From NCBI GenBank assembly GCA_902509695.1, contig CABWYP010000002.1:47561-111560 (forward strand): a DNA stretch of 64,000 nucleotides, given 5' to 3'. The translations under genes and the position numbers were made by a program. The notes beneath the pieces were generated by a model. The model saw nothing but the letters and a program-made list of their open reading frames with translations. It searched no databases and was not told the DNA's origin. The stretch's first letter is position 1. The number at the start of each line of letters is the position of its first letter. The DNA is from an uncultured Alphaproteobacteria bacterium (GTDB lineage Bacteria > Pseudomonadota > Alphaproteobacteria > HIMB59). Positions 1-64,000 of this stretch are shown here, one piece after another.

Positions 1-162
1 ATATTTAGAAGAGTAATTTGGGAAAACCTCTCAACTGCTCTAATCTTAATTGGTGTCTTTATGTTAATGCAGCCATTTGCAATGTGGATGTATACATATT
101 CGTTTATAGTTATTTTAATAGGTACTATTGGTTTTGTAATCACTAGTCATTTCCCAGATTAG
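1..162 (+). CDS. C-terminal fragment of a hydrophobic membrane protein, truncated by window edge
   Basis: Frame 1 is open from base 1 to TAG at 160-162 (IFRRVIWENLSTALILIGVFMLMQPFAMWMYTYSFIVILIGTIGFVITSHFPD*). Two hydrophobic stretches. Directly upstream of the ABC ATPases. Confidence 0.6.
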   Translation: MFRRVIWENLSTALILIGVFMLMQPFAMWMYTYSFIVILIGTIGFVITSHFPD

Positions 163-164
163 CC

Positions 165-1247
165 ATGGCCGAAATAGAAATTAAAAACCTTCATAAGTCT
201 TTTGGTGACTTTATAGCTGTTAAAAACTCTAATTTAATTATTGAAAATAAAGAGTTTTTTGTCTTATTGGGGCCATCTGGCTGCGGTAAAACTACAACAC
301 TAAGGATGATTGCTGGTTTGGAGCTTCCTACTTCAGGAAATATCTATTTAGACAAAGATGACGTTGGTTACCTGAGGGCGTCTCAACGAGATATAGCTTT
401 TGTTTTCCAACTTTTTGCTCTTTATCCTCATTTAAATGTAAAAAATAATTTAGCGTTTCCTTTGAAGATGCAAAAGTTTTCAAAAAAAGATATTGACTCA
501 CGAGTTTTAGAAGCTGCTAAACTCTTAAGAATTGATCATATCTTAAAATCTAAGGTTTCATCTTTGGCAGGTGGTGATCGTCAAAGAGTAGCATTGGGTA
601 GAGCTTTAGTTAGACGACCAAAAGCTTTTTTGATGGATGAACCTTTAGGAACTCTAGATGCTGAATTTAGAGAACTAATGTGTTTAGAACTTCGCAAGCT
701 CCATGATGATATTGGTGCTACTACAGTCTATGTTACTCATGATCAACAGGAAGCTATGTCAATGGCAGACAGAATTGCTGTAATGAATGAAGGTGAGATA
801 TTACAAGCGGACACTCCTCAAATTATCTATAATAAACCTAAGACAAAATTTGTAGCCAATTTTATTGGTTCACCAGGAATGAATTTTATCCCAATCAATG
901 AAAAAATTTCTCCTAACCAATCTAGTGTCAGTATTTCTGAGACTGATGTAATTATTCCACCTCAAAGAGAAGGATCCTCTTCTGATCAAAATTTTTTAGG
1001 AGTAAGACCAGAAAACTTAAAGTTAGTATCAGAAAATGGAATAAAAGGAAATATCTTTGGTGTTGAGTATTTAGGATCAAGAAAAATTTTAACAATTGAA
1101 ACTAGTTTAGGAAATATAAAAATAAGAGTTGATAGTGATACTAATGTTAAGGTTAACGAACAAGTTCAATTTAATACTCTTAATGATAATCAAATTATTT
1201 TTGATGGTTCCACAGATAAAGCAATATCAAGTGAGTTCATGGTATAA
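165..1247 (+). CDS. ABC transporter ATP-binding protein, sugar/glycerol type (GlpS-like)
   Basis: Walker A GPSGCGKTT, signature LAGGDRQR, Walker B FLMDEP, C-terminal TOBE-like region; paired with a second ATPase as in the GlpST glycerol transporter. Confidence 0.85.
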   Translation: MAEIEIKNLHKSFGDFIAVKNSNLIIENKEFFVLLGPSGCGKTTTLRMIAGLELPTSGNIYLDKDDVGYLRASQRDIAFVFQLFALYPHLNVKNNLAFPLKMQKFSKKDIDSRVLEAAKLLRIDHILKSKVSSLAGGDRQRVALGRALVRRPKAFLMDEPLGTLDAEFRELMCLELRKLHDDIGATTVYVTHDQQEAMSMADRIAVMNEGEILQADTPQIIYNKPKTKFVANFIGSPGMNFIPINEKISPNQSSVSISETDVIIPPQREGSSSDQNFLGVRPENLKLVSENGIKGNIFGVEYLGSRKILTIETSLGNIKIRVDSDTNVKVNEQVQFNTLNDNQIIFDGSTDKAISSEFMV

Positions 1248-2254
1248 TGGCTAAAGTTGAACTTCTAAATATTACTAAAATCTATGACAAGACAATCAAA
1301 GCACTAGATGATATTAGTTTTACCGTTAAAAATGGCGAATTTTTTGTTCTTTTAGGTCCTACGGGAGCTGGGAAAACTACCACCTTAAGATCAGTTGCAG
1401 GTCTTGAAAAAATTGATAAAGGAAAAATACTTTTTGATGAAGAAGATGTTACTTTAGCTCAACCTGCAGCTCGAGATACAGCATTCGTTTTTCAACAATA
1501 CTCTTTATACCCACATTATAAAGTATTCGATAATCTAGCATTTCCTCTTCGCTCCCCGCTAAGGAGAATGCCTGAAGATGAAATTAAATCGAAAGTTTCT
1601 AAGATTGCTGATATGTTAAAAATAACTCCAAAATTAAATAATAAGGCTACAGAGTTATCAGGTGGTGAAATGCAAAGAGTTGCTATTGGAAGAGCCTTGG
1701 TAAGAGACCCTAATATCTATTTAATGGATGAACCTTTATCATCCTTGGATGCAAAACTTCGAGAAAGTCTAAGAGTTGAATTAAAAAAGATACAGTTGAA
1801 TTTAGGAGCCACAATTCTTTATGTAACACACGATCAAGCAGAGGCAACAACTATGGCAGATGAAATTGGTGTTTTAGAGAATGGAAAAATTGCACAAATA
1901 GGGACACCAGAACAAATTTATAATAGTCCAAATTCAATCTATGTAGCAAATAGACTAGGATCGCCTAAAATAAATATTTTAAAAAACACTACTCTCAAAA
2001 ATCACTCCTCTGAAAATAACCATCAACTAGGTGTGAGACCAGAGCATGTCAAATTAGGCCAAGGAGAATTAATAGGATCAGTAAAAACTATTGAGGCTTT
2101 GGGTGCTGAAACTGTTGTAGAATTAGACTACAATGGAACTGAAATCTTATCTTTATACCAAGGTTCTTTTGATGGCCAAAAAGGTCAAGAAGTTAAATTT
2201 GCAATTGATAGTAGCAAAGTTTTATTTTTTGATGAGAAAGGAGCAAAAGTCTAA
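1247..2254 (+). CDS. ABC transporter ATP-binding protein, sugar/glycerol type (GlpT-like)
   Basis: Walker A GPTGAGKTT, LSGGEMQR, YLMDEPLSSLDA; start overlaps the preceding stop. Confidence 0.85.
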   Translation: MAKVELLNITKIYDKTIKALDDISFTVKNGEFFVLLGPTGAGKTTTLRSVAGLEKIDKGKILFDEEDVTLAQPAARDTAFVFQQYSLYPHYKVFDNLAFPLRSPLRRMPEDEIKSKVSKIADMLKITPKLNNKATELSGGEMQRVAIGRALVRDPNIYLMDEPLSSLDAKLRESLRVELKKIQLNLGATILYVTHDQAEATTMADEIGVLENGKIAQIGTPEQIYNSPNSIYVANRLGSPKINILKNTTLKNHSSENNHQLGVRPEHVKLGQGELIGSVKTIEALGAETVVELDYNGTEILSLYQGSFDGQKGQEVKFAIDSSKVLFFDEKGAKV

Positions 2255-2880
2255 TGAGTGTTAATTTTTTAATTCAAAAGGCTAAAGAGATTCAAGTTGT
2301 CATAGATGCCAATGCTGCTGAAATAGAAAAACTAGACCAGGAAATTGGAGATGGAGATCATATTTTTAACGTACAAAGAGGAATTAAATTAGTTATAGAG
2401 CTTGAGCCTACTATTAAAGACCTACCCATATCTAAAGCATTGAATCAAATTGCTATGAAGGTTTTATCTGGGATAGGTGGATCTTCAGGGGCTTTATTTG
2501 GGACTTTGTTCATGACTATGGCAAAAGGTAGTGAAATCGATGAAGGTATTGACTTTAAAAAAGCAATTGAGATTTTTGCAGAGGGTGTGGATGCTGTTAA
2601 GCTAAGAGGAAAAGCAGATGTTGGAGAAAAGACTATGATGGATGTATTAATCCCTGTATCAAACTGCTTAAAAAAAGGTCTGGAAGAAAACAAAGACAAA
2701 AACGAAATATTAATTGAGGCTGTAGCAGTAGCTGAAAAGGGAATGTTATCCACTAAAGATTTATTAGCTACCAAAGGAAGAGCTTCATTTTTAGGTGAAC
2801 GAGCTAAAGGACATATAGACCCTGGTGCAAGATCATCACAATTAATGATTAAGACTGTCTGTGAGTCAGTTAATAGTTAG
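2254..2880 (+). CDS. dhaL: Dihydroxyacetone kinase subunit L (DhaL)
   Basis: DQEIGDGDHIFNVQRG and GGSSGALFGT motifs; adjacent to DhaK. Confidence 0.88.
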   Translation: MSVNFLIQKAKEIQVVIDANAAEIEKLDQEIGDGDHIFNVQRGIKLVIELEPTIKDLPISKALNQIAMKVLSGIGGSSGALFGTLFMTMAKGSEIDEGIDFKKAIEIFAEGVDAVKLRGKADVGEKTMMDVLIPVSNCLKKGLEENKDKNEILIEAVAVAEKGMLSTKDLLATKGRASFLGERAKGHIDPGARSSQLMIKTVCESVNS

Positions 2881-2889
2881 GAGGAAACT

Positions 2890-3882
2890 ATGAAAAAATT
2901 TATGAATTCAGCAGATGACTTTTTAAAAGAAAGTTTACAAGGATTTGGGGCAGCTCATGAGGATATTGTGAGTTGTTATTATGATCCTAATTTTATAACA
3001 AGATCTTCACCAACTAAAGATGGTAAGGTCGCTTTAATTAGTGGTGGTGGAAGTGGACATGAGCCTATGCATGGAGGCCTAGTTGGACATGGTATGCTTG
3101 ATGCAGCTTGTCCGGGATTTGTATTTTCTTCACCTACGCCTGATCAAATGTTAGCAGCATCTGAAAAAGTTGACAGTGGTGCAGGGGTGTTATTTATAGT
3201 TAAAAATTATTCCGGAGATGTTATGAACTTTGAAATGGCAGCAGAAATGATGTCAGGACCTAATGCATCAGTCTTGACCAATGATGATGTTGCAGTAGAA
3301 GATTCTTCTTTTACTACTGGTCGAAGGGGTGTTGCTGCTACAGTTTTAGTTGAAAAAATAGTTGGATCGTTAGCAGAGAGCGGTGGCTCTCTTCAAGAAT
3401 GCAAAGCTTTAGGAGATAAAGTTAATACTAACTCTGGATCTATGGGTGTAGCTTTTTCAAGTTGCACTGTTCCTGCTGCAGGTAAACCAACTTTTGAATT
3501 AGGCGCCGATGAAATGGAATTTGGGGTTGGTATTCATGGCGAGCCAGGAAGAAGACGAGATAAAGTTAAGTCAGCACAAGAAATTACAAATGAGCTATTA
3601 GAGGCAATTATTGAAGATTTAAAGCCAGAGAATAATGAGGATATTTTACTCTTTGTAAATGGCATGGGAGGCACACCTCTGACAGAATTATATCTTATTT
3701 ATGATAATGCTAAAAAATTGCTCGATGGAAAAAATATTAAGATAGCAAGATCGTTAGTTGGAAATTACTGTACATCTCTTGAAATGCAAGGAGCATCAAT
3801 AACTTTAACAAAACTCGATCAAGAATTAGTGAAGCATTGGGACTCAGCTGTTCATACCGCTGCAATGCGCTGGGGAATGTAA
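2890..3882 (+). CDS. dhaK: Dihydroxyacetone kinase subunit K (DhaK)
   Basis: ISGGGSGHEPMHGGLVGHGMLDAACPG and VKNYSGDVMNFEMA motifs; GIHGEPGR. Confidence 0.92.
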   Translation: MKKFMNSADDFLKESLQGFGAAHEDIVSCYYDPNFITRSSPTKDGKVALISGGGSGHEPMHGGLVGHGMLDAACPGFVFSSPTPDQMLAASEKVDSGAGVLFIVKNYSGDVMNFEMAAEMMSGPNASVLTNDDVAVEDSSFTTGRRGVAATVLVEKIVGSLAESGGSLQECKALGDKVNTNSGSMGVAFSSCTVPAAGKPTFELGADEMEFGVGIHGEPGRRRDKVKSAQEITNELLEAIIEDLKPENNEDILLFVNGMGGTPLTELYLIYDNAKKLLDGKNIKIARSLVGNYCTSLEMQGASITLTKLDQELVKHWDSAVHTAAMRWGM

Positions 3883-3943
3883 GTTTCAAATTATCTAAAA
3901 CTTAAAGTGTTTAGTGAGATGCTAATTTTTAGCCATAATTAAT

Positions 3944-4084
3944 ATGGTGGACCAAATATCCAAGAATTGGAACACCCAGTACTTACTGCTATTAAAATAT
4001 AAAGATCATTTACAAAATGCTCAATATATTAATAAAAACCAACAAGATCAGGAACTATATGATACAGAGATAGTTGATTATTAA
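3944..4084 (+). CDS. Short hypothetical ORF (46 aa) at start of accessory region
   Basis: ATG...TAA open frame MVDQISKNWNTQYLLLLKYKDHLQNAQYINKNQQDQELYDTEIVDY; no homology evidence. Confidence 0.25.
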   Translation: MVDQISKNWNTQYLLLLKYKDHLQNAQYINKNQQDQELYDTEIVDY

Positions 4085-4110
4085 CACCACATGGATACCC
4101 AGATATAGAG

Positions 4111-4500
4111 ATGTCAAAAAACCTCAATGAAAGTCAACTTCTAGCAGTTCAGTTAGTAGCTCAAGGGAGATCAGGGAGAGAAATAGCAAAACAATTGGGT
4201 GTAACTGAAGAGACAGTCTCAAGGTGGAAAAAACAACCAGCGTTTATCGCAATGGTTAACGACCTTCTAGGACAGTTGAGAGATACCACACAGCAAAAAA
4301 TGAGAAACTTAGTTCTTCTGGCCTTGGAGATATTAGAGAAAGAACTATCCAATAAAGATAATAAAAACAGTGTAAATATTGCTCTTAAAGTAATCAATAG
4401 CTACAAATTCAGTACCTTAATAGACCAGAAAATAGGCCCAGAGAATGCTGATACGATTGAGCGAAAGCAGTTGGATAAAAAGTTTGCAGAGATGTTCTAG
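4111..4500 (+). CDS. Helix-turn-helix protein, phage terminase small-subunit/phBC6A51-like
   Basis: GRSGREIAKQLGVTEETVSRWKKQPAF HTH followed by a helical region, typical of terminase small-subunit-like proteins. Confidence 0.6.
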   Translation: MSKNLNESQLLAVQLVAQGRSGREIAKQLGVTEETVSRWKKQPAFIAMVNDLLGQLRDTTQQKMRNLVLLALEILEKELSNKDNKNSVNIALKVINSYKFSTLIDQKIGPENADTIERKQLDKKFAEMF

Positions 4501-4517
4501 ATTTCTTAAAGTTAACT

Positions 4518-5354
4518 ATGTTTAAAAATTTTTTCACTCTATCCCTACTTCTCTTTTATTTAATTTTTTTAGGATGTACAAGCACTCCTGAAGAGAAAGA
4601 CAACTACTGGAATAAAGTAGGAATGAAAAAAGGTCCTTCTATTACTAGTGGTTCACTAAAAAAATTTTCAAATCACTATATTTGTACAAATTGTCATTAT
4701 AACTACATCAAAGCTGATGTAATAAAGTTTGTACCTAGTGGTGCTGGTAGTTATCAATCAACAGTTTGGGCAATATATCTGAAAGGTAATTTCACTTACC
4801 AAATAGATATGCTTATGAACTATAGTTTTAATAATAAATTTGAAATAAGTGGAATTTACAATGCTCCTCCTATCTCTGATGAGTTTATACAATATCCATT
4901 TATTCCAAGTAACTCAACAGTAAGCGTTGCAGGATTTAATTTTCAAACCGATAGAAGTTATAAAAATAAAAAAGAACTCGATAATTACATTACCCAAAAA
5001 CTTTTTGTTCTTAAACAAGAAGAAAGTATTAATAGAATAAACAATTCTTGTAGTAATTTTGGCTTCATTAAGGGAACTGAGACCTATGAAAAATGCGTTT
5101 TTCAAATAATGGATACAGAAAGACAACTTGCGTTACTAGAAGCCCAAATCAAGGCAAATAACTCAAAAGAAATTGACATCTATAATCTTATGCAAAACGA
5201 TGTTTTAGAAAATCAACTTCTACTTCAAAATAGTATTGATTTACTAAGATTAGGGACTGAACTTCTAACTCCAGATACCAGTAGCACAAATGGTTATCAA
5301 AATATTCCACCGATTAGATGTATAGTAAATCCAGTTGGCTGGACTTGTTTGTAA
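4518..5354 (+). CDS. Putative lipoprotein of unknown function
   Basis: N-terminal hydrophobic segment and lipobox-like IFLGC; single CTNCH motif; stop overlaps the start of the next gene (TAATG). Confidence 0.65.
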   Translation: MFKNFFTLSLLLFYLIFLGCTSTPEEKDNYWNKVGMKKGPSITSGSLKKFSNHYICTNCHYNYIKADVIKFVPSGAGSYQSTVWAIYLKGNFTYQIDMLMNYSFNNKFEISGIYNAPPISDEFIQYPFIPSNSTVSVAGFNFQTDRSYKNKKELDNYITQKLFVLKQEESINRINNSCSNFGFIKGTETYEKCVFQIMDTERQLALLEAQIKANNSKEIDIYNLMQNDVLENQLLLQNSIDLLRLGTELLTPDTSSTNGYQNIPPIRCIVNPVGWTCL

Positions 5355-6787
5355 TGAAAACCCTCTTAGCTCTATTGTTACTAATCCCTAGTTTGAGTTG
5401 GGGGTTAACATTCAAAGATGGTGAGCAGACTGAAGATGATACTCCAAATTCTTTTGAAAAATCAAATAATTCTCAAATAGATGGAGCATATCTCTTAAAA
5501 TGGGAAACATTATTTTTTTCAGATGATAAAAAAACAATCATTGACAGTGAACCAGATGCGATTGATGAAGTCATTTTTGTGAATGGAAAGGTTAAGAATA
5601 TAACTTTCAATGATGGAGTGTTGATTACAAATAAGTACAGGAAAAGTACAAAAATTAAACTAAAAAAAGACGATATTATTATTACTGGAAATTTAGATAT
5701 AGATTGCGATTGTCCAGTAAAAGTAAAAATTATTTTGAAAAAGAAAATTCAAGATAATTTAGTTATCTATGAAGGAATGGCTCCTTGGGGTGAACAAGAC
5801 TCTACAGAATATATTAAAGCTACTCTTACACAGTTATCTTCTGATAATTCAGCATTTTTAGGTGACTTATATAAAAAAAATCTTGGAATAGAAAATCCTA
5901 ATGACACAACATTACAAGGCTGGAATGACTGGGAAGTTACAGGTAAAAAGGAGATGCAAGCATATGAAAATAAAAAAAATATTAAATTATTTTCTGTTGT
6001 AAATTCACCAACTCGGTTTGGAGAAACATCTTTTTTTATTCAAGCCCCAGGAGACGAATGTTTTCAAAGAGATGAGGATTGTAAACGCTTAAATGGTGAA
6101 AAACAAAAAAGAGTTGAGGCAAGACATGATACTGGATTTGAGGGAAATGTTTGGATTAGCTCTTCTTTATATTTACCTGATACATTTGAAATGCCAACTA
6201 TGAAAAAAACACTTTTACAATTTCATAGTGACTACGCCTATTTACCACCAATGTTTATGTTTGATATAATTAAAAGTAGGGGTTTAATTTGGACTCATGA
6301 ATCAGCTAAAGGTATTAATTTACATCCAGAAGGTAATATTCATTGCTCCGCAGGTGCTGGTTTTGATAATAACGATAAACATCAATTTTGTAGTGCAGAA
6401 TTCCAAGAATACTCAATTCTAAAAACTGATGAGATAAAAAGAAATAGCTGGTATGACTTTGTCTTTAATATTAATTTTGATAATAAAAATATAAATCAAG
6501 CTTTTCATAAAATTTGGATGAACGGTAAACTTGTCATATCAAAAAACAATCAAACATTATGGGAACAGTTACCTGGAATTGAAATAAATAAAAATAAGGT
6601 AGCATTTCATTTTGGTATCTACGGACCTTATTTAGATAAATCTCACCAAGAATATTTTGCAGATGAAATACATTTTTCTAGAAATTGTGAAGATTTGGGT
6701 ATAGATAATCTAGGTTATTCTTGTAAAGCATTAATCTCCCAACAAATAAAAGAGTCAGTACCTTCTAGAAAACATTATGGATATTAA
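5354..6787 (+). CDS. Secreted polysaccharide-lyase-like (heparin lyase/PF14099-like) protein
   Basis: Signal peptide MKTLLALLLLIPSLSWG; lyase-like features VEARHDTGFEGNVWISSSLYLPD, WYDFVFNINFD, IWMNGKLV, FHFGIYGPYL. Start placed at ATG 5354 rather than the track's 5318. Confidence 0.6.
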   Translation: MKTLLALLLLIPSLSWGLTFKDGEQTEDDTPNSFEKSNNSQIDGAYLLKWETLFFSDDKKTIIDSEPDAIDEVIFVNGKVKNITFNDGVLITNKYRKSTKIKLKKDDIIITGNLDIDCDCPVKVKIILKKKIQDNLVIYEGMAPWGEQDSTEYIKATLTQLSSDNSAFLGDLYKKNLGIENPNDTTLQGWNDWEVTGKKEMQAYENKKNIKLFSVVNSPTRFGETSFFIQAPGDECFQRDEDCKRLNGEKQKRVEARHDTGFEGNVWISSSLYLPDTFEMPTMKKTLLQFHSDYAYLPPMFMFDIIKSRGLIWTHESAKGINLHPEGNIHCSAGAGFDNNDKHQFCSAEFQEYSILKTDEIKRNSWYDFVFNINFDNKNINQAFHKIWMNGKLVISKNNQTLWEQLPGIEINKNKVAFHFGIYGPYLDKSHQEYFADEIHFSRNCEDLGIDNLGYSCKALISQQIKESVPSRKHYGY

Positions 6788-7096
6788 AAATATGGTGCCG
6801 CCGAGAAGAATCGAACTTCCGAAGAGGATAGTTCTGACAAGCTTGAAAATTATCTACCTGAATTTCTCAGTAAATTCAGAAATCTAGATGATCATTGGAA
6901 ATCACTCGAACCAAAATATAAAAGAGATTTAAATGGGTTGGTTTTTCCTGATGGATTCTCATTTACATTAGACAAAAAAATTACAACACCCAAATTATCT
7001 ATACCTTTCAACGATTACAGAGAAAATTTTAATGATAAAAGTAATTTGGTGGAGCCAAGGGGGATCGAACCCCTGACCTCTACGCTGCCAGCGTAG
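6788..7096 (+). pseudogene. C-terminal remnant of a large serine recombinase/resolvase, reading antisense into tRNA-Ala
   Basis: Open frame from TAA at 6785 to TAG at 7094 with no start codon: ...EEDSSDKLENYLPEFLSKFRNLDDHWKSLEPKYKRDLNGLVFPDGFSFTLDKKITTPKLSIPFNDYRENFNDKSNLVEPRGIEPLTSTLPA. Resembles large serine recombinase C-termini. Confidence 0.65.
6793..6823 (-). other. Detached tRNA 3' end fragment (T arm, acceptor 3' strand, CCA)
   Basis: Reverse complement CGGAAGTTCGATTCTTCTCGGCGGCACCA: T stem GGAAG/CTTCT, TTCGATT loop, CGGCGGC-A-CCA; no D or anticodon arm follows. Confidence 0.7.
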
Positions 7097-7122
7097 CGCT
7101 CTCCCAGCTGAGCTATGGCCCC
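7047..7122 (-). tRNA. tRNA-Ala (anticodon GGC), CCA encoded
   Basis: GGGGCCATAGCTCAGCTGGGAGAGCGCTACGCTGGCAGCGTAGAGGTCAGGGGTTCGATCCCCCTTGGCTCCACCA folds as a full cloverleaf. Confidence 0.97.
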
Positions 7123-7268
7123 TTATTGTTTAAGCGTTTATTCTCAACAATTTTCCAGTAGTGATACTAGTATAGCTAGGTAACTGAAACAATATTTTTT
7201 TACTAGTTGTGATACCTTTGTCTGATGATGGATAAAAGGCATGAATAATTTTATTTAGTTAAAAATAA

Positions 7269-7577
7269 TTACCCCTCTAAAGTCAAAGGCTCAGGGAAGT
7301 TGGTAAAAGCATTATCAGAAATTGGAGTCATTACAGCTGAATTTACATCTACAACCTCAGCTCTTCGCTTGGTTAACTCTTCATCTGATTGAAATTTTTG
7401 TAAGTGCTCCTTAGATTGAAAGTGCATAACTGTATTTAATATGGTTTCATCGTTTGCTTGAGTTCCTGCAAATATAAAAGTCATTCCATATTCTTTTAAT
7501 TTATCGCCATTTTCTTGAACCATTTTTTTCCATTCTTGAAAATCTTTAATCAACTTAATCTGTCCTAGTACTAACAT
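7269..7577 (-). CDS. Conserved small protein, possibly ferredoxin-like/ABM-type fold
   Basis: Intact 102-aa ORF, mixed alpha/beta pattern; no motif recognised with certainty. Confidence 0.6.
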   Translation of the reverse strand: MLVLGQIKLIKDFQEWKKMVQENGDKLKEYGMTFIFAGTQANDETILNTVMHFQSKEHLQKFQSDEELTKRRAEVVDVNSAVMTPISDNAFTNFPEPLTLEG

Positions 7578-7680
7578 TTATAATCTCCTTTTTATCTAAT
7601 AATCACCCACATAATCCATTTCTTCAACATAAATTTTACACCTACAATCAAGGATTATAATTACGTTATCTGATATAGGT

Positions 7681-8847
7681 TTAACGACCGTTATTAAGAG
7701 TAGTTGCGATAAGATCTTCCATTTCACTTAAAGAGGCATTTCTTGGATTTGTCGCAAATGCACTATCTTTTAGTGCCTTCTCAGCAAGTCCTGTCAAAGA
7801 TACATCCTTGACTCCAATCTCACTTAAACTTTTTGGAATATTAAATTGGTCCAAAAAATAACAAATAGATTTATAAAAATAATCGAAATTATTTTTTTTT
7901 AAGTTCATTGCTTCACTCATAATTGGAATTTTGTGACTTATAGCTTTTTCATTAAATTTTAGAACTGCAGGTAAGACAATTGCATTTGTTAATCCATGCT
8001 GTGTATCAAATTCGGCACCAACCATATGTGAAATCGCATGAACAAATCCTAGGCCTTTTAAAAATGAAATTCCTGCAAGACAAGAGCCTACCAGCATTTT
8101 TCCACGACTTGTAAAGTCATGTGGATTTTTGAATACAATAGGAAGATTGGGGTAAATTAATCTCAAAGCTTCAATTGCAGATCCATCACAAAGTGGATGA
8201 AAGTCATCTATAACGTATGCTTCAATAGCATGTACTAATGCATCAATGCCTGTCCAGGCAGTTAAATTTTTAGGCAAATCTAAAGTAAGTTCAGGATCTA
8301 AAATTACTTCGAATGGTTTTTGTTCAGGGTGTGCGATACACCACTTCATAAGGAGTTTGGTATCAGTTACCATAGCAGAACTTTCAGTTTCAGCTCCTGT
8401 ACCTGCAGTTGTTGGTATGCAAATCAAAGGTGGGAAAAGATTTTTGTTATTTATTAGTTGGGGTGTTTTCTCCCACTCAAAATCCCAAATATCATAATCA
8501 TTATTGGCAATCAATGAAATTGCTTTACCACCATCCATTCCACTACCGCCCCCGATTGCAATTACACCATCGTGGTTACCCTCTTGGTATTTTAATTTTC
8601 CTGATAGTATCTCTTTATCGCGAGGGTTAGGGGATATATTTGAAAAAAGTTTTGGTTCAAGATCGTTTTTTTTTAGATTAAGTAAAAGGTCTTTTATTAA
8701 TTTTAGACTAGCACTACCTTTATCAGTAACTATAAAAGGTCTTTTTATTTTTTTACTATGACATATTTGAGACAATTCTTTTATTCGTCCATGTCCGTAT
8801 CGGATAGACGTTGGAAATGACCAATTCTGATGAGAGTTATAATCCAT
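7681..8847 (-). CDS. Iron-containing alcohol dehydrogenase
   Basis: GGGSGMDGGKAIS, IPTTAGTGAETESSAMVTD, GLGFVHAISHMVGAEFDTQHGLTNAIVLP (metal-binding) motifs. Confidence 0.92.
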   Translation of the reverse strand: MDYNSHQNWSFPTSIRYGHGRIKELSQICHSKKIKRPFIVTDKGSASLKLIKDLLLNLKKNDLEPKLFSNISPNPRDKEILSGKLKYQEGNHDGVIAIGGGSGMDGGKAISLIANNDYDIWDFEWEKTPQLINNKNLFPPLICIPTTAGTGAETESSAMVTDTKLLMKWCIAHPEQKPFEVILDPELTLDLPKNLTAWTGIDALVHAIEAYVIDDFHPLCDGSAIEALRLIYPNLPIVFKNPHDFTSRGKMLVGSCLAGISFLKGLGFVHAISHMVGAEFDTQHGLTNAIVLPAVLKFNEKAISHKIPIMSEAMNLKKNNFDYFYKSICYFLDQFNIPKSLSEIGVKDVSLTGLAEKALKDSAFATNPRNASLSEMEDLIATTLNNGR

Positions 8848-8979
8848 ATAATTTATTAATACATTGTAAGCAGGTTTGTCGTTATTTTAAATTAAGAAAA
8901 TATGTTGATTTTATTGAATTATTTGTGTTTTTTGAAATTTATTACATTTTTCATCTAAAATCATGTAATATAGGTACAA

Positions 8980-9165
8980 ATGAGTATGGAAAACGCACAA
9001 ACTATATCTTGCGCTAAATGTGACTTAACTGTCTCCTCTGTTTGCTCTAGATGCAATAAAGAGGTTGAGGTTTCTCAATTAGCTGACGGGTGTGTCGTTC
9101 AGATTACAAAGTGTGCTGAATGTACAAATACACCTGTTATTAAAGATGTTTGTCTTGAAAAATAA
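8980..9165 (+). CDS. Small cysteine-rich (zinc-ribbon-like) protein
   Basis: 61 aa with C-x2-C (CAKC), C-x2-C (CSRC) and C-x2-C (CAEC) pairs. Confidence 0.6.
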   Translation: MSMENAQTISCAKCDLTVSSVCSRCNKEVEVSQLADGCVVQITKCAECTNTPVIKDVCLEK

Positions 9166-9175
9166 CTTTTTCAAG
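9154..9175 (+). terminator. Hairpin overlapping stop codon of the Cys-rich small protein
   Basis: Perfect 9-bp inverted repeat CTTGAAAAA-TAAC-TTTTTCAAG. Confidence 0.55.
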
Positions 9176-9242
9176 CAATAAACAAATTTTTAAAATAATT
9201 TTTTCGCTAGTTTATAACTGCTGAGTTAGCTATCATTAGCTC

Positions 9243-9452
9243 ATGTGGGCATTCATCTTATTTTGCATCTCTCTAGCTATTACTATTTTCGTATATATAA
9301 AAAGAAATAAAATTTATGACAGCAATGAGGTTTTAAATAATTCTCAACTAGCTGAATATGACAAACTAGACAAAATATTTTTAGTTATGTTTTGTATTAC
9401 GTTATTCCTTGTAGGTATTTCAGCATATGTATTGGGGTGGTTTGATTTTTGA
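9243..9452 (+). CDS. Small membrane protein (69 aa)
   Basis: Two hydrophobic segments; end overlaps the next ORF. Confidence 0.5.
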   Translation: MWAFILFCISLAITIFVYIKRNKIYDSNEVLNNSQLAEYDKLDKIFLVMFCITLFLVGISAYVLGWFDF

Positions 9453-9736
9453 TAATATTTAAAACAAAAAAAGAGGCTAAAGAAAGATTACAAAAAGAAA
9501 CTATTAGACCCCCACATCTTCTACGATTAAAAGGCTATGGATCCCTGGATTACAATTGCTCTTGCGGTGAAATACATAATATAAAAGAAAAACATGTAAG
9601 TTGTAAGAGCTCTGCAAAACCATTTAAAGCATTATTGAGATGTGAAAATAATTTTATCACTATGATTAAAATTGAGGGTTTCTTTAAAAAAAAATTAATA
9701 TCTGAATATGGTTTTGATAGTAAAATAATGGATTAG
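9449..9736 (+). CDS. Hypothetical protein (95 aa)
   Basis: Intact ORF with C-x-C and additional Cys; start overlaps upstream ORF end. Confidence 0.5.
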   Translation: MIIFKTKKEAKERLQKETIRPPHLLRLKGYGSLDYNCSCGEIHNIKEKHVSCKSSAKPFKALLRCENNFITMIKIEGFFKKKLISEYGFDSKIMD

Positions 9737-9739
9737 TAA

Positions 9740-10099
9740 TTATTTTTGAACACAGGAATAATTAACCCCTTTTTTAGAGTATTGATAAAGATATCCTAGG
9801 CTATCATTAATTTCAAAAAAAACTGCATTATTAATATCAGAGTATCCCTTTGATCCAATTTTTAAATCAAAATTATCATCGCTAATTATTTCAAAATGCA
9901 TTTCTAGTTCTTGTTTATCCCATTCAAATTTTTTTAATAAATCTTTTTTAGTATTAATGTTTATTGTAGTAGGAGAGGTATCTCTAATCAAAGATTTATT
10001 TGTGACATCATCATATTCTTTCAAACAAGTAAGATCAGATACACTTGATGCGTATATTGGAGAAAAGAATAAAAATATAATTATTAAATATCTATTCAT
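9740..10099 (-). CDS. Hypothetical secreted protein (119 aa)
   Basis: Signal peptide-like MNRYLIIIFLFFSPIYASS; two Cys in mature part. Confidence 0.5.
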   Translation of the reverse strand: MNRYLIIIFLFFSPIYASSVSDLTCLKEYDDVTNKSLIRDTSPTTININTKKDLLKKFEWDKQELEMHFEIISDDNFDLKIGSKGYSDINNAVFFEINDSLGYLYQYSKKGVNYSCVQK

Positions 10100-10136
10100 G
10101 GACTGAGAAAATTTACTATAATCATATAATAAATAA

Positions 10137-10334
10137 ATGTTAGATAGTTTTTTTCAAATATCATTAGGAACTCATATTTTTATTAATTTGTGGGGTATTC
10201 CATTATATTTATTACTTGTTTTTTTGGTTAATAAAAAAAAAATAAACCTTAATAAAAGGATCAAAAATAAACAAACTCTTTTTTTTTATTGCATGATTAT
10301 TGTTATATTTGGATATGTGATGATTTTAGAATAA
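10137..10334 (+). CDS. Small membrane protein (65 aa)
   Basis: Two predicted TM stretches. Confidence 0.4.
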   Translation: MLDSFFQISLGTHIFINLWGIPLYLLLVFLVNKKKINLNKRIKNKQTLFFYCMIIVIFGYVMILE

Positions 10335-10352
10335 AATTCAATTTAGTTAATT

Positions 10353-10571
10353 ATGTCTTTAGCATTTATTATTACTTTTATAGTTATATTATTGATTTCA
10401 ATTTTAGTAGGAAATTATATAGCTATTGATAGTAATAACTTAAGTAAATCAAAGAAAATTTATTATAAGATAATTTCAATTTTGAGTGTTTTTGTATTTC
10501 TAGGAAGCTTCATATTTTTTTTATTTCTAGTCAATAATGGACAGTTTGGTTCTGGAATCAAAATTATTTAA
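10353..10571 (+). CDS. Small membrane protein (72 aa)
   Basis: Two predicted TM stretches. Confidence 0.4.
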   Translation: MSLAFIITFIVILLISILVGNYIAIDSNNLSKSKKIYYKIISILSVFVFLGSFIFFLFLVNNGQFGSGIKII

Positions 10572-10615
10572 ATTTAAAGTAGTTATGCTAATTAAATAGA
10601 ATAGGTGGCTTAATC

Positions 10616-10816
10616 ATGAAAATATTAAAAATATTTGAAAAAACTGAAATTTTACTCGTCGATCTTGAAGTAAATTTGGGTAAAGAAAAGAGAAGTGCTC
10701 CTACATTATGTGTTAAATATAATGATAAAATTATACCATTGAATACGGCACATGACGGTAGACCCATCTTAATGAATGAGGAAAACGCTCTCCCTGATTT
10801 TAAAAAAAGTCCTTAA
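10616..10816 (+). CDS. Hypothetical protein (66 aa)
   Basis: Intact ORF; no motif recognised. Confidence 0.4.
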   Translation: MKILKIFEKTEILLVDLEVNLGKEKRSAPTLCVKYNDKIIPLNTAHDGRPILMNEENALPDFKKSP

Positions 10817-10941
10817 AAATTTATATTTTTTTTAAAATTATATAAATTGAAATTCATTTCATAAAACACTTCTAATTAATAATTAGAAACACAAACTTTT
10901 CATCTATAGACATAATATTAAATCTATAATAATTTTTTTTT

Positions 10942-11151
10942 ATGTCTGATGTCTATACTTTGATGAAATACTTAACCCCGTATGAGTTAGACCACATTAA
11001 ATTTTTAGCTCACAATGATCATATTCCATTTAGGGAAATAAATGCACATTACAAAATAGATGAAGAAGACGTTAGAAATTTAATGAGATTCTTATTGAAC
11101 GATCAAGACTATTTAAACTGGAAAAAGATTTACATCAAAAATCAAAATTAG
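10942..11151 (+). CDS. Small protein resembling DUF2805/TIGR03643
   Basis: Pattern LTPYELDHIKFLAHNDHIPFREINAHYKIDEEDVRNLMRFLL...WKKIY resembles the DUF2805 architecture; recalled similarity only. Confidence 0.5.
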   Translation: MSDVYTLMKYLTPYELDHIKFLAHNDHIPFREINAHYKIDEEDVRNLMRFLLNDQDYLNWKKIYIKNQN

Positions 11152-11178
11152 TAATTTAATATCTTTTGTAAATTAAAA

Positions 11179-11394
11179 TTATCTTAACTTATTATCATCT
11201 TTATAAAATCTAGGGTCATAGTCATTCAAAACAACATCTTTTATTGACAAAGAAGGTTCTGAAAAATCACAACCTTTTGTAAGTTTTTCAAATGGTGTAT
11301 CCACTAATATTTTTTTTGCCTCTTCAGCTGACCTTGCTTCAATTTCTACATTAAAATCATATGATTTACTTAACTTTATAATAAAATTTTTCAT
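11179..11394 (-). CDS. Hypothetical protein (71 aa)
   Basis: Intact ORF with VEIEARSAEEAKKIL motif. Confidence 0.45.
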   Translation of the reverse strand: MKNFIIKLSKSYDFNVEIEARSAEEAKKILVDTPFEKLTKGCDFSEPSLSIKDVVLNDYDPRFYKDDNKLR

Positions 11395-11589
11395 ACAAAA
11401 TCCTTTCTATTTATCTATATAAATTTATTTTTCTTTTAGGGGATTCCATAATAAATAATTTTTTTGGTATATTGTATTACACATACCAAATAATCTTTAA
11501 TTGTTATTGATATTTAATTATTTCTAAATAATTATTTTTTTAAAATGACTTAAAAAATAATTTGTATGCGACATTAAATTATTAAGATT

Positions 11590-12570
11590 TTAAAGCTGAA
11601 CTCTTAATTCGCTAAAATGTTTAGCTAGTTTCTTTCCAGAAAGCCATGCATCTTGCATGCTAGGGCCATGACACCAATCCCCCAATGCATAAAGACGATG
11701 ATCTATAGACTCTATAAAATTTTTACTATCTAACTCATTTAAACTCTTTTTTGCATAGGCATATTTCCATCTATGAGATTTTTTGAATACAGCTTTAGCA
11801 TCTGATTGAAAAGTTTTCTTTAATTGATCTATTACATAATCTTCCAAGACGTAATTTTCAATATTGTAGTATTCTTTTGTCCATTCAGCTCGCATATTTA
11901 CAACCCAACATTCATCGCTGAAAAACTCATGTTTAAAGTTTTGATTCATTAAAAAGCTAATTTCAGGTGTCATATGATATCCAAATTGAAATGGAGAACC
12001 CAACCTCTTGTCTAAGGCCACCATGATAGTCCAAATTGAGTCAAAATTAGGTACAGATAAGACGTCAAAGTCTATAAATTTATTTAATAAATTTTTTGAT
12101 TGCTCAAAAGGTATGCAACAAAATATAAAATCAAATGGACCATATTCTTGATCCTCAGTATGTAAATAATATTCTTGATTTATTGTTTCTATTTTGTTGA
12201 TCTGAGTTGATAGGTTAGTGGGATATCGAAGGTATTTATGAAACTCAAGAGGAATAGATTCCATACCATTTTGCCCAACAATAATTTGTTTTTTTTCAAT
12301 AGGTAATTGATTTTGAATATTGGCACAAAACTCGCCATTAAGAATTTTCGTTGCATTTATTTTATGCAAAAATTCGTTAAATCCTATTATTCCATTATCT
12401 TCCTTTAAATAATGAGCTCCATGGTCAAAGATGTAATTCTCATGTCTTCTAGTACTTATTCTCCCCCCTGGCCTCCAAGATTTTTCAAAGAATGTGATGT
12501 CAAGTGTTGGTAGGTGATAAGCTAATGATAGAGCACTAAGCCCAGTGCCAATAACTGCAATTTTCTTCAA
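11590..12570 (-). CDS. FAD-dependent oxidoreductase (renalase/amine-oxidase-like)
   Basis: N-terminal GTGLSALSLAYHL and FEKSWRPGGRISTRR dinucleotide-binding motifs; C-terminal YALGDWCHGPSMQDAWLSGK. Confidence 0.85.
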   Translation of the reverse strand: MKKIAVIGTGLSALSLAYHLPTLDITFFEKSWRPGGRISTRRHENYIFDHGAHYLKEDNGIIGFNEFLHKINATKILNGEFCANIQNQLPIEKKQIIVGQNGMESIPLEFHKYLRYPTNLSTQINKIETINQEYYLHTEDQEYGPFDFIFCCIPFEQSKNLLNKFIDFDVLSVPNFDSIWTIMVALDKRLGSPFQFGYHMTPEISFLMNQNFKHEFFSDECWVVNMRAEWTKEYYNIENYVLEDYVIDQLKKTFQSDAKAVFKKSHRWKYAYAKKSLNELDSKNFIESIDHRLYALGDWCHGPSMQDAWLSGKKLAKHFSELRVQL

Positions 12571-12576
12571 CTTGTT

Positions 12577-12999
12577 TTATTTTTTCTTTATTTTAGGTTG
12601 AATCTCATCAACATCTTCTATGGGACGAAGAACAGGGACGTATCGAAGACGAAGAATAATAACTGCCAATGCTACTAATACTATTGCACCTGCCTCGTAT
12701 AATAAAAGCTCAGGATTGGAATCTTTCCCTTGAAGAATAATTAAGCGAGATAGAGCTGTTATTGCTATAAAGAGCGGGTATGTCATTCTTACTCTATTTG
12801 AAACGTAGTAAACTCTTACCATGCCAATAACTTCAACATAGATAAAAAGTAATAATAAATCAGCTAATTCTACATAACGATCATCGATCATTTTGAGTAT
12901 TTCAAAAATTATGGCTGTGATTGTCGAAGCTAGAATGACAAAAATAACTGCTTTTTCAATAAACCCCACAAAATTTTCGACATTACTTTTCATTACCAC
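12577..12999 (-). CDS. PsiE-family (phosphate-starvation-inducible) membrane protein
   Basis: Four TM segments, YVEVIGMVRVYYVSNRVRMTYPLFIAITALSRLIIL. Confidence 0.75.
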   Translation of the reverse strand: MVMKSNVENFVGFIEKAVIFVILASTITAIIFEILKMIDDRYVELADLLLLFIYVEVIGMVRVYYVSNRVRMTYPLFIAITALSRLIILQGKDSNPELLLYEAGAIVLVALAVIILRLRYVPVLRPIEDVDEIQPKIKKK

Positions 13000-13670
13000 A
13001 TTACCATATCAATTTGTTTTGATTGAAGGAAGGCATTTGTCTTGGAAAAAGGTTTACTCCCAAAAAAACCGCGATGTGCCGATAAAGGCGAGGGATGGGG
13101 AGCTGTAAGAATCAAATGTTTTTCCGAATCTATTAATTTGATTTTTGACTGTGCGTATGATCCCCAAAGTATAAAGACAATATTTTTTAGTTCATTATTG
13201 ATAAGAGATATCACTTTGTCAGTAAATTCTAGCCAACCATAATTTTGATGGGAGAGGGGCTTTGATTGTTCGACTGTAAGAGACGAGTTCAATAAAAAAA
13301 CACCTTGTCTTGCCCAATTCTCTAAATTTCCATTTTGAAAATCAATTTCCTTTCCAATATCGCTCTTTAGCTCTTTAAATATATTGACAAGTGATGGTGG
13401 AGGTTTAACTGACGATGGCACTGAAAAACAAAGACCATGAGCTTGGTTTGGCCCGTGGTAGGGATCTTGACCTAAGATCACTACTTTAACCTCATTGAAG
13501 GGCGTTAAATTAAATGCATTAAAAATTTTGTTGCCCATAGGGTAAAAAGTTATGTTATTTTTTTTAAGATTTAAAAGTTTTTCCTTTAAATCAATCATAT
13601 AGTTCTTTTGAAACTCGCTCTTAAGATGTTGAAGCCAAGTTGAATGAAGTTGAATGGTAGATTTATCCAC
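12993..13670 (-). CDS. ung: Uracil-DNA glycosylase
   Basis: VVILGQDPYHGPNQAHGLCFSV and HPSPLSAHRGFFG motifs. Confidence 0.97.
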   Translation of the reverse strand: MDKSTIQLHSTWLQHLKSEFQKNYMIDLKEKLLNLKKNNITFYPMGNKIFNAFNLTPFNEVKVVILGQDPYHGPNQAHGLCFSVPSSVKPPPSLVNIFKELKSDIGKEIDFQNGNLENWARQGVFLLNSSLTVEQSKPLSHQNYGWLEFTDKVISLINNELKNIVFILWGSYAQSKIKLIDSEKHLILTAPHPSPLSAHRGFFGSKPFSKTNAFLQSKQIDMVMW

Positions 13671-13681
13671 TCTGTGAATTC

Positions 13682-13936
13682 TTAATTGATAGTTGCGTCT
13701 TTGCTACGACCGTATTTTTCTAACTTATAAATAATTTTTTCTTTTAATTCATGATTTTCTTCTAAAGCCATTACTAAGGCTTGAGTATAAAAAAAACATG
13801 CTGCTTCAATGTCTGCTTTATCTTCAAAGTAATTTGCTGCCTCATAGTAAAGAGCACAAACTTTATCCATTTGCTTCTTTTGATAAGCTTCAGAAATATC
13901 TAGATCTAATTGTGAAAATTCATTCATTAATTTCAA
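13682..13936 (-). CDS. Small helical protein (84 aa)
   Basis: Intact ORF downstream-adjacent to gloB on same strand; TPR-like helical composition. Confidence 0.55.
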   Translation of the reverse strand: MKLMNEFSQLDLDISEAYQKKQMDKVCALYYEAANYFEDKADIEAACFFYTQALVMALEENHELKEKIIYKLEKYGRSKDATIN

Positions 13937-13988
13937 ATTAACACATTTGCTCTAAAGACCAAGAGCAAAATATAAGTGTCTAAAATTA

Positions 13989-14750
13989 CTAAAAATTATC
14001 CTTTGCAGAGCGCATTTTAGCAAACACCTCTATAGGATCTTGAGATTTATAATACTCAAAAAAATGTTCTGAGTCACATCTAAGAAAAGGATTGCTTAAA
14101 AGTTGCTCCTCTAAGATTGTAGGTAAAGTAGGTCTGTGCTCTTTATCTTGACGTGAGGCCCATTTTGAAAGTTTTAAAAGGTGTTCATTATTAGGGTCAA
14201 TGCTCAAAGCAAATTTAATATTAGCAAGAGTGTATTCGTGACCACAGTAAATAGTTGTATTTTTTGGCAATGATTTAATTTTAGATAGGCTTTCCCAAAA
14301 CATTTGGGGCGTTCCTTCAAACATTCTCCCACATCCTGCATTGAATAGAGTATCGCCTGAAAACAAAATATTATGTTTTGGCATAAAATAATTTACGTGC
14401 TGAAGTGTATGACCAGGGGTATGTAATAAACGATATTCTTGTCCAAGTATTTTAAAGTTTTCATCTTGATTTAAAATTTTATCTGGGGTGGGAATTTGAC
14501 TATCTTGACCATAACCAACGATTATTGAATTAAATTCTTTTTTTATTTCTTCTACAGCTGCAACATGGTCATCATGATGGTGAGTTAAAAGAATATGAGA
14601 GGCTTCACAGTCATTAAGTTCTAATATTTTTAGACACATTTCAAAATCACAAGGGTCTACCAAAACCCCCTTAGTGCCATGAGGATCTTTAATTAAATAT
14701 CCATAATTATCATCCCATTGGGGGAAAAGATAAATATTTGGTCTTTTCAT
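13989..14750 (-). CDS. gloB: Hydroxyacylglutathione hydrolase (glyoxalase II)
   Basis: LLTHHHDDHVAAV metallo-beta-lactamase motif, HTPGHTLQHVNYF, FSGDTLFNAGCGRMFEG. Confidence 0.95.
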   Translation of the reverse strand: MKRPNIYLFPQWDDNYGYLIKDPHGTKGVLVDPCDFEMCLKILELNDCEASHILLTHHHDDHVAAVEEIKKEFNSIIVGYGQDSQIPTPDKILNQDENFKILGQEYRLLHTPGHTLQHVNYFMPKHNILFSGDTLFNAGCGRMFEGTPQMFWESLSKIKSLPKNTTIYCGHEYTLANIKFALSIDPNNEHLLKLSKWASRQDKEHRPTLPTILEEQLLSNPFLRCDSEHFFEYYKSQDPIEVFAKMRSAKDNF

Positions 14751-14789
14751 GTTGTTGGAATGTTAAGTAAATCTAGATAAAATACAACT

Positions 14790-15497
14790 ATGGATATTAA
14801 CGCATCGGATATTTTTACTTTTTATGAATCTAAACTTGGGAGAATGGTAAAAAGAACAATTCGACAAAAAATAATGTCTTATTTAAACTTTACAGATAGT
14901 AATAAAATTTATGGATATGGTTATACAAGTCCCCATTTGTCTTTTATAAAAAAATATTATCCAAAATTTGAAGTCGCGGAGCTTAGACCAGATTTTTTAA
15001 ATGGTGCTTTAGATGAAAAGTATGAGTTTCCAGAAAAAATTATTCATGAGTATTTTATTCCAATAGAGCCTAGTACAGTAGATGTAGTAATATGTTCACA
15101 TTTATTGGAATTTGTCGAAAAACCTCTTAGCAGTATTGAGGAGATATGGAGAATATTAAAACCAAATGGTTATTTAATTGCCATTCTTCCAAGAAGATCT
15201 GGGCTTTGGCAAAGATATGATAATAATCCCTTTGGATATGGTAGATCATATTCCTCAAGGCAGTTTAAGAATTTAGTTCAGGATTTTTTTGTAATAGATA
15301 AGAAAAATTACTTTTTACATTTTCCTCCATGGAAAAATTACATCAACTATAAAATATATAAATCATTAGAAAATATAGGAGAGAATATTTTTCCATACAT
15401 GGGCGGATTAATGATTTGTGTTTGTAAAAAAATAATTTATGCAAAAAACTCTAAAAAACAAAATAAAATCCCTATAAAAAATATAGTTGCAACATAA
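14790..15497 (+). CDS. SAM-dependent methyltransferase
   Basis: VDVVICSHLLEFVEKPLSSIEEIWRILKPNGYLIAILPRR motif. Confidence 0.85.
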   Translation: MDINASDIFTFYESKLGRMVKRTIRQKIMSYLNFTDSNKIYGYGYTSPHLSFIKKYYPKFEVAELRPDFLNGALDEKYEFPEKIIHEYFIPIEPSTVDVVICSHLLEFVEKPLSSIEEIWRILKPNGYLIAILPRRSGLWQRYDNNPFGYGRSYSSRQFKNLVQDFFVIDKKNYFLHFPPWKNYINYKIYKSLENIGENIFPYMGGLMICVCKKIIYAKNSKKQNKIPIKNIVAT

Positions 15498-15555
15498 TCA
15501 AACCAATATTTAATAAATAAATTTAAATAATTCTGTAAAAATATAAATTAAAATC

Positions 15556-16305
15556 TTGATAGACTATAGTTATTATCTTCTTGTATCATTTTGCATTTTG
15601 CTTTTTGCAATTTCTAAGTCTGGTTTTTCTGGAGGGGGTTTAGCATTAATATCAGTTACTGTCTTATCAATCGCATTTGGACCTTTAACTGCCATTGCAG
15701 TACTAATGCCAATGCTTTTAATTTGCGATGTGATGGCTGCATATCTGAACCGTAATAATTACGAACACAAAATTATTTGGTCGTTAGCCCCATATTCATT
15801 ACTAGGTGTTATAGTAGGCATGATACTTTTTAAATTTATTAATTTATCTATGATAAGTATCTTTATTGGATCTATATCCTTAGCTTATGTTATTTTCAAC
15901 TATTTAGTAACGAATTCTAAAATAAAAAATATACCTTTCTATGGTAGTAAATCTTTTTGGGGAACTCTTGCTGGATTTACAAGTTTTTGCCTCCACTCAG
16001 GAGGACTGCCAATGAATATTTACTTTATGTCTTTATATAAAAGAAAAGTTCAGTTTGTTTCAGGATTAGTTTTCTCGATGGCTCTCATAAATATTTTCAA
16101 AATAATTCCTTACTTTTATTTAGATATATTGGATTTTGAGAAACTTATCGATTATTTAATTTTCTCCCCTGTTGCAATTATAGGCGTTGTATTAGGTCAC
16201 TGGATGAACAGTAAACTATCTGATGAGTCATTTTTTATGATTATTAATTTCTTTATAGTCGTAGCTTCTTTAAGATTAGTTTATTTAGGTGTTATGGGTA
16301 TTTAA
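15556..16305 (+). CDS. TauE/SafE family sulfite exporter/permease
   Basis: ISKSGFSGGGLALISV and multiple TM helices; TTG start. Confidence 0.85.
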   Translation: MIDYSYYLLVSFCILLFAISKSGFSGGGLALISVTVLSIAFGPLTAIAVLMPMLLICDVMAAYLNRNNYEHKIIWSLAPYSLLGVIVGMILFKFINLSMISIFIGSISLAYVIFNYLVTNSKIKNIPFYGSKSFWGTLAGFTSFCLHSGGLPMNIYFMSLYKRKVQFVSGLVFSMALINIFKIIPYFYLDILDFEKLIDYLIFSPVAIIGVVLGHWMNSKLSDESFFMIINFFIVVASLRLVYLGVMGI

Positions 16306-16662
16306 TTTTCTATCAAGAGAATTAATTAAATCAAATTCATCCTTGAAGTGGTTCATTTCTTCTTTAGTTATTAAGATCTCATATTTTTTATCATCAATCC
16401 TCTCCAAGCATATAGGAAGCTGATCTTTATATTGAGACAATCCATACTGATCTAATTCCTCTTCATGCAAAAATTTAAGGTCGTGAGGGGAATTTTCAAC
16501 ATATTTCCGCCAAGGTTTTTTCATTTTTAAATCATAGGTTATTTGACATAAATTACATTCATAGGTACTAGGAGATATATATTTATGAGCGGTATCAATA
16601 ATATAATTCCATTTTCCACCTTTGGCATTATATACGAAAATTATATTTTTCTTTTTATTCAT
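16285..16662 (-). CDS. Conserved hypothetical protein (125 aa)
   Basis: Intact ORF; overlaps metW start and TauE/SafE end. Confidence 0.65.
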   Translation of the reverse strand: MNKKKNIIFVYNAKGGKWNYIIDTAHKYISPSTYECNLCQITYDLKMKKPWRKYVENSPHDLKFLHEEELDQYGLSQYKDQLPICLERIDDKKYEILITKEEMNHFKDEFDLINSLDRKLNTHNT

Positions 16663-17248
16663 TTGTTAAAAGGAATAATACTTCCTTGCAGAAAAGATTA
16701 GAGGGTATTTTACCATCAATAAACTTTTTTTGATTTACGACATCAAAGGTGCTAATGATCTTTAAGTTAAGATCTTTTGCTAATTTCTTAAAATCTTTGA
16801 TGCTACATGGGTGAATATAGTCTGTGTTATACCATTGATCACTATCTGCTTTCTTCAGAAGAGAGTCAAAGCTGCCAGATAGTAAAAATCTTGCAACCTT
16901 ACTTAATCTTGCAGAGTTATTGAAGCTAACAATAATATTCTTACCTATCTTTTTTAAAGTATTTAATAATACATCTGGTTTTTGAACTGCCTGAATAGTT
17001 TGAGTTAAAATACAATAGTCAAATTGGTTATATGGAAAGTCCTCTACCATCAAATTAATATCACCGTGTATGACATCTAACCCTTTTCCAAGGCAAGATA
17101 TTACCTTTTCTTGATTTAGTTCAACTCCTTGCGCACTAACTTGTTTATTCGCCAATAATGATATCAATTCACCATCAGAGCACCCTATGTCTAAAACTTT
17201 TGAATTCTGAGGAATTAAATCTAGAATAATTTGATAATCACTTCTCAT
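16655..17248 (-). CDS. metW: Methionine biosynthesis protein MetW
   Basis: SKVLDIGCSDGELI, QGVELNQ, FDYCILTQTIQAVQKP; adjacent to metX. Confidence 0.93.
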   Translation of the reverse strand: MRSDYQIILDLIPQNSKVLDIGCSDGELISLLANKQVSAQGVELNQEKVISCLGKGLDVIHGDINLMVEDFPYNQFDYCILTQTIQAVQKPDVLLNTLKKIGKNIIVSFNNSARLSKVARFLLSGSFDSLLKKADSDQWYNTDYIHPCSIKDFKKLAKDLNLKIISTFDVVNQKKFIDGKIPSNLFCKEVLFLLTNE

Positions 17249-18396
17249 TTCTTAATACCCTTTAAAAATCCTTCAGACACTCTAAAAAATTGAGGTTCGT
17301 CCAATAAAAAACTATCATGACCTCTGTCAGATACTACCTCTGCAAAACTAACATTAGAACCTATGGAATTAAGTAAAGAGACTATTTCTTTAGACTCCCT
17401 GGTAGGAAAAAGCCAATCACTTGTAAAAGACAGAACTAAAAATCTAATTTCATTGTTTATAATTTTTTCTTGATTGAGATGTATTTCCTCTGAAACATCG
17501 AAATAATCCATTGCTCTAGTCATGTATAAATAACTATTAGCATCAAATCGGTCAACAAAAGCTCTTCCTTGATAGCGAAGATAACTCTCAACTTGAAAAT
17601 CTATGCCAAATCCAAATGATAAATCTTTTTTTTCTTGAAGATTTCTTCCAAATTTATTTTGAAATGCTTTTTCTGATAAATAGGTAATATGAGCAATCAT
17701 TCTAGCTACTGAAAGACCATTTTCTGGTTTTTCATTTTTTTCAATATAGTGCCCATTATGCCAACTTGGATCAAGCATAATTGACTGCCGACCGGCTTCA
17801 TCAAAAGCAATATTTTGAGCAGAATGTTTTAATGATCCCGCAATACTTATGATTGATTTTACAGAGTCAGGATAAGTAGCTGCCCACTGTAAAACTTGCA
17901 TAGCACCCATAGAGCCACCAATAACAGATAAAAGTTTTTTTATTTTTAATTCATCAATAAGTATCTTTTGAACTTTCACCATATCTCTAATTGTAATAGT
18001 TGGAAAATCCATGCCATAAATTTTTGAAGTTTCAGGATTTATATCATTGGGGCCAGTTGTACCAACACATCCCCCTAGAACATTTGAACAAATAACAAAA
18101 TATTTATTTGTATCAATTGGTCTATCTGGACCTACCATTAAATCCCACCACCCATTCTTTTTAGTAATTGGACTCTCTTCTGCCGGGAATTGATCTCCTG
18201 TTAATGCATGACAAATAAGAATAGCATTATCTTTTTGTTCATTTAATTTACCATAAGTTTGGTATGCAATTTGAAATTCATTAATAAATTTTCCTGAATC
18301 AAGATGTAAACTTTCATTACACTTAAGTAAGTAGCCTGGATAATCTGGGTTTTCAGTTATATTTCTCATTTTACTAGTAAACGATGATAACTGCAC
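17245..18396 (-). CDS. metX: Homoserine O-acetyltransferase MetX; start may be ATG at 18369 instead of GTG at 18396
   Basis: AILICHALTGD, VIGGSMGAMQVLQWA nucleophile elbow, SDRGHDSFLLD. Confidence 0.95.
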   Translation of the reverse strand: MQLSSFTSKMRNITENPDYPGYLLKCNESLHLDSGKFINEFQIAYQTYGKLNEQKDNAILICHALTGDQFPAEESPITKKNGWWDLMVGPDRPIDTNKYFVICSNVLGGCVGTTGPNDINPETSKIYGMDFPTITIRDMVKVQKILIDELKIKKLLSVIGGSMGAMQVLQWAATYPDSVKSIISIAGSLKHSAQNIAFDEAGRQSIMLDPSWHNGHYIEKNEKPENGLSVARMIAHITYLSEKAFQNKFGRNLQEKKDLSFGFGIDFQVESYLRYQGRAFVDRFDANSYLYMTRAMDYFDVSEEIHLNQEKIINNEIRFLVLSFTSDWLFPTRESKEIVSLLNSIGSNVSFAEVVSDRGHDSFLLDEPQFFRVSEGFLKGIKK

Positions 18397-18449
18397 GGAA
18401 ACGCTTTAGCTGTTTATACACCCGCAAGCTGCTATCAAATCGGTGTTTT
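18396..18449 (-). ncRNA. SAM-II riboswitch candidate controlling metX-metW
   Basis: Minus strand: AAAACACCGATTTGATAGCAGCTTGCGGGTGTATAAACAGCTAAAGCGTTTCCG. P1 ACACC/GGGTGT, GATTTGA loop, GCTTGC, ATAAAC and AGCTAAAG elements match remembered SAM-II consensus; upstream of metX. Confidence 0.85.
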
Positions 18450-18531
18450 GAAAAATTTATGACTTTTAGAGTTATTTTTCAATATAAAATGATGATATTT
18501 TCTTTATTTAGTTTATTTATAAACTTCAAAA

Positions 18532-19587
18532 ATGAATAGAAATCAGCCCAAAAACACTTATCAAGGAGGAGCAGAACAATTTGTAGGTTTTATACGCCTG
18601 TCCTCAAATGAGAATAGCTATGGCCCTTCTAGTGATGTCATTAATGAGATAAAAAAAAACACAAAATTTTCAAATATTTACCCAGAATTAGATGGAGAAA
18701 GTTTGAGAAAAGAAATCTCAAAATCTTATTCAATTAAACCAAACCAAATTATCTTAGGGGCAGGTTCTGATGAAGTACTACAAATGATCTATGCAACATT
18801 TACTAAGCCAGGTGATGAAGTAGTATTTACTAAATATTCCTTCGCAATGTACTCTATTTATGCAAAAAATTTTAAATGTAAAACTAGAATTTTTGATGAT
18901 AAAAAATTTCAATTTGATTTAGATAATTTGCTTAAATGTGTTACGTCTAAAACAAAAATACTTTTTTTAGCAAATCCCAATAATCCTACTGGTTCAGTAT
19001 TTTATAAGAAAGAATTAACCAAGTTCTTAAATAAAATTAATAAAAAAACATTAGTTGTATTAGACTCTGCGTATTGTGAATACATAGATAATAAAAATTA
19101 TGATGATGGCTTAAAACTAGTATCAAAGTTTCCTAACTTGATTGTAACTAGATCTTTTTCAAAAATTTTTGCTTTAGGTGGTTTAAGAGTGGGATGGGGA
19201 TATTCCAACTTAAAAAATATAATTAAAATGTATGAGCATAAAAAACCCTTCAATGTCACAAGACTTTCATGTATAGCGGCTATTGCTTCTTTAAGAAGCA
19301 AGGAATGGTTAAAGCAAAATATTAAAAAAAATATAGATAACAAGAAATTCACTTTAAAGAACATATCTAATGATGCCATAACTCTTATAGATACCACAGC
19401 TAATTTTGTACTTCTGGAGTTTCAAAATAAAATAATAGCTAAAAAATATGTTAAATTTTTAAATCAAAATAAAATCACTGTTAGATCGTTGGCATCATAC
19501 AAATTACCAAGTCATGTTAGAATGACTATTGGTACAAAAGCTGATATGAAAGAGGTCATAAGGCTTACAAATCAATTTGATGTTTAA
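18532..19587 (+). CDS. hisC: Histidinol-phosphate/aromatic aminotransferase (HisC family)
   Basis: LSSNENSYGPS, LANPNNPTGS, RSFSKIFALGGLRVGWG PLP-lysine motif. Confidence 0.9.
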   Translation: MNRNQPKNTYQGGAEQFVGFIRLSSNENSYGPSSDVINEIKKNTKFSNIYPELDGESLRKEISKSYSIKPNQIILGAGSDEVLQMIYATFTKPGDEVVFTKYSFAMYSIYAKNFKCKTRIFDDKKFQFDLDNLLKCVTSKTKILFLANPNNPTGSVFYKKELTKFLNKINKKTLVVLDSAYCEYIDNKNYDDGLKLVSKFPNLIVTRSFSKIFALGGLRVGWGYSNLKNIIKMYEHKKPFNVTRLSCIAAIASLRSKEWLKQNIKKNIDNKKFTLKNISNDAITLIDTTANFVLLEFQNKIIAKKYVKFLNQNKITVRSLASYKLPSHVRMTIGTKADMKEVIRLTNQFDV

Positions 19588-20476
19588 AAACATAGTTATT
19601 ATCGGCTTTGGTATGATTGGTTCTTCAATAGCTCAAAGTGTAATGAAAACTAATAAAACAGCCTCAATTTATGCTTTTGATAAATCAACAACACTAAAAC
19701 AGAGGTTAAAAAAAGCTAATCTATCAAAAATTATTCCCTTAAAATCACTACAAGAAATTAGTCAAATAAATGTAGATTTGATTATTGTATGTACCCCCAT
19801 CCTTCAATATTCCTCAATTTTTAAAAAAATCGATTCATTAAATAATAATAAATTTATAGTCACAGACGTTGGTTCAACTAAATATAATATTGAAAGTCTA
19901 TACCTAAAAAATAATTTTAAATTTAAATTTGTTCCCTCTCATCCAATAGCCGGTATTGAAAAATCAGGTTTAGAGAATGGATTTTTTGGACTTTTTGATA
20001 ATAGATATAATATAATTTGTCCTATTAAAAATACACCTAAGTCTGAAATTAATAAAATAATAAACTTTTGGCAATCTTTATCGATGAAAATAGAAATAAT
20101 GACTTCAAAAGAACATGATCATGTATTGAGTCTAACATCACATCTACCCCATGTAATCTCTTATTCGCTAGTATTAACTGCAATGAAAAAAGAAAAATCT
20201 TTAAATTCAAAATTAATTAAATTCTCAGCTGGAGGTTTTAGAGATTTCACTAGAGTTGCTGGTAGTGATCCCGAAATGTGGAGAGACATATTTTTGGCTA
20301 ACAGTAAACAAATTCAAAAGCTTACCAAAAATTTTATTTCAGAATTAAAAAATTTTTCTAATGATTTGAACGTTAAAAATTCAAAAAATTTACTTATAAA
20401 ATTAAAGAAAACAAAAAAGGTTAGAGATCAAATTGTAAAAGCTCGTCAAGCAGGAAAATTTATACCTAACGATTAA
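19577..20476 (+). CDS. tyrA: Prephenate dehydrogenase family protein
   Basis: IIGFGMIGSSIAQS NAD-binding motif, DVGSTK, SHPIAGIEKSG, AGGFRDFTRVAGSDPEMWRDIF. Confidence 0.92.
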   Translation: MMFKNIVIIGFGMIGSSIAQSVMKTNKTASIYAFDKSTTLKQRLKKANLSKIIPLKSLQEISQINVDLIIVCTPILQYSSIFKKIDSLNNNKFIVTDVGSTKYNIESLYLKNNFKFKFVPSHPIAGIEKSGLENGFFGLFDNRYNIICPIKNTPKSEINKIINFWQSLSMKIEIMTSKEHDHVLSLTSHLPHVISYSLVLTAMKKEKSLNSKLIKFSAGGFRDFTRVAGSDPEMWRDIFLANSKQIQKLTKNFISELKNFSNDLNVKNSKNLLIKLKKTKKVRDQIVKARQAGKFIPND

Positions 20477-21137
20477 GATCATTTATTTCTTCTTTCAATT
20501 TATCTAAAAATTCTTGTTTCCCTAAGCCTGGAAGAATTGGTTCTTTAAACTCTATAGTAATAGTCCCGGTTTTTATTTTATTATTTTTAGGCCAAAATTT
20601 ACCTGAGTTTAAAGCTATTGGCACAACTGGCTTATTCAAAGATTTATACATTGAATATATACCTGGTTTTAAATCACTGTTTTCTTTAAAAGAGGTTCTT
20701 GTACCCTCTGGAAAAATTATTACGGGTCTATATTTTGAGAGCCTAATTGCTTGTTCATTGACATGTCTAAGGCTTTGTATTCCTTGAGACCTATCAATGG
20801 CAATCATACCAAGTTTTTTTAAGTAAGTTCCAAATAGTGGGATGGACAAGAGTTCTTTTTTGAGAACATAAGCAGGATTATCAAACAAGTGGTTGTAGTA
20901 TATGGTTTCAAACATAGATTGATGCTTACTTGCAAAAATACATTCTTTTTTGCTTACTAATTCTGGATTTATTACTTTTATCTTAATCTGGAATATTTTC
21001 AGAATAATAACCATATTTTGAGTGAATAAATTCACAAAGAATTTAAATTTTTTATATTTAAAAGGCAGCCCAATTAATGAAACAATTAAAATTATCGCTG
21101 TTGATAAATAAAAAAATAATAAAAAACTAAATCTCAT
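20466..21137 (-). CDS. 1-acyl-sn-glycerol-3-phosphate acyltransferase (PlsC-like)
   Basis: ASKHQSMFET (HX4-like) and FPEGTRTS motifs. Confidence 0.9.
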   Translation of the reverse strand: MRFSFLLFFYLSTAIILIVSLIGLPFKYKKFKFFVNLFTQNMVIILKIFQIKIKVINPELVSKKECIFASKHQSMFETIYYNHLFDNPAYVLKKELLSIPLFGTYLKKLGMIAIDRSQGIQSLRHVNEQAIRLSKYRPVIIFPEGTRTSFKENSDLKPGIYSMYKSLNKPVVPIALNSGKFWPKNNKIKTGTITIEFKEPILPGLGKQEFLDKLKEEINDLNR

Positions 21138-21696
21138 ATTTTTTTATAAAAACTATTTTTGATATTAATAGCTTAATGTATTCTTCGATCATTTCCTCAA
21201 GAGGTATAATTTCATTTTCAGAGCTTATTGCATAAGGTATTACTCTAACACCTGATAGTTGATCAAATAAAAAGTGAGCTCTTTGCATGTGTAAATTTGA
21301 TGTGATTAATAAAATTGAATTCATTTTTTTTTCTAGAGCCCAGTATCTTGTCTCCAATGCATTTTCATAAGTATTTTTTGAGAGGTATCCTACTTCAATG
21401 CAACACTCAACTATTGCTTTATCAAAATTTAAAATATTAACTAAAACAACTTCAGAGTTAAATGTATCATCAACTCCAGAGATAAATAATTTTTTTTCAT
21501 ATGATTTTTCTATTTGATTATATCCTTCTATAATCCTCTCACCTTTTCCTCCTGTTAGTACAACTATTGCATCAACATTGAAATTTTCAGTTTTTAAATA
21601 TGCAAGATTATTTTTAAATTTTATTAAACCTAGTGATATAAAAATGAATGTTAAGGCAATTATAATATTAAGCCTCTTAAAAAATAATATCATCAC
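21127..21696 (-). CDS. YdcF/DUF218 family protein
   Basis: AIVVLTGGKGERIIEGY, SNLHMQRAHFLF motifs. Confidence 0.82.
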   Translation of the reverse strand: MMILFFKRLNIIIALTFIFISLGLIKFKNNLAYLKTENFNVDAIVVLTGGKGERIIEGYNQIEKSYEKKLFISGVDDTFNSEVVLVNILNFDKAIVECCIEVGYLSKNTYENALETRYWALEKKMNSILLITSNLHMQRAHFLFDQLSGVRVIPYAISSENEIIPLEEMIEEYIKLLISKIVFIKKYEI

Positions 21697-22877
21697 ATGA
21701 TCTCATTTTTACATAGATCCTCTAGAGTGTCACGAGATCTGATCACACGATATTCATTTTTATTCATCATTATCTCTAATGGTCTTGGACGGCTATTGTA
21801 AGTAGACGACATTGATGATCCATAGGCACCAACATTTAAAAATTTTATATACTCTCCTTTTTTAACTTCAGGTATTGTTACATCCTTAAGTAGGTAATCT
21901 GTTGACTCACAAATTCCTCCAGCAATATCATATGTGATTTGTTTTTTAGAGTTGCTTGAAACTTCAATTGGTGGTTCAATATTATACAAGGCTGGTCTTA
22001 AATATTCTGATAAAGAACAATCTGTTATAATAATATTTTTATCGCCGCTCTTTTTTATATATAAAATTTTAGATATTAATTCACAACTATCAGCAACTAT
22101 AAAACGACCTGGTTCAAATATAATCTTATAGGATTTCTTTTTTAAGGCATCATTGAGATCTTTTTCCCATTCACTAAAATTCATTTTTTTATCAGAATGA
22201 TCAAGAACTCCAAAACCACCGCCAAAATCAAGGGTTTCAATTAGAATATTGTTTTTTTTGAGATTATCAGCAAGTGATATTAATTCCTTGTATGATTTTA
22301 TTAATTGATGATGATCTATAATTTGACTTCCTATATGCTCAGATAGTGTCGTTAGATTCACCCCTTTAAATTTTGAGAAAGATTCAAAATTAATTTGATC
22401 TAAAGATAATCCGAATTTTCCACCTGTTTTTCCAGTTGTAATTTTTTCCATGGTATATCCGTCAATGTTAGGGTTAATTCTTATGCCAATATTGGTTACC
22501 AAGCCCTTGCTAATTGAGTAATCGTTAATAAAGTCAATCTCATCTAAATTCTCAATATTTATTGATCTTATTTGTTGTGTTATTGCATATTTAAGATCAA
22601 ATTCTGTTTTACCAGGCCCGTCAAAAATAATATTTGAAGGATCAAAACCAGATCTTAAAGCTTTGAATAGCTCACCTGCAGAAACAACTTCTGCTCCAAA
22701 GCCATGACGTTTTATAGTATTTAAAATAGCAAGATTAGGATTTGCTTTTACTGCGAAATAAAATTTATGACTAAAATTTAAATCAAGATTATTTAAAAAT
22801 TGAATTTTTTTTTCAATAACATTTTCATCATATAAATAAAATGGCGTAGTAAATTCATTAATTATTTTGCTAATCAT
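21693..22877 (-). CDS. lysA: Diaminopimelate decarboxylase; start trimmed to MISKIINEF
   Basis: FYFAVKANPN PLP motif, LDFGGGFGV, GGICESTDYL, GAYGSSMSSTYNSRPRPLEIM. Confidence 0.95.
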   Translation of the reverse strand: MISKIINEFTTPFYLYDENVIEKKIQFLNNLDLNFSHKFYFAVKANPNLAILNTIKRHGFGAEVVSAGELFKALRSGFDPSNIIFDGPGKTEFDLKYAITQQIRSINIENLDEIDFINDYSISKGLVTNIGIRINPNIDGYTMEKITTGKTGGKFGLSLDQINFESFSKFKGVNLTTLSEHIGSQIIDHHQLIKSYKELISLADNLKKNNILIETLDFGGGFGVLDHSDKKMNFSEWEKDLNDALKKKSYKIIFEPGRFIVADSCELISKILYIKKSGDKNIIITDCSLSEYLRPALYNIEPPIEVSSNSKKQITYDIAGGICESTDYLLKDVTIPEVKKGEYIKFLNVGAYGSSMSSTYNSRPRPLEIMMNKNEYRVIRSRDTLEDLCKNEIM

Positions 22878-23022
22878 TTTCTTCCTCAGGATAATCATAT
22901 TCATCATTTGGTGGGAAAGGGTATTGAGACTTATCAACTGTATTATTTGGTAGCTGGTTAGGTTTTTTATTTCCACATCCAATTATAAAAAGAGAAAATA
23001 GTATTATTATTATTTTAAACAT
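22870..23022 (-). CDS. Small lipoprotein, LptM/YifL-like by position (50 aa)
   Basis: MFKIIIILFSLFIIGCGNKKPNQLPNNTVDKSQYPFPPNDEYDYPEEEND*: signal sequence + lipobox IIGC; lies between argH and lysA; overlaps the lysA start. Not in the ORF track. Confidence 0.8.
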   Translation of the reverse strand: MFKIIIILFSLFIIGCGNKKPNQLPNNTVDKSQYPFPPNDEYDYPEEEND

Positions 23023-23023
23023 C

Positions 23024-24415
23024 TTACTTTAGGTATAAATCATATTTCTTAATTTGTTTTGAAATATTTTTTGGATTGGTACTCATAGGAGTCTTTTTTC
23101 TATTAAGGCTATTCTTAACATCTACATAATGATAAATCTTTTTATCTATAGTACTCTCGAATAACTGAAATTCATTTAAATTTAGATTTGATAAATTTTT
23201 ATTATGATTTTGCGCATAATGAACAATATCTGCAATTATTTTATAAGATTGTCTAAAAGGAATTTTTTTTTCAATTACTAAATAATCAGCCAAATCTGTT
23301 GCTGTTGCAAAGTAACTATTACAAAGCTGAACACCTTTATCTTCGTTAAAATGAGATTTTTTAATGACTTCACTCATAACATTTAAACAAATCTTCAATT
23401 CATCAAAACATTCAAAAATAATTTTTTTATCTTCTTGAAAATCTTTAAAATATGTCAAGGGAATACCTGATATTATATTAGAAAATTCCATTGCTTTTGT
23501 GCGAATAATGTTCGACTTAGATCTTATTAATTCCAATGAGTCTGGGTTTCTTTTTTGGGGCATAATAGAACTACCAGTTGAATATTCTTCGTGAACATTA
23601 AACATTCCAAATAAGTTACTAGACCACAATACTAATTCTGCAGATAATTTACTTAGGTGAATAGCAGTCATAGAGCTGGCATGTAGAAAATACATACAAA
23701 AATCCCTATCACTAACACCATCCATTGAGTTGTTTTTAGACTTAGTAAAGTTAAGTTTTTTATTAAGAAGATGGGTATCTAAAGAATAGTTACTTCCAGC
23801 CAAAGCCGCACTACCTAAAACATTTTCATCAGAACCTTTTATAGAAAAAGAGAAATAATCTAAATCTCTCCTAAACATTTCTAAATACGCCATCAAGTGA
23901 TGGGCTAAAAGAATTGGTTGTGCAATTTGTAAGTGTGTAAACCCTGGTATAATAGTTTCTTTATGATATTTAGCTTGTCCCAAAATAGAAATCATAAGCT
24001 GTTTAATCTCATTTTGGAGAATTTTTGAGGATTTCATTATCCATAACCGAGTGTCAGTAGCAACTTGATCGTTACGTGAACGACCAGTATGAATTTTTAA
24101 GGCAGTATCACCTATTTTTTGATGAAGGAAATATTCTATATTCATATGTATGTCCTCATTCTTTTTTGAAAATATAATTTTTCCATCTAAATAGTCTTTT
24201 TGAATTGACGATAAGCCTTTATGAATTTTATTCTTTTCTTTAATTGATAGTGTTCCTAGTTTATGTAAAGCATCAACATGAGATTTTGTTACAGCTAAGT
24301 CTTCTTCTATTAATCTTTGATCAATATTAATTGAACTATTGAAATCATCCATCAAAGATGAACTTTTTTTATTTATAGAAGAGGAAAGTATTTTTTTATT
24401 TTTCTTATTGGCCAT
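23024..24415 (-). CDS. argH: Argininosuccinate lyase
   Basis: HTGRSRNDQVATD, GSSIMPQKRNPDSLELIR signature. Confidence 0.96.
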   Translation of the reverse strand: MANKKNKKILSSSINKKSSSLMDDFNSSINIDQRLIEEDLAVTKSHVDALHKLGTLSIKEKNKIHKGLSSIQKDYLDGKIIFSKKNEDIHMNIEYFLHQKIGDTALKIHTGRSRNDQVATDTRLWIMKSSKILQNEIKQLMISILGQAKYHKETIIPGFTHLQIAQPILLAHHLMAYLEMFRRDLDYFSFSIKGSDENVLGSAALAGSNYSLDTHLLNKKLNFTKSKNNSMDGVSDRDFCMYFLHASSMTAIHLSKLSAELVLWSSNLFGMFNVHEEYSTGSSIMPQKRNPDSLELIRSKSNIIRTKAMEFSNIISGIPLTYFKDFQEDKKIIFECFDELKICLNVMSEVIKKSHFNEDKGVQLCNSYFATATDLADYLVIEKKIPFRQSYKIIADIVHYAQNHNKNLSNLNLNEFQLFESTIDKKIYHYVDVKNSLNRKKTPMSTNPKNISKQIKKYDLYLK

Positions 24416-24427
24416 AATTAAAAATTT

Positions 24428-24628
24428 TTATCTTGATAAATATATAATGGCTGCGAAAACAAAAACAGCTATTCCTTGAAATAGAACTCTCATTCTCATT
24501 AGTTTATTGCTATGCTTCTTATTAAAATTTCCATTTTTTGCCATAGCAATAACACCTACGATGACCATTAGTAGTGCTAAAAGCATGGATATAATTAAAA
24601 TTATAGGTAATATGCCATTTGTACTCAT
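24428..24628 (-). CDS. Twin-TM small protein (HIG1-domain-like)
   Basis: Two TM segments with KLMRMRVLFQGIAVFVFA motif typical of HIG_1_N-like proteins. Confidence 0.75.
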   Translation of the reverse strand: MSTNGILPIILIISMLLALLMVIVGVIAMAKNGNFNKKHSNKLMRMRVLFQGIAVFVFAAIIYLSR

Positions 24629-24677
24629 GGCTAATAGTTATCAAATTCTTCAAAAATGTCTAATTATTAAGTAAAAA

Positions 24678-25280
24678 ATGAAAAAAATTATTTTATTTTT
24701 GCATGGATATGGCTCTAACGGTAGTGATTTGATTTCTCTAAAAGACTATATCGTAATTGATCATAGTTCATCTGAGTTTATATCTCCTAATGCACCAGAA
24801 CCTTGTGAATTAAATTTTTTCGGGTATCAATGGTTTCCTTTAAAAGAGAGAAGCTTTGATGAATTAAGTCTGGGTCTTAGATCAGCTTATAAATATTTAG
24901 ACGAAATAATTAATAATATCTTATTAGACCATAAAGTCGAAACAAACCAAATTTCTATTGTTGGTTTTTCACAAGGTTCAATGTTAGCAACTTATTATGC
25001 ATTACAATCGAAGAATAATTTTCACAGCATTGTCTCTATTTCAGGGTCCTTGCCCTCATTAATTTTAAAAAATTTAAAATTAACTAAGAATAATACCCAA
25101 TATCTGATTTTTCATGGAAAAATCGACGACGTTGTCTCAAGTAAACAGTCTATTGAAACTCAATCTTTTCTAGAATCTCAAAATATCTCTTCTAAAATTG
25201 TTTTGGATGAAAATTGTGGACATTCTATAAGTCCATTGGCTCTATCAGCAATAAATCAACTTTATAAATCTTGGGATTAA
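24678..25280 (+). CDS. Phospholipase/carboxylesterase family alpha/beta hydrolase
   Basis: LHGYGSNGSDL, IVGFSQGSMLATYYAL, FHGKIDDVV, CGHSIS. Confidence 0.9.
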   Translation: MKKIILFLHGYGSNGSDLISLKDYIVIDHSSSEFISPNAPEPCELNFFGYQWFPLKERSFDELSLGLRSAYKYLDEIINNILLDHKVETNQISIVGFSQGSMLATYYALQSKNNFHSIVSISGSLPSLILKNLKLTKNNTQYLIFHGKIDDVVSSKQSIETQSFLESQNISSKIVLDENCGHSISPLALSAINQLYKSWD

Positions 25281-25327
25281 TCAATTTTTAACAATCTATT
25301 AATTCCTTACTATGTTATTGTTAGGTA

Positions 25328-25888
25328 ATGGTTAATACGAATCATTGTCCTTCTCTTGTTTTAAATGCTGATTATCGTCCTTTAAGTTATTTTCCTCTCT
25401 CAATTTGGAGCTGGAAAGATACAGTCAAAGCAGTTTTTTTAGAAAGAGTAAGTATTGTCGAAGAGTATGATGAAAAAGTTTCATCTCCATCCTTTGAAAT
25501 GAAACTCCCAAGTATAATAGCATTAAAAGATTATGTACCTCATAGCCATACACCAGCATTTACTAGATTCAATGTGTTCTTACGTGATGATTTTACCTGT
25601 CAGTATTGTTATGAAAAATTTTCAACAAAAGAATTAACCTTTGATCACCTAATACCTCGGTCTAAAGGGGGATTAACTAATTGGGAAAATGTAGTCACAG
25701 CTTGCTCCCATTGTAATTGGACAAAAGGAAGTAAAGGCCTATCTCAGGTTGGATTTAAATTATTAAAAAAACCAAAAGAGCCATCCCAATATTCATTAAG
25801 GCTTAAAAGCAAAAATTTTCCCTCAGATTATCTTCATTCAAGTTGGAGAGATTATTTATACTGGGATAGTATCTTAGAAAAAGATTAA
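25328..25888 (+). CDS. HNH endonuclease
   Basis: CQYCYEKFSTKELTFDHLIPRSKGGLTNWENVVTACSHCNWTKGSK. Confidence 0.93.
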   Translation: MVNTNHCPSLVLNADYRPLSYFPLSIWSWKDTVKAVFLERVSIVEEYDEKVSSPSFEMKLPSIIALKDYVPHSHTPAFTRFNVFLRDDFTCQYCYEKFSTKELTFDHLIPRSKGGLTNWENVVTACSHCNWTKGSKGLSQVGFKLLKKPKEPSQYSLRLKSKNFPSDYLHSSWRDYLYWDSILEKD

Positions 25889-26442
25889 TATTTTTTTGAT
25901 ATTTTAATTGCTGTATAGCAAAGTTGTTTGATTGTTTTAGCCAGTAAAACATATCCTGTAGTCATTTCAGCTTGGTGTTCAACACCTGTATCGTGATGTT
26001 CAAGCTCATCTTCTCTAAACTTTTTAACAGTTTTTAATAGCTCGGGTTTGATTTTTCTTTTAGATAATTCCTCTGCTTGCTCTTCGTAGTGCTGTCCAAT
26101 CACTTCCTCGACTGCAACGGTACAGGCCATTGCTGCCTTTTTGCCTAATAGTGCTGTTCCTACCCCAAGGGCGAAACCAGCTACATTCCAAAGAGGAAAC
26201 ATTATTGTAGGTTTCACATTTTCTTTAATTATTAATTCATCGAACTTTGATTTATGAACTTCTTCTTGATCAGCCATCTCTTTAATTTCATGGCCAAAGG
26301 GAGTATTTTTATTGAAGATCACTAGCTGACCTCTGTAAATTTGTGTTGCACCATGTTCACCAGCATGGTCAACCCTAATTATTTCTTCAATAAGTTTTTT
26401 ATCTTGGCTATTTAATTTTTTTGATTTTTTTTTTATAGGCAT
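25885..26442 (-). CDS. Demethoxyubiquinone hydroxylase (Coq7)
   Basis: EIIRVDHAGEHGATQIYRGQ, EEVIGQHYEEQ, FREDELEHHDTGVEH di-iron motifs. Confidence 0.94.
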   Translation of the reverse strand: MPIKKKSKKLNSQDKKLIEEIIRVDHAGEHGATQIYRGQLVIFNKNTPFGHEIKEMADQEEVHKSKFDELIIKENVKPTIMFPLWNVAGFALGVGTALLGKKAAMACTVAVEEVIGQHYEEQAEELSKRKIKPELLKTVKKFREDELEHHDTGVEHQAEMTTGYVLLAKTIKQLCYTAIKISKKY

Positions 26443-26890
26443 CTAGAATAATTAATAACAGAAAGAATAATGAAAACAAGAAATTATAAAAGGATAGAGG
26501 TATACCAAAATATTTTAAATTAGCATTAGAACATTCGACAATTAAACTATTGCTAAGTAATGCATTTTTTAATTCAGTGATATCTGATGGTAAAGATGCA
26601 CTTTCACAACCACTATATTCAATTATTCCTATGGTGGTTAAAGAATGATATCCAGATGTCAATAATTCAATAATTATCAATAATATGAAAATTAAATAAA
26701 AGTATGAAAAATATCTTTTAATAAAAAAATTTACAAATCCAACAAAGATTATCAAATAATAAGGAATTCTCTGATATACACATAATTTACATGGCATGTA
26801 ATCTAGAAAATATTGTAAATATAAAGCAAATGAGATGGAAACAATTGAGAGTATAAAGATTAAATTAAAAATGATTTTTGAATTAAACAT
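26408..26890 (-). CDS. dsbB: Disulfide bond formation protein B
   Basis: YMPCKLCVYQRIPYY motif and four TM helices. Confidence 0.88.
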   Translation of the reverse strand: MFNSKIIFNLIFILSIVSISFALYLQYFLDYMPCKLCVYQRIPYYLIIFVGFVNFFIKRYFSYFYLIFILLIIIELLTSGYHSLTTIGIIEYSGCESASLPSDITELKNALLSNSLIVECSNANLKYFGIPLSFYNFLFSLFFLLLIILDAYKKKIKKIK

Positions 26891-27446
26891 GAGTAATGAT
26901 CAGGTATGTAAGAATAATGATAATTGGAATTAATAAAAAGATAATTAATTGATTTTTTTTTAAAAATAAAATTCCTTGATCGCTATATCTTCGAACTATG
27001 AATCCAATAATATAAAACCTCAGTCCCCTTGATAAAATAGACAGTAAAACAAATAGAAAAAAATTAAAATTAGAATACCCACTTGTTAATGCAATTATCT
27101 TATAAGGAATGGGAGTAAATCCTCCTAAAAAAATAGCTATTAAGCCCCAGTCGTTATAGAAGCTCAAAAAAGCATTTTGTTTAGTTAAATCAAAATAATT
27201 TTTAACTAAGTCAAAAATAAAAAAACCTAAGATATAACCAATTATTCCACCCATTACTGAAAAAAAAGTACAATTGATAATTGTTATTAAGTATTTATCT
27301 TTATTAAAATGAATTACTGGCACTAAGACAACATCGGGTGGTATTGGAAAAAATATACTTTCAATAAATGCTATTAAAGATAGAAAGTACTGAGAAAATT
27401 TCGATCTAGATCTTTCTTCAATGTAAGTATACATGCTCTTAATCAT
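26883..27446 (-). CDS. YqaA/DedA-like SNARE-associated membrane protein
   Basis: FIESIFFPIPPDVVLVP, GGIIGYILG, GFTPIPYKIIALTSG. Confidence 0.85.
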   Translation of the reverse strand: MIKSMYTYIEERSRSKFSQYFLSLIAFIESIFFPIPPDVVLVPVIHFNKDKYLITIINCTFFSVMGGIIGYILGFFIFDLVKNYFDLTKQNAFLSFYNDWGLIAIFLGGFTPIPYKIIALTSGYSNFNFFLFVLLSILSRGLRFYIIGFIVRRYSDQGILFLKKNQLIIFLLIPIIIILTYLIITHV

Positions 27447-27467
27447 CAGATTTGTATAATTTTTAAC

Positions 27468-28595
27468 TTAACCTATTAAGTAATACCAAAGATAGGCAAT
27501 AAATATAGCAGGAATAGCACTGTACAAAGTTGCAACAATTGCAGCTCTTGCTGAAATAGCTATAGCAGGGAATAAAGCGTCTCCATCATTAGATATGGAA
27601 TTACCTATTTGGGCTGATAGTGGAATTTGACCACTTGCATACATAGAAGTTATCATTATTTGAGGTCCACAGCCTGGAATGAAGCCAATTAATATTGCAA
27701 CTAGGGGAATGAATGGACCAAATAAAACTAATGAGTCGAATATTGCACCATTAGTAGAAAGATTAATCATTTCATAAAGTACAAAAGAAACAATTACCCA
27801 TACTGTTACAAAGCATGTTGTGTCAACAACTCTTCTGTAAGAATTCTCATGAATTGAAGCCATTTGAATATCAGTTAAAGGGTTTAAAACCCATAATAAA
27901 ATACAAAACAAAGCACATAAAAAAGAAAATATTTGAACTATATCTACTTCCATGAAATGAAAATTTAATTCTATATTAAAAGCATTTATCAATCCTAAGC
28001 ACACCCCGGGTATTAAAAATATAAACCATAATCTATAAAATTTGATAGAAGTGTTATTTTTAGGTAGCTCTTCTAAATTAAGAGATTTATTGACCTTATT
28101 TTTTAAAAAGTCTTTAGTAAAAGGTTGGACTATATAGCCTGAAATAATTCCAACTAAAAAAGTTACTGGTAGAATTATTAAAGCTGCTTGTGGCTTTGTT
28201 GCGATTAATAGAAAGGCTGCATCACCCATTGTACTAATTAATGCAGCAAGTATTGCACCAAAAGAAACAACTTTTCTTGTGAACAAACTCATAACCATAA
28301 TTGCACCTCCACAACCAGGAATGGCACCCAAAAAGGAGCAGATAGGTATTTCAAATTTTTTATTTTTTAAAATAAAATTTTTGATATTAAAGTTCTTTTT
28401 TTCAAGAAAGACGAAGAATAAAAGAGTAAGACCTACAAATGATGAAACTGCTATATATGCATCACTTGAAGAAGATAAAAAAATTTCTCGGGATTTGTCA
28501 TTAATAAGCATTATTAACATGCAAGTAAAAAGAAATATTTTAGAAATTTTCAAATACTGAAATTTTCTACCAAGTTGAATTACTAATTCTGTCAT
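27468..28595 (-). CDS. Putative manganese transporter (multi-TM)
   Basis: Repeated GAIPGCGGAIMVM and GFIPGCGPQIMITS motifs; divergent from an MntR-like regulator. Confidence 0.8.
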   Translation of the reverse strand: MTELVIQLGRKFQYLKISKIFLFTCMLIMLINDKSREIFLSSSSDAYIAVSSFVGLTLLFFVFLEKKNFNIKNFILKNKKFEIPICSFLGAIPGCGGAIMVMSLFTRKVVSFGAILAALISTMGDAAFLLIATKPQAALIILPVTFLVGIISGYIVQPFTKDFLKNKVNKSLNLEELPKNNTSIKFYRLWFIFLIPGVCLGLINAFNIELNFHFMEVDIVQIFSFLCALFCILLWVLNPLTDIQMASIHENSYRRVVDTTCFVTVWVIVSFVLYEMINLSTNGAIFDSLVLFGPFIPLVAILIGFIPGCGPQIMITSMYASGQIPLSAQIGNSISNDGDALFPAIAISARAAIVATLYSAIPAIFIAYLWYYLIG

Positions 28596-28614
28596 TTTTA
28601 GCCTAGGCTAAAAA
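28595..28614. promoter_or_regulatory. Perfect 20-bp palindrome, candidate MntR operator
   Basis: TTTTTAGCCTAGGCTAAAAA, in the mntR/transporter divergent intergenic, abutting the transporter start. Confidence 0.75.
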
Positions 28615-28653
28615 TTATAGATATAACTAACAAATAGTCAAATTATTCTTTAT

Positions 28654-29073
28654 ATGTTACATTTAATTGTTTTTATGAATAAATCTAATTCTCAATACTC
28701 AAATATCAGAAATCAAAATAAAAATGAAATTTTAGAAGACTACGTTGAAGCTATACAAGAAATTGCTGAAATAAAAGGAGATGTCAAAAATTCAGATTTG
28801 TCTATTCACTTTGGTGTTTCACAGGCAACAGTCAACAAAAACCTTAAAAGACTGATTAACTTTAATTTAGCCAAGTCCGAGCCTTACCGTTCAATTTTTT
28901 TGACGAAGGAGGGAAAAAAACTTGCTGCGATTTCAAGAGAAAAACACGAAATTGTTTATCAATTTTTACTCAAACTAGGTGTGTCTAAAAAAGTTGCCCA
29001 ATACGATAGTGAGGGCATCGAACATCATGTAAGTGAGGAAACGTTAAGATTGATGAAAAAATTTAATAAATAA
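28654..29073 (+). CDS. mntR: DtxR-family manganese regulator MntR; start may be at 28675
   Basis: YVEAIQEI, HTH SDLSIHFGVSQATVNKNLKRL, DSEGIEHHVSEETL metal-site motif. Confidence 0.9.
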   Translation: MLHLIVFMNKSNSQYSNIRNQNKNEILEDYVEAIQEIAEIKGDVKNSDLSIHFGVSQATVNKNLKRLINFNLAKSEPYRSIFLTKEGKKLAAISREKHEIVYQFLLKLGVSKKVAQYDSEGIEHHVSEETLRLMKKFNK

Positions 29074-29074
29074 A

Positions 29075-30664
29075 TTATTTTTTTGACTTAGAAATCATTT
29101 TTTCTTCAATGAAACTGTCGAAGATATAAATTACTATAGACAAGAAAATTATAATTGTAACAGCATGAAGACTTCCATGTTCAAACATTTCATTTGAAGA
29201 GTACTCATATAAGCTTGTTGCTAGAGTATCAAAGTTAAATGGTCTTAAAAGTAGAGTAATAGGTAATTCTTTAAATGTATCTACAAAAACTATTAAATAT
29301 CCAGCTAATATACTTATTTTTATTTGAGGTACGATTATTCTAAAGTAAGTAGTTGATGGTCTTCTCCCTATTAATCTAGATGCATCATCAATTGATTTAC
29401 CTATCTTGTCTAACCCCGAGTCTATAGAATTATTAGATAAGGCTATAAGCCTTATCACTAATGCTAGAATAAGACCAAATAAAGTGGCTGCCAAAGAAAA
29501 TGAAGAGAAGTTATTAAAAAGACTTAATAGAATTAAAACACCTAAAGCAATAACAACTCCTGGAAGAGCGTATCCTAAATTTATTATTTTTTTATAAATA
29601 AAAAATCTTCTTTTTTCTGAGAATCTACTTATAAAATTTATAAATATTGAAACAAGAATACAAATACATCCTGCTAATGCACCAACTAAGCTTGAATTAA
29701 AAAGAGATGAAAGGTAGTTTGAAAAATCGATTACATTTATATGAGTTAAAAATAAATAAATTGAAAAAATTAAAGGTACTAAAAAACCAAATAATATTGG
29801 TATTGACCCTATCATCAAAACCACAGCAGTTTTAATCTTACCTAAATTATATCTTGACCATTGAATATTCTCATAGCTTGAATTATGAAATCTCTTATTA
29901 CCTTTAACTTTTTGTTCAAAAAAATAAAGAGACGACATAAGTATAATAATAATTAGAGATAATGAAAAAGCTGAGGGTAAATCGTTAATTATAGAAATAT
30001 ACTGAAAAACACCAATAGTCAGTGTTTGCAAACCAAAGAAATCTGCAACTCCAAAATCATTGACAGTTTCCATCAATACTAAAGCTAATCCTGCAGCTAT
30101 CCCAGGTAGTGCCATAGGAAGACTCACTTTGTAAAAACACTCAAAAGGTGTTTTCCCCATAGTTTTTGCTGCCTCTAAGTATCTTACTGAAAAATTAATG
30201 ATTGCTATTCTTGTTAAAAGATAAACATATGGAAAAAGTGAAAAACTTAAAACAAGGGCAGCAGAAAAACTATTTCTTAAGGAAAAACCATCATATTGGG
30301 GAAAGATAAAAGACAAATATCCGCCTGGTTCTAAAATTTCTGCATAACAATAGGCCGAAATATACGCCGGAACCCCCAAAGGAAAAATACACATTACTTG
30401 AATAATTTTTCTGCCCCAATAATTTGTCATGGTGTTTATCCAAGCAAGGGGAACGCTTATCAATAAAACAATTATTGTTACAAGAAATAATATTTTTGTA
30501 GAACCTAATATATATCTTGTAACATACAGATTATGATCAAGATTAATTGAGATAAATCCTTTAAATAAAATAAAAATAGTAGGAGATAAAAGTAAAAAAC
30601 TAATTATAAAAAATATACTTAATTTAATAATATTATTATTCATAAAATAATTAAGAATATACAA
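29075..30664 (-). CDS. Iron(III)-type ABC transporter permease (FbpB-like, duplicated)
   Basis: Two permease repeats with EAAKTMGKTPFECFYKVSLPMALPGIAAG and DDASRLIGRRPSTTYFRIIVPQIKISILAG EAA-type loops. Confidence 0.88.
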   Translation of the reverse strand: MYILNYFMNNNIIKLSIFFIISFLLLSPTIFILFKGFISINLDHNLYVTRYILGSTKILFLVTIIVLLISVPLAWINTMTNYWGRKIIQVMCIFPLGVPAYISAYCYAEILEPGGYLSFIFPQYDGFSLRNSFSAALVLSFSLFPYVYLLTRIAIINFSVRYLEAAKTMGKTPFECFYKVSLPMALPGIAAGLALVLMETVNDFGVADFFGLQTLTIGVFQYISIINDLPSAFSLSLIIIILMSSLYFFEQKVKGNKRFHNSSYENIQWSRYNLGKIKTAVVLMIGSIPILFGFLVPLIFSIYLFLTHINVIDFSNYLSSLFNSSLVGALAGCICILVSIFINFISRFSEKRRFFIYKKIINLGYALPGVVIALGVLILLSLFNNFSSFSLAATLFGLILALVIRLIALSNNSIDSGLDKIGKSIDDASRLIGRRPSTTYFRIIVPQIKISILAGYLIVFVDTFKELPITLLLRPFNFDTLATSLYEYSSNEMFEHGSLHAVTIIIFLSIVIYIFDSFIEEKMISKSKK

Positions 30665-31236
30665 GACATTAAAAGAACAGCCATTACTCTATTGAATGTG
30701 ACTACCTTTCTTTTATCACTTAAATAATTTCTAAATGAGTGACCTATAGCAGCCCAAACTATGGCACTTGTTGCAGTAGAAATAACAAAACATATAAAAA
30801 TTAATAAAAATTCTATTTCATATGAAAATTTATTTTGTATGAATACTGCTGAACTTGACATAGCTACTGTTAAAACCTTTGGGTTAATTATTTGAAAAAA
30901 GTAAATATCTTTAAATGAAAATCTCCTAAAATTTTTTTCATCAGAAAAGCCTGAAGATATAAATATTTTGTATGAAAGATAAGTTAAAAAACATACTGCT
31001 GTAATTTTAATTATTAAAGCTACGGCTGGAAAAGATTCATATACCTCTCCAATCCCTAGTAGGCACAGTGTCAAAACAGATAAAAATCCAAAAAAAACTC
31101 CAAAGATTAGCGGTATTGTTTTTCTAAAACCATAGTTTACGGCATGAGTTGAAAGGATTATATTATTTGGCCCAGGTGTTATTGCAGCAGTCATTGCAAA
31201 GGTTAATATTGGTGCCATAAAGTAGATGTATTCCAA
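30640..31236 (-). CDS. LysE-family exporter
   Basis: AAITPGPNNIILSTHAVNYGFRKTIPLIFGVFFG; FFQIINPKVLTVAMSS. Confidence 0.88.
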   Translation of the reverse strand: MEYIYFMAPILTFAMTAAITPGPNNIILSTHAVNYGFRKTIPLIFGVFFGFLSVLTLCLLGIGEVYESFPAVALIIKITAVCFLTYLSYKIFISSGFSDEKNFRRFSFKDIYFFQIINPKVLTVAMSSSAVFIQNKFSYEIEFLLIFICFVISTATSAIVWAAIGHSFRNYLSDKRKVVTFNRVMAVLLMSCIFLIIL

Positions 31237-31332
31237 AGTATCGAGATATTATTCTTAAAATTCAATAAATACAAAATAAGTTATAAATTTGCTAAATTGT
31301 CCTTATTAATATAATTAAATATGACTGTTTAA

Positions 31333-31418
31333 GGCGTTGTGGCGGAATGGTAGACGCGCCGGATTCAAAATCCGGTGAGGGCAACCTCGTGAGAGTTCGA
31401 GTCTCTCCAGCGCTACCA
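31333..31418 (+). tRNA. tRNA-Leu (anticodon CAA), CCA encoded
   Basis: GGCGTTGTGGCGGAATGGTAGACGCGCCGGATTCAAAATCCGGTGAGGGCAACCTCGTGAGAGTTCGAGTCTCTCCAGCGCTACCA with long variable arm. Confidence 0.95.
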
Positions 31419-31423
31419 AATGC

Positions 31424-31903
31424 ATGATTAATATGAAAAAAAAACCATCTCTAACCTCAATATTCTCATTATTTTCTACTGGAATAACAATAGTTACAAA
31501 CGGTAACATAAAAGCAAATTATTTTGGATGTACTATTAACTCATTTAGTAGTGTTTCACTTAATCCACCTATGTTTTTATTTTGCTTAGGTAATTATAAT
31601 AATTATTTAAAAACATTTAAGTTAGGTAGCTCTTTAAACGTAAATTTTTTATCTTTTTCTCAAAAAAAACTAGCAAATAAGTTTGCAAGCAAAATTGAAC
31701 AAAGGTGGCAAGATTCAGTTTACTCTTTAGGTAAAAATAAAGTTCCTTTTTTTAAATCCTCACTTGGCGTAATAGAGGGTAAGGTTCAAAAAAAAATAAA
31801 ATCTGGCGATCACACTATAATTATTTCCCAAATCACAGATTTTTATAAACTATCTGCAAAAAAACCTCTTATCTATTACAAAAGTAAATTCCAAACTATT
31901 TAA
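31424..31903 (+). CDS. Flavin reductase-domain protein; start may be 31433
   Basis: FSTGITIVTN, CTINSFSSVSLNPPMFLFCL motif. Confidence 0.88.
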   Translation: MINMKKKPSLTSIFSLFSTGITIVTNGNIKANYFGCTINSFSSVSLNPPMFLFCLGNYNNYLKTFKLGSSLNVNFLSFSQKKLANKFASKIEQRWQDSVYSLGKNKVPFFKSSLGVIEGKVQKKIKSGDHTIIISQITDFYKLSAKKPLIYYKSKFQTI

Positions 31904-31908
31904 ATTAA

Positions 31909-32844
31909 ATGAAATATTTAGATATCAGCTTTGAAGATTTATACATAAAAGATGAATTATTTTTAACTATAGGTAATTTTGACGGTATCCATAAAGGTCA
32001 TGAAGATGTTTTAAATAATTTAATCTCTGATGCTAATTCATCAAATACTAAAACTGCAATATTATCTTTCAATCCACATCCAAAAATTTTTTTTAATAAT
32101 GAAAAAAACTTTTTAATTAATTCCAAGAATAAAAAGATATCAATACTTCAAAATTTTAAAATTGACTATCTTATTGATTTGAAATTTGATGAAAGTCTAA
32201 CTCAATTGAGTTTTAATCAATTTGAACAAGACATTTTACTAAATAAATTGAATATCAAAAAACTATATTTAGGAAAAGACTTTAGATACGGGAACCAAAG
32301 AAAAGGGAGTCTGAATACTCTTAGAAAGTTATGTGATAGTTCTAATATAAATCTTGAAGAGCTTCATTTATTAAATGATAAAATCTCTAATGAAAAAATA
32401 TCTTCTAGTAAAATTCGTGAGCTCCTTAAAAATGGTGAAATTAAAAAAGCCAATAATTATTTACATCAAAAATTTAGTATATCTGGGCAAGTGATTTTAG
32501 GTGATCAAAGAGGGAGAACCATTGGAATACCCACTGCTAATATATTATTTCCAGAAAGTATTATTCAGATTCCATATGGTGTCTATGCAATAAAAATTAA
32601 AATATTAAAAAATCATTATTTTGGTATTGCCAATTTTGGTATGCGTCCAACATTTAATAAAACTACATCAATTTTAGAGGTTCATATATTTGACTTTGAT
32701 GAAGATATTTATGGCAATGATGTAGAAGTAATATTTTTCGAAAAAATTAGAAATGAACAAAAATTTGATGGAATAAAAGAATTGTTAAAGCAGATTTCTT
32801 TAGATATCACTGTAGCTAAGAAAATTTTAAAATATGGAAATTAA
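31909..32844 (+). CDS. ribF: Bifunctional riboflavin kinase/FAD synthetase
   Basis: LTIGNFDGIHKGHEDVL, DFRYGNQRKGS, GIPTANI, YGVYAI motifs. Confidence 0.95.
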   Translation: MKYLDISFEDLYIKDELFLTIGNFDGIHKGHEDVLNNLISDANSSNTKTAILSFNPHPKIFFNNEKNFLINSKNKKISILQNFKIDYLIDLKFDESLTQLSFNQFEQDILLNKLNIKKLYLGKDFRYGNQRKGSLNTLRKLCDSSNINLEELHLLNDKISNEKISSSKIRELLKNGEIKKANNYLHQKFSISGQVILGDQRGRTIGIPTANILFPESIIQIPYGVYAIKIKILKNHYFGIANFGMRPTFNKTTSILEVHIFDFDEDIYGNDVEVIFFEKIRNEQKFDGIKELLKQISLDITVAKKILKYGN

Positions 32845-35611
32845 AGATACTATACTTTTACCAAAAACTGATTTCTCTATGAAGGCTGATCTACCAAAAA
32901 AAGAGCCATCTATACTTAAAAATTGGTATGAAAATCAAATTTATCAAAAGCTTAGAGATACATCAAAAAACAAAGAAAAATTTATTTTACATGATGGTCC
33001 ACCTTACGCTAATGGGCATCTTCATATGGGACATGCCTTAAATAAAATACTAAAAGACATCATAGTTAAATACCAACAATTACTAAATAAAAATTCAATT
33101 TATGTTCCAGGCTGGGATTGTCACGGACTTCCAATTGAATGGAAGATTGAAGAGGAATATAGGTCGAAAAAACTAAACAAAGATGACGTCCCTGTAATAG
33201 AATTTCGAAAACAATGCAGAGATTTTGCCGACAAGTGGATTGGTATACAAAAAAAAGAATTTCAAAGATTAGGGGTAATTGGTGATTGGGATAATCCTTA
33301 TACAACAATGCACTATAAGGCAGAGGCTCAAATAGTTAGAGAATTAGGTAAATTTTTAGATAATGGAGGAATATATAAAGGTCATAGACCGGTATTATGG
33401 TCTGTTGTTGAAAAAACAGCTCTAGCAGATGCCGAAGTAGAATATCAAGATCACAAATCGACAACTATTTATGCGTCGTTTCCTATTTCCAATACAAATA
33501 AAGAAAATTTAAAAGATCATTCAATTGTAATATGGACAACTACTCCTTGGACTATCCCAGGAAATAGGGCATTGGCTATCCATGAAAATATAAATTATCA
33601 ATCTGTATCTTTTGTCAAAGAAGAAATTTCAAGAAAAATAATTATTGCTGAGGAATTAACTGAAAATTTTCTAAAGGAAAATAATATTGAAGAAAGCAAG
33701 ATAAATTTTTCATTGAAGGGAAGTGAATTATTAGATTCAAAGTGTAAACATCCTTTATATCAGTCAGGATATAATTTTGAAGTACCTATTCTTCACGGTG
33801 ATTTTGTAACTACAGAACAAGGTACAGGTATAGTTCATATTTGCCCCGTTCATGGTATGGATGATTTTCTCTTAGGAAAAAAGCATAATTTAGAACTTCC
33901 AATGACTATTGATGAAGGAGGTATATACTATGATCATATACCTGTGTTTGCTGGTAAACATATTTTTAAAGTAGATCAAGAAGTATGTGATGAAATTAAT
34001 AAATGTAATAATTTAATTTCTCAAGGCCAGCTTACACATAGCTACCCTCATTCGTGGAGGTCAAAGGCGCCTTTAGTTTACAAAAACACTTCACAATGGT
34101 TTATTTCAATGGAAACTAATGAGTTAAGAAAAAAAGCAATCGATGCAATTAACAAAACAGATTTTTTTCCAAAGCAAGGTCAAAATCGACTAAGAAGCAT
34201 GATCCAAGATAGACCTGATTGGTGTGTCTCAAGGCAAAGAGTTTGGGGAGTTCCTTTACCAATATTTGTTAATAAAAAATCAGGCGAACCTCTCAGAGAT
34301 AATATAATTATTGAGAGAATTGCAAAAATATATGAAAAAGAGGGAGGAGATGCATGGTTTAATTCAAAACCATCAAGGTTCTTAGCTCCTGATTATGATG
34401 AAAAGGATTTTGAGCAAGTTAAAGATGTTGTTGAGGTATGGTTTGATAGTGGATCCACCCACTCCTATGTATTAGAAGAAAGAGAAGATCTTATATGGCC
34501 TGCTTCAATGTATTTAGAAGGCTCAGATCAACATCGGGGTTGGTTCCACTCATCACTATTAGAGTCATGTGGCACTAGGGGGAGAGCGCCTTTTGAGAGC
34601 ATTTTATCTCATGGGTTTGTCGTAGATGGCAAGGGAAGAAAAATGTCTAAATCTATAGGAAATGTTATATCTCCTGATGAGGTAATTGATAAATTTGGTG
34701 CTGATATATTAAGAATTTGGGTTGTGGCATCAGACTATTCGGAAGACCTAAAAATTGATAATCAAATTATTAATTATCAAATCGACTCATATAGAAAAAT
34801 TAGAAATACAATTAGATTTTTACTAGGAAATTTGAATAATTTTTCTCCTGAAAATATAATTGAAGTAAAAGAAATGCCAAATTTAGAAAAATACTTACTA
34901 GGAAGTATCTCCAAATTAAATAAAGAATTAAAATCCTTTGTGAATGATCATGATTACCATGAAATTTATGTAAAATTACTAAATTTCTGTACTTTGGATT
35001 TATCCGCTTTTTATTTCGATATCAGAAAAGATACACTTTATTGTGATCATATTACTAGTAATAAAAGAAAATCAGTTACTACCTGCTTACATATAGTTTT
35101 TGAATTTCTTACAAAATGGCTTTCGCCAGTAATATCTTTTACAGCTGAGGAGGCATGGCTATCTAGGAACTACAACAATACTGAAAGTATTTTAATGCAA
35201 ACAATCAAAGATAAAGATTTTGACTTCAGCAATGAACACTTAAATGAAACATTTATCGAGTTAAAAAGAGTAAGAAGATGTATTACCGCAGCATTAGAAT
35301 TAAAAAGAAACGAAAAAGTGATAGGTTCTAGTCTTCAGGCAAATATTAAATTATATATATCAGTACAAAGTCAAAATTTATTGAAAGATATAAACTTAGC
35401 TGAAATGTGTATTGTAAGTAATGTAGAGGTTCATGATATTTCCACAAAAATAAATAGCACCGCTCAATTTGAAGAAGAAGATATTTTTGTTGAAGTTTTA
35501 TTAGCTGATGGCAAAAAATGTGATAGATGCTGGACAGTCCTCCCAGAAGTTGAAGATAATCCAAATAATTTGTGTAAGAGATGTGATGATGTTTGGAAAA
35601 CATTCCAATAG
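32834..35611 (+). CDS. ileS: Isoleucyl-tRNA synthetase
   Basis: HDGPPYANGHLHMGHALNKILKD (HIGH), KMSKSIGN (KMSKS), C-terminal Zn site CDRC..CKRC. Confidence 0.98.
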   Translation: MEIKDTILLPKTDFSMKADLPKKEPSILKNWYENQIYQKLRDTSKNKEKFILHDGPPYANGHLHMGHALNKILKDIIVKYQQLLNKNSIYVPGWDCHGLPIEWKIEEEYRSKKLNKDDVPVIEFRKQCRDFADKWIGIQKKEFQRLGVIGDWDNPYTTMHYKAEAQIVRELGKFLDNGGIYKGHRPVLWSVVEKTALADAEVEYQDHKSTTIYASFPISNTNKENLKDHSIVIWTTTPWTIPGNRALAIHENINYQSVSFVKEEISRKIIIAEELTENFLKENNIEESKINFSLKGSELLDSKCKHPLYQSGYNFEVPILHGDFVTTEQGTGIVHICPVHGMDDFLLGKKHNLELPMTIDEGGIYYDHIPVFAGKHIFKVDQEVCDEINKCNNLISQGQLTHSYPHSWRSKAPLVYKNTSQWFISMETNELRKKAIDAINKTDFFPKQGQNRLRSMIQDRPDWCVSRQRVWGVPLPIFVNKKSGEPLRDNIIIERIAKIYEKEGGDAWFNSKPSRFLAPDYDEKDFEQVKDVVEVWFDSGSTHSYVLEEREDLIWPASMYLEGSDQHRGWFHSSLLESCGTRGRAPFESILSHGFVVDGKGRKMSKSIGNVISPDEVIDKFGADILRIWVVASDYSEDLKIDNQIINYQIDSYRKIRNTIRFLLGNLNNFSPENIIEVKEMPNLEKYLLGSISKLNKELKSFVNDHDYHEIYVKLLNFCTLDLSAFYFDIRKDTLYCDHITSNKRKSVTTCLHIVFEFLTKWLSPVISFTAEEAWLSRNYNNTESILMQTIKDKDFDFSNEHLNETFIELKRVRRCITAALELKRNEKVIGSSLQANIKLYISVQSQNLLKDINLAEMCIVSNVEVHDISTKINSTAQFEEEDIFVEVLLADGKKCDRCWTVLPEVEDNPNNLCKRCDDVWKTFQ

Positions 35612-36071
35612 AAGCGTTAAATTACTTATCTTTCTATTTTTTTTTTTAATTATTTTTGACCAATTAACCAAAAATTTGGTTATTCAAAAACTAGAGCTTT
35701 ATGAAAGTTTGAGTTTTCTTCCCTTTGTCAATTTTACATTTGTCGTAAATTATGGATTTGCATTTGGTTTTCTAAATAATCCATCAATAAATCAATTAAT
35801 TGTGAGCTTTTTCATACTCTCAATAATATTTTATTTTGTCTATCTTTTGATCAAAACTCAGGATCAAATTTTTCGTTTCTCATTGGTTTTGATCCTTTCT
35901 GGCGCATTAGGAAACTTTATAGATAGAATTTTTAGAGGATTTGTTATTGATTTTATTGATGTCTTTGTATCCCAATATCATTGGCCAGCTTTTAATTTTG
36001 CTGATAGCTGGATTACCATAGGATTTATGATAATGATATTTAATATTTTATTTTTAAATAAAAAATTATGA
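35586..36071 (+). CDS. lspA: Lipoprotein signal peptidase; start trimmed
   Basis: FDQLTKNLV, VVNYGFAFGFL, GALGNFIDRIFRGFVIDFIDV, FNFADSWI. Confidence 0.95.
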   Translation: MMFGKHSNRSVKLLIFLFFFLIIFDQLTKNLVIQKLELYESLSFLPFVNFTFVVNYGFAFGFLNNPSINQLIVSFFILSIIFYFVYLLIKTQDQIFRFSLVLILSGALGNFIDRIFRGFVIDFIDVFVSQYHWPAFNFADSWITIGFMIMIFNILFLNKKL

Positions 36072-36379
36072 AAAATTTTGTTTTATTAATTCTTTTAGTC
36101 TTCACTCTTGGTTGTCAAAGAGAGAAAATGAATGAGGTTGGCGTTGGCTATAATAAGACTTTGATCGTACCTCCTAGCAATGATCTACCAAAACCAGGCG
36201 GTACAAATCAAGAAGGTACTCAAATTTTATCATCAAATGACAATCCTCTTGTTAAGTCCATTCTTGACAAAACTGATGCTAGTAAAATTGACGATAGCGT
36301 AGTTAACAAAATTGATAATGAGTCTGGTTACAAAACAGATAAAAATTTTTTTAAGTGGCTATTTAATAGCAATAAATAA
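36068..36379 (+). CDS. DUF3035/BamF-like lipoprotein
   Basis: Lipobox TLGCQ, LIVPPSNDLPKPGG motif, downstream of lspA as in other alphaproteobacteria. Confidence 0.75.
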   Translation: MKNFVLLILLVFTLGCQREKMNEVGVGYNKTLIVPPSNDLPKPGGTNQEGTQILSSNDNPLVKSILDKTDASKIDDSVVNKIDNESGYKTDKNFFKWLFNSNK

Positions 36380-36414
36380 AAATAAATAAAAATAATTAAA
36401 AATAAATAAACTAT

Positions 36415-37572
36415 ATGAAAATTAAAAATAATATCAAAAAACTTAAATTTAATAAAAAATATTCATTTAAATATTCATTAAATGATTTTTTAGAGCTTGA
36501 TATGTTTAATCCCATTAATAAAAAAGATTATTTTTCTCAATATAACTTAGATATTTTTAAAAATAAAAGTTTTAGAACGCATGTTTTTGGAATGGGAGGG
36601 TCTTCATTAAGCACTAAATTATTAGCACAATTTATAGATCCTAGTGTAATTAATAAATCTTTGTATATTTATGATAATCCTTCACCGGTATCTATTAAAT
36701 CTAACTTAACAAACTTAAATATTAATAATAAAGACAAGTTTATATTTATTTCAAAATCTGGAAATACAATCGAAATTCAATTCTTTCTCCATTTAGTCAT
36801 TAAAATCTTAAAGCAAAAAAATATCAAAAATATTTTTAAAAAATTTATTTTCATCACCGAAGATAATAAAAACTACATGCATAATTTTGCTTATAAAAAA
36901 AATATTTTATGTTTTAATCACGACGTTAATATTGGGGGTAGATTTAGTATGTTCTCAATTACTGGCTTATTGCCATTAATTGTAATGGGATATTCTTTAA
37001 AAAAGCTATTAAAAAATTTTATAGCTGCAAAAAATAAATTCATTAAAAATCATCAAACTCTCGCTAATAATATCTTTTCTTCATTAAGATACGAAGATAT
37101 CAACAAATTGAGCAATATAGTTGGCCTTAGTTATCATGATAAAATTCACTCAGTTAATGAATGGTATCGACAAATATTTGCCGAGAGCCTTGGTAAAAAT
37201 AAAAAAGCTAAAAATTACATATCAGCATATGGTTCTATTGATCAACATAGTCAATTTCAATTATTTATAGATGGTCCAAAAGATAAACGTTTTATTTTTT
37301 TTGAGATGCAAAATAAAACACAAATTATAAAAAATAAAAATGATTTAATTGCTAATTATAACCTTATTTCAGTATTAGAAAAAGGTGCAATTAAAACTCT
37401 CGAGCAAAAAAATTTTCTTGTTGATCAAATTATGATTGATGAGAATTTAGAAGATTATAGCTACTTAATCTTTTATTTAATTTTTGATATTTTTTTACGT
37501 TCTAAAGTAGCTAAGATAAATTTTTTAGATCAACCTGCTGTAGAAATTTTAAAAAGAAATACGAGAATATAA
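36415..37572 (+). CDS. pgi: Glucose-6-phosphate isomerase (compact)
   Basis: VFGMGGSSLSTKLLA, FISKSGNTIE, GGRFSMFSITGLLPL, GSIDQHSQFQLFIDGP. Confidence 0.88.
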   Translation: MKIKNNIKKLKFNKKYSFKYSLNDFLELDMFNPINKKDYFSQYNLDIFKNKSFRTHVFGMGGSSLSTKLLAQFIDPSVINKSLYIYDNPSPVSIKSNLTNLNINNKDKFIFISKSGNTIEIQFFLHLVIKILKQKNIKNIFKKFIFITEDNKNYMHNFAYKKNILCFNHDVNIGGRFSMFSITGLLPLIVMGYSLKKLLKNFIAAKNKFIKNHQTLANNIFSSLRYEDINKLSNIVGLSYHDKIHSVNEWYRQIFAESLGKNKKAKNYISAYGSIDQHSQFQLFIDGPKDKRFIFFEMQNKTQIIKNKNDLIANYNLISVLEKGAIKTLEQKNFLVDQIMIDENLEDYSYLIFYLIFDIFLRSKVAKINFLDQPAVEILKRNTRI

Positions 37573-37573
37573 T

Positions 37574-37867
37574 TTGTTAAATAAATTAATATTTTTATTT
37601 AAAGCAAACTCATTATTTCACCTTGTTAAAATATTTATTATTTTTGCTATCGCAGGTTCATTATCAGTATTTTTATCTGATCCTGTTTTAAAAATTATAA
37701 AACTTGATGAGTTAATTTCATTTTATCCAATCTATATAATTATTAGATTAATTATAATATTTCCCTTATATCAAATAACTTTATTTGTAGTAGCTTTTAC
37801 TTTTGGAGAATATAGTTATTTTAAGAAATTCTTTCTTAAGTTTATTAATTATTTTAAATTTCGTTAG
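37574..37867 (+). CDS. Small membrane protein (DUF6787-like)
   Basis: Hydrophobic 97-aa ORF; overlaps convergent rsmD 3' end. Confidence 0.6.
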   Translation: MLNKLIFLFKANSLFHLVKIFIIFAIAGSLSVFLSDPVLKIIKLDELISFYPIYIIIRLIIIFPLYQITLFVVAFTFGEYSYFKKFFLKFINYFKFR

Positions 37868-38393
37868 TCTTCTTTAAAAAAAATAAATTTTTACTTTTAT
37901 ACTTCTTTTGAAATATTAAATTTTGATGTTCAAACTTTTGGTCTGTTTCTATTATAATTAAACAATTTATTGGTATTTTTTTATATATATTGTGCATAAA
38001 TAAATTAACCTTATCTTTATAAGGTGGGTCTATGTAAATAATATCTGAATTTTCTAAAACTAATTCACTTTTAATGTAAGCATCTTCATTTTTTAAGAGG
38101 TAGTTCTTAAATTCTGTATTAACCAGAAATTTTCTAATAATTTGAATATTGACAGTATCAATATCATTAAAAATTACTTTTTTTGCTCCTCTAGATATCG
38201 CCTCTAGTCCAATAGATCCAGAACCACAAAATAAATCACAAAATATCGACTCTTCTAGTTTAATATTTAATATTTTATTATGATTAATTATATTAAATAA
38301 ATCTTCCCTTATTCTTGATAATGTTGGCCGAAATTTACTATTTTTATGAATTAAAATAGACTGTCCTTTAATCTTACCGCTTATTATTTTCAC
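37854..38393 (-). CDS. rsmD: 16S rRNA (guanine966-N2)-methyltransferase
   Basis: ISGKIKGQSI, RPTLSRIREDLFNII, FCDLFCGSGSIGLEAISRGA, IYIDPPYK. Confidence 0.94.
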   Translation of the reverse strand: MKIISGKIKGQSILIHKNSKFRPTLSRIREDLFNIINHNKILNIKLEESIFCDLFCGSGSIGLEAISRGAKKVIFNDIDTVNIQIIRKFLVNTEFKNYLLKNEDAYIKSELVLENSDIIYIDPPYKDKVNLFMHNIYKKIPINCLIIIETDQKFEHQNLIFQKKYKSKNLFFLKKTNEI

Positions 38394-39069
38394 TAATTAT
38401 CTTCATTTCTTTGTATTTTGAGTAAGGAATGGCTTTAATTGAAAATTTTCCAAATGATATCCTTTTTAATTTTTCTACATTTAAGTTAAAAATTTCACAA
38501 ATATTCCTAATCTCTCTATTTTTTCCTTCTAATAATTCAAACCTAAGTGTGTGCTTATTCTTATTGCTATGAACCAATTTAACTTTAGGTCTTTCGTAAG
38601 ATATATCTGAATAAATTTTTTTGTTCATTGATTTTAATTTTATTTCATTAAATGTTCCAACCACATTAACTAAATAAACTCTTTTAACTTTAGACTTTGG
38701 TGACTCCATATATCTCTTGAAAGAGGTGTTGTCAGTCATAATTAATAATCCCTCTGAATTGTAGTCTAATCTTCCAATATAATGAAAATGATGAAATTTC
38801 TTAGGAAGATAATCATAAACTATTGATCTATTTTTCTCATCTTTTTTTGATGTGATACAGCCTTTAGGTTTATTAAATATAAGAATATTAATTTTCTTTT
38901 GAAAATCTTTATCCAATTCAATAATGTCAGTATCTATAACTTTGATAAAGGGTCTAGTTTCTAAGACTCCATTAACAATAATATTCTTTTCTTTAATTAT
39001 GGTTTCAGCTTGCTTTCTTGAAATTTGATTAATTTCAGATACTTTTTTACTTAAAGTTTTTCTTAACAT
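38374..39069 (-). CDS. rRNA pseudouridine synthase (RsuA/RluB family)
   Basis: S4 domain, NKPKGCITSKKDE, IGRLDYNSEGLLIMTD, EGKNREIRNICE. Confidence 0.94.
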   Translation of the reverse strand: MLRKTLSKKVSEINQISRKQAETIIKEKNIIVNGVLETRPFIKVIDTDIIELDKDFQKKINILIFNKPKGCITSKKDEKNRSIVYDYLPKKFHHFHYIGRLDYNSEGLLIMTDNTSFKRYMESPKSKVKRVYLVNVVGTFNEIKLKSMNKKIYSDISYERPKVKLVHSNKNKHTLRFELLEGKNREIRNICEIFNLNVEKLKRISFGKFSIKAIPYSKYKEMKIISENNKR

Positions 39070-39757
39070 TATCTACAAAGCCTTTAATAGTTTTTTTATC
39101 AAAATCTGTTATCAAAAATTCTGGGTGCCATTGTAATCCAACACAGTAGGGGTGTGACTCATGATGAAAGGCCTCAATAATTCCATCGGGAGCTGAGGCA
39201 TCTATTTTGAGATGATTGCCAAGCTTATCTACTGCTTGGTGATGTGCGCTATTCACATAAATTTTCCCACTAGATTTATATTTTTCCAAGAAAGAACCCT
39301 TATTTAAAATAATTTCGTGACTTGTTTCATTCCTTGGGTTGACTTGCTCATGATTTATATCTGTTTGAATATGTTGAATTAATGAACCTTGTAAATAAAT
39401 GTTAATCAATTGACACCCTCCACATATTCCTAATATAGGTTTATTCTGACTAAAAAATCTATCTATAAGTTCAATCTCAAAATCTGTCCTATCTGGAGAG
39501 GTCTGTACTCTATCTGAATTAATCTTTTGTCCGTAAAAAATAGGATCAATATCAAAATCACCGCCTGATATTAAAAGACCATCTAAAAAATCTATATTCT
39601 TCACACTTTTGGTAATTGGTAAAATTATTGGAGTGCAACCAAATTTCTCTAAGCAATGTGTATAATGCTTTCTCAATGCAAACCATGGATATTTAGAATA
39701 ACAGTTTGCTTTTTCTTGGAAATCAGTTGTGATACCAATGATAGGATAATTATGCAC
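39047..39757 (-). CDS. Gamma-glutamyl-gamma-aminobutyrate hydrolase/class I GATase family
   Basis: GLLISGGDFDIDP, PILGICGGCQLINIYLQGSL, VGLQWHPEF. Confidence 0.92.
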   Translation of the reverse strand: MHNYPIIGITTDFQEKANCYSKYPWFALRKHYTHCLEKFGCTPIILPITKSVKNIDFLDGLLISGGDFDIDPIFYGQKINSDRVQTSPDRTDFEIELIDRFFSQNKPILGICGGCQLINIYLQGSLIQHIQTDINHEQVNPRNETSHEIILNKGSFLEKYKSSGKIYVNSAHHQAVDKLGNHLKIDASAPDGIIEAFHHESHPYCVGLQWHPEFLITDFDKKTIKGFVDNVKKNFK

Positions 39758-40201
39758 AAAAATAATTTATCAAATTTTATTGAAATTGTATTGAGTCAAA
39801 GTCACAAAGCTATGAAGTTAAATGAAATACCTGTTGGATCAGTAATAATTAATCCTGTAACTAATAAATTAGTGTCAAAGGCTCATAATTGTGAAATTAG
39901 CTATAATGACCCAACTGCACATGCTGAAATTTTATGTATTCGTAAAGCTTGTAAGAAATTGAACCAAAAGAGATTAGATGGATTTGAACTGATAACATAT
40001 TTGGAACCTTGTAATATGTGTAAGGAGGTCATCAAATCAACAAGAATAAGTAAAGTTTATTTCTTATTGAAAAATGATAATCCTCAAAGAAGAACAATAC
40101 CAAATATCAAATACACACAAATTAAAGATAAATCTGAAAATTTAGTAAAGTTATTTTTTAAAGAGAAAAGAATTAAAAATTTGAACCAATATCTTTTCTA
40201 A
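39752..40201 (+). CDS. tadA: tRNA adenosine deaminase/nucleoside deaminase (TadA-like); start trimmed
   Basis: AMKLNEIPVGSVI, PTAHAEILCIRKACKKL, YLEPCNMCKEVI. Confidence 0.88.
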   Translation: MHKNNLSNFIEIVLSQSHKAMKLNEIPVGSVIINPVTNKLVSKAHNCEISYNDPTAHAEILCIRKACKKLNQKRLDGFELITYLEPCNMCKEVIKSTRISKVYFLLKNDNPQRRTIPNIKYTQIKDKSENLVKLFFKEKRIKNLNQYLF

Positions 40202-41435
40202 AATATTTAAATTCCCAATCTATTTTATCAGCTACTTCATAAACTTTTTCTCTACATTTTGAGTAACTTTCGTCTAAAGAGACAATTGATAGAACTCTTC
40301 CTCCTGTTGAAAAAATTTTTCCATCATTCATTTTAGTAGCAGCATGAAATATGTAAAAGTCTTCTGAGTTTTCAAAATCATTTAAATTATTTAAGGTTGT
40401 ATCTTTAGGATAATCATCAGGATAGCCTTTTGTCGCTAAGATTAAGCAAATTGATTTTTTAAAAGGTATAAAATCTATATTTGCATATTTGAGATTGTTA
40501 GTAGCAGTAGCATGAAGAAGAGATAAGAAATCTGATTTAATTCTAAGTGAGATACTCTGAATTTCAGGATCTCCAAAACGAGTATTATATTCAAGCAAAA
40601 AAGGACTCCCGTTATCATCAACCATAATTCCAAAAAATATAACTCCTTGAAATTTAATATTATCTTTCTTGAGGCCAATAATTGTTTTTTCTATTATTTG
40701 TTTTTGAATAGTGTCCTCTAATTCTTGATTTAAAATGGGAGCAGGGCTTACTGTCCCCATGCCTCCTGTGTTAGGTCCAGTGTTATTATCTCCAATTCTT
40801 TTGTAGTCTTGAGCTGATCCAAAATTGACGTAATTATCACCATCAGTTATGGTGAAATAACTTAACTCTTGTCCATTTAGAAGCTCTTCTATAACTACTT
40901 TATTTTCATTTTTATTAAAAATTTTCTGTATAAATATCTTGTTACATGCTGATAGTGCATCATCAAAATTTTGGCAAACAAAAACACCTTTTCCAGCTGC
41001 AAGTCCATCATATTTTACGACTATGGGGCCTTTATTTATCTCTAAGTAGTTTTTAGCAGATTGGTAATCATTAAAAGTTTTTGACTGGGCAGTTGGAATC
41101 TCATGAGCTAAACAAAATTCTTTCATGAATTCTTTTGAAGACTCTAAATTGGCACCCTCTTTATTAGGGCCAAAAACATTTAAATTTAGCTCTCTTAGTT
41201 TTCCAGCAAGATTTTGAGACAAATAATTCTCAGGGCCTATTACTATTAAATCTGGATTGATTATTTTACATTCTTTAATAATTTCATCTACTCCAGAGAT
41301 GTCTTTGCATGTTGCTATTTGACTAATCCCATAATTACCTGGAAAACAGTAAAGATTTTCACAAAGATATGATCTGTGTATTAATCTACAAATCGCATGC
41401 TCTCTAGCACCTGAACCTATAACTACAATATTCAT
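40173..41435 (-). CDS. purD: Phosphoribosylamine-glycine ligase
   Basis: VIGSGAREHAI, KYDGLAAGKGVFV, DYKRIGDNNTGPNTGGMG, YNTRFGDPEIQ. Confidence 0.97.
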   Translation of the reverse strand: MNIVVIGSGAREHAICRLIHRSYLCENLYCFPGNYGISQIATCKDISGVDEIIKECKIINPDLIVIGPENYLSQNLAGKLRELNLNVFGPNKEGANLESSKEFMKEFCLAHEIPTAQSKTFNDYQSAKNYLEINKGPIVVKYDGLAAGKGVFVCQNFDDALSACNKIFIQKIFNKNENKVVIEELLNGQELSYFTITDGDNYVNFGSAQDYKRIGDNNTGPNTGGMGTVSPAPILNQELEDTIQKQIIEKTIIGLKKDNIKFQGVIFFGIMVDDNGSPFLLEYNTRFGDPEIQSISLRIKSDFLSLLHATATNNLKYANIDFIPFKKSICLILATKGYPDDYPKDTTLNNLNDFENSEDFYIFHAATKMNDGKIFSTGGRVLSIVSLDESYSKCREKVYEVADKIDWEFKYFRKDIGSNF

Positions 41436-41463
41436 TTCTATTTAAAACTGATATATTTATTTT

Positions 41464-42789
41464 ATGAATAATATTCCTGAATTTACAGTAACACAACTTA
41501 ATAGATCTATAAAAGATTTATTAGAGGAAAAATTTGATTATATAAAATTAATTGGTGAGTCTGGTCCTATTACCATTGCTAACTCAGGACATATGTATTT
41601 TTCTATTAAGGAGAATGATGAGGTTATTTCATGTATTTGCTGGAAAGGTAATTCTGAAAGATTAGATATAAAAATTGAAGAGGGGACTGAATATAATTTT
41701 TATGGAAGGGTAACTTCCTATTCAAAGTTTGGACGGTCTGTCTATCAACTTATTGTTGATCAAGTAGAATACAGTGGCGCTGGTTCAATACTAAAATTAA
41801 TAGAAGATCGAAAAAAAGAATTAACACAAAGTGGATATTTTGACAAAAAACATAAAGTTATCTTACCAAAATATCCCAAAAAAATCGGAGTATTGACCTC
41901 TTCTTCGGGTTCTGTGATACATGATATTATTAACAGGATAGAGGATAGATTTCCTTTAACTGAGATTCAATTGTATCCTATTCCTGTTCAGGGAAAAAAT
42001 AGCCACATTGAAATCATAAACTATCTTAATTTGATTGAAGAATTAACAAGTGACAAAAAACCTGATTTAATAATTTTCGCTAGGGGCGGAGGTTCTCTAG
42101 AAGAGATGATGCCATTTAATGAAATTGATCTCATTAAGAGGGTTTTTGAATTAAAAATACCCTCTATATCTGCAATTGGCCATGAAACCGACTATACACT
42201 TTTAGATTTAGTATGTGATTTAAGAGCTCCAACCCCCTCGGCTGCTGCTGAAATCGCAGTTCCCAATCAGGCACAAGTTTATTCATATCTGAGTGACAAG
42301 AGGATATCTTTAATGGAGTCACTTAAAAAAAAAATAAGAGATCCAGAAAATTTTATTATAAAATTTAATTCATCAACAGGAATTTTAACAAAAAGGATTT
42401 ATGAAATTGAAAAAAAGATAGAAAACTTCTTATCTTCAAATCTAAAAATCTTGAATAATTTTTTTCTTTCTAAAAAAAGTTTTATTTATCACAAGTCATT
42501 AAAGATTAACAACTTTAGTCCAATTCAAAAAATTAATTTGTTTGAAAACAAAATTTACTCTTTAAACAGAGACAATAAAATATTTCTATTAAATAAATTT
42601 AAATTTTTGAAAAAAAATATATCGTTTCTTGAAAGGGTCATAAAGAGTTCTTCTTTAGATAAAAATTTAAAAAAAGGTTATGCAATAATAAAAAATGATG
42701 AGAGTTTAATTAAAAATATTAAAACTTTAAAAAGTCATGATCAATTTAGTATTTTTATGAGTGATGGAAAAATACTTATAAAAAAATAA
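41464..42789 (+). CDS. xseA: Exodeoxyribonuclease VII large subunit
   Basis: PKKIGVLTSSSGSVIHDII, ARGGGSLEEMMPFNE, SAIGHETDYTLLDLVCDLRAPTPSAAAE. Confidence 0.97.
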   Translation: MNNIPEFTVTQLNRSIKDLLEEKFDYIKLIGESGPITIANSGHMYFSIKENDEVISCICWKGNSERLDIKIEEGTEYNFYGRVTSYSKFGRSVYQLIVDQVEYSGAGSILKLIEDRKKELTQSGYFDKKHKVILPKYPKKIGVLTSSSGSVIHDIINRIEDRFPLTEIQLYPIPVQGKNSHIEIINYLNLIEELTSDKKPDLIIFARGGGSLEEMMPFNEIDLIKRVFELKIPSISAIGHETDYTLLDLVCDLRAPTPSAAAEIAVPNQAQVYSYLSDKRISLMESLKKKIRDPENFIIKFNSSTGILTKRIYEIEKKIENFLSSNLKILNNFFLSKKSFIYHKSLKINNFSPIQKINLFENKIYSLNRDNKIFLLNKFKFLKKNISFLERVIKSSSLDKNLKKGYAIIKNDESLIKNIKTLKSHDQFSIFMSDGKILIKK

Positions 42790-42792
42790 AAA

Positions 42793-43647
42793 CTAAATTT
42801 TCCATCTTTCATGAGCCCAAAGCCACTGTTCTGGATTTTCTTTTATCCATTTTTCAAAATATTCAAAATATACTTTTTGAACCAATTCTTTGGGATTTAA
42901 GTCTTGATAGTCACTAAATTTTAAAGGCTTATCCATAATAATTTGGAATGATCCATTTTCATCTCTGATTGAATATAATGGACAAATCAAAGTTTTGTAT
43001 TTCAAAGCCAAACTTGCAAATCCATCTGATGCAAAAGCATCTTTACCAAAAAATTTAATTAAAGGCCCACTACTATCTCTTTGATCGACTAACAATGCTA
43101 AATCCTCATCATTTTTTAAAACTTTGATCATATTTTTTGCGCTATCTGATCCTTTTTTATAAAAATAAGCATTATTTGTTTCTCGTTTTTTTTGAATATA
43201 TTTATCAATCATCATGTTATTTGCTTGTCTGTAGACTGAATGAAGAACAAAACCCTCTTTTAGAAGATAATTTCTTGTAATTTCCCAATTTCCAATATGT
43301 GCTGAAATAAATATTCTTGATCCATTATGATTTCGAATTAAATCTAAATTTTCTTTATTTTTTAAAGTAATATTTTTCCAATCAAATTTATCCAAACTAA
43401 AAAATTCAAAGAAAACTTTACCTGTTTGTTCAAGATTTTTATTAGTAATTTTTGATGTATCTAACCCTAATAACGATAAATTATTTGATATAATATTCTT
43501 ATATTTTGAAAACTGACCTAAATGTCTTATTATAAAACCTCCTATACAAGAGGTTGTATTAAAACTAATTAATTTAAATATATTTTGTGCTAAAACATAG
43601 ATTAAATATTCAAGATATATCTTGAACGATTTAGATATATTTTTCAA
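42793..43647 (-). CDS. Lipid A biosynthesis acyltransferase (LpxL/HtrB family)
   Basis: ISAHIGNWEITR, VYRQANN, LLVDQRDSSG, QWLWAHERWK. Confidence 0.9.
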   Translation of the reverse strand: MKNISKSFKIYLEYLIYVLAQNIFKLISFNTTSCIGGFIIRHLGQFSKYKNIISNNLSLLGLDTSKITNKNLEQTGKVFFEFFSLDKFDWKNITLKNKENLDLIRNHNGSRIFISAHIGNWEITRNYLLKEGFVLHSVYRQANNMMIDKYIQKKRETNNAYFYKKGSDSAKNMIKVLKNDEDLALLVDQRDSSGPLIKFFGKDAFASDGFASLALKYKTLICPLYSIRDENGSFQIIMDKPLKFSDYQDLNPKELVQKVYFEYFEKWIKENPEQWLWAHERWKI

Positions 43648-44590
43648 TTTCTTTTGCTAAATGATGTTGATTGTCTGAAGTTATCTCACCGTAAATTATC
43701 CCAACAGAGCTTTTAAATTCAGAAGGAATTCTTGTATGGTCTTTTTCTGTTGTAATAAGAAAGGCATCATGTTTATTTGCCTCATCAAGTAACATAAACA
43801 TATCATCAATTGTATATTGGTGGTGATCAGGAAAATCTTTTAATTGAACCAAGTTAAGATTTTCATTTTGAAGTTGTTCGAAAAATTTCTTATTAAAACC
43901 TAAGCCTGCAAATGCAATAAGCTTTTTTTCTTTAATTTCCTGATTAATAGAAATTTTATAATTTAAAACTTGTTTAAAATGTCTTTGGTTTAAATCCTCA
44001 CATGTATTTGTATTTATTAAAAAAAAAATTTGCGATTTTTTGATAACCTTTTTTATTGTTTCTCTTAATGGCCCTGAAGGTACCAGTAGTCTATTTCCAA
44101 AAGACTGAATTGAGTCATAAACATAAATAGATAAATCTTTATGAATGTTGAATGATTGAAGTGCATCATCTAAAACTAATATATCAGCCCCATCTTTTTT
44201 TGCTTCACGAAACGCTTGAAATTTATTTTTGCTTACCCAGGTGGGGTAGTAGTTAGACATCATTAAGGCCTCATCCCCAACCAAAGTATAATTCATATCG
44301 GGGTTAACTTTTATAATTTCACTTGAAGTCCCTCCATATCCTCTAGAAATTATATGAGGATTGTAGCCCATCTTCATTAATTCCTTACATAGGAATAATA
44401 CTGAAGGTGTTTTACCCGATCCTCCTATTATGGCGCTTCCAACTGCAATGACCGGAATATCAGCCTTTTGTATTTTAGTTAGCTTTTCTTTTAGGAAAAT
44501 TCCAACTGCCCATAATATTGATAGGGGTGATAAAAGTAGTCCATATATAGATAATTTTTTATCATACCAAAATTTAGGTGCTTTTAACAT
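43631..44590 (-). CDS. lpxK: Tetraacyldisaccharide 4'-kinase
   Basis: AIIGGSGKTPSVLFL, SRGYGG, LVGDEALM, LDDALQSFNIHKDLSI. Confidence 0.95.
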   Translation of the reverse strand: MLKAPKFWYDKKLSIYGLLLSPLSILWAVGIFLKEKLTKIQKADIPVIAVGSAIIGGSGKTPSVLFLCKELMKMGYNPHIISRGYGGTSSEIIKVNPDMNYTLVGDEALMMSNYYPTWVSKNKFQAFREAKKDGADILVLDDALQSFNIHKDLSIYVYDSIQSFGNRLLVPSGPLRETIKKVIKKSQIFFLINTNTCEDLNQRHFKQVLNYKISINQEIKEKKLIAFAGLGFNKKFFEQLQNENLNLVQLKDFPDHHQYTIDDMFMLLDEANKHDAFLITTEKDHTRIPSEFKSSVGIIYGEITSDNQHHLAKEIEKYI

Positions 44591-45744
44591 TTTTCGATCA
44601 TCTCAATCATTTTATTAAAAAATCTTGTATTATCTTTAAAATAATTATTTATCAAAACTGAATTATCAAAATTTAATTTAATTAAATTATTGATCTTTGA
44701 TGCAATTTTATTGAAATCATTATCAAAAATACTAGCAAGGCCAAGTTTTTCTAAATCAAGATATTGTTCATTAAAATTTTCATTAAATCTCCCACTTAGT
44801 ATGTAACAGCCCCTAGCAAGTGCCTCAAGAGGGTTTTGCCCACCATGTTGAATCAAAGACCCACCCATAAAAACAATTTTAGATTCATCAAATAGGGTTA
44901 AGTTCTCTCCAAATTTGTCATGAATTTTTACAAAATTTTTAAAATCTTCACCTATCAAAGTTTTTAGTTCGCTTACAAATTGAATATGTCTGGGAATAAT
45001 TGTTATTGAGTCAAATAAATTCAAATTTAGTTTATTAATAATCTTAATAACTAATTCGAATTCACTTCTATGAATACTTGCAAAACATAATTTATTTTTT
45101 TTATCTCTTGATATTTCCACATTTAAATAAAATTTTAAATTACCTAAGTAAAAAACTTCGCGTTGAAAAACTTCATTTAATTTTTTTTTATCTTCAGGGC
45201 TTTTTGCTAAAATTAGTTCATATTTTTTACCTAAAAATATCGAAAAGTATTTGAATTTTTTCCAATTATTAAAACTTTTATTAGACAACCTTCCATTTAT
45301 AAGAATATTTTTAATTTTTGCCTTCTTTGAATAATTTAACCAATTAGGCCAAATTTCTGAGTCAATCCAAAAGATTCTATTTATATTAGTTTTTGATAAA
45401 AATTTTTTAACATTCCAATAATAATCAATTGGAAGAAATATAATTTTAATACTGGGGTATTTCTTTTTTGATAATGTGTATGATGAAACTGTACTACATG
45501 TCAAAAGAATTTTATTACTATCTAGTCTATCTAAAAGAAATTTTGTAGAATTTAATTCACCTATACTTGCAAAATGTATAATCGTTTCTAAGTCTTTGAA
45601 ATTATTGTAATTATGAGTAGCAAAAAACTTCTGCCTGAATGATATGAAATTTTCCTTACTGAAGCAGAGTCTAAAAAAACCAATCAGAAAAAAAACTGGA
45701 TAAAGAATTATAAGTAAAAAATTGTAACTAAATATAATCATCAA
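44584..45744 (-). CDS. waaA: 3-deoxy-D-manno-octulosonic acid transferase
   Basis: FASIGELNSTKFL, WIDSEIWPNWL, FMGGSLIQHGGQNPLEALA. Confidence 0.93.
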   Translation of the reverse strand: MMIIFSYNFLLIILYPVFFLIGFFRLCFSKENFISFRQKFFATHNYNNFKDLETIIHFASIGELNSTKFLLDRLDSNKILLTCSTVSSYTLSKKKYPSIKIIFLPIDYYWNVKKFLSKTNINRIFWIDSEIWPNWLNYSKKAKIKNILINGRLSNKSFNNWKKFKYFSIFLGKKYELILAKSPEDKKKLNEVFQREVFYLGNLKFYLNVEISRDKKNKLCFASIHRSEFELVIKIINKLNLNLFDSITIIPRHIQFVSELKTLIGEDFKNFVKIHDKFGENLTLFDESKIVFMGGSLIQHGGQNPLEALARGCYILSGRFNENFNEQYLDLEKLGLASIFDNDFNKIASKINNLIKLNFDNSVLINNYFKDNTRFFNKMIEMIEKC

Positions 45745-46381
45745 TTAATTTTTTATTATTATTGAGTTCATGGGTTACTTTTTTATTAAAATTTTCTTCA
45801 TTTTGAAAATCTTTAGGATCTATAATTTCTTTCCCCCAAAAAAAAACTCCTTTGCTAAAGGGCATTGGAATCCTTAATTTATCCCAACTATTTAATTTAA
45901 AAAATTTATTTGTTTTAAATGATAGGAATACAACTTTCATATCGTATTTCAAAGCAAGTTTAAAGATATTGGTATTTATCTCATATCTTGGACCGTGAGG
46001 AGCATCAGGTGTTATATAAATACAATCTCCATTTTTAGAAGCCTTAGATATCTCTTTTATAAGTGAGGCAGGCCTATCTTTTTCTCTAAGAAGAGGGTCT
46101 AGTCCAAATTTTTTTTGAACTAATACACTTAGTTGACCATCTCTATGTGATGTAGCTATAGGCCTTAATTTAGGAATAAATTTCCAGCTAAATGTAGAAC
46201 CCATCAATTGATTATGCCAAATTAATACTATTAATGATTTATTATTTCGAAGCTCATCAGATATTACTGTTTCATTAATTCCTTTCCATTTACTAGAGTG
46301 TTTTATTAGCCATAATGTTAAATAAACTAAATTCGCAAAAATATTTAAAAAAAATTTATGCTTGGTAAGCTTTTTAAGCAT
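45728..46381 (-). CDS. DUF374 lysophospholipid acyltransferase-like protein
   Basis: LIVLIWHNQLMGSTF, ATSHRDGQLSVL, YITPDAPHGPRYE. Confidence 0.9.
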   Translation of the reverse strand: MLKKLTKHKFFLNIFANLVYLTLWLIKHSSKWKGINETVISDELRNNKSLIVLIWHNQLMGSTFSWKFIPKLRPIATSHRDGQLSVLVQKKFGLDPLLREKDRPASLIKEISKASKNGDCIYITPDAPHGPRYEINTNIFKLALKYDMKVVFLSFKTNKFFKLNSWDKLRIPMPFSKGVFFWGKEIIDPKDFQNEENFNKKVTHELNNNKKLIDDYI

Positions 46382-48101
46382 TTTTCTGTAATTGTTTTTT
46401 AAAAAGATGATAGTAATTATTTTTTTTGGACATTAAAAACTTGTGAGAACCTTTTTCTGTGACTTTACCTTTTTCTAAAAAATAAATTTCATTAAAATCT
46501 TTTATTGTGCTAAGTCGATGAGCTACAACAATTAATGTAACATTTTTAATTGTAGATAAATTTTTAAATAATTCTGACTCAGTTTTAAGATCTAAATTTG
46601 ATGTTGGTTCATCAAGCAATATTACCTCTTTTTTTTGAGCTATAGCTCTTGCTATTGCTATTCTTTGTCTTTGTCCACCTGATAACTTAACTCCATTTTC
46701 ACCTATATTAGTACTTAGCTTATTTGGAAGACTGTCAGTGAATTCATCTACACAGGCTAGTTTAATTGCATTAAAGATATCTTTATTGGATGAATTAGAA
46801 TTATATTTAACATTTTCATAAATAGTACCATCGAAAAGCACTGTGTCTTGGCTGACTAAACTAAATTTACTTCTTAAGTTATTGAGTTTTAAATTTCTTA
46901 TACTTTGATTATTGATGGAAATCTCTCCCTCTTGATTGTCAAATAGCCTAATCATCAGAGATAAAAGCGTTGATTTTCCAGATCCAGATGGCCCAACTAA
47001 AGCTATTTTTTTATTAGTTTTGAAACTAATACTTATACCATCTAAGACATTTTTTTGAGAGTTCGGATATTTAAACTTAATATCATCAAAAGTAATTTTA
47101 CTAAACTTACCAATTTGCTTAGAGCCTCCTTTGATATCGTTTTTCATATCTATAAAATCAAAAATCCTAGATGCAGCACCTAGGCCACTTTGCAACAATA
47201 CATTAACGTTTATTAAGTTTTTCAAAGGAGCATAAGCAAGCATAAGGCTAACTAAAAAACTCATTAACTGCCCTGCAGACATATCATCATTGATAACAAA
47301 TACTCCACCCCCAAAAATGGCAAGACCGGCTGCCATCGAGCCCAAGGTTTCTGTAAAGGGTCTAGACCTCGCAGTAATTCTTTCTTGTTTAAAATTTAAC
47401 TCTCTTGCTTGAATGATCTCTTTGTTAATTCTTTTAGTTTCGAAATTTTCGGCATTGAATGATTTTACATTTTTAATTCCTCTAAATGTTTCTTCAAGCT
47501 TTGATGCTAGATTTCCAACTTGGTGTTGTAAATTTTTTGTAACATTTCTTATCTTTTTACCAAGAACTCTGACAGGTATAATAGCCAAAGGAAATACAAT
47601 TATTGAAATACATGCAAGCTTCCAATTTTGATAAAACATATTTCCAATTAAAACAAATAGTGTCAAAGAATCTTTAATTAAAGCGGTATATGTATTAGCC
47701 ATTGCTCCACTTAAATAATAAGTATCAGTTGTTATTCGTGTAATAAGAGAACCTGTTTTATTTTTTACAAAAAATCCATAATGTAGGTTTATAATGTTAT
47801 CAAAAACATCTTTTCGTAATTTTTCAATAATACGATGGCTCATAAATTGTAAGGATACAACTTGAAGATAGCTTACGAGACCTTTGATAATTCCTGTTAC
47901 CAAAATTGCAATAGGAATAAAATATAAATAGAATTTATCTGATTCAATTAGAACTTGATCTAAAGCTGGTTTTACTAACCAGGCATGAAAACCCGTACAC
48001 AATGCAGCAATCAACATGCATAAAATTGCTATTAACATTCTTAATTTATAATTTAAAAAAAGTTTTGAAATTCTTATGAAATGTTTGCTGGTATCAGACA
48101 T
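46374..48101 (-). CDS. msbA: ABC exporter (MsbA-like lipid A flippase)
   Basis: Six-TM domain fused to NBD: GPSGSGKSTLLSL, LSGGQRQRIAIARAIAQKKEVILLDEPTSNLD. Confidence 0.92.
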   Translation of the reverse strand: MSDTSKHFIRISKLFLNYKLRMLIAILCMLIAALCTGFHAWLVKPALDQVLIESDKFYLYFIPIAILVTGIIKGLVSYLQVVSLQFMSHRIIEKLRKDVFDNIINLHYGFFVKNKTGSLITRITTDTYYLSGAMANTYTALIKDSLTLFVLIGNMFYQNWKLACISIIVFPLAIIPVRVLGKKIRNVTKNLQHQVGNLASKLEETFRGIKNVKSFNAENFETKRINKEIIQARELNFKQERITARSRPFTETLGSMAAGLAIFGGGVFVINDDMSAGQLMSFLVSLMLAYAPLKNLINVNVLLQSGLGAASRIFDFIDMKNDIKGGSKQIGKFSKITFDDIKFKYPNSQKNVLDGISISFKTNKKIALVGPSGSGKSTLLSLMIRLFDNQEGEISINNQSIRNLKLNNLRSKFSLVSQDTVLFDGTIYENVKYNSNSSNKDIFNAIKLACVDEFTDSLPNKLSTNIGENGVKLSGGQRQRIAIARAIAQKKEVILLDEPTSNLDLKTESELFKNLSTIKNVTLIVVAHRLSTIKDFNEIYFLEKGKVTEKGSHKFLMSKKNNYYHLFKKQLQKNA

Positions 48102-48999
48102 TAAATTGACTACCCAATATTATACTTAATAGTATGAAAAATCCGTAATAGTTATTTCTTCTAAAATATTTACCAGAATTATCAGGGTGATTTTTCCAAA
48201 CTAAGTTGATGTCAATTAGATTAATGAAAAGTATAAGAATAATAACCAAATAAAAAATTAAATCATAATTTAATCTTGATCCATAAATTATCAACAAAGA
48301 GTATTGTATCATTATTAATATATTCAAAATTGCCTTTCTTCTGAGGCCAAAAAATATAGCACTTGAGTATAAATTCATTTTTTTATCATCCTCTTCGTCT
48401 TGCACTGCATAGACCGTGTCATACACAAGTGTCCAGATAACTAATGATAAATATAGTAAAAAAATTATTTGAAAATTATACGGTGAGTTTATGGTAGCCC
48501 ATCCAATTATACACCCCCAATTATAAGTCATTGCCAATATTATTTGTGGCAAAAGAAAATATCTTTTTGCAAGAGGATATAAAACTACTAAGGGAATTAT
48601 AATTAAAGATAAAATAATTGAAGGTAAATTTAAATTTATCAAAACTAATAACCCAATAATTAAAAGTATAGCAAGAAGGAAATATGCACTTGCAAGAGAC
48701 AATTCTGAAGAGGCAAGGGGTCTTGACTTAGTTCTAACCACTTTTTGATCAATTTTAATATCTAAAATATCATTTATAATACATCCAGCAGATCTCATTG
48801 CTACAGATCCTATAAAAAATAAAACTAAAAATTTTAATGAGCTGTAATGAATTTGACTGTAAGAAACTAAAGAAAAGCTAATTGGATAAAATAAAAGCAA
48901 ATAACCAGTTGGCCGATCTAATCTCATTAAAGAAATATAAGGGTGTGTAAAGGATGGAAAAATATTAAAAATTAAATTATCTTTGTTAATATCATTCAT
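48094..48999 (-). CDS. ubiA: 4-hydroxybenzoate polyprenyltransferase
   Basis: RLDRPTGYLLLF, GCIINDILDIKIDQKVVRTKSRPLAS, DTVYAVQDEEDDKKMNLYSSAI. Confidence 0.94.
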   Translation of the reverse strand: MNDINKDNLIFNIFPSFTHPYISLMRLDRPTGYLLLFYPISFSLVSYSQIHYSSLKFLVLFFIGSVAMRSAGCIINDILDIKIDQKVVRTKSRPLASSELSLASAYFLLAILLIIGLLVLINLNLPSIILSLIIIPLVVLYPLAKRYFLLPQIILAMTYNWGCIIGWATINSPYNFQIIFLLYLSLVIWTLVYDTVYAVQDEEDDKKMNLYSSAIFFGLRRKAILNILIMIQYSLLIIYGSRLNYDLIFYLVIILILFINLIDINLVWKNHPDNSGKYFRRNNYYGFFILLSIILGSQFNV

Positions 49000-49711
49000 G
49001 AAAAGAGTTTATTGTAATTCAATTTTAGGCAAAGGTAGCACTTATCATTTAGAAGAAAAGTACTATATCCATCTTATTAGAGTAATGCGATTAAATATTG
49101 GTGATGAAATTACTCTATTTAATCAAAAAAACGGCGAATGGTTGGCCATAATCAGAAATATTAAAAAGAATGATGTTTCAGCAGAGGTGATTGAAAAAAT
49201 TTCTCCACCTTTGCCTGATACTGATATTAATTTGATATTTTCCCCTATTAAGTACTTAAATAGCGAGTCAATTATTAGACAATCCACTGAATTAGGAGTT
49301 AATAAACTTTTTCCCACTTTTTTTAGCAGAACTGTAGTCAGAAAAATTAATCAAAATAAATTTGAAAATTACTCAATAGGAGCAGCTCAGCAATGTGGAA
49401 GGACCTCTATTCCTCAAATTCTCACAAGCGATAAAATTGAAAACAGGAGTGAATTACTCTCAAAAAGTAATATTTTGATGTTTGATGAAAATTTAAAGGG
49501 TGTTTCTATAAATAAATCTGAGATTCTAAATCGAAATAATACCAACATTATTGTTATTGTTGGACCTGAGGGAGGTTTTGATGATAATGAAAGAAAATTC
49601 ATATCAAAAAATAGCATGAGCTTTGAAAGTATTAGTTTAGGAGAAAGAATCCTTAAAGCTGACACTGCTGTTATTGCCGCACTGAGCCTTGCAATGCATT
49701 ATTTCTTATAA
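48983..49711 (+). CDS. rsmE: 16S rRNA (uracil1498-N3)-methyltransferase; likely starts at 48998 (MKRVYC)
   Basis: HLIRVMRLNIGDEI, IVGPEGGFDDNE, SLGERILKADTAVIAALS. Confidence 0.94.
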   Translation: MLISFMKRVYCNSILGKGSTYHLEEKYYIHLIRVMRLNIGDEITLFNQKNGEWLAIIRNIKKNDVSAEVIEKISPPLPDTDINLIFSPIKYLNSESIIRQSTELGVNKLFPTFFSRTVVRKINQNKFENYSIGAAQQCGRTSIPQILTSDKIENRSELLSKSNILMFDENLKGVSINKSEILNRNNTNIIVIVGPEGGFDDNERKFISKNSMSFESISLGERILKADTAVIAALSLAMHYFL

Positions 49712-49767
49712 AATTAGCCAATTTAAGCGACATCCTGTCAATATACTGACACTAAAAGATAACTAAT

Positions 49768-52223
<2,456 letters not shown>

Positions 52224-52229
52224 TCAATC

Positions 52230-53159
52230 TTGTCTCTCGATAAGAATAACCAAGAAAATACCCTCACTGGTAGTTTTGGAATTTTAGTTTTTTCTTTAGT
52301 TGGCTTTCTAAAGCAAATCTATGTTTTAATCAAACCAGGAGTAATTTCTCTCGTTATTTTTACTGCTCTTTGCTCAATGTTAATTGCTCCCTCTGATAAA
52401 AGTCTTTTCATTAAAGGAATGTCATTATTGCTAATTGCAATAGGAGCATCAGGATCGGCTATATTAAATATGTGGCATGATAGAATCATTGATTCAAAGA
52501 TGGAAAGAACAAAATTTAGACCAATTCCATCAGGGAATATATCTGCAAATACAGCTTTAGCTGTAGGTTTAGTTTTCTCATTTATGTCAGTTGTTTCTCT
52601 ATTTTTCTTCACAAATATTCAAGCAGCTTTGCTATTAGCTTTTACAATTCTTTATTACTCTGTGTTTTACACAATGATATTAAAACATAAAACTGCACAA
52701 AATATTGTTATAGGTGGATTAGCGGGCGCCTTACCCCCGGTAATTGCATGGATTAGTATTTCTAATGAGATGATTTTATATCCTATAATTTTATGCTTAA
52801 TAATTTTTTTATGGACCCCTCCTCATTCGTGGGCTTTAGCAATATATCGAAATCAAGATTATTCTAATGCTGAGGTCCCCATGTATCCTGTTAAATACGG
52901 TATTAAAAAAACAATTTTGATGATGAACATCTATACAGCATTCATGGTATTATCTGTAAACTTATTGTTTTTCTTAAGCTTATCCGGATGGATTTTTTTT
53001 ATAAGTTCAAATATTTTAAATGGAATTTTTATTTTCAAATTGTATCAAGTAAATTTTTCTAATAACTTAAAAAAAGACTCAATCAAATTATTTGGATACT
53101 CAATAATATATTTATTTTTGATATTTTTATTTGCTGTAGTTGATAATTTTATATTATGA
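52230..53159 (+). CDS. ctaB: Heme O synthase (protoheme IX farnesyltransferase)
   Basis: LNMWHDRIIDSKMERTKFRPIPSG, WTPPHSWALAIYRNQDYSNAEVPMYPV. Confidence 0.96.
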   Translation: MSLDKNNQENTLTGSFGILVFSLVGFLKQIYVLIKPGVISLVIFTALCSMLIAPSDKSLFIKGMSLLLIAIGASGSAILNMWHDRIIDSKMERTKFRPIPSGNISANTALAVGLVFSFMSVVSLFFFTNIQAALLLAFTILYYSVFYTMILKHKTAQNIVIGGLAGALPPVIAWISISNEMILYPIILCLIIFLWTPPHSWALAIYRNQDYSNAEVPMYPVKYGIKKTILMMNIYTAFMVLSVNLLFFLSLSGWIFFISSNILNGIFIFKLYQVNFSNNLKKDSIKLFGYSIIYLFLIFLFAVVDNFIL

Positions 53160-53257
53160 ATAAAAAGAAAAAAAACTATCTTATTCTTTTTATATTATGC
53201 TGTTTCGTTATAGCTTTTTATTTCATCACAATTCATAGAATAAAATCTGGTATTTGA
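53156..53257 (+). CDS. 33-aa single-TM protein between ctaB and ctaG (CoxF-like by position)
   Basis: MNKKKKNYLILFILCCFVIAFYFITIHRIKSGI*; starts in ATGA overlap with ctaB stop and overlaps ctaG start. Not in ORF track. Confidence 0.75.
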   Translation: MNKKKKNYLILFILCCFVIAFYFITIHRIKSGI

Positions 53258-53790
53258 CTTTTAATAATAAATTTAAAACAGTAGCTATACTTATTAGTGT
53301 CTTATTTTTTATGTCTGGTTTAGTTATTTTTTCAGTCCCTTTATATAAAATCTTTTGCAGTATAACTGGCTTTCAAGGTTTTAATGATCAATCTAATACC
53401 TTTGAGCAAAATGCTGATATCTCTGATAGTCAACTTGACTTAAATGTAATATTTACCTCTCAGGTAGATAATAATCTTGATTGGATCTTTGAGGCACCTG
53501 ATAAAATGCAAATATCAGAGGGAATTAAATATGATGTTGTTTTTAAAGCAAAAAATAATACTCCGAATGAAACAACAGGCACTTCAGTATTCAATGTTCT
53601 ACCTCCTAAAATAGGGCCTTATTTAATGAAAATTGAATGTTTTTGTTTTTTAGACCAAACAATTCTTCCCAAAGAGACAGTCGAATTTCCTGTTACATTC
53701 TATATTGACCCTTTAATCCTTGATGATCCTGAAGCTAGAAGGGTAAAGAATGTCACTTTGTCATATACCTTTTTTGAGAAAAAAGGATGA
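53254..53790 (+). CDS. ctaG: Cytochrome c oxidase assembly protein CtaG/Cox11
   Basis: LYKIFCSITGFQG, KIECFCFLDQTI, FYIDP motifs. Confidence 0.95.
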   Translation: MTFNNKFKTVAILISVLFFMSGLVIFSVPLYKIFCSITGFQGFNDQSNTFEQNADISDSQLDLNVIFTSQVDNNLDWIFEAPDKMQISEGIKYDVVFKAKNNTPNETTGTSVFNVLPPKIGPYLMKIECFCFLDQTILPKETVEFPVTFYIDPLILDDPEARRVKNVTLSYTFFEKKG

Positions 53791-53800
53791 AATATAGATA

Positions 53801-54643
53801 ATGGTTGATTTAGTATTTAAAGACTCAGAAAAAAAACATCAATTTCATTTAGTTAACCCAAGTCCTTGGCCATTAGTTGGTGCTTTTTCTGCTTTATTTT
53901 TAGTATCTGGGGCTATTCTATATATGCATTATGAAATGTGGTGGCCATTAATTGTTGGATTTACACTTATCTTATTCACATTTTTCATGTGGTGGAGAGA
54001 TATAATTAAAGAAAGCACTTTTCTTAAAGTTCACAACTCTGTTACCGAGATAGGTCTTAGATGGGGAATGGCTTTATTCATAACTTCAGAAGTAATGTTT
54101 TTTGTTGCTTTCTTTTGGGCATTTTTTGATGCCAGTCTTCTACCAAAAGCATTTATTGAAGACTACAAAGATGTATTTTCAGGTACTCTTGGAATAGGTA
54201 TTTGGCCTCCTGAAGGTATAGAAACTTTTGATCCTCTTGATATCCCTTATTTAAATACATTAATACTTTTACTTTCTGGCACTACCTGTACATGGGCTCA
54301 CCACGCTGTTCGTGAAGGACATAACGATGAAGCTCTTCAAGGTCTTTATTTAACTGTATTTCTTGGTGCAATTTTTACTTGTCTTCAAATATATGAATAT
54401 CAACATGCTCACTTTGGTTTTACTGATGGGATTTATCCTTCAACATTTTATATGGCTACTGGGTTTCACGGTTTTCATGTTCTTGTTGGAACGCTCTTTT
54501 TACTAGTCTGTTTATTAAGAGCAAGAAAAGGACATCTTACTGTGGAAAGGCATTTTGGATTTGAGGCAGCTGCATGGTATTGGCATTTTGTTGATGTTGT
54601 GTGGTTATTTTTGTACGTTGCTATCTACTGGTGGGGAAGATAA
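53801..54643 (+). CDS. coxC: Cytochrome c oxidase subunit III
   Basis: WWRDIIKE, TSEVMFFVAFFWAFF, GFHGFHVLVGT, AAAWYWHFVDVVWLFLYVAIYWWG. Confidence 0.97.
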   Translation: MVDLVFKDSEKKHQFHLVNPSPWPLVGAFSALFLVSGAILYMHYEMWWPLIVGFTLILFTFFMWWRDIIKESTFLKVHNSVTEIGLRWGMALFITSEVMFFVAFFWAFFDASLLPKAFIEDYKDVFSGTLGIGIWPPEGIETFDPLDIPYLNTLILLLSGTTCTWAHHAVREGHNDEALQGLYLTVFLGAIFTCLQIYEYQHAHFGFTDGIYPSTFYMATGFHGFHVLVGTLFLLVCLLRARKGHLTVERHFGFEAAAWYWHFVDVVWLFLYVAIYWWGR

Positions 54644-54690
54644 TTTTATCATCTCTACTAAATCTATTTTTATCAAAATATAAATCATAA

Positions 54691-55359
54691 ATGAAACACA
54701 AATCTATTACTTTGTTGTTTCTCTTTATTACAACTCTTACTTTTACTTTAGGAATTTGGCAGTTATACCGTTTAAATTGGAAAAATGATTTGATTGAAAA
54801 TATAAGCTCCTCAATTGAAAATCCAAAATATTTCAATGAACAAGTTAAATATGAGGAATTAACATCTGTTTTATTAAATAAAACATTTAGTGTAGTTAAT
54901 AATCCAATTTTTATTGAGTCAAAAACATTTAAAAATAAAATTGGTTATCATGCCTTATTGCCTTTAAAATTAGATGGCAGGGTGTTCAGTGTCCTTAATT
55001 TGGGATGGGTCCAAGACAAAGAGAATAATAATATATCTAGCTTAATTAATTCTTTTCATAGAATTGATGAAGTTCGTACTTACATTAGAAATTTTAATTC
55101 TCAAAAACCCCCATTCGTTCCTAAAAATGATCTAGATGAAAATATTTGGTTTTCTGTAAATAAAAATGATTTACAATCATTTTTCAATGAAACATTCTCC
55201 TCCAAATATTATTTTGTTTTATTAGATCCATTAATAAAATTTGATGTAAATCCTTCTGCTTATTTGAGAAATAATCATCTAAATTATGCAATAACTTGGT
55301 TTTTATTAAGTTTGTCGAGTATTGTAATGTTGATGATAATTAGAAAGAAAAATGGATAA
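54691..55359 (+). CDS. SURF1-family protein
   Basis: LGIWQLYRLNWKNDLI, GYHALLPLKLDGRVFSVLNLGWV, HLNYAITWFLLS. Confidence 0.88.
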   Translation: MKHKSITLLFLFITTLTFTLGIWQLYRLNWKNDLIENISSSIENPKYFNEQVKYEELTSVLLNKTFSVVNNPIFIESKTFKNKIGYHALLPLKLDGRVFSVLNLGWVQDKENNNISSLINSFHRIDEVRTYIRNFNSQKPPFVPKNDLDENIWFSVNKNDLQSFFNETFSSKYYFVLLDPLIKFDVNPSAYLRNNHLNYAITWFLLSLSSIVMLMIIRKKNG

Positions 55360-56791
55360 ATTAAAAAAATATTTCAGAAACTACTATATTCTAAATGACA
55401 TTAGTGGAATTCTCTTTTGGGATAACGCAACAAATTTACCTACAAATAGCATTAGCTCTAGGACCGAGCAGATGTCAATTTTATCACATTACACGGACAA
55501 AATTTTTAGAGAATCTGAGGTCTTAGAGGAATTATCTAAATCTAAAAATTTAAAACTATCAGAGTTAGATCATAAAAATTTGATTTTAATGAATAATATT
55601 ATTATCAGGGAAAATTCAGTCGATCCAATTTTAAAGGAAAAACTCATTAAACAAAAACTAAAATGTGAGCATTTATGGAGAGATGCTCGTAAAAAAAATG
55701 ATGTATCTGTTATAGAAAATGAATTCAATGATCTTTTAAGTTTAGTTCATGAGGAAGCTTCACAATTAGCTCAGGTAACCAAATTATCACCTTATGATTC
55801 TTTAATTTCTAAATATGATATGGATTATAATTCCTCTCAAATTGATGAAATTTTTAATATTATCAAATTAGAAATAATCCCACACTATTTAGCTTCAAAT
55901 AAGATAAAAGATCCTTCGGTTTGCCACTTGTCAACCTCTGAAAATGAGGTTTTAAAACAAACTAAAAATAAATTGGCAGAACTCAAGTTTGATTTTACTC
56001 GAGGTCGAATAGACCAATCACATCATCCTTTCTGTGGAGGAGCTAATAATGATATTCGAATAACAACTAGATTTGAAAATAATATTTTAGAAACCTTAGC
56101 TGCACTTTTTCATGAAACAGGTCATGGAGTTTATGAGCAAAACAGACCTAGTGATATTCTTTATGAGCCAATAGGGCAATCAAGAAGTTTGAGCATTCAT
56201 GAGAGTCAGTCTTTATTTTATGAAAATCATATATTTAAAACAAAAAAATATTTCACTAAATTTTCTGAAATTTTTAGCAATAAAGATTGTATGTTAAAAT
56301 CTTTTTTAGACCACTATCACACTATCAGATTAAATCCAATAAGAGTTAGTTCTGACGAGTTTTCATATCCTATTCATGTTTATATAAGATATGAAATTGA
56401 AAAAGTAATTTTCACTGAAAAAATAAAATTTAAAGATATTCAGAATTTATGGAATTCAATGTATAAGGAGTTTCTAGATATCGATTTGCACAACGATACT
56501 GATGGAGTTTTACAAGATATTCATTGGTATGAAGGTATTTTTGGATATTTCCCAACTTATGCTTTGGGTGCAATGATATCATCTCAAATTAAATATTGTT
56601 GCCCATTTTATAATGATTTTTTACAGAAACCCGAATCACGTAACATTAAAAACATCGCAAATTGGCTAAATACAAATATTCATCAAAAGGCCTCTTTGTA
56701 TTCTGCTGACGAAATGTTACAAAACATTTCTGGAGAAAAATTAAACTCTTCTTACTACTCAAAACATTTAAAAGATAGGTTTATTAAATGA
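55352..56791 (+). CDS. Carboxypeptidase Taq (M32) family metallopeptidase
   Basis: ALFHETGHGVYEQNRP (HExxH variant HETGH), SLSIHESQSLFYEN. Confidence 0.94.
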   Translation: MDKLKKYFRNYYILNDISGILFWDNATNLPTNSISSRTEQMSILSHYTDKIFRESEVLEELSKSKNLKLSELDHKNLILMNNIIIRENSVDPILKEKLIKQKLKCEHLWRDARKKNDVSVIENEFNDLLSLVHEEASQLAQVTKLSPYDSLISKYDMDYNSSQIDEIFNIIKLEIIPHYLASNKIKDPSVCHLSTSENEVLKQTKNKLAELKFDFTRGRIDQSHHPFCGGANNDIRITTRFENNILETLAALFHETGHGVYEQNRPSDILYEPIGQSRSLSIHESQSLFYENHIFKTKKYFTKFSEIFSNKDCMLKSFLDHYHTIRLNPIRVSSDEFSYPIHVYIRYEIEKVIFTEKIKFKDIQNLWNSMYKEFLDIDLHNDTDGVLQDIHWYEGIFGYFPTYALGAMISSQIKYCCPFYNDFLQKPESRNIKNIANWLNTNIHQKASLYSADEMLQNISGEKLNSSYYSKHLKDRFIK

Positions 56792-58140
56792 AATATAAAA
56801 GCACAAGAAATAATCAGGAAATTTATACTTCTGAGCAAGTACTTAATTACGGCCTGTCTCCAGATGGAGGTTTATTTGTTCCTGAGTCATTACCATCTTT
56901 TACACAAGATCAAATAAAATCTTTAAAGGGTTTAAGCTATTATGAAATAGCTAATTTTATTCTTAGACCTTTTTTGACTGACTTATTTTCTGATATAGAA
57001 ATTAATGAAATTATAGGTGAGGCTTACAAAAACTTTGATGATGGAATAGTATCTGTCTCATCAATTGGTGAAAATCAATTACTTAATCTTTTTCACGGAC
57101 CTACTTTAGCTTTTAAAGACTATGCGATGAGTCTGTTAGCAAAAATTTATGAATATTATTTAAAAAAAAAGAACCAAGAGTTAGTCATAGTGGGCGCAAC
57201 TTCCGGCGACACTGGTTCTGCAGCCATTCATGCATTTAAAGGTATACAGAATATAAAAATATTTATACTTCACCCACATAATTCCACTTCTCTTTTTCAA
57301 AGAAAACAAATGACTACAAGTGGAGCTAATAATGTTTTCAATATTGCATTGAATGGGAGTTTTGATGATTGTCAAAGTTTAGTAAAAAAAAGTTTTAATG
57401 ATCAAAATTTAAATCAATTTTTAAACTTGACAGCTGTAAATTCTATCAATTGGTTCAGAGTACTTCCACAATCCATCTATTATGCTTGGTGCTATCTTAA
57501 TTATAATACTGAAAATTTTGTTGTACCAAGTGGAAATTTTGGAAATATATACTCAGCTTTTCTTTTAAGAAAAATGGGTTTCCCTTTGAAAGAATTAGTA
57601 GTTGCAACTAATGAAAATAATATACTTCATAGAGTTATCAAAAATAATGATTTTAAACTTATGAAAGTTGTTAAAACTAACAGCCCTAGTATGGATATTA
57701 CCATATCAAGCAATTTTGAAAGATTATTGGGTGAATTTATAAACCCCACTGAGCTTAATGATTTATATAAAAAAATGTCAAATAATGAGCATTTTCATAG
57801 CCTTGATAATAAAATTCATAATCAGTTATCTAATAATTTTCAATCTATGTCAGCTAACTCCCAAGAAGTAGAGGAACAAATAAAGAAAATTTACAATAAC
57901 TTTAACATTTTAATTGACCCTCACACAGCGGTAGGAGTCTCATGTGCAGAAAAATTAAATATTAAAAATGCTATGTGTTTAGCATGCGCTCATCCTGTAA
58001 AATTTCAAGAAACTGTTAAACACTCTTTGAATCAAGAAATTAAATATAATAAAAACTTAAAATTTGATCGAGATGAAGATTTTACCGTATTAGATAATGA
58101 TTATTCACTATTAAAGGAGTACATTCAAAATCATGCCTAA
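56788..58140 (+). CDS. thrC: Threonine synthase
   Basis: LSPDGGLFVPE, FHGPTLAFKDYAMSLL, GATSGDTGSAAIHAFKG, VPSGNFGNIYSA. Confidence 0.97.
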   Translation: MKYKSTRNNQEIYTSEQVLNYGLSPDGGLFVPESLPSFTQDQIKSLKGLSYYEIANFILRPFLTDLFSDIEINEIIGEAYKNFDDGIVSVSSIGENQLLNLFHGPTLAFKDYAMSLLAKIYEYYLKKKNQELVIVGATSGDTGSAAIHAFKGIQNIKIFILHPHNSTSLFQRKQMTTSGANNVFNIALNGSFDDCQSLVKKSFNDQNLNQFLNLTAVNSINWFRVLPQSIYYAWCYLNYNTENFVVPSGNFGNIYSAFLLRKMGFPLKELVVATNENNILHRVIKNNDFKLMKVVKTNSPSMDITISSNFERLLGEFINPTELNDLYKKMSNNEHFHSLDNKIHNQLSNNFQSMSANSQEVEEQIKKIYNNFNILIDPHTAVGVSCAEKLNIKNAMCLACAHPVKFQETVKHSLNQEIKYNKNLKFDRDEDFTVLDNDYSLLKEYIQNHA

Positions 58141-59386
58141 CATTCATAAACTAAATAATGGGATAACACTTATTACTGATTTAGTAAATACTGTAGAAAC
58201 TGTAAGTGTAGGTATGTGGAATAAAGTTGGTGCTAGAAATGAGCGTAAAGAAATTAATGGAGTGGCTCATCTTTTAGAACATATGGCTTTTAAAGGCACA
58301 GTAAACAGGTCGGCTACAGATATTGCTAATGAAGTAGAAATGGTTGGCAACTCTCACAATGCTTATACATCTAGAGAAATCACAGCATACTACATGAGTG
58401 GTTTAAAAGAAAACGTTGATTTATCTATAGACGTCATTAGTGATATTTTACAAAATTCAACTTTCGACTCAAAAGAATTAGATAAGGAAAGGGGTGTCAT
58501 TCTTCAAGAAATTGGTATGTATGCTGATGAACCAGATAGTATTGTCACAGATAAGTTTGATGAACTAGCTTATCCAAATCAACCTATGGGAAGATCAATT
58601 TTAGGTTCTAGCGAAATTATAAAATCTATTTCAAGAGATGAGGTAGAAGGATTTATGAAAAGTTTTTACAATCCCAAAAAAATGGTCTTTTCTGTATCTG
58701 GAAATTTTAAAGAAGATAAAATTATTAAATTGATTGAAGATAAATTTCAAAACCTACCTCAAGGTAATGATGATTATATCCCTCCTTCAATATATGAAGG
58801 TGGAGAATATCGAGAAGAAAAAAAACTTGAACAAGTTAAACTATTATTGGGTTTTGAAAGTGTTGATATTCACTCTGATCTTTATTATGCCACTAGAGTC
58901 TATTCCGCGCTTCTAGGATCAGGTATGTCATCTAGACTTTTCCAAGAAATTAGAGAAAAAAGAGGCTTAGTATATAGCATTTATAGTAGTGGAGATTTTT
59001 TTTCAGACTCTGGTATTTTTTATGTTTATGCGGGCACTGGACACAAAGAAGTAAAAGAACTTATACCAGTACTCTGTGACCAGTTAAATATTGATGCAAA
59101 TAGTTTCACTGAGGAAGAGTTAATAAAAACAAAAGCAAAGTTTAAAGTAGGTATTTTAAAATCTGAAGAGAGTATTTCTTCAAGGTGTAGATCTAATGCT
59201 ACTAATTATTTAATGCATAATAAAATTCGGACAACAGATGAATTTATCTCTAAAATTGATGCTGTCCAATTGGAAGACCTTGAAAAAGCTAGAAAAAATT
59301 TCATTAAGTCAAATTTAACTGTTTCATCGATAGGACCAATTCAGAATTTAGAAACAGCTGAATTAATTAAAAGAAGACTTAGTTAA
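58133..59386 (+). CDS. M16-family zinc peptidase (mitochondrial processing peptidase-like)
   Basis: GVAHLLEHMAFKGT (HxxEH), ERGVILQEIGMYADEPDS. Confidence 0.95.
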   Translation: MPNIHKLNNGITLITDLVNTVETVSVGMWNKVGARNERKEINGVAHLLEHMAFKGTVNRSATDIANEVEMVGNSHNAYTSREITAYYMSGLKENVDLSIDVISDILQNSTFDSKELDKERGVILQEIGMYADEPDSIVTDKFDELAYPNQPMGRSILGSSEIIKSISRDEVEGFMKSFYNPKKMVFSVSGNFKEDKIIKLIEDKFQNLPQGNDDYIPPSIYEGGEYREEKKLEQVKLLLGFESVDIHSDLYYATRVYSALLGSGMSSRLFQEIREKRGLVYSIYSSGDFFSDSGIFYVYAGTGHKEVKELIPVLCDQLNIDANSFTEEELIKTKAKFKVGILKSEESISSRCRSNATNYLMHNKIRTTDEFISKIDAVQLEDLEKARKNFIKSNLTVSSIGPIQNLETAELIKRRLS

Positions 59387-59806
59387 AGTTTCTGCTGCTT
59401 TTCTTGCAAGTTGGTCAACTTGGTTGTTATGTTTACTAGTGTTATGTGCCTTTACCCACTGCCATTCAACATTTTTTGATAAATTTAGTTGGTCTAACCT
59501 CAACCAAAGATCTTTGTTTTTGACAGTTTTCTTTGAAGCTGTCATCCAATTATTTTTTTTCCAATTTTCAATCCATAGAGTAATTCCATTTTTTACATAA
59601 CTGCTATCTGTGTAAATTAATATTTCTTCATAATTAATTAAAAATTCAATAGCTTTAATTGCAGCTGTAAGCTCCATTTGATTATTAGTTGTTTCTAAGC
59701 AATATCCTGACCTTGATGAGATTGACCCTTTATTAATGACTAAGAATGCCCACCCACCATTACCAGGATTTCCAAGACATGAGCCATCAATGTAAACTTC
59801 GATCAA
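59363..59806 (-). CDS. rnhA: Ribonuclease HI
   Basis: IDGSCLGNPGNGGWAFL, NNQMELTAAI, YTDSSYVKNGI, KAHNTSKHNNQVDQLA. Confidence 0.97.
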   Translation of the reverse strand: MIEVYIDGSCLGNPGNGGWAFLVINKGSISSRSGYCLETTNNQMELTAAIKAIEFLINYEEILIYTDSSYVKNGITLWIENWKKNNWMTASKKTVKNKDLWLRLDQLNLSKNVEWQWVKAHNTSKHNNQVDQLARKAAETLTKSSFN

Positions 59807-60741
59807 AAGAAATCCTGTAAATTATTTTTTTCATGAAATTTAATTATTTCAAAAAAAGCAAGAGGATCTTTATGATTGACTTCACCAGAATTATTAAAGT
59901 ATTTATCATGCAATCTTGTCATGAAAAACCGAATAGCACTCATTTTTAAATAAAAATTAAAATTATTTTTTTCTAACTCATTCCATTTTATTCGCAAAAA
60001 ATAATTATTAAAAAATAGACTAAAATCTTTCTCATCAAAATTTTGATAATCAAAAAACCATGCATTTGTAAGAGTTGCAAAGTCATAAACAATACTATCA
60101 TTGCAGGTAAAGAAAAAATCTATAAGGCCACAAACCTCATCATTTTTAAAAAAAATATTATCTTTAAAAAGATCAGCGTGAATTAGAGCAGTTCTTAAGT
60201 CGTTTGAAAATTTATCTTGTGTAATATTTATTAAATTAATTACATATTCTAATTCAGCTTTATGCTTACCTTCGTAATCATTAAATTTTTTAATAATATA
60301 TTTCCATGTAGGAGCTAGCATGTCGTTTTCTCTTCTTAGTTTAGATTTTAAGCCTACTTCATGCATTCTAGATATAAAATTGGAAAGAGACTCTAAATTT
60401 TTACTATTAGGTTTTTTTATCTGTTTGCCATCAATAAATGAGTAAATTGCACATGGTTTATTTTTTATTTCAAAAATATTTCTATTATCAACGTTTACAG
60501 CTGAAGGACAATTGATACCCGATTTATTAAATTCTAACATGGCATTGTTAAAAAAAGGTAGATCGCTTGCCTTTGTCCTTTTTTCAAAGATAGTAAAAAT
60601 TAATCTTTTATTATTCTGAAGTGTTATAAGGTAGTTTGTATTTTCTACACCTTCTGTAATGCCATCTATTGAATGGATTTCTCCTATGTCTTTAAAAAGA
60701 TGAGATATATCCTCAATTGTAACTTTAGTGTAAACAGCCAT
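59803..60741 (-). CDS. thrB: Homoserine kinase (ThrB, aminoglycoside phosphotransferase fold)
   Basis: GITEGVENTNYLI, ALIHADLFKDNIFF, GLIDFFFTCNDSIVYDFA. Confidence 0.93.
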   Translation of the reverse strand: MAVYTKVTIEDISHLFKDIGEIHSIDGITEGVENTNYLITLQNNKRLIFTIFEKRTKASDLPFFNNAMLEFNKSGINCPSAVNVDNRNIFEIKNKPCAIYSFIDGKQIKKPNSKNLESLSNFISRMHEVGLKSKLRRENDMLAPTWKYIIKKFNDYEGKHKAELEYVINLINITQDKFSNDLRTALIHADLFKDNIFFKNDEVCGLIDFFFTCNDSIVYDFATLTNAWFFDYQNFDEKDFSLFFNNYFLRIKWNELEKNNFNFYLKMSAIRFFMTRLHDKYFNNSGEVNHKDPLAFFEIIKFHEKNNLQDFF

Positions 60742-60803
60742 AAAAATAATTTAATTCAAAAAATTCGTGCTTTCATTGTAATTTAATAGTAATAACTATC
60801 ACA

Positions 60804-61280
60804 ATGTACAAATTATTTATATTTGCAATTATATCACTATCTATTCTAACTTCATGTAGTTTTAATAATCCTCTATCTAAAAAAGCTTATTTGGTTTATT
60901 TAGATTGCCCCAAATCATTAATTTTGGCTCCCGGAAAGAGTTTAACGAAAGATAAAGTTAATATTTCACTTAAAAGAAATTATTCAATTAATTGTTATTC
61001 TAGCGATGATGCGTTGAATGAAGTAATCATAGATTTTAATTACCAGTTAGATATTAGTACTAGTAATATAGAGCCAATAAAAACAAATGTTGATTTATGG
61101 ATTTTTCTAACTAATAAGGAGGAGTCAAAAAAAATATCTGAATATAGTTTTAATAAGTCTTTTGATTTACCTAAAAGCACTGAGGAAAATAAAAAATTAA
61201 CTTTAGAATTTAATGATAAAGTAGTGTTAAAAAAGTCTGAGTATGATCAGGGGGTAAAGATATTTTTATCCTTGAATTAA
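60804..61280 (+). CDS. Hypothetical lipoprotein
   Basis: Lipobox-like ILTSCS; intact 158-aa ORF. Confidence 0.6.
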   Translation: MYKLFIFAIISLSILTSCSFNNPLSKKAYLVYLDCPKSLILAPGKSLTKDKVNISLKRNYSINCYSSDDALNEVIIDFNYQLDISTSNIEPIKTNVDLWIFLTNKEESKKISEYSFNKSFDLPKSTEENKKLTLEFNDKVVLKKSEYDQGVKIFLSLN

Positions 61281-61753
61281 TTAAGAGATTTAAATTCTGA
61301 AATACTTTTATTAAGTATCTCACTTCTTTGATCTTCAGATAAATTTTTTAAATACTCTTTAATTAAGTTATTGAGCTCAATTGAGGCTTGATTTTTAATA
61401 GATTGAACAGCAGATAATTCAATTTGTTTTATTCTTTCTAAAGAATTTTTTTCTTTAGATGAAATAGATTGACTGGTTTTCTCAATAATACTTTTAGAAG
61501 CAATTTCTGCTTGAGATTTGGCACTGGATAAAAGTTCCTCAATCTTATTATCAAGATCAGCTGTTTGTTGTTCTGCTTCCTTTAGTCTAACTTCAGCATC
61601 ATTAAATGACTTCATAGATGAGTTAATGTTATTCTTAATCTCTTCAATCTTTGCATCTAGTCCACCAATCATCATACTTTTGAAAGGCTTGTACATAAGT
61701 ATAACAAAAGTGATAAATGAAATTAAAAGCCAAAATTTAGGATCTTCAAACAT
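61277..61753 (-). CDS. atpF: F0F1 ATP synthase subunit b
   Basis: N-terminal TM + long charged helix; downstream of atpE/b'. Confidence 0.88.
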   Translation of the reverse strand: MFEDPKFWLLISFITFVILMYKPFKSMMIGGLDAKIEEIKNNINSSMKSFNDAEVRLKEAEQQTADLDNKIEELLSSAKSQAEIASKSIIEKTSQSISSKEKNSLERIKQIELSAVQSIKNQASIELNNLIKEYLKNLSEDQRSEILNKSISEFKSLN

Positions 61754-61756
61754 ATT

Positions 61757-62215
61757 TTAGATTTTTATATTATCCTTATCAAAATTAGTTATTTTTGAGA
61801 TGAAATTAGAGGCAGATTCTTTAAGTTGAGAATTTAGCTCACTTAGAGCTAAATTTTTCTCCTGACTAACTCTTTCCTCTGTTTGTTTAATCTCATTTTG
61901 AATTTTTTCCTCAGTTGCTCTAACTAACTTTTCACTCTCAACCATGGCACTTTCTTTTGCCTCGTTAACAATTTTATTCGCCTGATTTTTTGCCTCATTA
62001 AGTTTAGCTTCATAATTTTCTAGTAACTGCTCAGCCTTTTTGATTAATTCATCTTGTTTTGAGATGTGAGATTGAACAAATTCTTCTCTTTTATTCAAAA
62101 AAGCTCTAATTTTAGGGAGCGTCAAGTAAGTTAATACTAAAAATAGTATAACAAAGAAAACGCCCAGCCAAAAAAGCTGAGATATAAAAAATTCTACTTG
62201 TTCTAATTGAGGCAT
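61757..62215 (-). CDS. F0F1 ATP synthase subunit b'
   Basis: PKIRAFLNKREEFVQSHI; long amphipathic helix; b' position after atpE. Confidence 0.9.
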   Translation of the reverse strand: MPQLEQVEFFISQLFWLGVFFVILFLVLTYLTLPKIRAFLNKREEFVQSHISKQDELIKKAEQLLENYEAKLNEAKNQANKIVNEAKESAMVESEKLVRATEEKIQNEIKQTEERVSQEKNLALSELNSQLKESASNFISKITNFDKDNIKI

Positions 62216-62237
62216 AAAGTGATTTTATTTTTTAGTA

Positions 62238-62465
62238 CTATGAGAATAAAATCACTAAAGCGATAACTAGAGCAAAAAGTGCGATAGCTTCTACAAGAGC
62301 AAATCCCAACATTGTCATAGTAAAAACTTCATTTCTTGCAGCTGGGTTTCTGCCCACAGCAGTGATAAATGCCGCAAAAACATTACCAATTCCAATACCA
62401 GCACCGATCACACCTATAACAGCTAATCCTGCTCCTAAATATTTAAGTCCTTCAACTAGTTCCAT
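62238..62465 (-). CDS. atpE: F0F1 ATP synthase subunit c
   Basis: GAGIGIGNVFAAFITAVGRNPAA and FALVEAIALFALVIALVILF. Confidence 0.97.
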   Translation of the reverse strand: MELVEGLKYLGAGLAVIGVIGAGIGIGNVFAAFITAVGRNPAARNEVFTMTMLGFALVEAIALFALVIALVILFS

Positions 62466-62485
62466 ATATACCTCCTTATGTTCAT

Positions 62486-63238
62486 CTAGTGTAAATGTAA
62501 AGCGTCGTTAATATACAAGCATGTTAATATTGCAAAAACATAAGCTTGTAAAAATGCTATTAATATTTCTAATCCTGTAAGCGCAATTATAAATACTAAT
62601 GGCAAAATTCCAAAAAACCCTAAAGCTGAAACAAAACCAGCAAAAACTTTTAATAAAGTGTGACCTGCAAGCATATTAGCAAAAAGACGAACTGATAGGC
62701 TTATTGGTCTTGATAAGTAGGAGATAACTTCAATTGGTATCAAAAGAGGTAACATATATATAGGTAAACCAGGTATAACAAAGAAACCAAAAAATTTAAT
62801 ACCGTGCTTGATAAAACCAAGAACAGTGACAAAAATGAAAACTCCTAAGGCTAATGCCAAGGTGACTATGATATGGCTAGTAAATGTAAAACTATATGGG
62901 ATCATGCCAAATAGGTTACCAAATAAAATAAACATAAATAATGCAAACACTAATGGGAAGTATTTCTTACCTTCTTTTCCAATTGTGTCGTTGATTAAAC
63001 TATTAATGAAATTAAACCCTAGTTCAGAGGCAACTTGAAGTCTAGAAGGGTATAGATCTTCAATAGAATTTGTTTTACTCGATTTTAAGAAGGGAAGGGT
63101 AAAAAAACCAATAATAAATAATGTTGTTATAGTCATCCAGAGTGCAGAATTTGTAAATGAGACGTCAAAACCAAATAAATTAATATCTATGATTGGTTGA
63201 ACTTCAAACTGTTTTAATGGGCTTTCACCTTTGGCCAT
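62486..63238 (-). CDS. atpB: F0F1 ATP synthase subunit a
   Basis: PISLSVRLFANMLAGHTLLKVFAGF, LEILIAFLQAYVFAILTCLYINDALHLH. Confidence 0.97.
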   Translation of the reverse strand: MAKGESPLKQFEVQPIIDINLFGFDVSFTNSALWMTITTLFIIGFFTLPFLKSSKTNSIEDLYPSRLQVASELGFNFINSLINDTIGKEGKKYFPLVFALFMFILFGNLFGMIPYSFTFTSHIIVTLALALGVFIFVTVLGFIKHGIKFFGFFVIPGLPIYMLPLLIPIEVISYLSRPISLSVRLFANMLAGHTLLKVFAGFVSALGFFGILPLVFIIALTGLEILIAFLQAYVFAILTCLYINDALHLH

Positions 63239-63255
63239 GACGTAATAAAACAGAT

Positions 63256-63501
63256 TTATTTATGATTTTCTATGCGACGTATAAGCCTGTAAATATTTAA
63301 TAAACCTGCAAAAAAACCTAATATTATCAACGATATGAGACCAATTGGTCTACTATCAAAAAAATTATCAACTAATAAACCCAATATAACTGAAACTATA
63401 AGAGCAGCTAGTAATTCTGAAGAGATTCGATATGCAAAACTCAAACCTTTAAGGCTTGATCCTCTCTCATCGTCTTTATCATTGTCGTTTTTATTCTGCA
63501 T
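63256..63501 (-). CDS. atpI: ATP synthase protein I
   Basis: AtpI-like 2-TM protein with [23 protein letters not shown]; upstream of atpB. Confidence 0.85.
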
Positions 63502-64000
63502 ATTTGACTGCTTCCTCTAGTTCAACAGAAACAATCTGAGATACACCTTCTTCTGGCATGGTCACACCATATAACCTATCTACACGAGACATAGTCATCC
63601 TATTATGAGTAATTATAATGAACTTAGTTTGAACTTTTTCTGAAATTTCCTCTACCATGCTACAAAATCTATCAACATTATTGTCGTCAAGGGGTGCATC
63701 TACTTCATCAAGTATACAAAAAGGGGATGGGTTAGCAATAAAGACAGCAAACAAAAGCGAAATAGCTGTAAGCGCCTGTTCTCCACCAGATAGTAAAGTT
63801 ATGTTTTGCATCTTTTTCCCAGGAGGGCTTGCAAAGATCTCCAATCCAGAGTTTAAAGGATCTTCATCATTTTGAACAAGTTTTAAAAAAGCTTTTCCTC
63901 CTCCAAATAATTTAGTGAAAAGTCTTTCAAAATTCTCATTTACTATTTTAAATGCATCTCTTAGACGAGCAACACCCTCTTTATTAATTTTGTTTATAGC
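63491..64000 (-). CDS. smc: Chromosome segregation protein SMC, C-terminal part, truncated by window edge
   Basis: Frame remains open to base 64000 ([41 protein letters not shown]...), followed by [26 protein letters not shown] and [13 protein letters not shown]. Confidence 0.95.

Follow-up and report, generated by a model that had tools for sequence, protein, structure and literature searches.

The window analysed in this work is a stretch of 64,000 nucleotides from an uncultured bacterium of the HIMB59 lineage under Alphaproteobacteria (GCA_902509695.1, contig CABWYP010000002.1, positions 47,561 to 111,560 of the forward strand). Positions are given within this window. The region between dhaK and tRNA-Ala(GGC) consists of the following features:

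3940..3955 (no strand assigned), left attachment-like repeat (AATATGGTGGACCAA), an imperfect copy of the tRNA-Ala 3' end (AATTTGGTGGAGCCAAG)
3944..4084 (+), ORF of 46 aa (MVDQISKNWN...EIVDY)
4111..4500 (+), TerS-like/HTH protein of 129 aa
4518..5354 (+), orphan lipoprotein of 278 aa
5354..6787 (+), secreted polysaccharide-lyase-like protein of 477 aa
5354..5404 (+), shared signal-peptide DNA block (MKTLLALLLLIPSLSWG), the proposed recombination hub
6793..6822 (-), tRNA-Thr(GGT) 3' end fragment (tRNA positions 46-75)
6823..7096 (+), inferred C-terminal remnant of a large serine integrase, reading into tRNA-Ala
7047..7122 (-), tRNA-Ala(GGC), right attachment site, identified using ARAGORN

The 46-aa ORF is conserved as an ORF in G048 and G049, two of the 52 genomes of the genus (inferred HIMB59/AEGEAN-169; one genome per species, all denoted by G numbers) that were compared. 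The nucleotide identity over the ORF plus TerS region is 82% for G049 and 91% for G048. The TerS-like protein matches PF13384 (E=1.7e-8) and the PHROG terminase small subunit phrog_2538 (E=6e-9), and it exhibits a dN/dS of 0.05 against the G049 homologue. The TerS-like gene is internally deleted in G048 and broken in G016. The lipoprotein exhibits a lipobox (LGC) that was identified by eye. It has no Pfam, NCBIfam, or significant PHROG hit, and no homologue was identified in the 52 genomes of the genus or in viral contigs. The stop codon of the lipoprotein gene overlaps the start codon of the lyase gene (TAATG).

The lyase-like protein matches PF14099 (E=1e-14) with 55.4 bits, which is above the gathering cut-off of 29.9. 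Its relatives in G028 and G011, which are located at tRNA-Thr, are 80-83% identical in amino acids. The assignment as a polysaccharide lyase is predicted from this profile alone. The search of PDB sequences found no usable relative of the lyase and only weak HTH hits for the TerS-like protein. The AlphaFold models of the lipoprotein (mean pLDDT 44) and the lyase (35) were too poor to use. Viral contigs contain no relative of the lyase or the lipoprotein and exhibit only HTH-region similarity for the TerS-like protein.

The tRNA-Thr fragment is 29/30 identical (97% over 30 nt) to the tRNA-Thr(GGT) 3' end. In G011 and G028, the stop codon of the homologous lyase lies 3 bp from the intact tRNA-Thr 3' end. 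The recombinase remnant is an open frame (6824-7096) that runs into tRNA-Ala and is 58-59% identical over 87-88 aa to a fragment in G048 (59% over 87 aa). The G048 fragment matches the PHROG integrase phrog_95 (E=2e-8). However, the fragment in the window alone has only a weak, unrelated PHROG hit and Pfam gave no recombinase hit for the integrase fragment, so that its assignment rests on the G048 homologue and its serine type is inferred. Its distant relatives also end at or inside tRNA genes.

The interval between dhaK and tRNA-Ala varies among the genomes of the genus. It is 146 bp in G037, 277 bp in G029, and about 715 bp in six other genomes. It is 3.2 kb in the window, 4.4 kb in G049, 5.6 kb in G048, 15.8 kb in G038, and about 22 kb in G016. 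Related species of the genus have empty or near-empty sites (146-715 bp) or other cargo at this locus. The homology of G049 to the empty site of G042 runs up to the left repeat and resumes at tRNA-Ala. The repeat is short and imperfect, hence modest evidence on its own, but it is placed by this alignment.

These findings confirm what had been observed in an earlier note, where the region at 3883-7122 had been described as a tRNA-bounded insertion with a tiny ORF, an HTH protein, a lipoprotein, a lyase-like protein, a detached tRNA 3' end, and a recombinase remnant. All of those parts are present. However, the element starts at about 3944 and not at 3883, the detached tRNA 3' end comes from tRNA-Thr and not from tRNA-Ala, and the recombinase is inferred to be a serine-type integrase. 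The interpretation in that note is only partly supported. A decayed, tRNA-bounded accessory insertion with an integrase remnant at one end and a TerS-like gene at the other is supported. The note had proposed that the same gene order in all relatives, or the lack of a clean empty site, would count against an insertion, and neither was found. A coherent two-gene surface/glycan cargo is not supported. The lipoprotein is unique to this genome, whereas the lyase belongs to a cassette pool that also sits at tRNA-Thr and other tRNA genes, and its closest relatives sit at tRNA-Thr without the lipoprotein. The note also missed the most interesting feature, which is that the signal peptide of the lyase is encoded by a DNA block shared across the genus that acts as a recombination junction.

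The note had also suggested a phage satellite. In such a reading, the element would be a degenerate phage satellite and the TerS-like protein would redirect helper-phage packaging. This reading concerns the origin of the element, can be true together with the findings on the block below, and is considered doubtful. The TerS-like gene lies beside attL, the integrase remnant lies beside attR, and the TerS-like gene is under purifying selection. However, the HTH hits transposase, sigma-factor, and terminase profiles at similar weak levels. Phage records contain no close relative and gave one weak terminase hit. No other phage or satellite gene is present between 3944 and 7046. The small size, the integrase remnant at one end, and the TerS-like gene at the other, which has weak profile hits only, are similar to phage satellites (PICI, PICMI), but the element lacks replication, regulatory, and capsid-redirecting genes, and its integrase is an inferred serine-type remnant.

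The lyase gene begins with a block of about 50 nt (MKTLLALLLLIPSLSWG) that encodes the signal peptide. The block was identified in 42 of 52 genomes of the genus, and only one weak partial match was identified in the other 110 genomes of the order. The exact pattern was identified in 20 stretches among 84,980 species, all from AG- single-cell genomes, and in no viral contig. In 62 examined genes, the block is fused to 31 unrelated clusters of mature proteins. Between unrelated partners, the block is 84% identical on average, whereas the sequences on either side are at background (32%) and control signal peptides are 44% identical. The codon identity at degenerate positions is 0.78, compared to 0.36 expected and a maximum of 0.42 in 2000 simulations. 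The partners match unrelated Pfam families (PF14099, PF05426, FG-GAP, DLH, and DUF4344). Fourteen of 90 copies of the block are orphan scars. The genes sit in tRNA-bounded islands, and 39 of 43 loci lie within 3 kb of a tRNA.

The upstream and downstream sequences reassort at the block. At tRNA-Arg(TCG), a four-gamete pattern of reassortment was identified. The loci L061 and L077 are 92% identical upstream, 96% in the block, and 32% downstream. L061 and L072 are 30% identical upstream, 86% in the block, and 98% downstream. A hydrolase cassette is identical over 1401 nt at tRNA-Arg(TCT) and tRNA-Asp loci, with the identity starting inside the block. G048 and G049 are 99.4-99.7% identical on both sides of one lyase cassette whose ends both lie in block copies. 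Compared to the lyases of G011 and G028, the lyase in the window is 87-89% identical in nucleotides over the mature part, 61% over the signal peptide, and 22-43% upstream.

Ordinary paralogy, where an old gene family retains a conserved signal peptide while the mature parts diverge quickly, is very unlikely to explain these findings. Several clusters do share the following LTFKDG motif and many of the small proteins have a similar early cysteine, so some clusters may be remote homologues. However, the partners match Pfam families with different known folds and synonymous codons are shared. Near-identical mature genes carry unrelated upstream flanks, and near-identical upstream flanks carry unrelated mature genes.

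Chimeras made by whole-genome amplification of single cells, or misassembly induced by repeats, are also very unlikely to explain the junctions at the block as a whole. Nearly all of the genomes are single-cell genomes and a repeated 50-mer is a plausible template-switch site, so an individual junction, including the tRNA-Thr/integrase junction in the window, could be an amplification chimera. However, three junctions recur nearly identically in two or three genomes of different species. The cassettes form intact ORFs in tandem arrays with overlapping or abutting start and stop codons. The single-contig genome G029 carries a diverged block on an FG-GAP gene.

The best reading of these findings, which we hold with fair confidence, is that window 3944-7046 is a decayed integrative element of roughly 3.1 kb at the 3' end of tRNA-Ala with mosaic cargo, and that the block is a homologous-recombination hub. 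The lyase gene and the attached tRNA-Thr 3' end belong to a cassette family that sits against tRNA-Thr in relatives. In this view, the lyase's own signal peptide has been replaced by the common block in the window. Homologous recombination inside the block would join any upstream flank, promoter, or preceding cassette to any mature secreted protein. The protein would be exported, and cassettes could be gained, lost, stacked, and moved between tRNA loci. The boundaries, the empty sites, the remnant, and the reassortment rest directly on the sequence comparisons. In contrast, it is inferred that a tRNA-targeting large serine integrase, of which only this C-terminus remains, inserted the element, and that homologous recombination is the mechanism. 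Lyase activity and export by the block are likewise inferred from sequence alone. The resulting pool of lyases, esterase-like hydrolases, FG-GAP proteins, a peptidase-like protein, and small cysteine-containing secreted proteins probably diversifies the secretome, which is also inferred.

A dedicated site recognised by a site-specific recombinase, integron- or transposon-like, is an unlikely alternative to a passive stretch of homology. The block has sharp edges in many genes, with the ATG on the 5' side and TGGGG on the 3' side. Orphan scars persist, and the block abuts tRNA 5'-end-like sequence in two scars. However, the exchange points scatter within the block. The lyases of L063 type keep their own 3' part of the signal peptide, the hydrolase cassette switches near position 27, and the lyase in the window switches near position 41. 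The single strand exhibits no hairpin beyond shuffled expectation, and no recombinase is consistently next to the block. In its strongest form, which is improbable but not excluded, the block would be the dedicated site of a secretome-shuffling system. It would be a coding-sequence counterpart of integron cassettes where the export tag itself is the attachment site, serviced in trans by a recombinase of the tRNA islands or their phages. Integrons also exhibit arrays of exchangeable cassettes. However, the block has no attC-type folded site, no integron integrase was seen at the loci examined, and the shared element is coding sequence.

The element is similar to tRNA-gene integrative islands as defined by Islander (PMC4383910), which have an intact tRNA gene at one end, a displaced tRNA fragment or att repeat at the other, an integrase, cargo, and empty sites. 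The intact tRNA-Ala, the imperfect copy of its 3' end, and the empty sites are found here, while the integrase would be represented only by the inferred C-terminal remnant. Many islands of this genus have tRNA halves cut at the anticodon loop. However, several intervals here are 1-2.5 kb and lack an integrase. Fragments of the 5' half dominate (17 of 24), whereas Islander reports 159 of 3919 islands with 5' fragments. Islander (2014) states that only tyrosine integrases are known to target tRNA genes, whereas the integrase in the window is inferred to be of serine type. The cargo genes here also share a signal-peptide block.

Tycheposons of Prochlorococcus, which are described for Methylophilaceae in PMC10872708, are similarly found in marine streamlined bacteria with a tRNA border and variable cargo. 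Some loci of the genus (L040 and L065) carry tyrosine recombinases as well, but the element in the window carries the inferred serine-integrase remnant. Tycheposons are described as 4-200 kb with metabolic cargo, whereas these islands are mostly smaller with secreted-protein cargo joined at a common signal-peptide block.

Terminal reassortment of type III effectors, reportedly described by Stavrinides et al. (2006), also joins a 5' end that encodes a secretion signal to unrelated downstream coding sequence by recombination. The term is used in PMC2669295 and other papers. The joining of the same 5' secretion-signal DNA to non-homologous 3' parts is found here in the 31 clusters and the four-gamete pattern. 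However, a single near-identical Sec-type signal-peptide block is reused here about 30 times across a genus, forms arrays and scars, and is tied to tRNA islands, and no type III system is involved. Literature searches for a shared or reassorting bacterial Sec signal peptide found nothing matching, and no description of the block turned up in the papers found. A paper on HIMB59 islands reports no tRNA at the phosphate islands it studied (PMC10734472).

Streamlined ocean bacteria keep variable gene islands, and how new secreted proteins are gained and moved between cells is poorly understood. The 50-mer gives a search handle for the variable secretome of an abundant marine group and a testable case of terminal reassortment of Sec-type signals. 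A shared export-tag sequence of 50 bp that doubles as a joining point would explain how a streamlined genus can swap whole secreted enzymes between tRNA loci while keeping them in frame and exported.

The region between 3883 and 7122 was compared with the features that had been listed for it in an earlier note. Every feature listed there is present in the sequence, so the observation holds. The genome is a fragmented assembly of 1.0 Mb that is 65% complete. The genus is inferred to be HIMB59 (AEGEAN-169), and the comparison used one genome per species, which gave 52 genomes for this genus (G numbers). The relatives are AG- single-cell genomes, whereas G029 is a single contig of 1,410,127 bases.

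The interval between dhaK and tRNA-Ala(GGC) is a hotspot. The interval is 146 bp in G037, 277 bp in G029, and about 715 bp in G042, G034, G040, G013, G019, and G039. The interval is 3.2 kb in the window, 4.4 kb in G049, 5.6 kb in G048, 15.8 kb in G038, and about 22 kb in G016. The window, G049, and G048 share a 46-aa ORF and a TerS-like gene at the dhaK end (82-91% nt) and an integrase C-terminus at the tRNA end, while G016 keeps broken pieces of both. G049 is homologous to the empty site of G042 up to an imperfect copy of the tRNA-Ala 3' end and again from tRNA-Ala onwards, and the window exhibits the same repeat. The element is therefore placed as follows:
3940-3955, imperfect copy of the tRNA-Ala 3' end
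about 3944-7046, the element
6824-7096, open frame of the integrase remnant
The TerS-like gene is under purifying selection (dN/dS 0.05), but its profile hits are weak and mixed. In G016 and G028, a large shared set of genes lies between dhaK and tRNA-Ala (loci L038 and L046; L numbers denote the loci compared), and this set includes cluster c2, to which the ABC-type ATPases of the window belong. G049 also has a second insertion on the 5' side of tRNA-Ala (L036, 5536-10553) that ends in a tRNA-Ala 5' half. It encodes an HNH plus HIT-domain protein and other proteins of unknown role, perhaps defence-related. Beside tRNA-Ala in the window, positions 7269-7577 encode a DUF1330/DUF3764-like small protein, whose clustered relatives also occur in islands at tRNA-Arg(TCT) (L065, L078, and L088).

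The frame at 6824-7096 is 58-59% identical over 87-88 aa to a fragment in G048, and that fragment hits phrog_95 integrase (2e-8). More distant relatives in other Alphaproteobacteria have open frames of about 550 aa, and several of them end at or inside tRNA-Arg(CCG) or tRNA-Ala(GGC). We read the frame as the C-terminus of a large serine integrase, which is an inference from these hits and from the sequence pattern of a coiled coil followed by an FPDG motif. It was reported in 2014 that only tyrosine integrases were known to target tRNA genes (Islander, PMC4383910).

The lipoprotein encoded in the element is an orphan. The lyase matches PF14099 (1e-14). Its closest relatives, in G011 and G028 (80-83% aa), sit with the stop codon 3 bp from the 3' end of tRNA-Thr(GGT). 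Homology between the window and those loci runs from the end of the signal peptide through the lyase stop into the tRNA-Thr 3' end, where it breaks. In the window, this tRNA-Thr end (positions 46-75 of the tRNA) is followed by the integrase remnant. The lyase cassette of the window is therefore a relocated relative of tRNA-Thr cassettes. The tRNA-Thr locus of the same genome (L093), where relatives carry lyase cassettes, has no lyase but carries an orphan signal-peptide scar at 7548-7580 that consists of the start of a block without a gene.

This block is the signal-peptide sequence of the window lyase, ATGAAAACCCTCTTAGCTCTATTGTTACTAATCCCTAGTTTGAGTTGGGG, which is not the signal peptide of its relatives in G011 and G028 (61% nt identity there). 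The block recurs in 42 of 52 genomes of the genus, with one weak partial match in 110 other genomes of the order. A scan of 84,980 species for the exact pattern identified 20 stretches, all of them in AG- single-cell genomes, and none was identified in viral contigs. In 62 genes with a good block, the mature proteins fall into 31 clusters with no detectable similarity (BLASTP E<0.01 linkage), although these cluster counts may merge or split remote homologues. Between clusters, the block averages 84% nt identity, the 51 nt upstream averages 32%, and the downstream sequence averages 32%, while other signal peptides of the same genomes average 44%. Codon identity at degenerate positions is 0.78 against 0.36 expected from codon usage (simulated maximum 0.42), so the block is shared DNA and not protein-level convergence. 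The partners of the block include PF14099 lyases, an alginate-lyase family protein, FG-GAP repeat proteins, a dienelactone-hydrolase-like protein, a DUF4344 putative metallopeptidase, and many small proteins without a family. The single-contig G029 genome carries one diverged block on a 607-aa FG-GAP protein (L130, 7141-8964) with no tRNA in the 14-kb stretch examined, which is a possible ancestral source of the block.

Upstream and downstream sequences reassort at the block. At tRNA-Arg(TCG), near-identical upstream flanks carry different genes (L061 and L077: upstream 92%, block 96%, downstream 32%) and near-identical genes carry unrelated flanks (L061 and L072: 30%, 86%, and 98%, respectively). 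A hydrolase cassette is identical over 1401 nt between G019 at tRNA-Arg(TCT) and G042 at tRNA-Asp, where the identity starts inside the block and the upstream sequence is unrelated. G048 and G049 are 99.4-99.7% identical on both sides of a lyase cassette that is present only in G048, and both ends of this cassette lie in block copies. In G049, a block copy is fused directly to the integrase remnant. Of 90 block copies, 14 have no gene behind them. In two of these scars (L069, 5833; L094, 356), the block runs straight into a tRNA 5'-like sequence (TTGGGGCCATARCTCAGCTGG) and then into ordinary DNA. Most of the genomes are amplified single cells. Three junctions recur in two or three species genomes, which argues against a general artefact, but the junctions of the window itself at 5354 and 6822 are seen in one assembly only. 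The exchange points vary within the block, which favours homologous recombination over a fixed cut site.

Of the 43 loci with block genes, 39 have a tRNA within 3 kb (the p-value calculated for this association assumes about 32 tRNA genes per 1.4 Mb). Of the tRNA fragments that were identified, 17 are 5' halves ending at position 37-44 and seven are 3' halves starting at 30-32, that is, cut around the anticodon loop. L077 and L100 carry two 5' halves each, suggesting stacked insertions. These stacks (L077, 5362-9242; L100, 5149-7858) consist of integrase-less intervals of 1-2.5 kb bounded by tRNA-Arg(TCG) 5' halves cut at the anticodon loop. Tyrosine integrases are present at two kinds of locus, which are tRNA-Ala in G047 and tRNA-Arg(TCT). 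A 4.7-kb island (L040, 9001-13742) with an intact tyrosine integrase, block-bearing genes, and a tRNA-Ala 5' half is a candidate autonomous form. Most such intervals have no integrase, and the element of the window differs in having a serine-type remnant.

The element boundaries, the empty sites, the shared block, the reassortment, and the relocation between tRNA loci are shown by these comparisons, whereas the way in which the system probably works is inferred. The function of the secreted pool, either glycan degradation or surface variation, is likewise inferred from the Pfam matches only, and structure prediction was unsuccessful. In the inferred view, islands deliver DNA to tRNA genes. Once several block copies exist in a population, homologous recombination inside the block would join new mature genes in frame to an existing start and signal peptide, and the scars would be products of such deletions.
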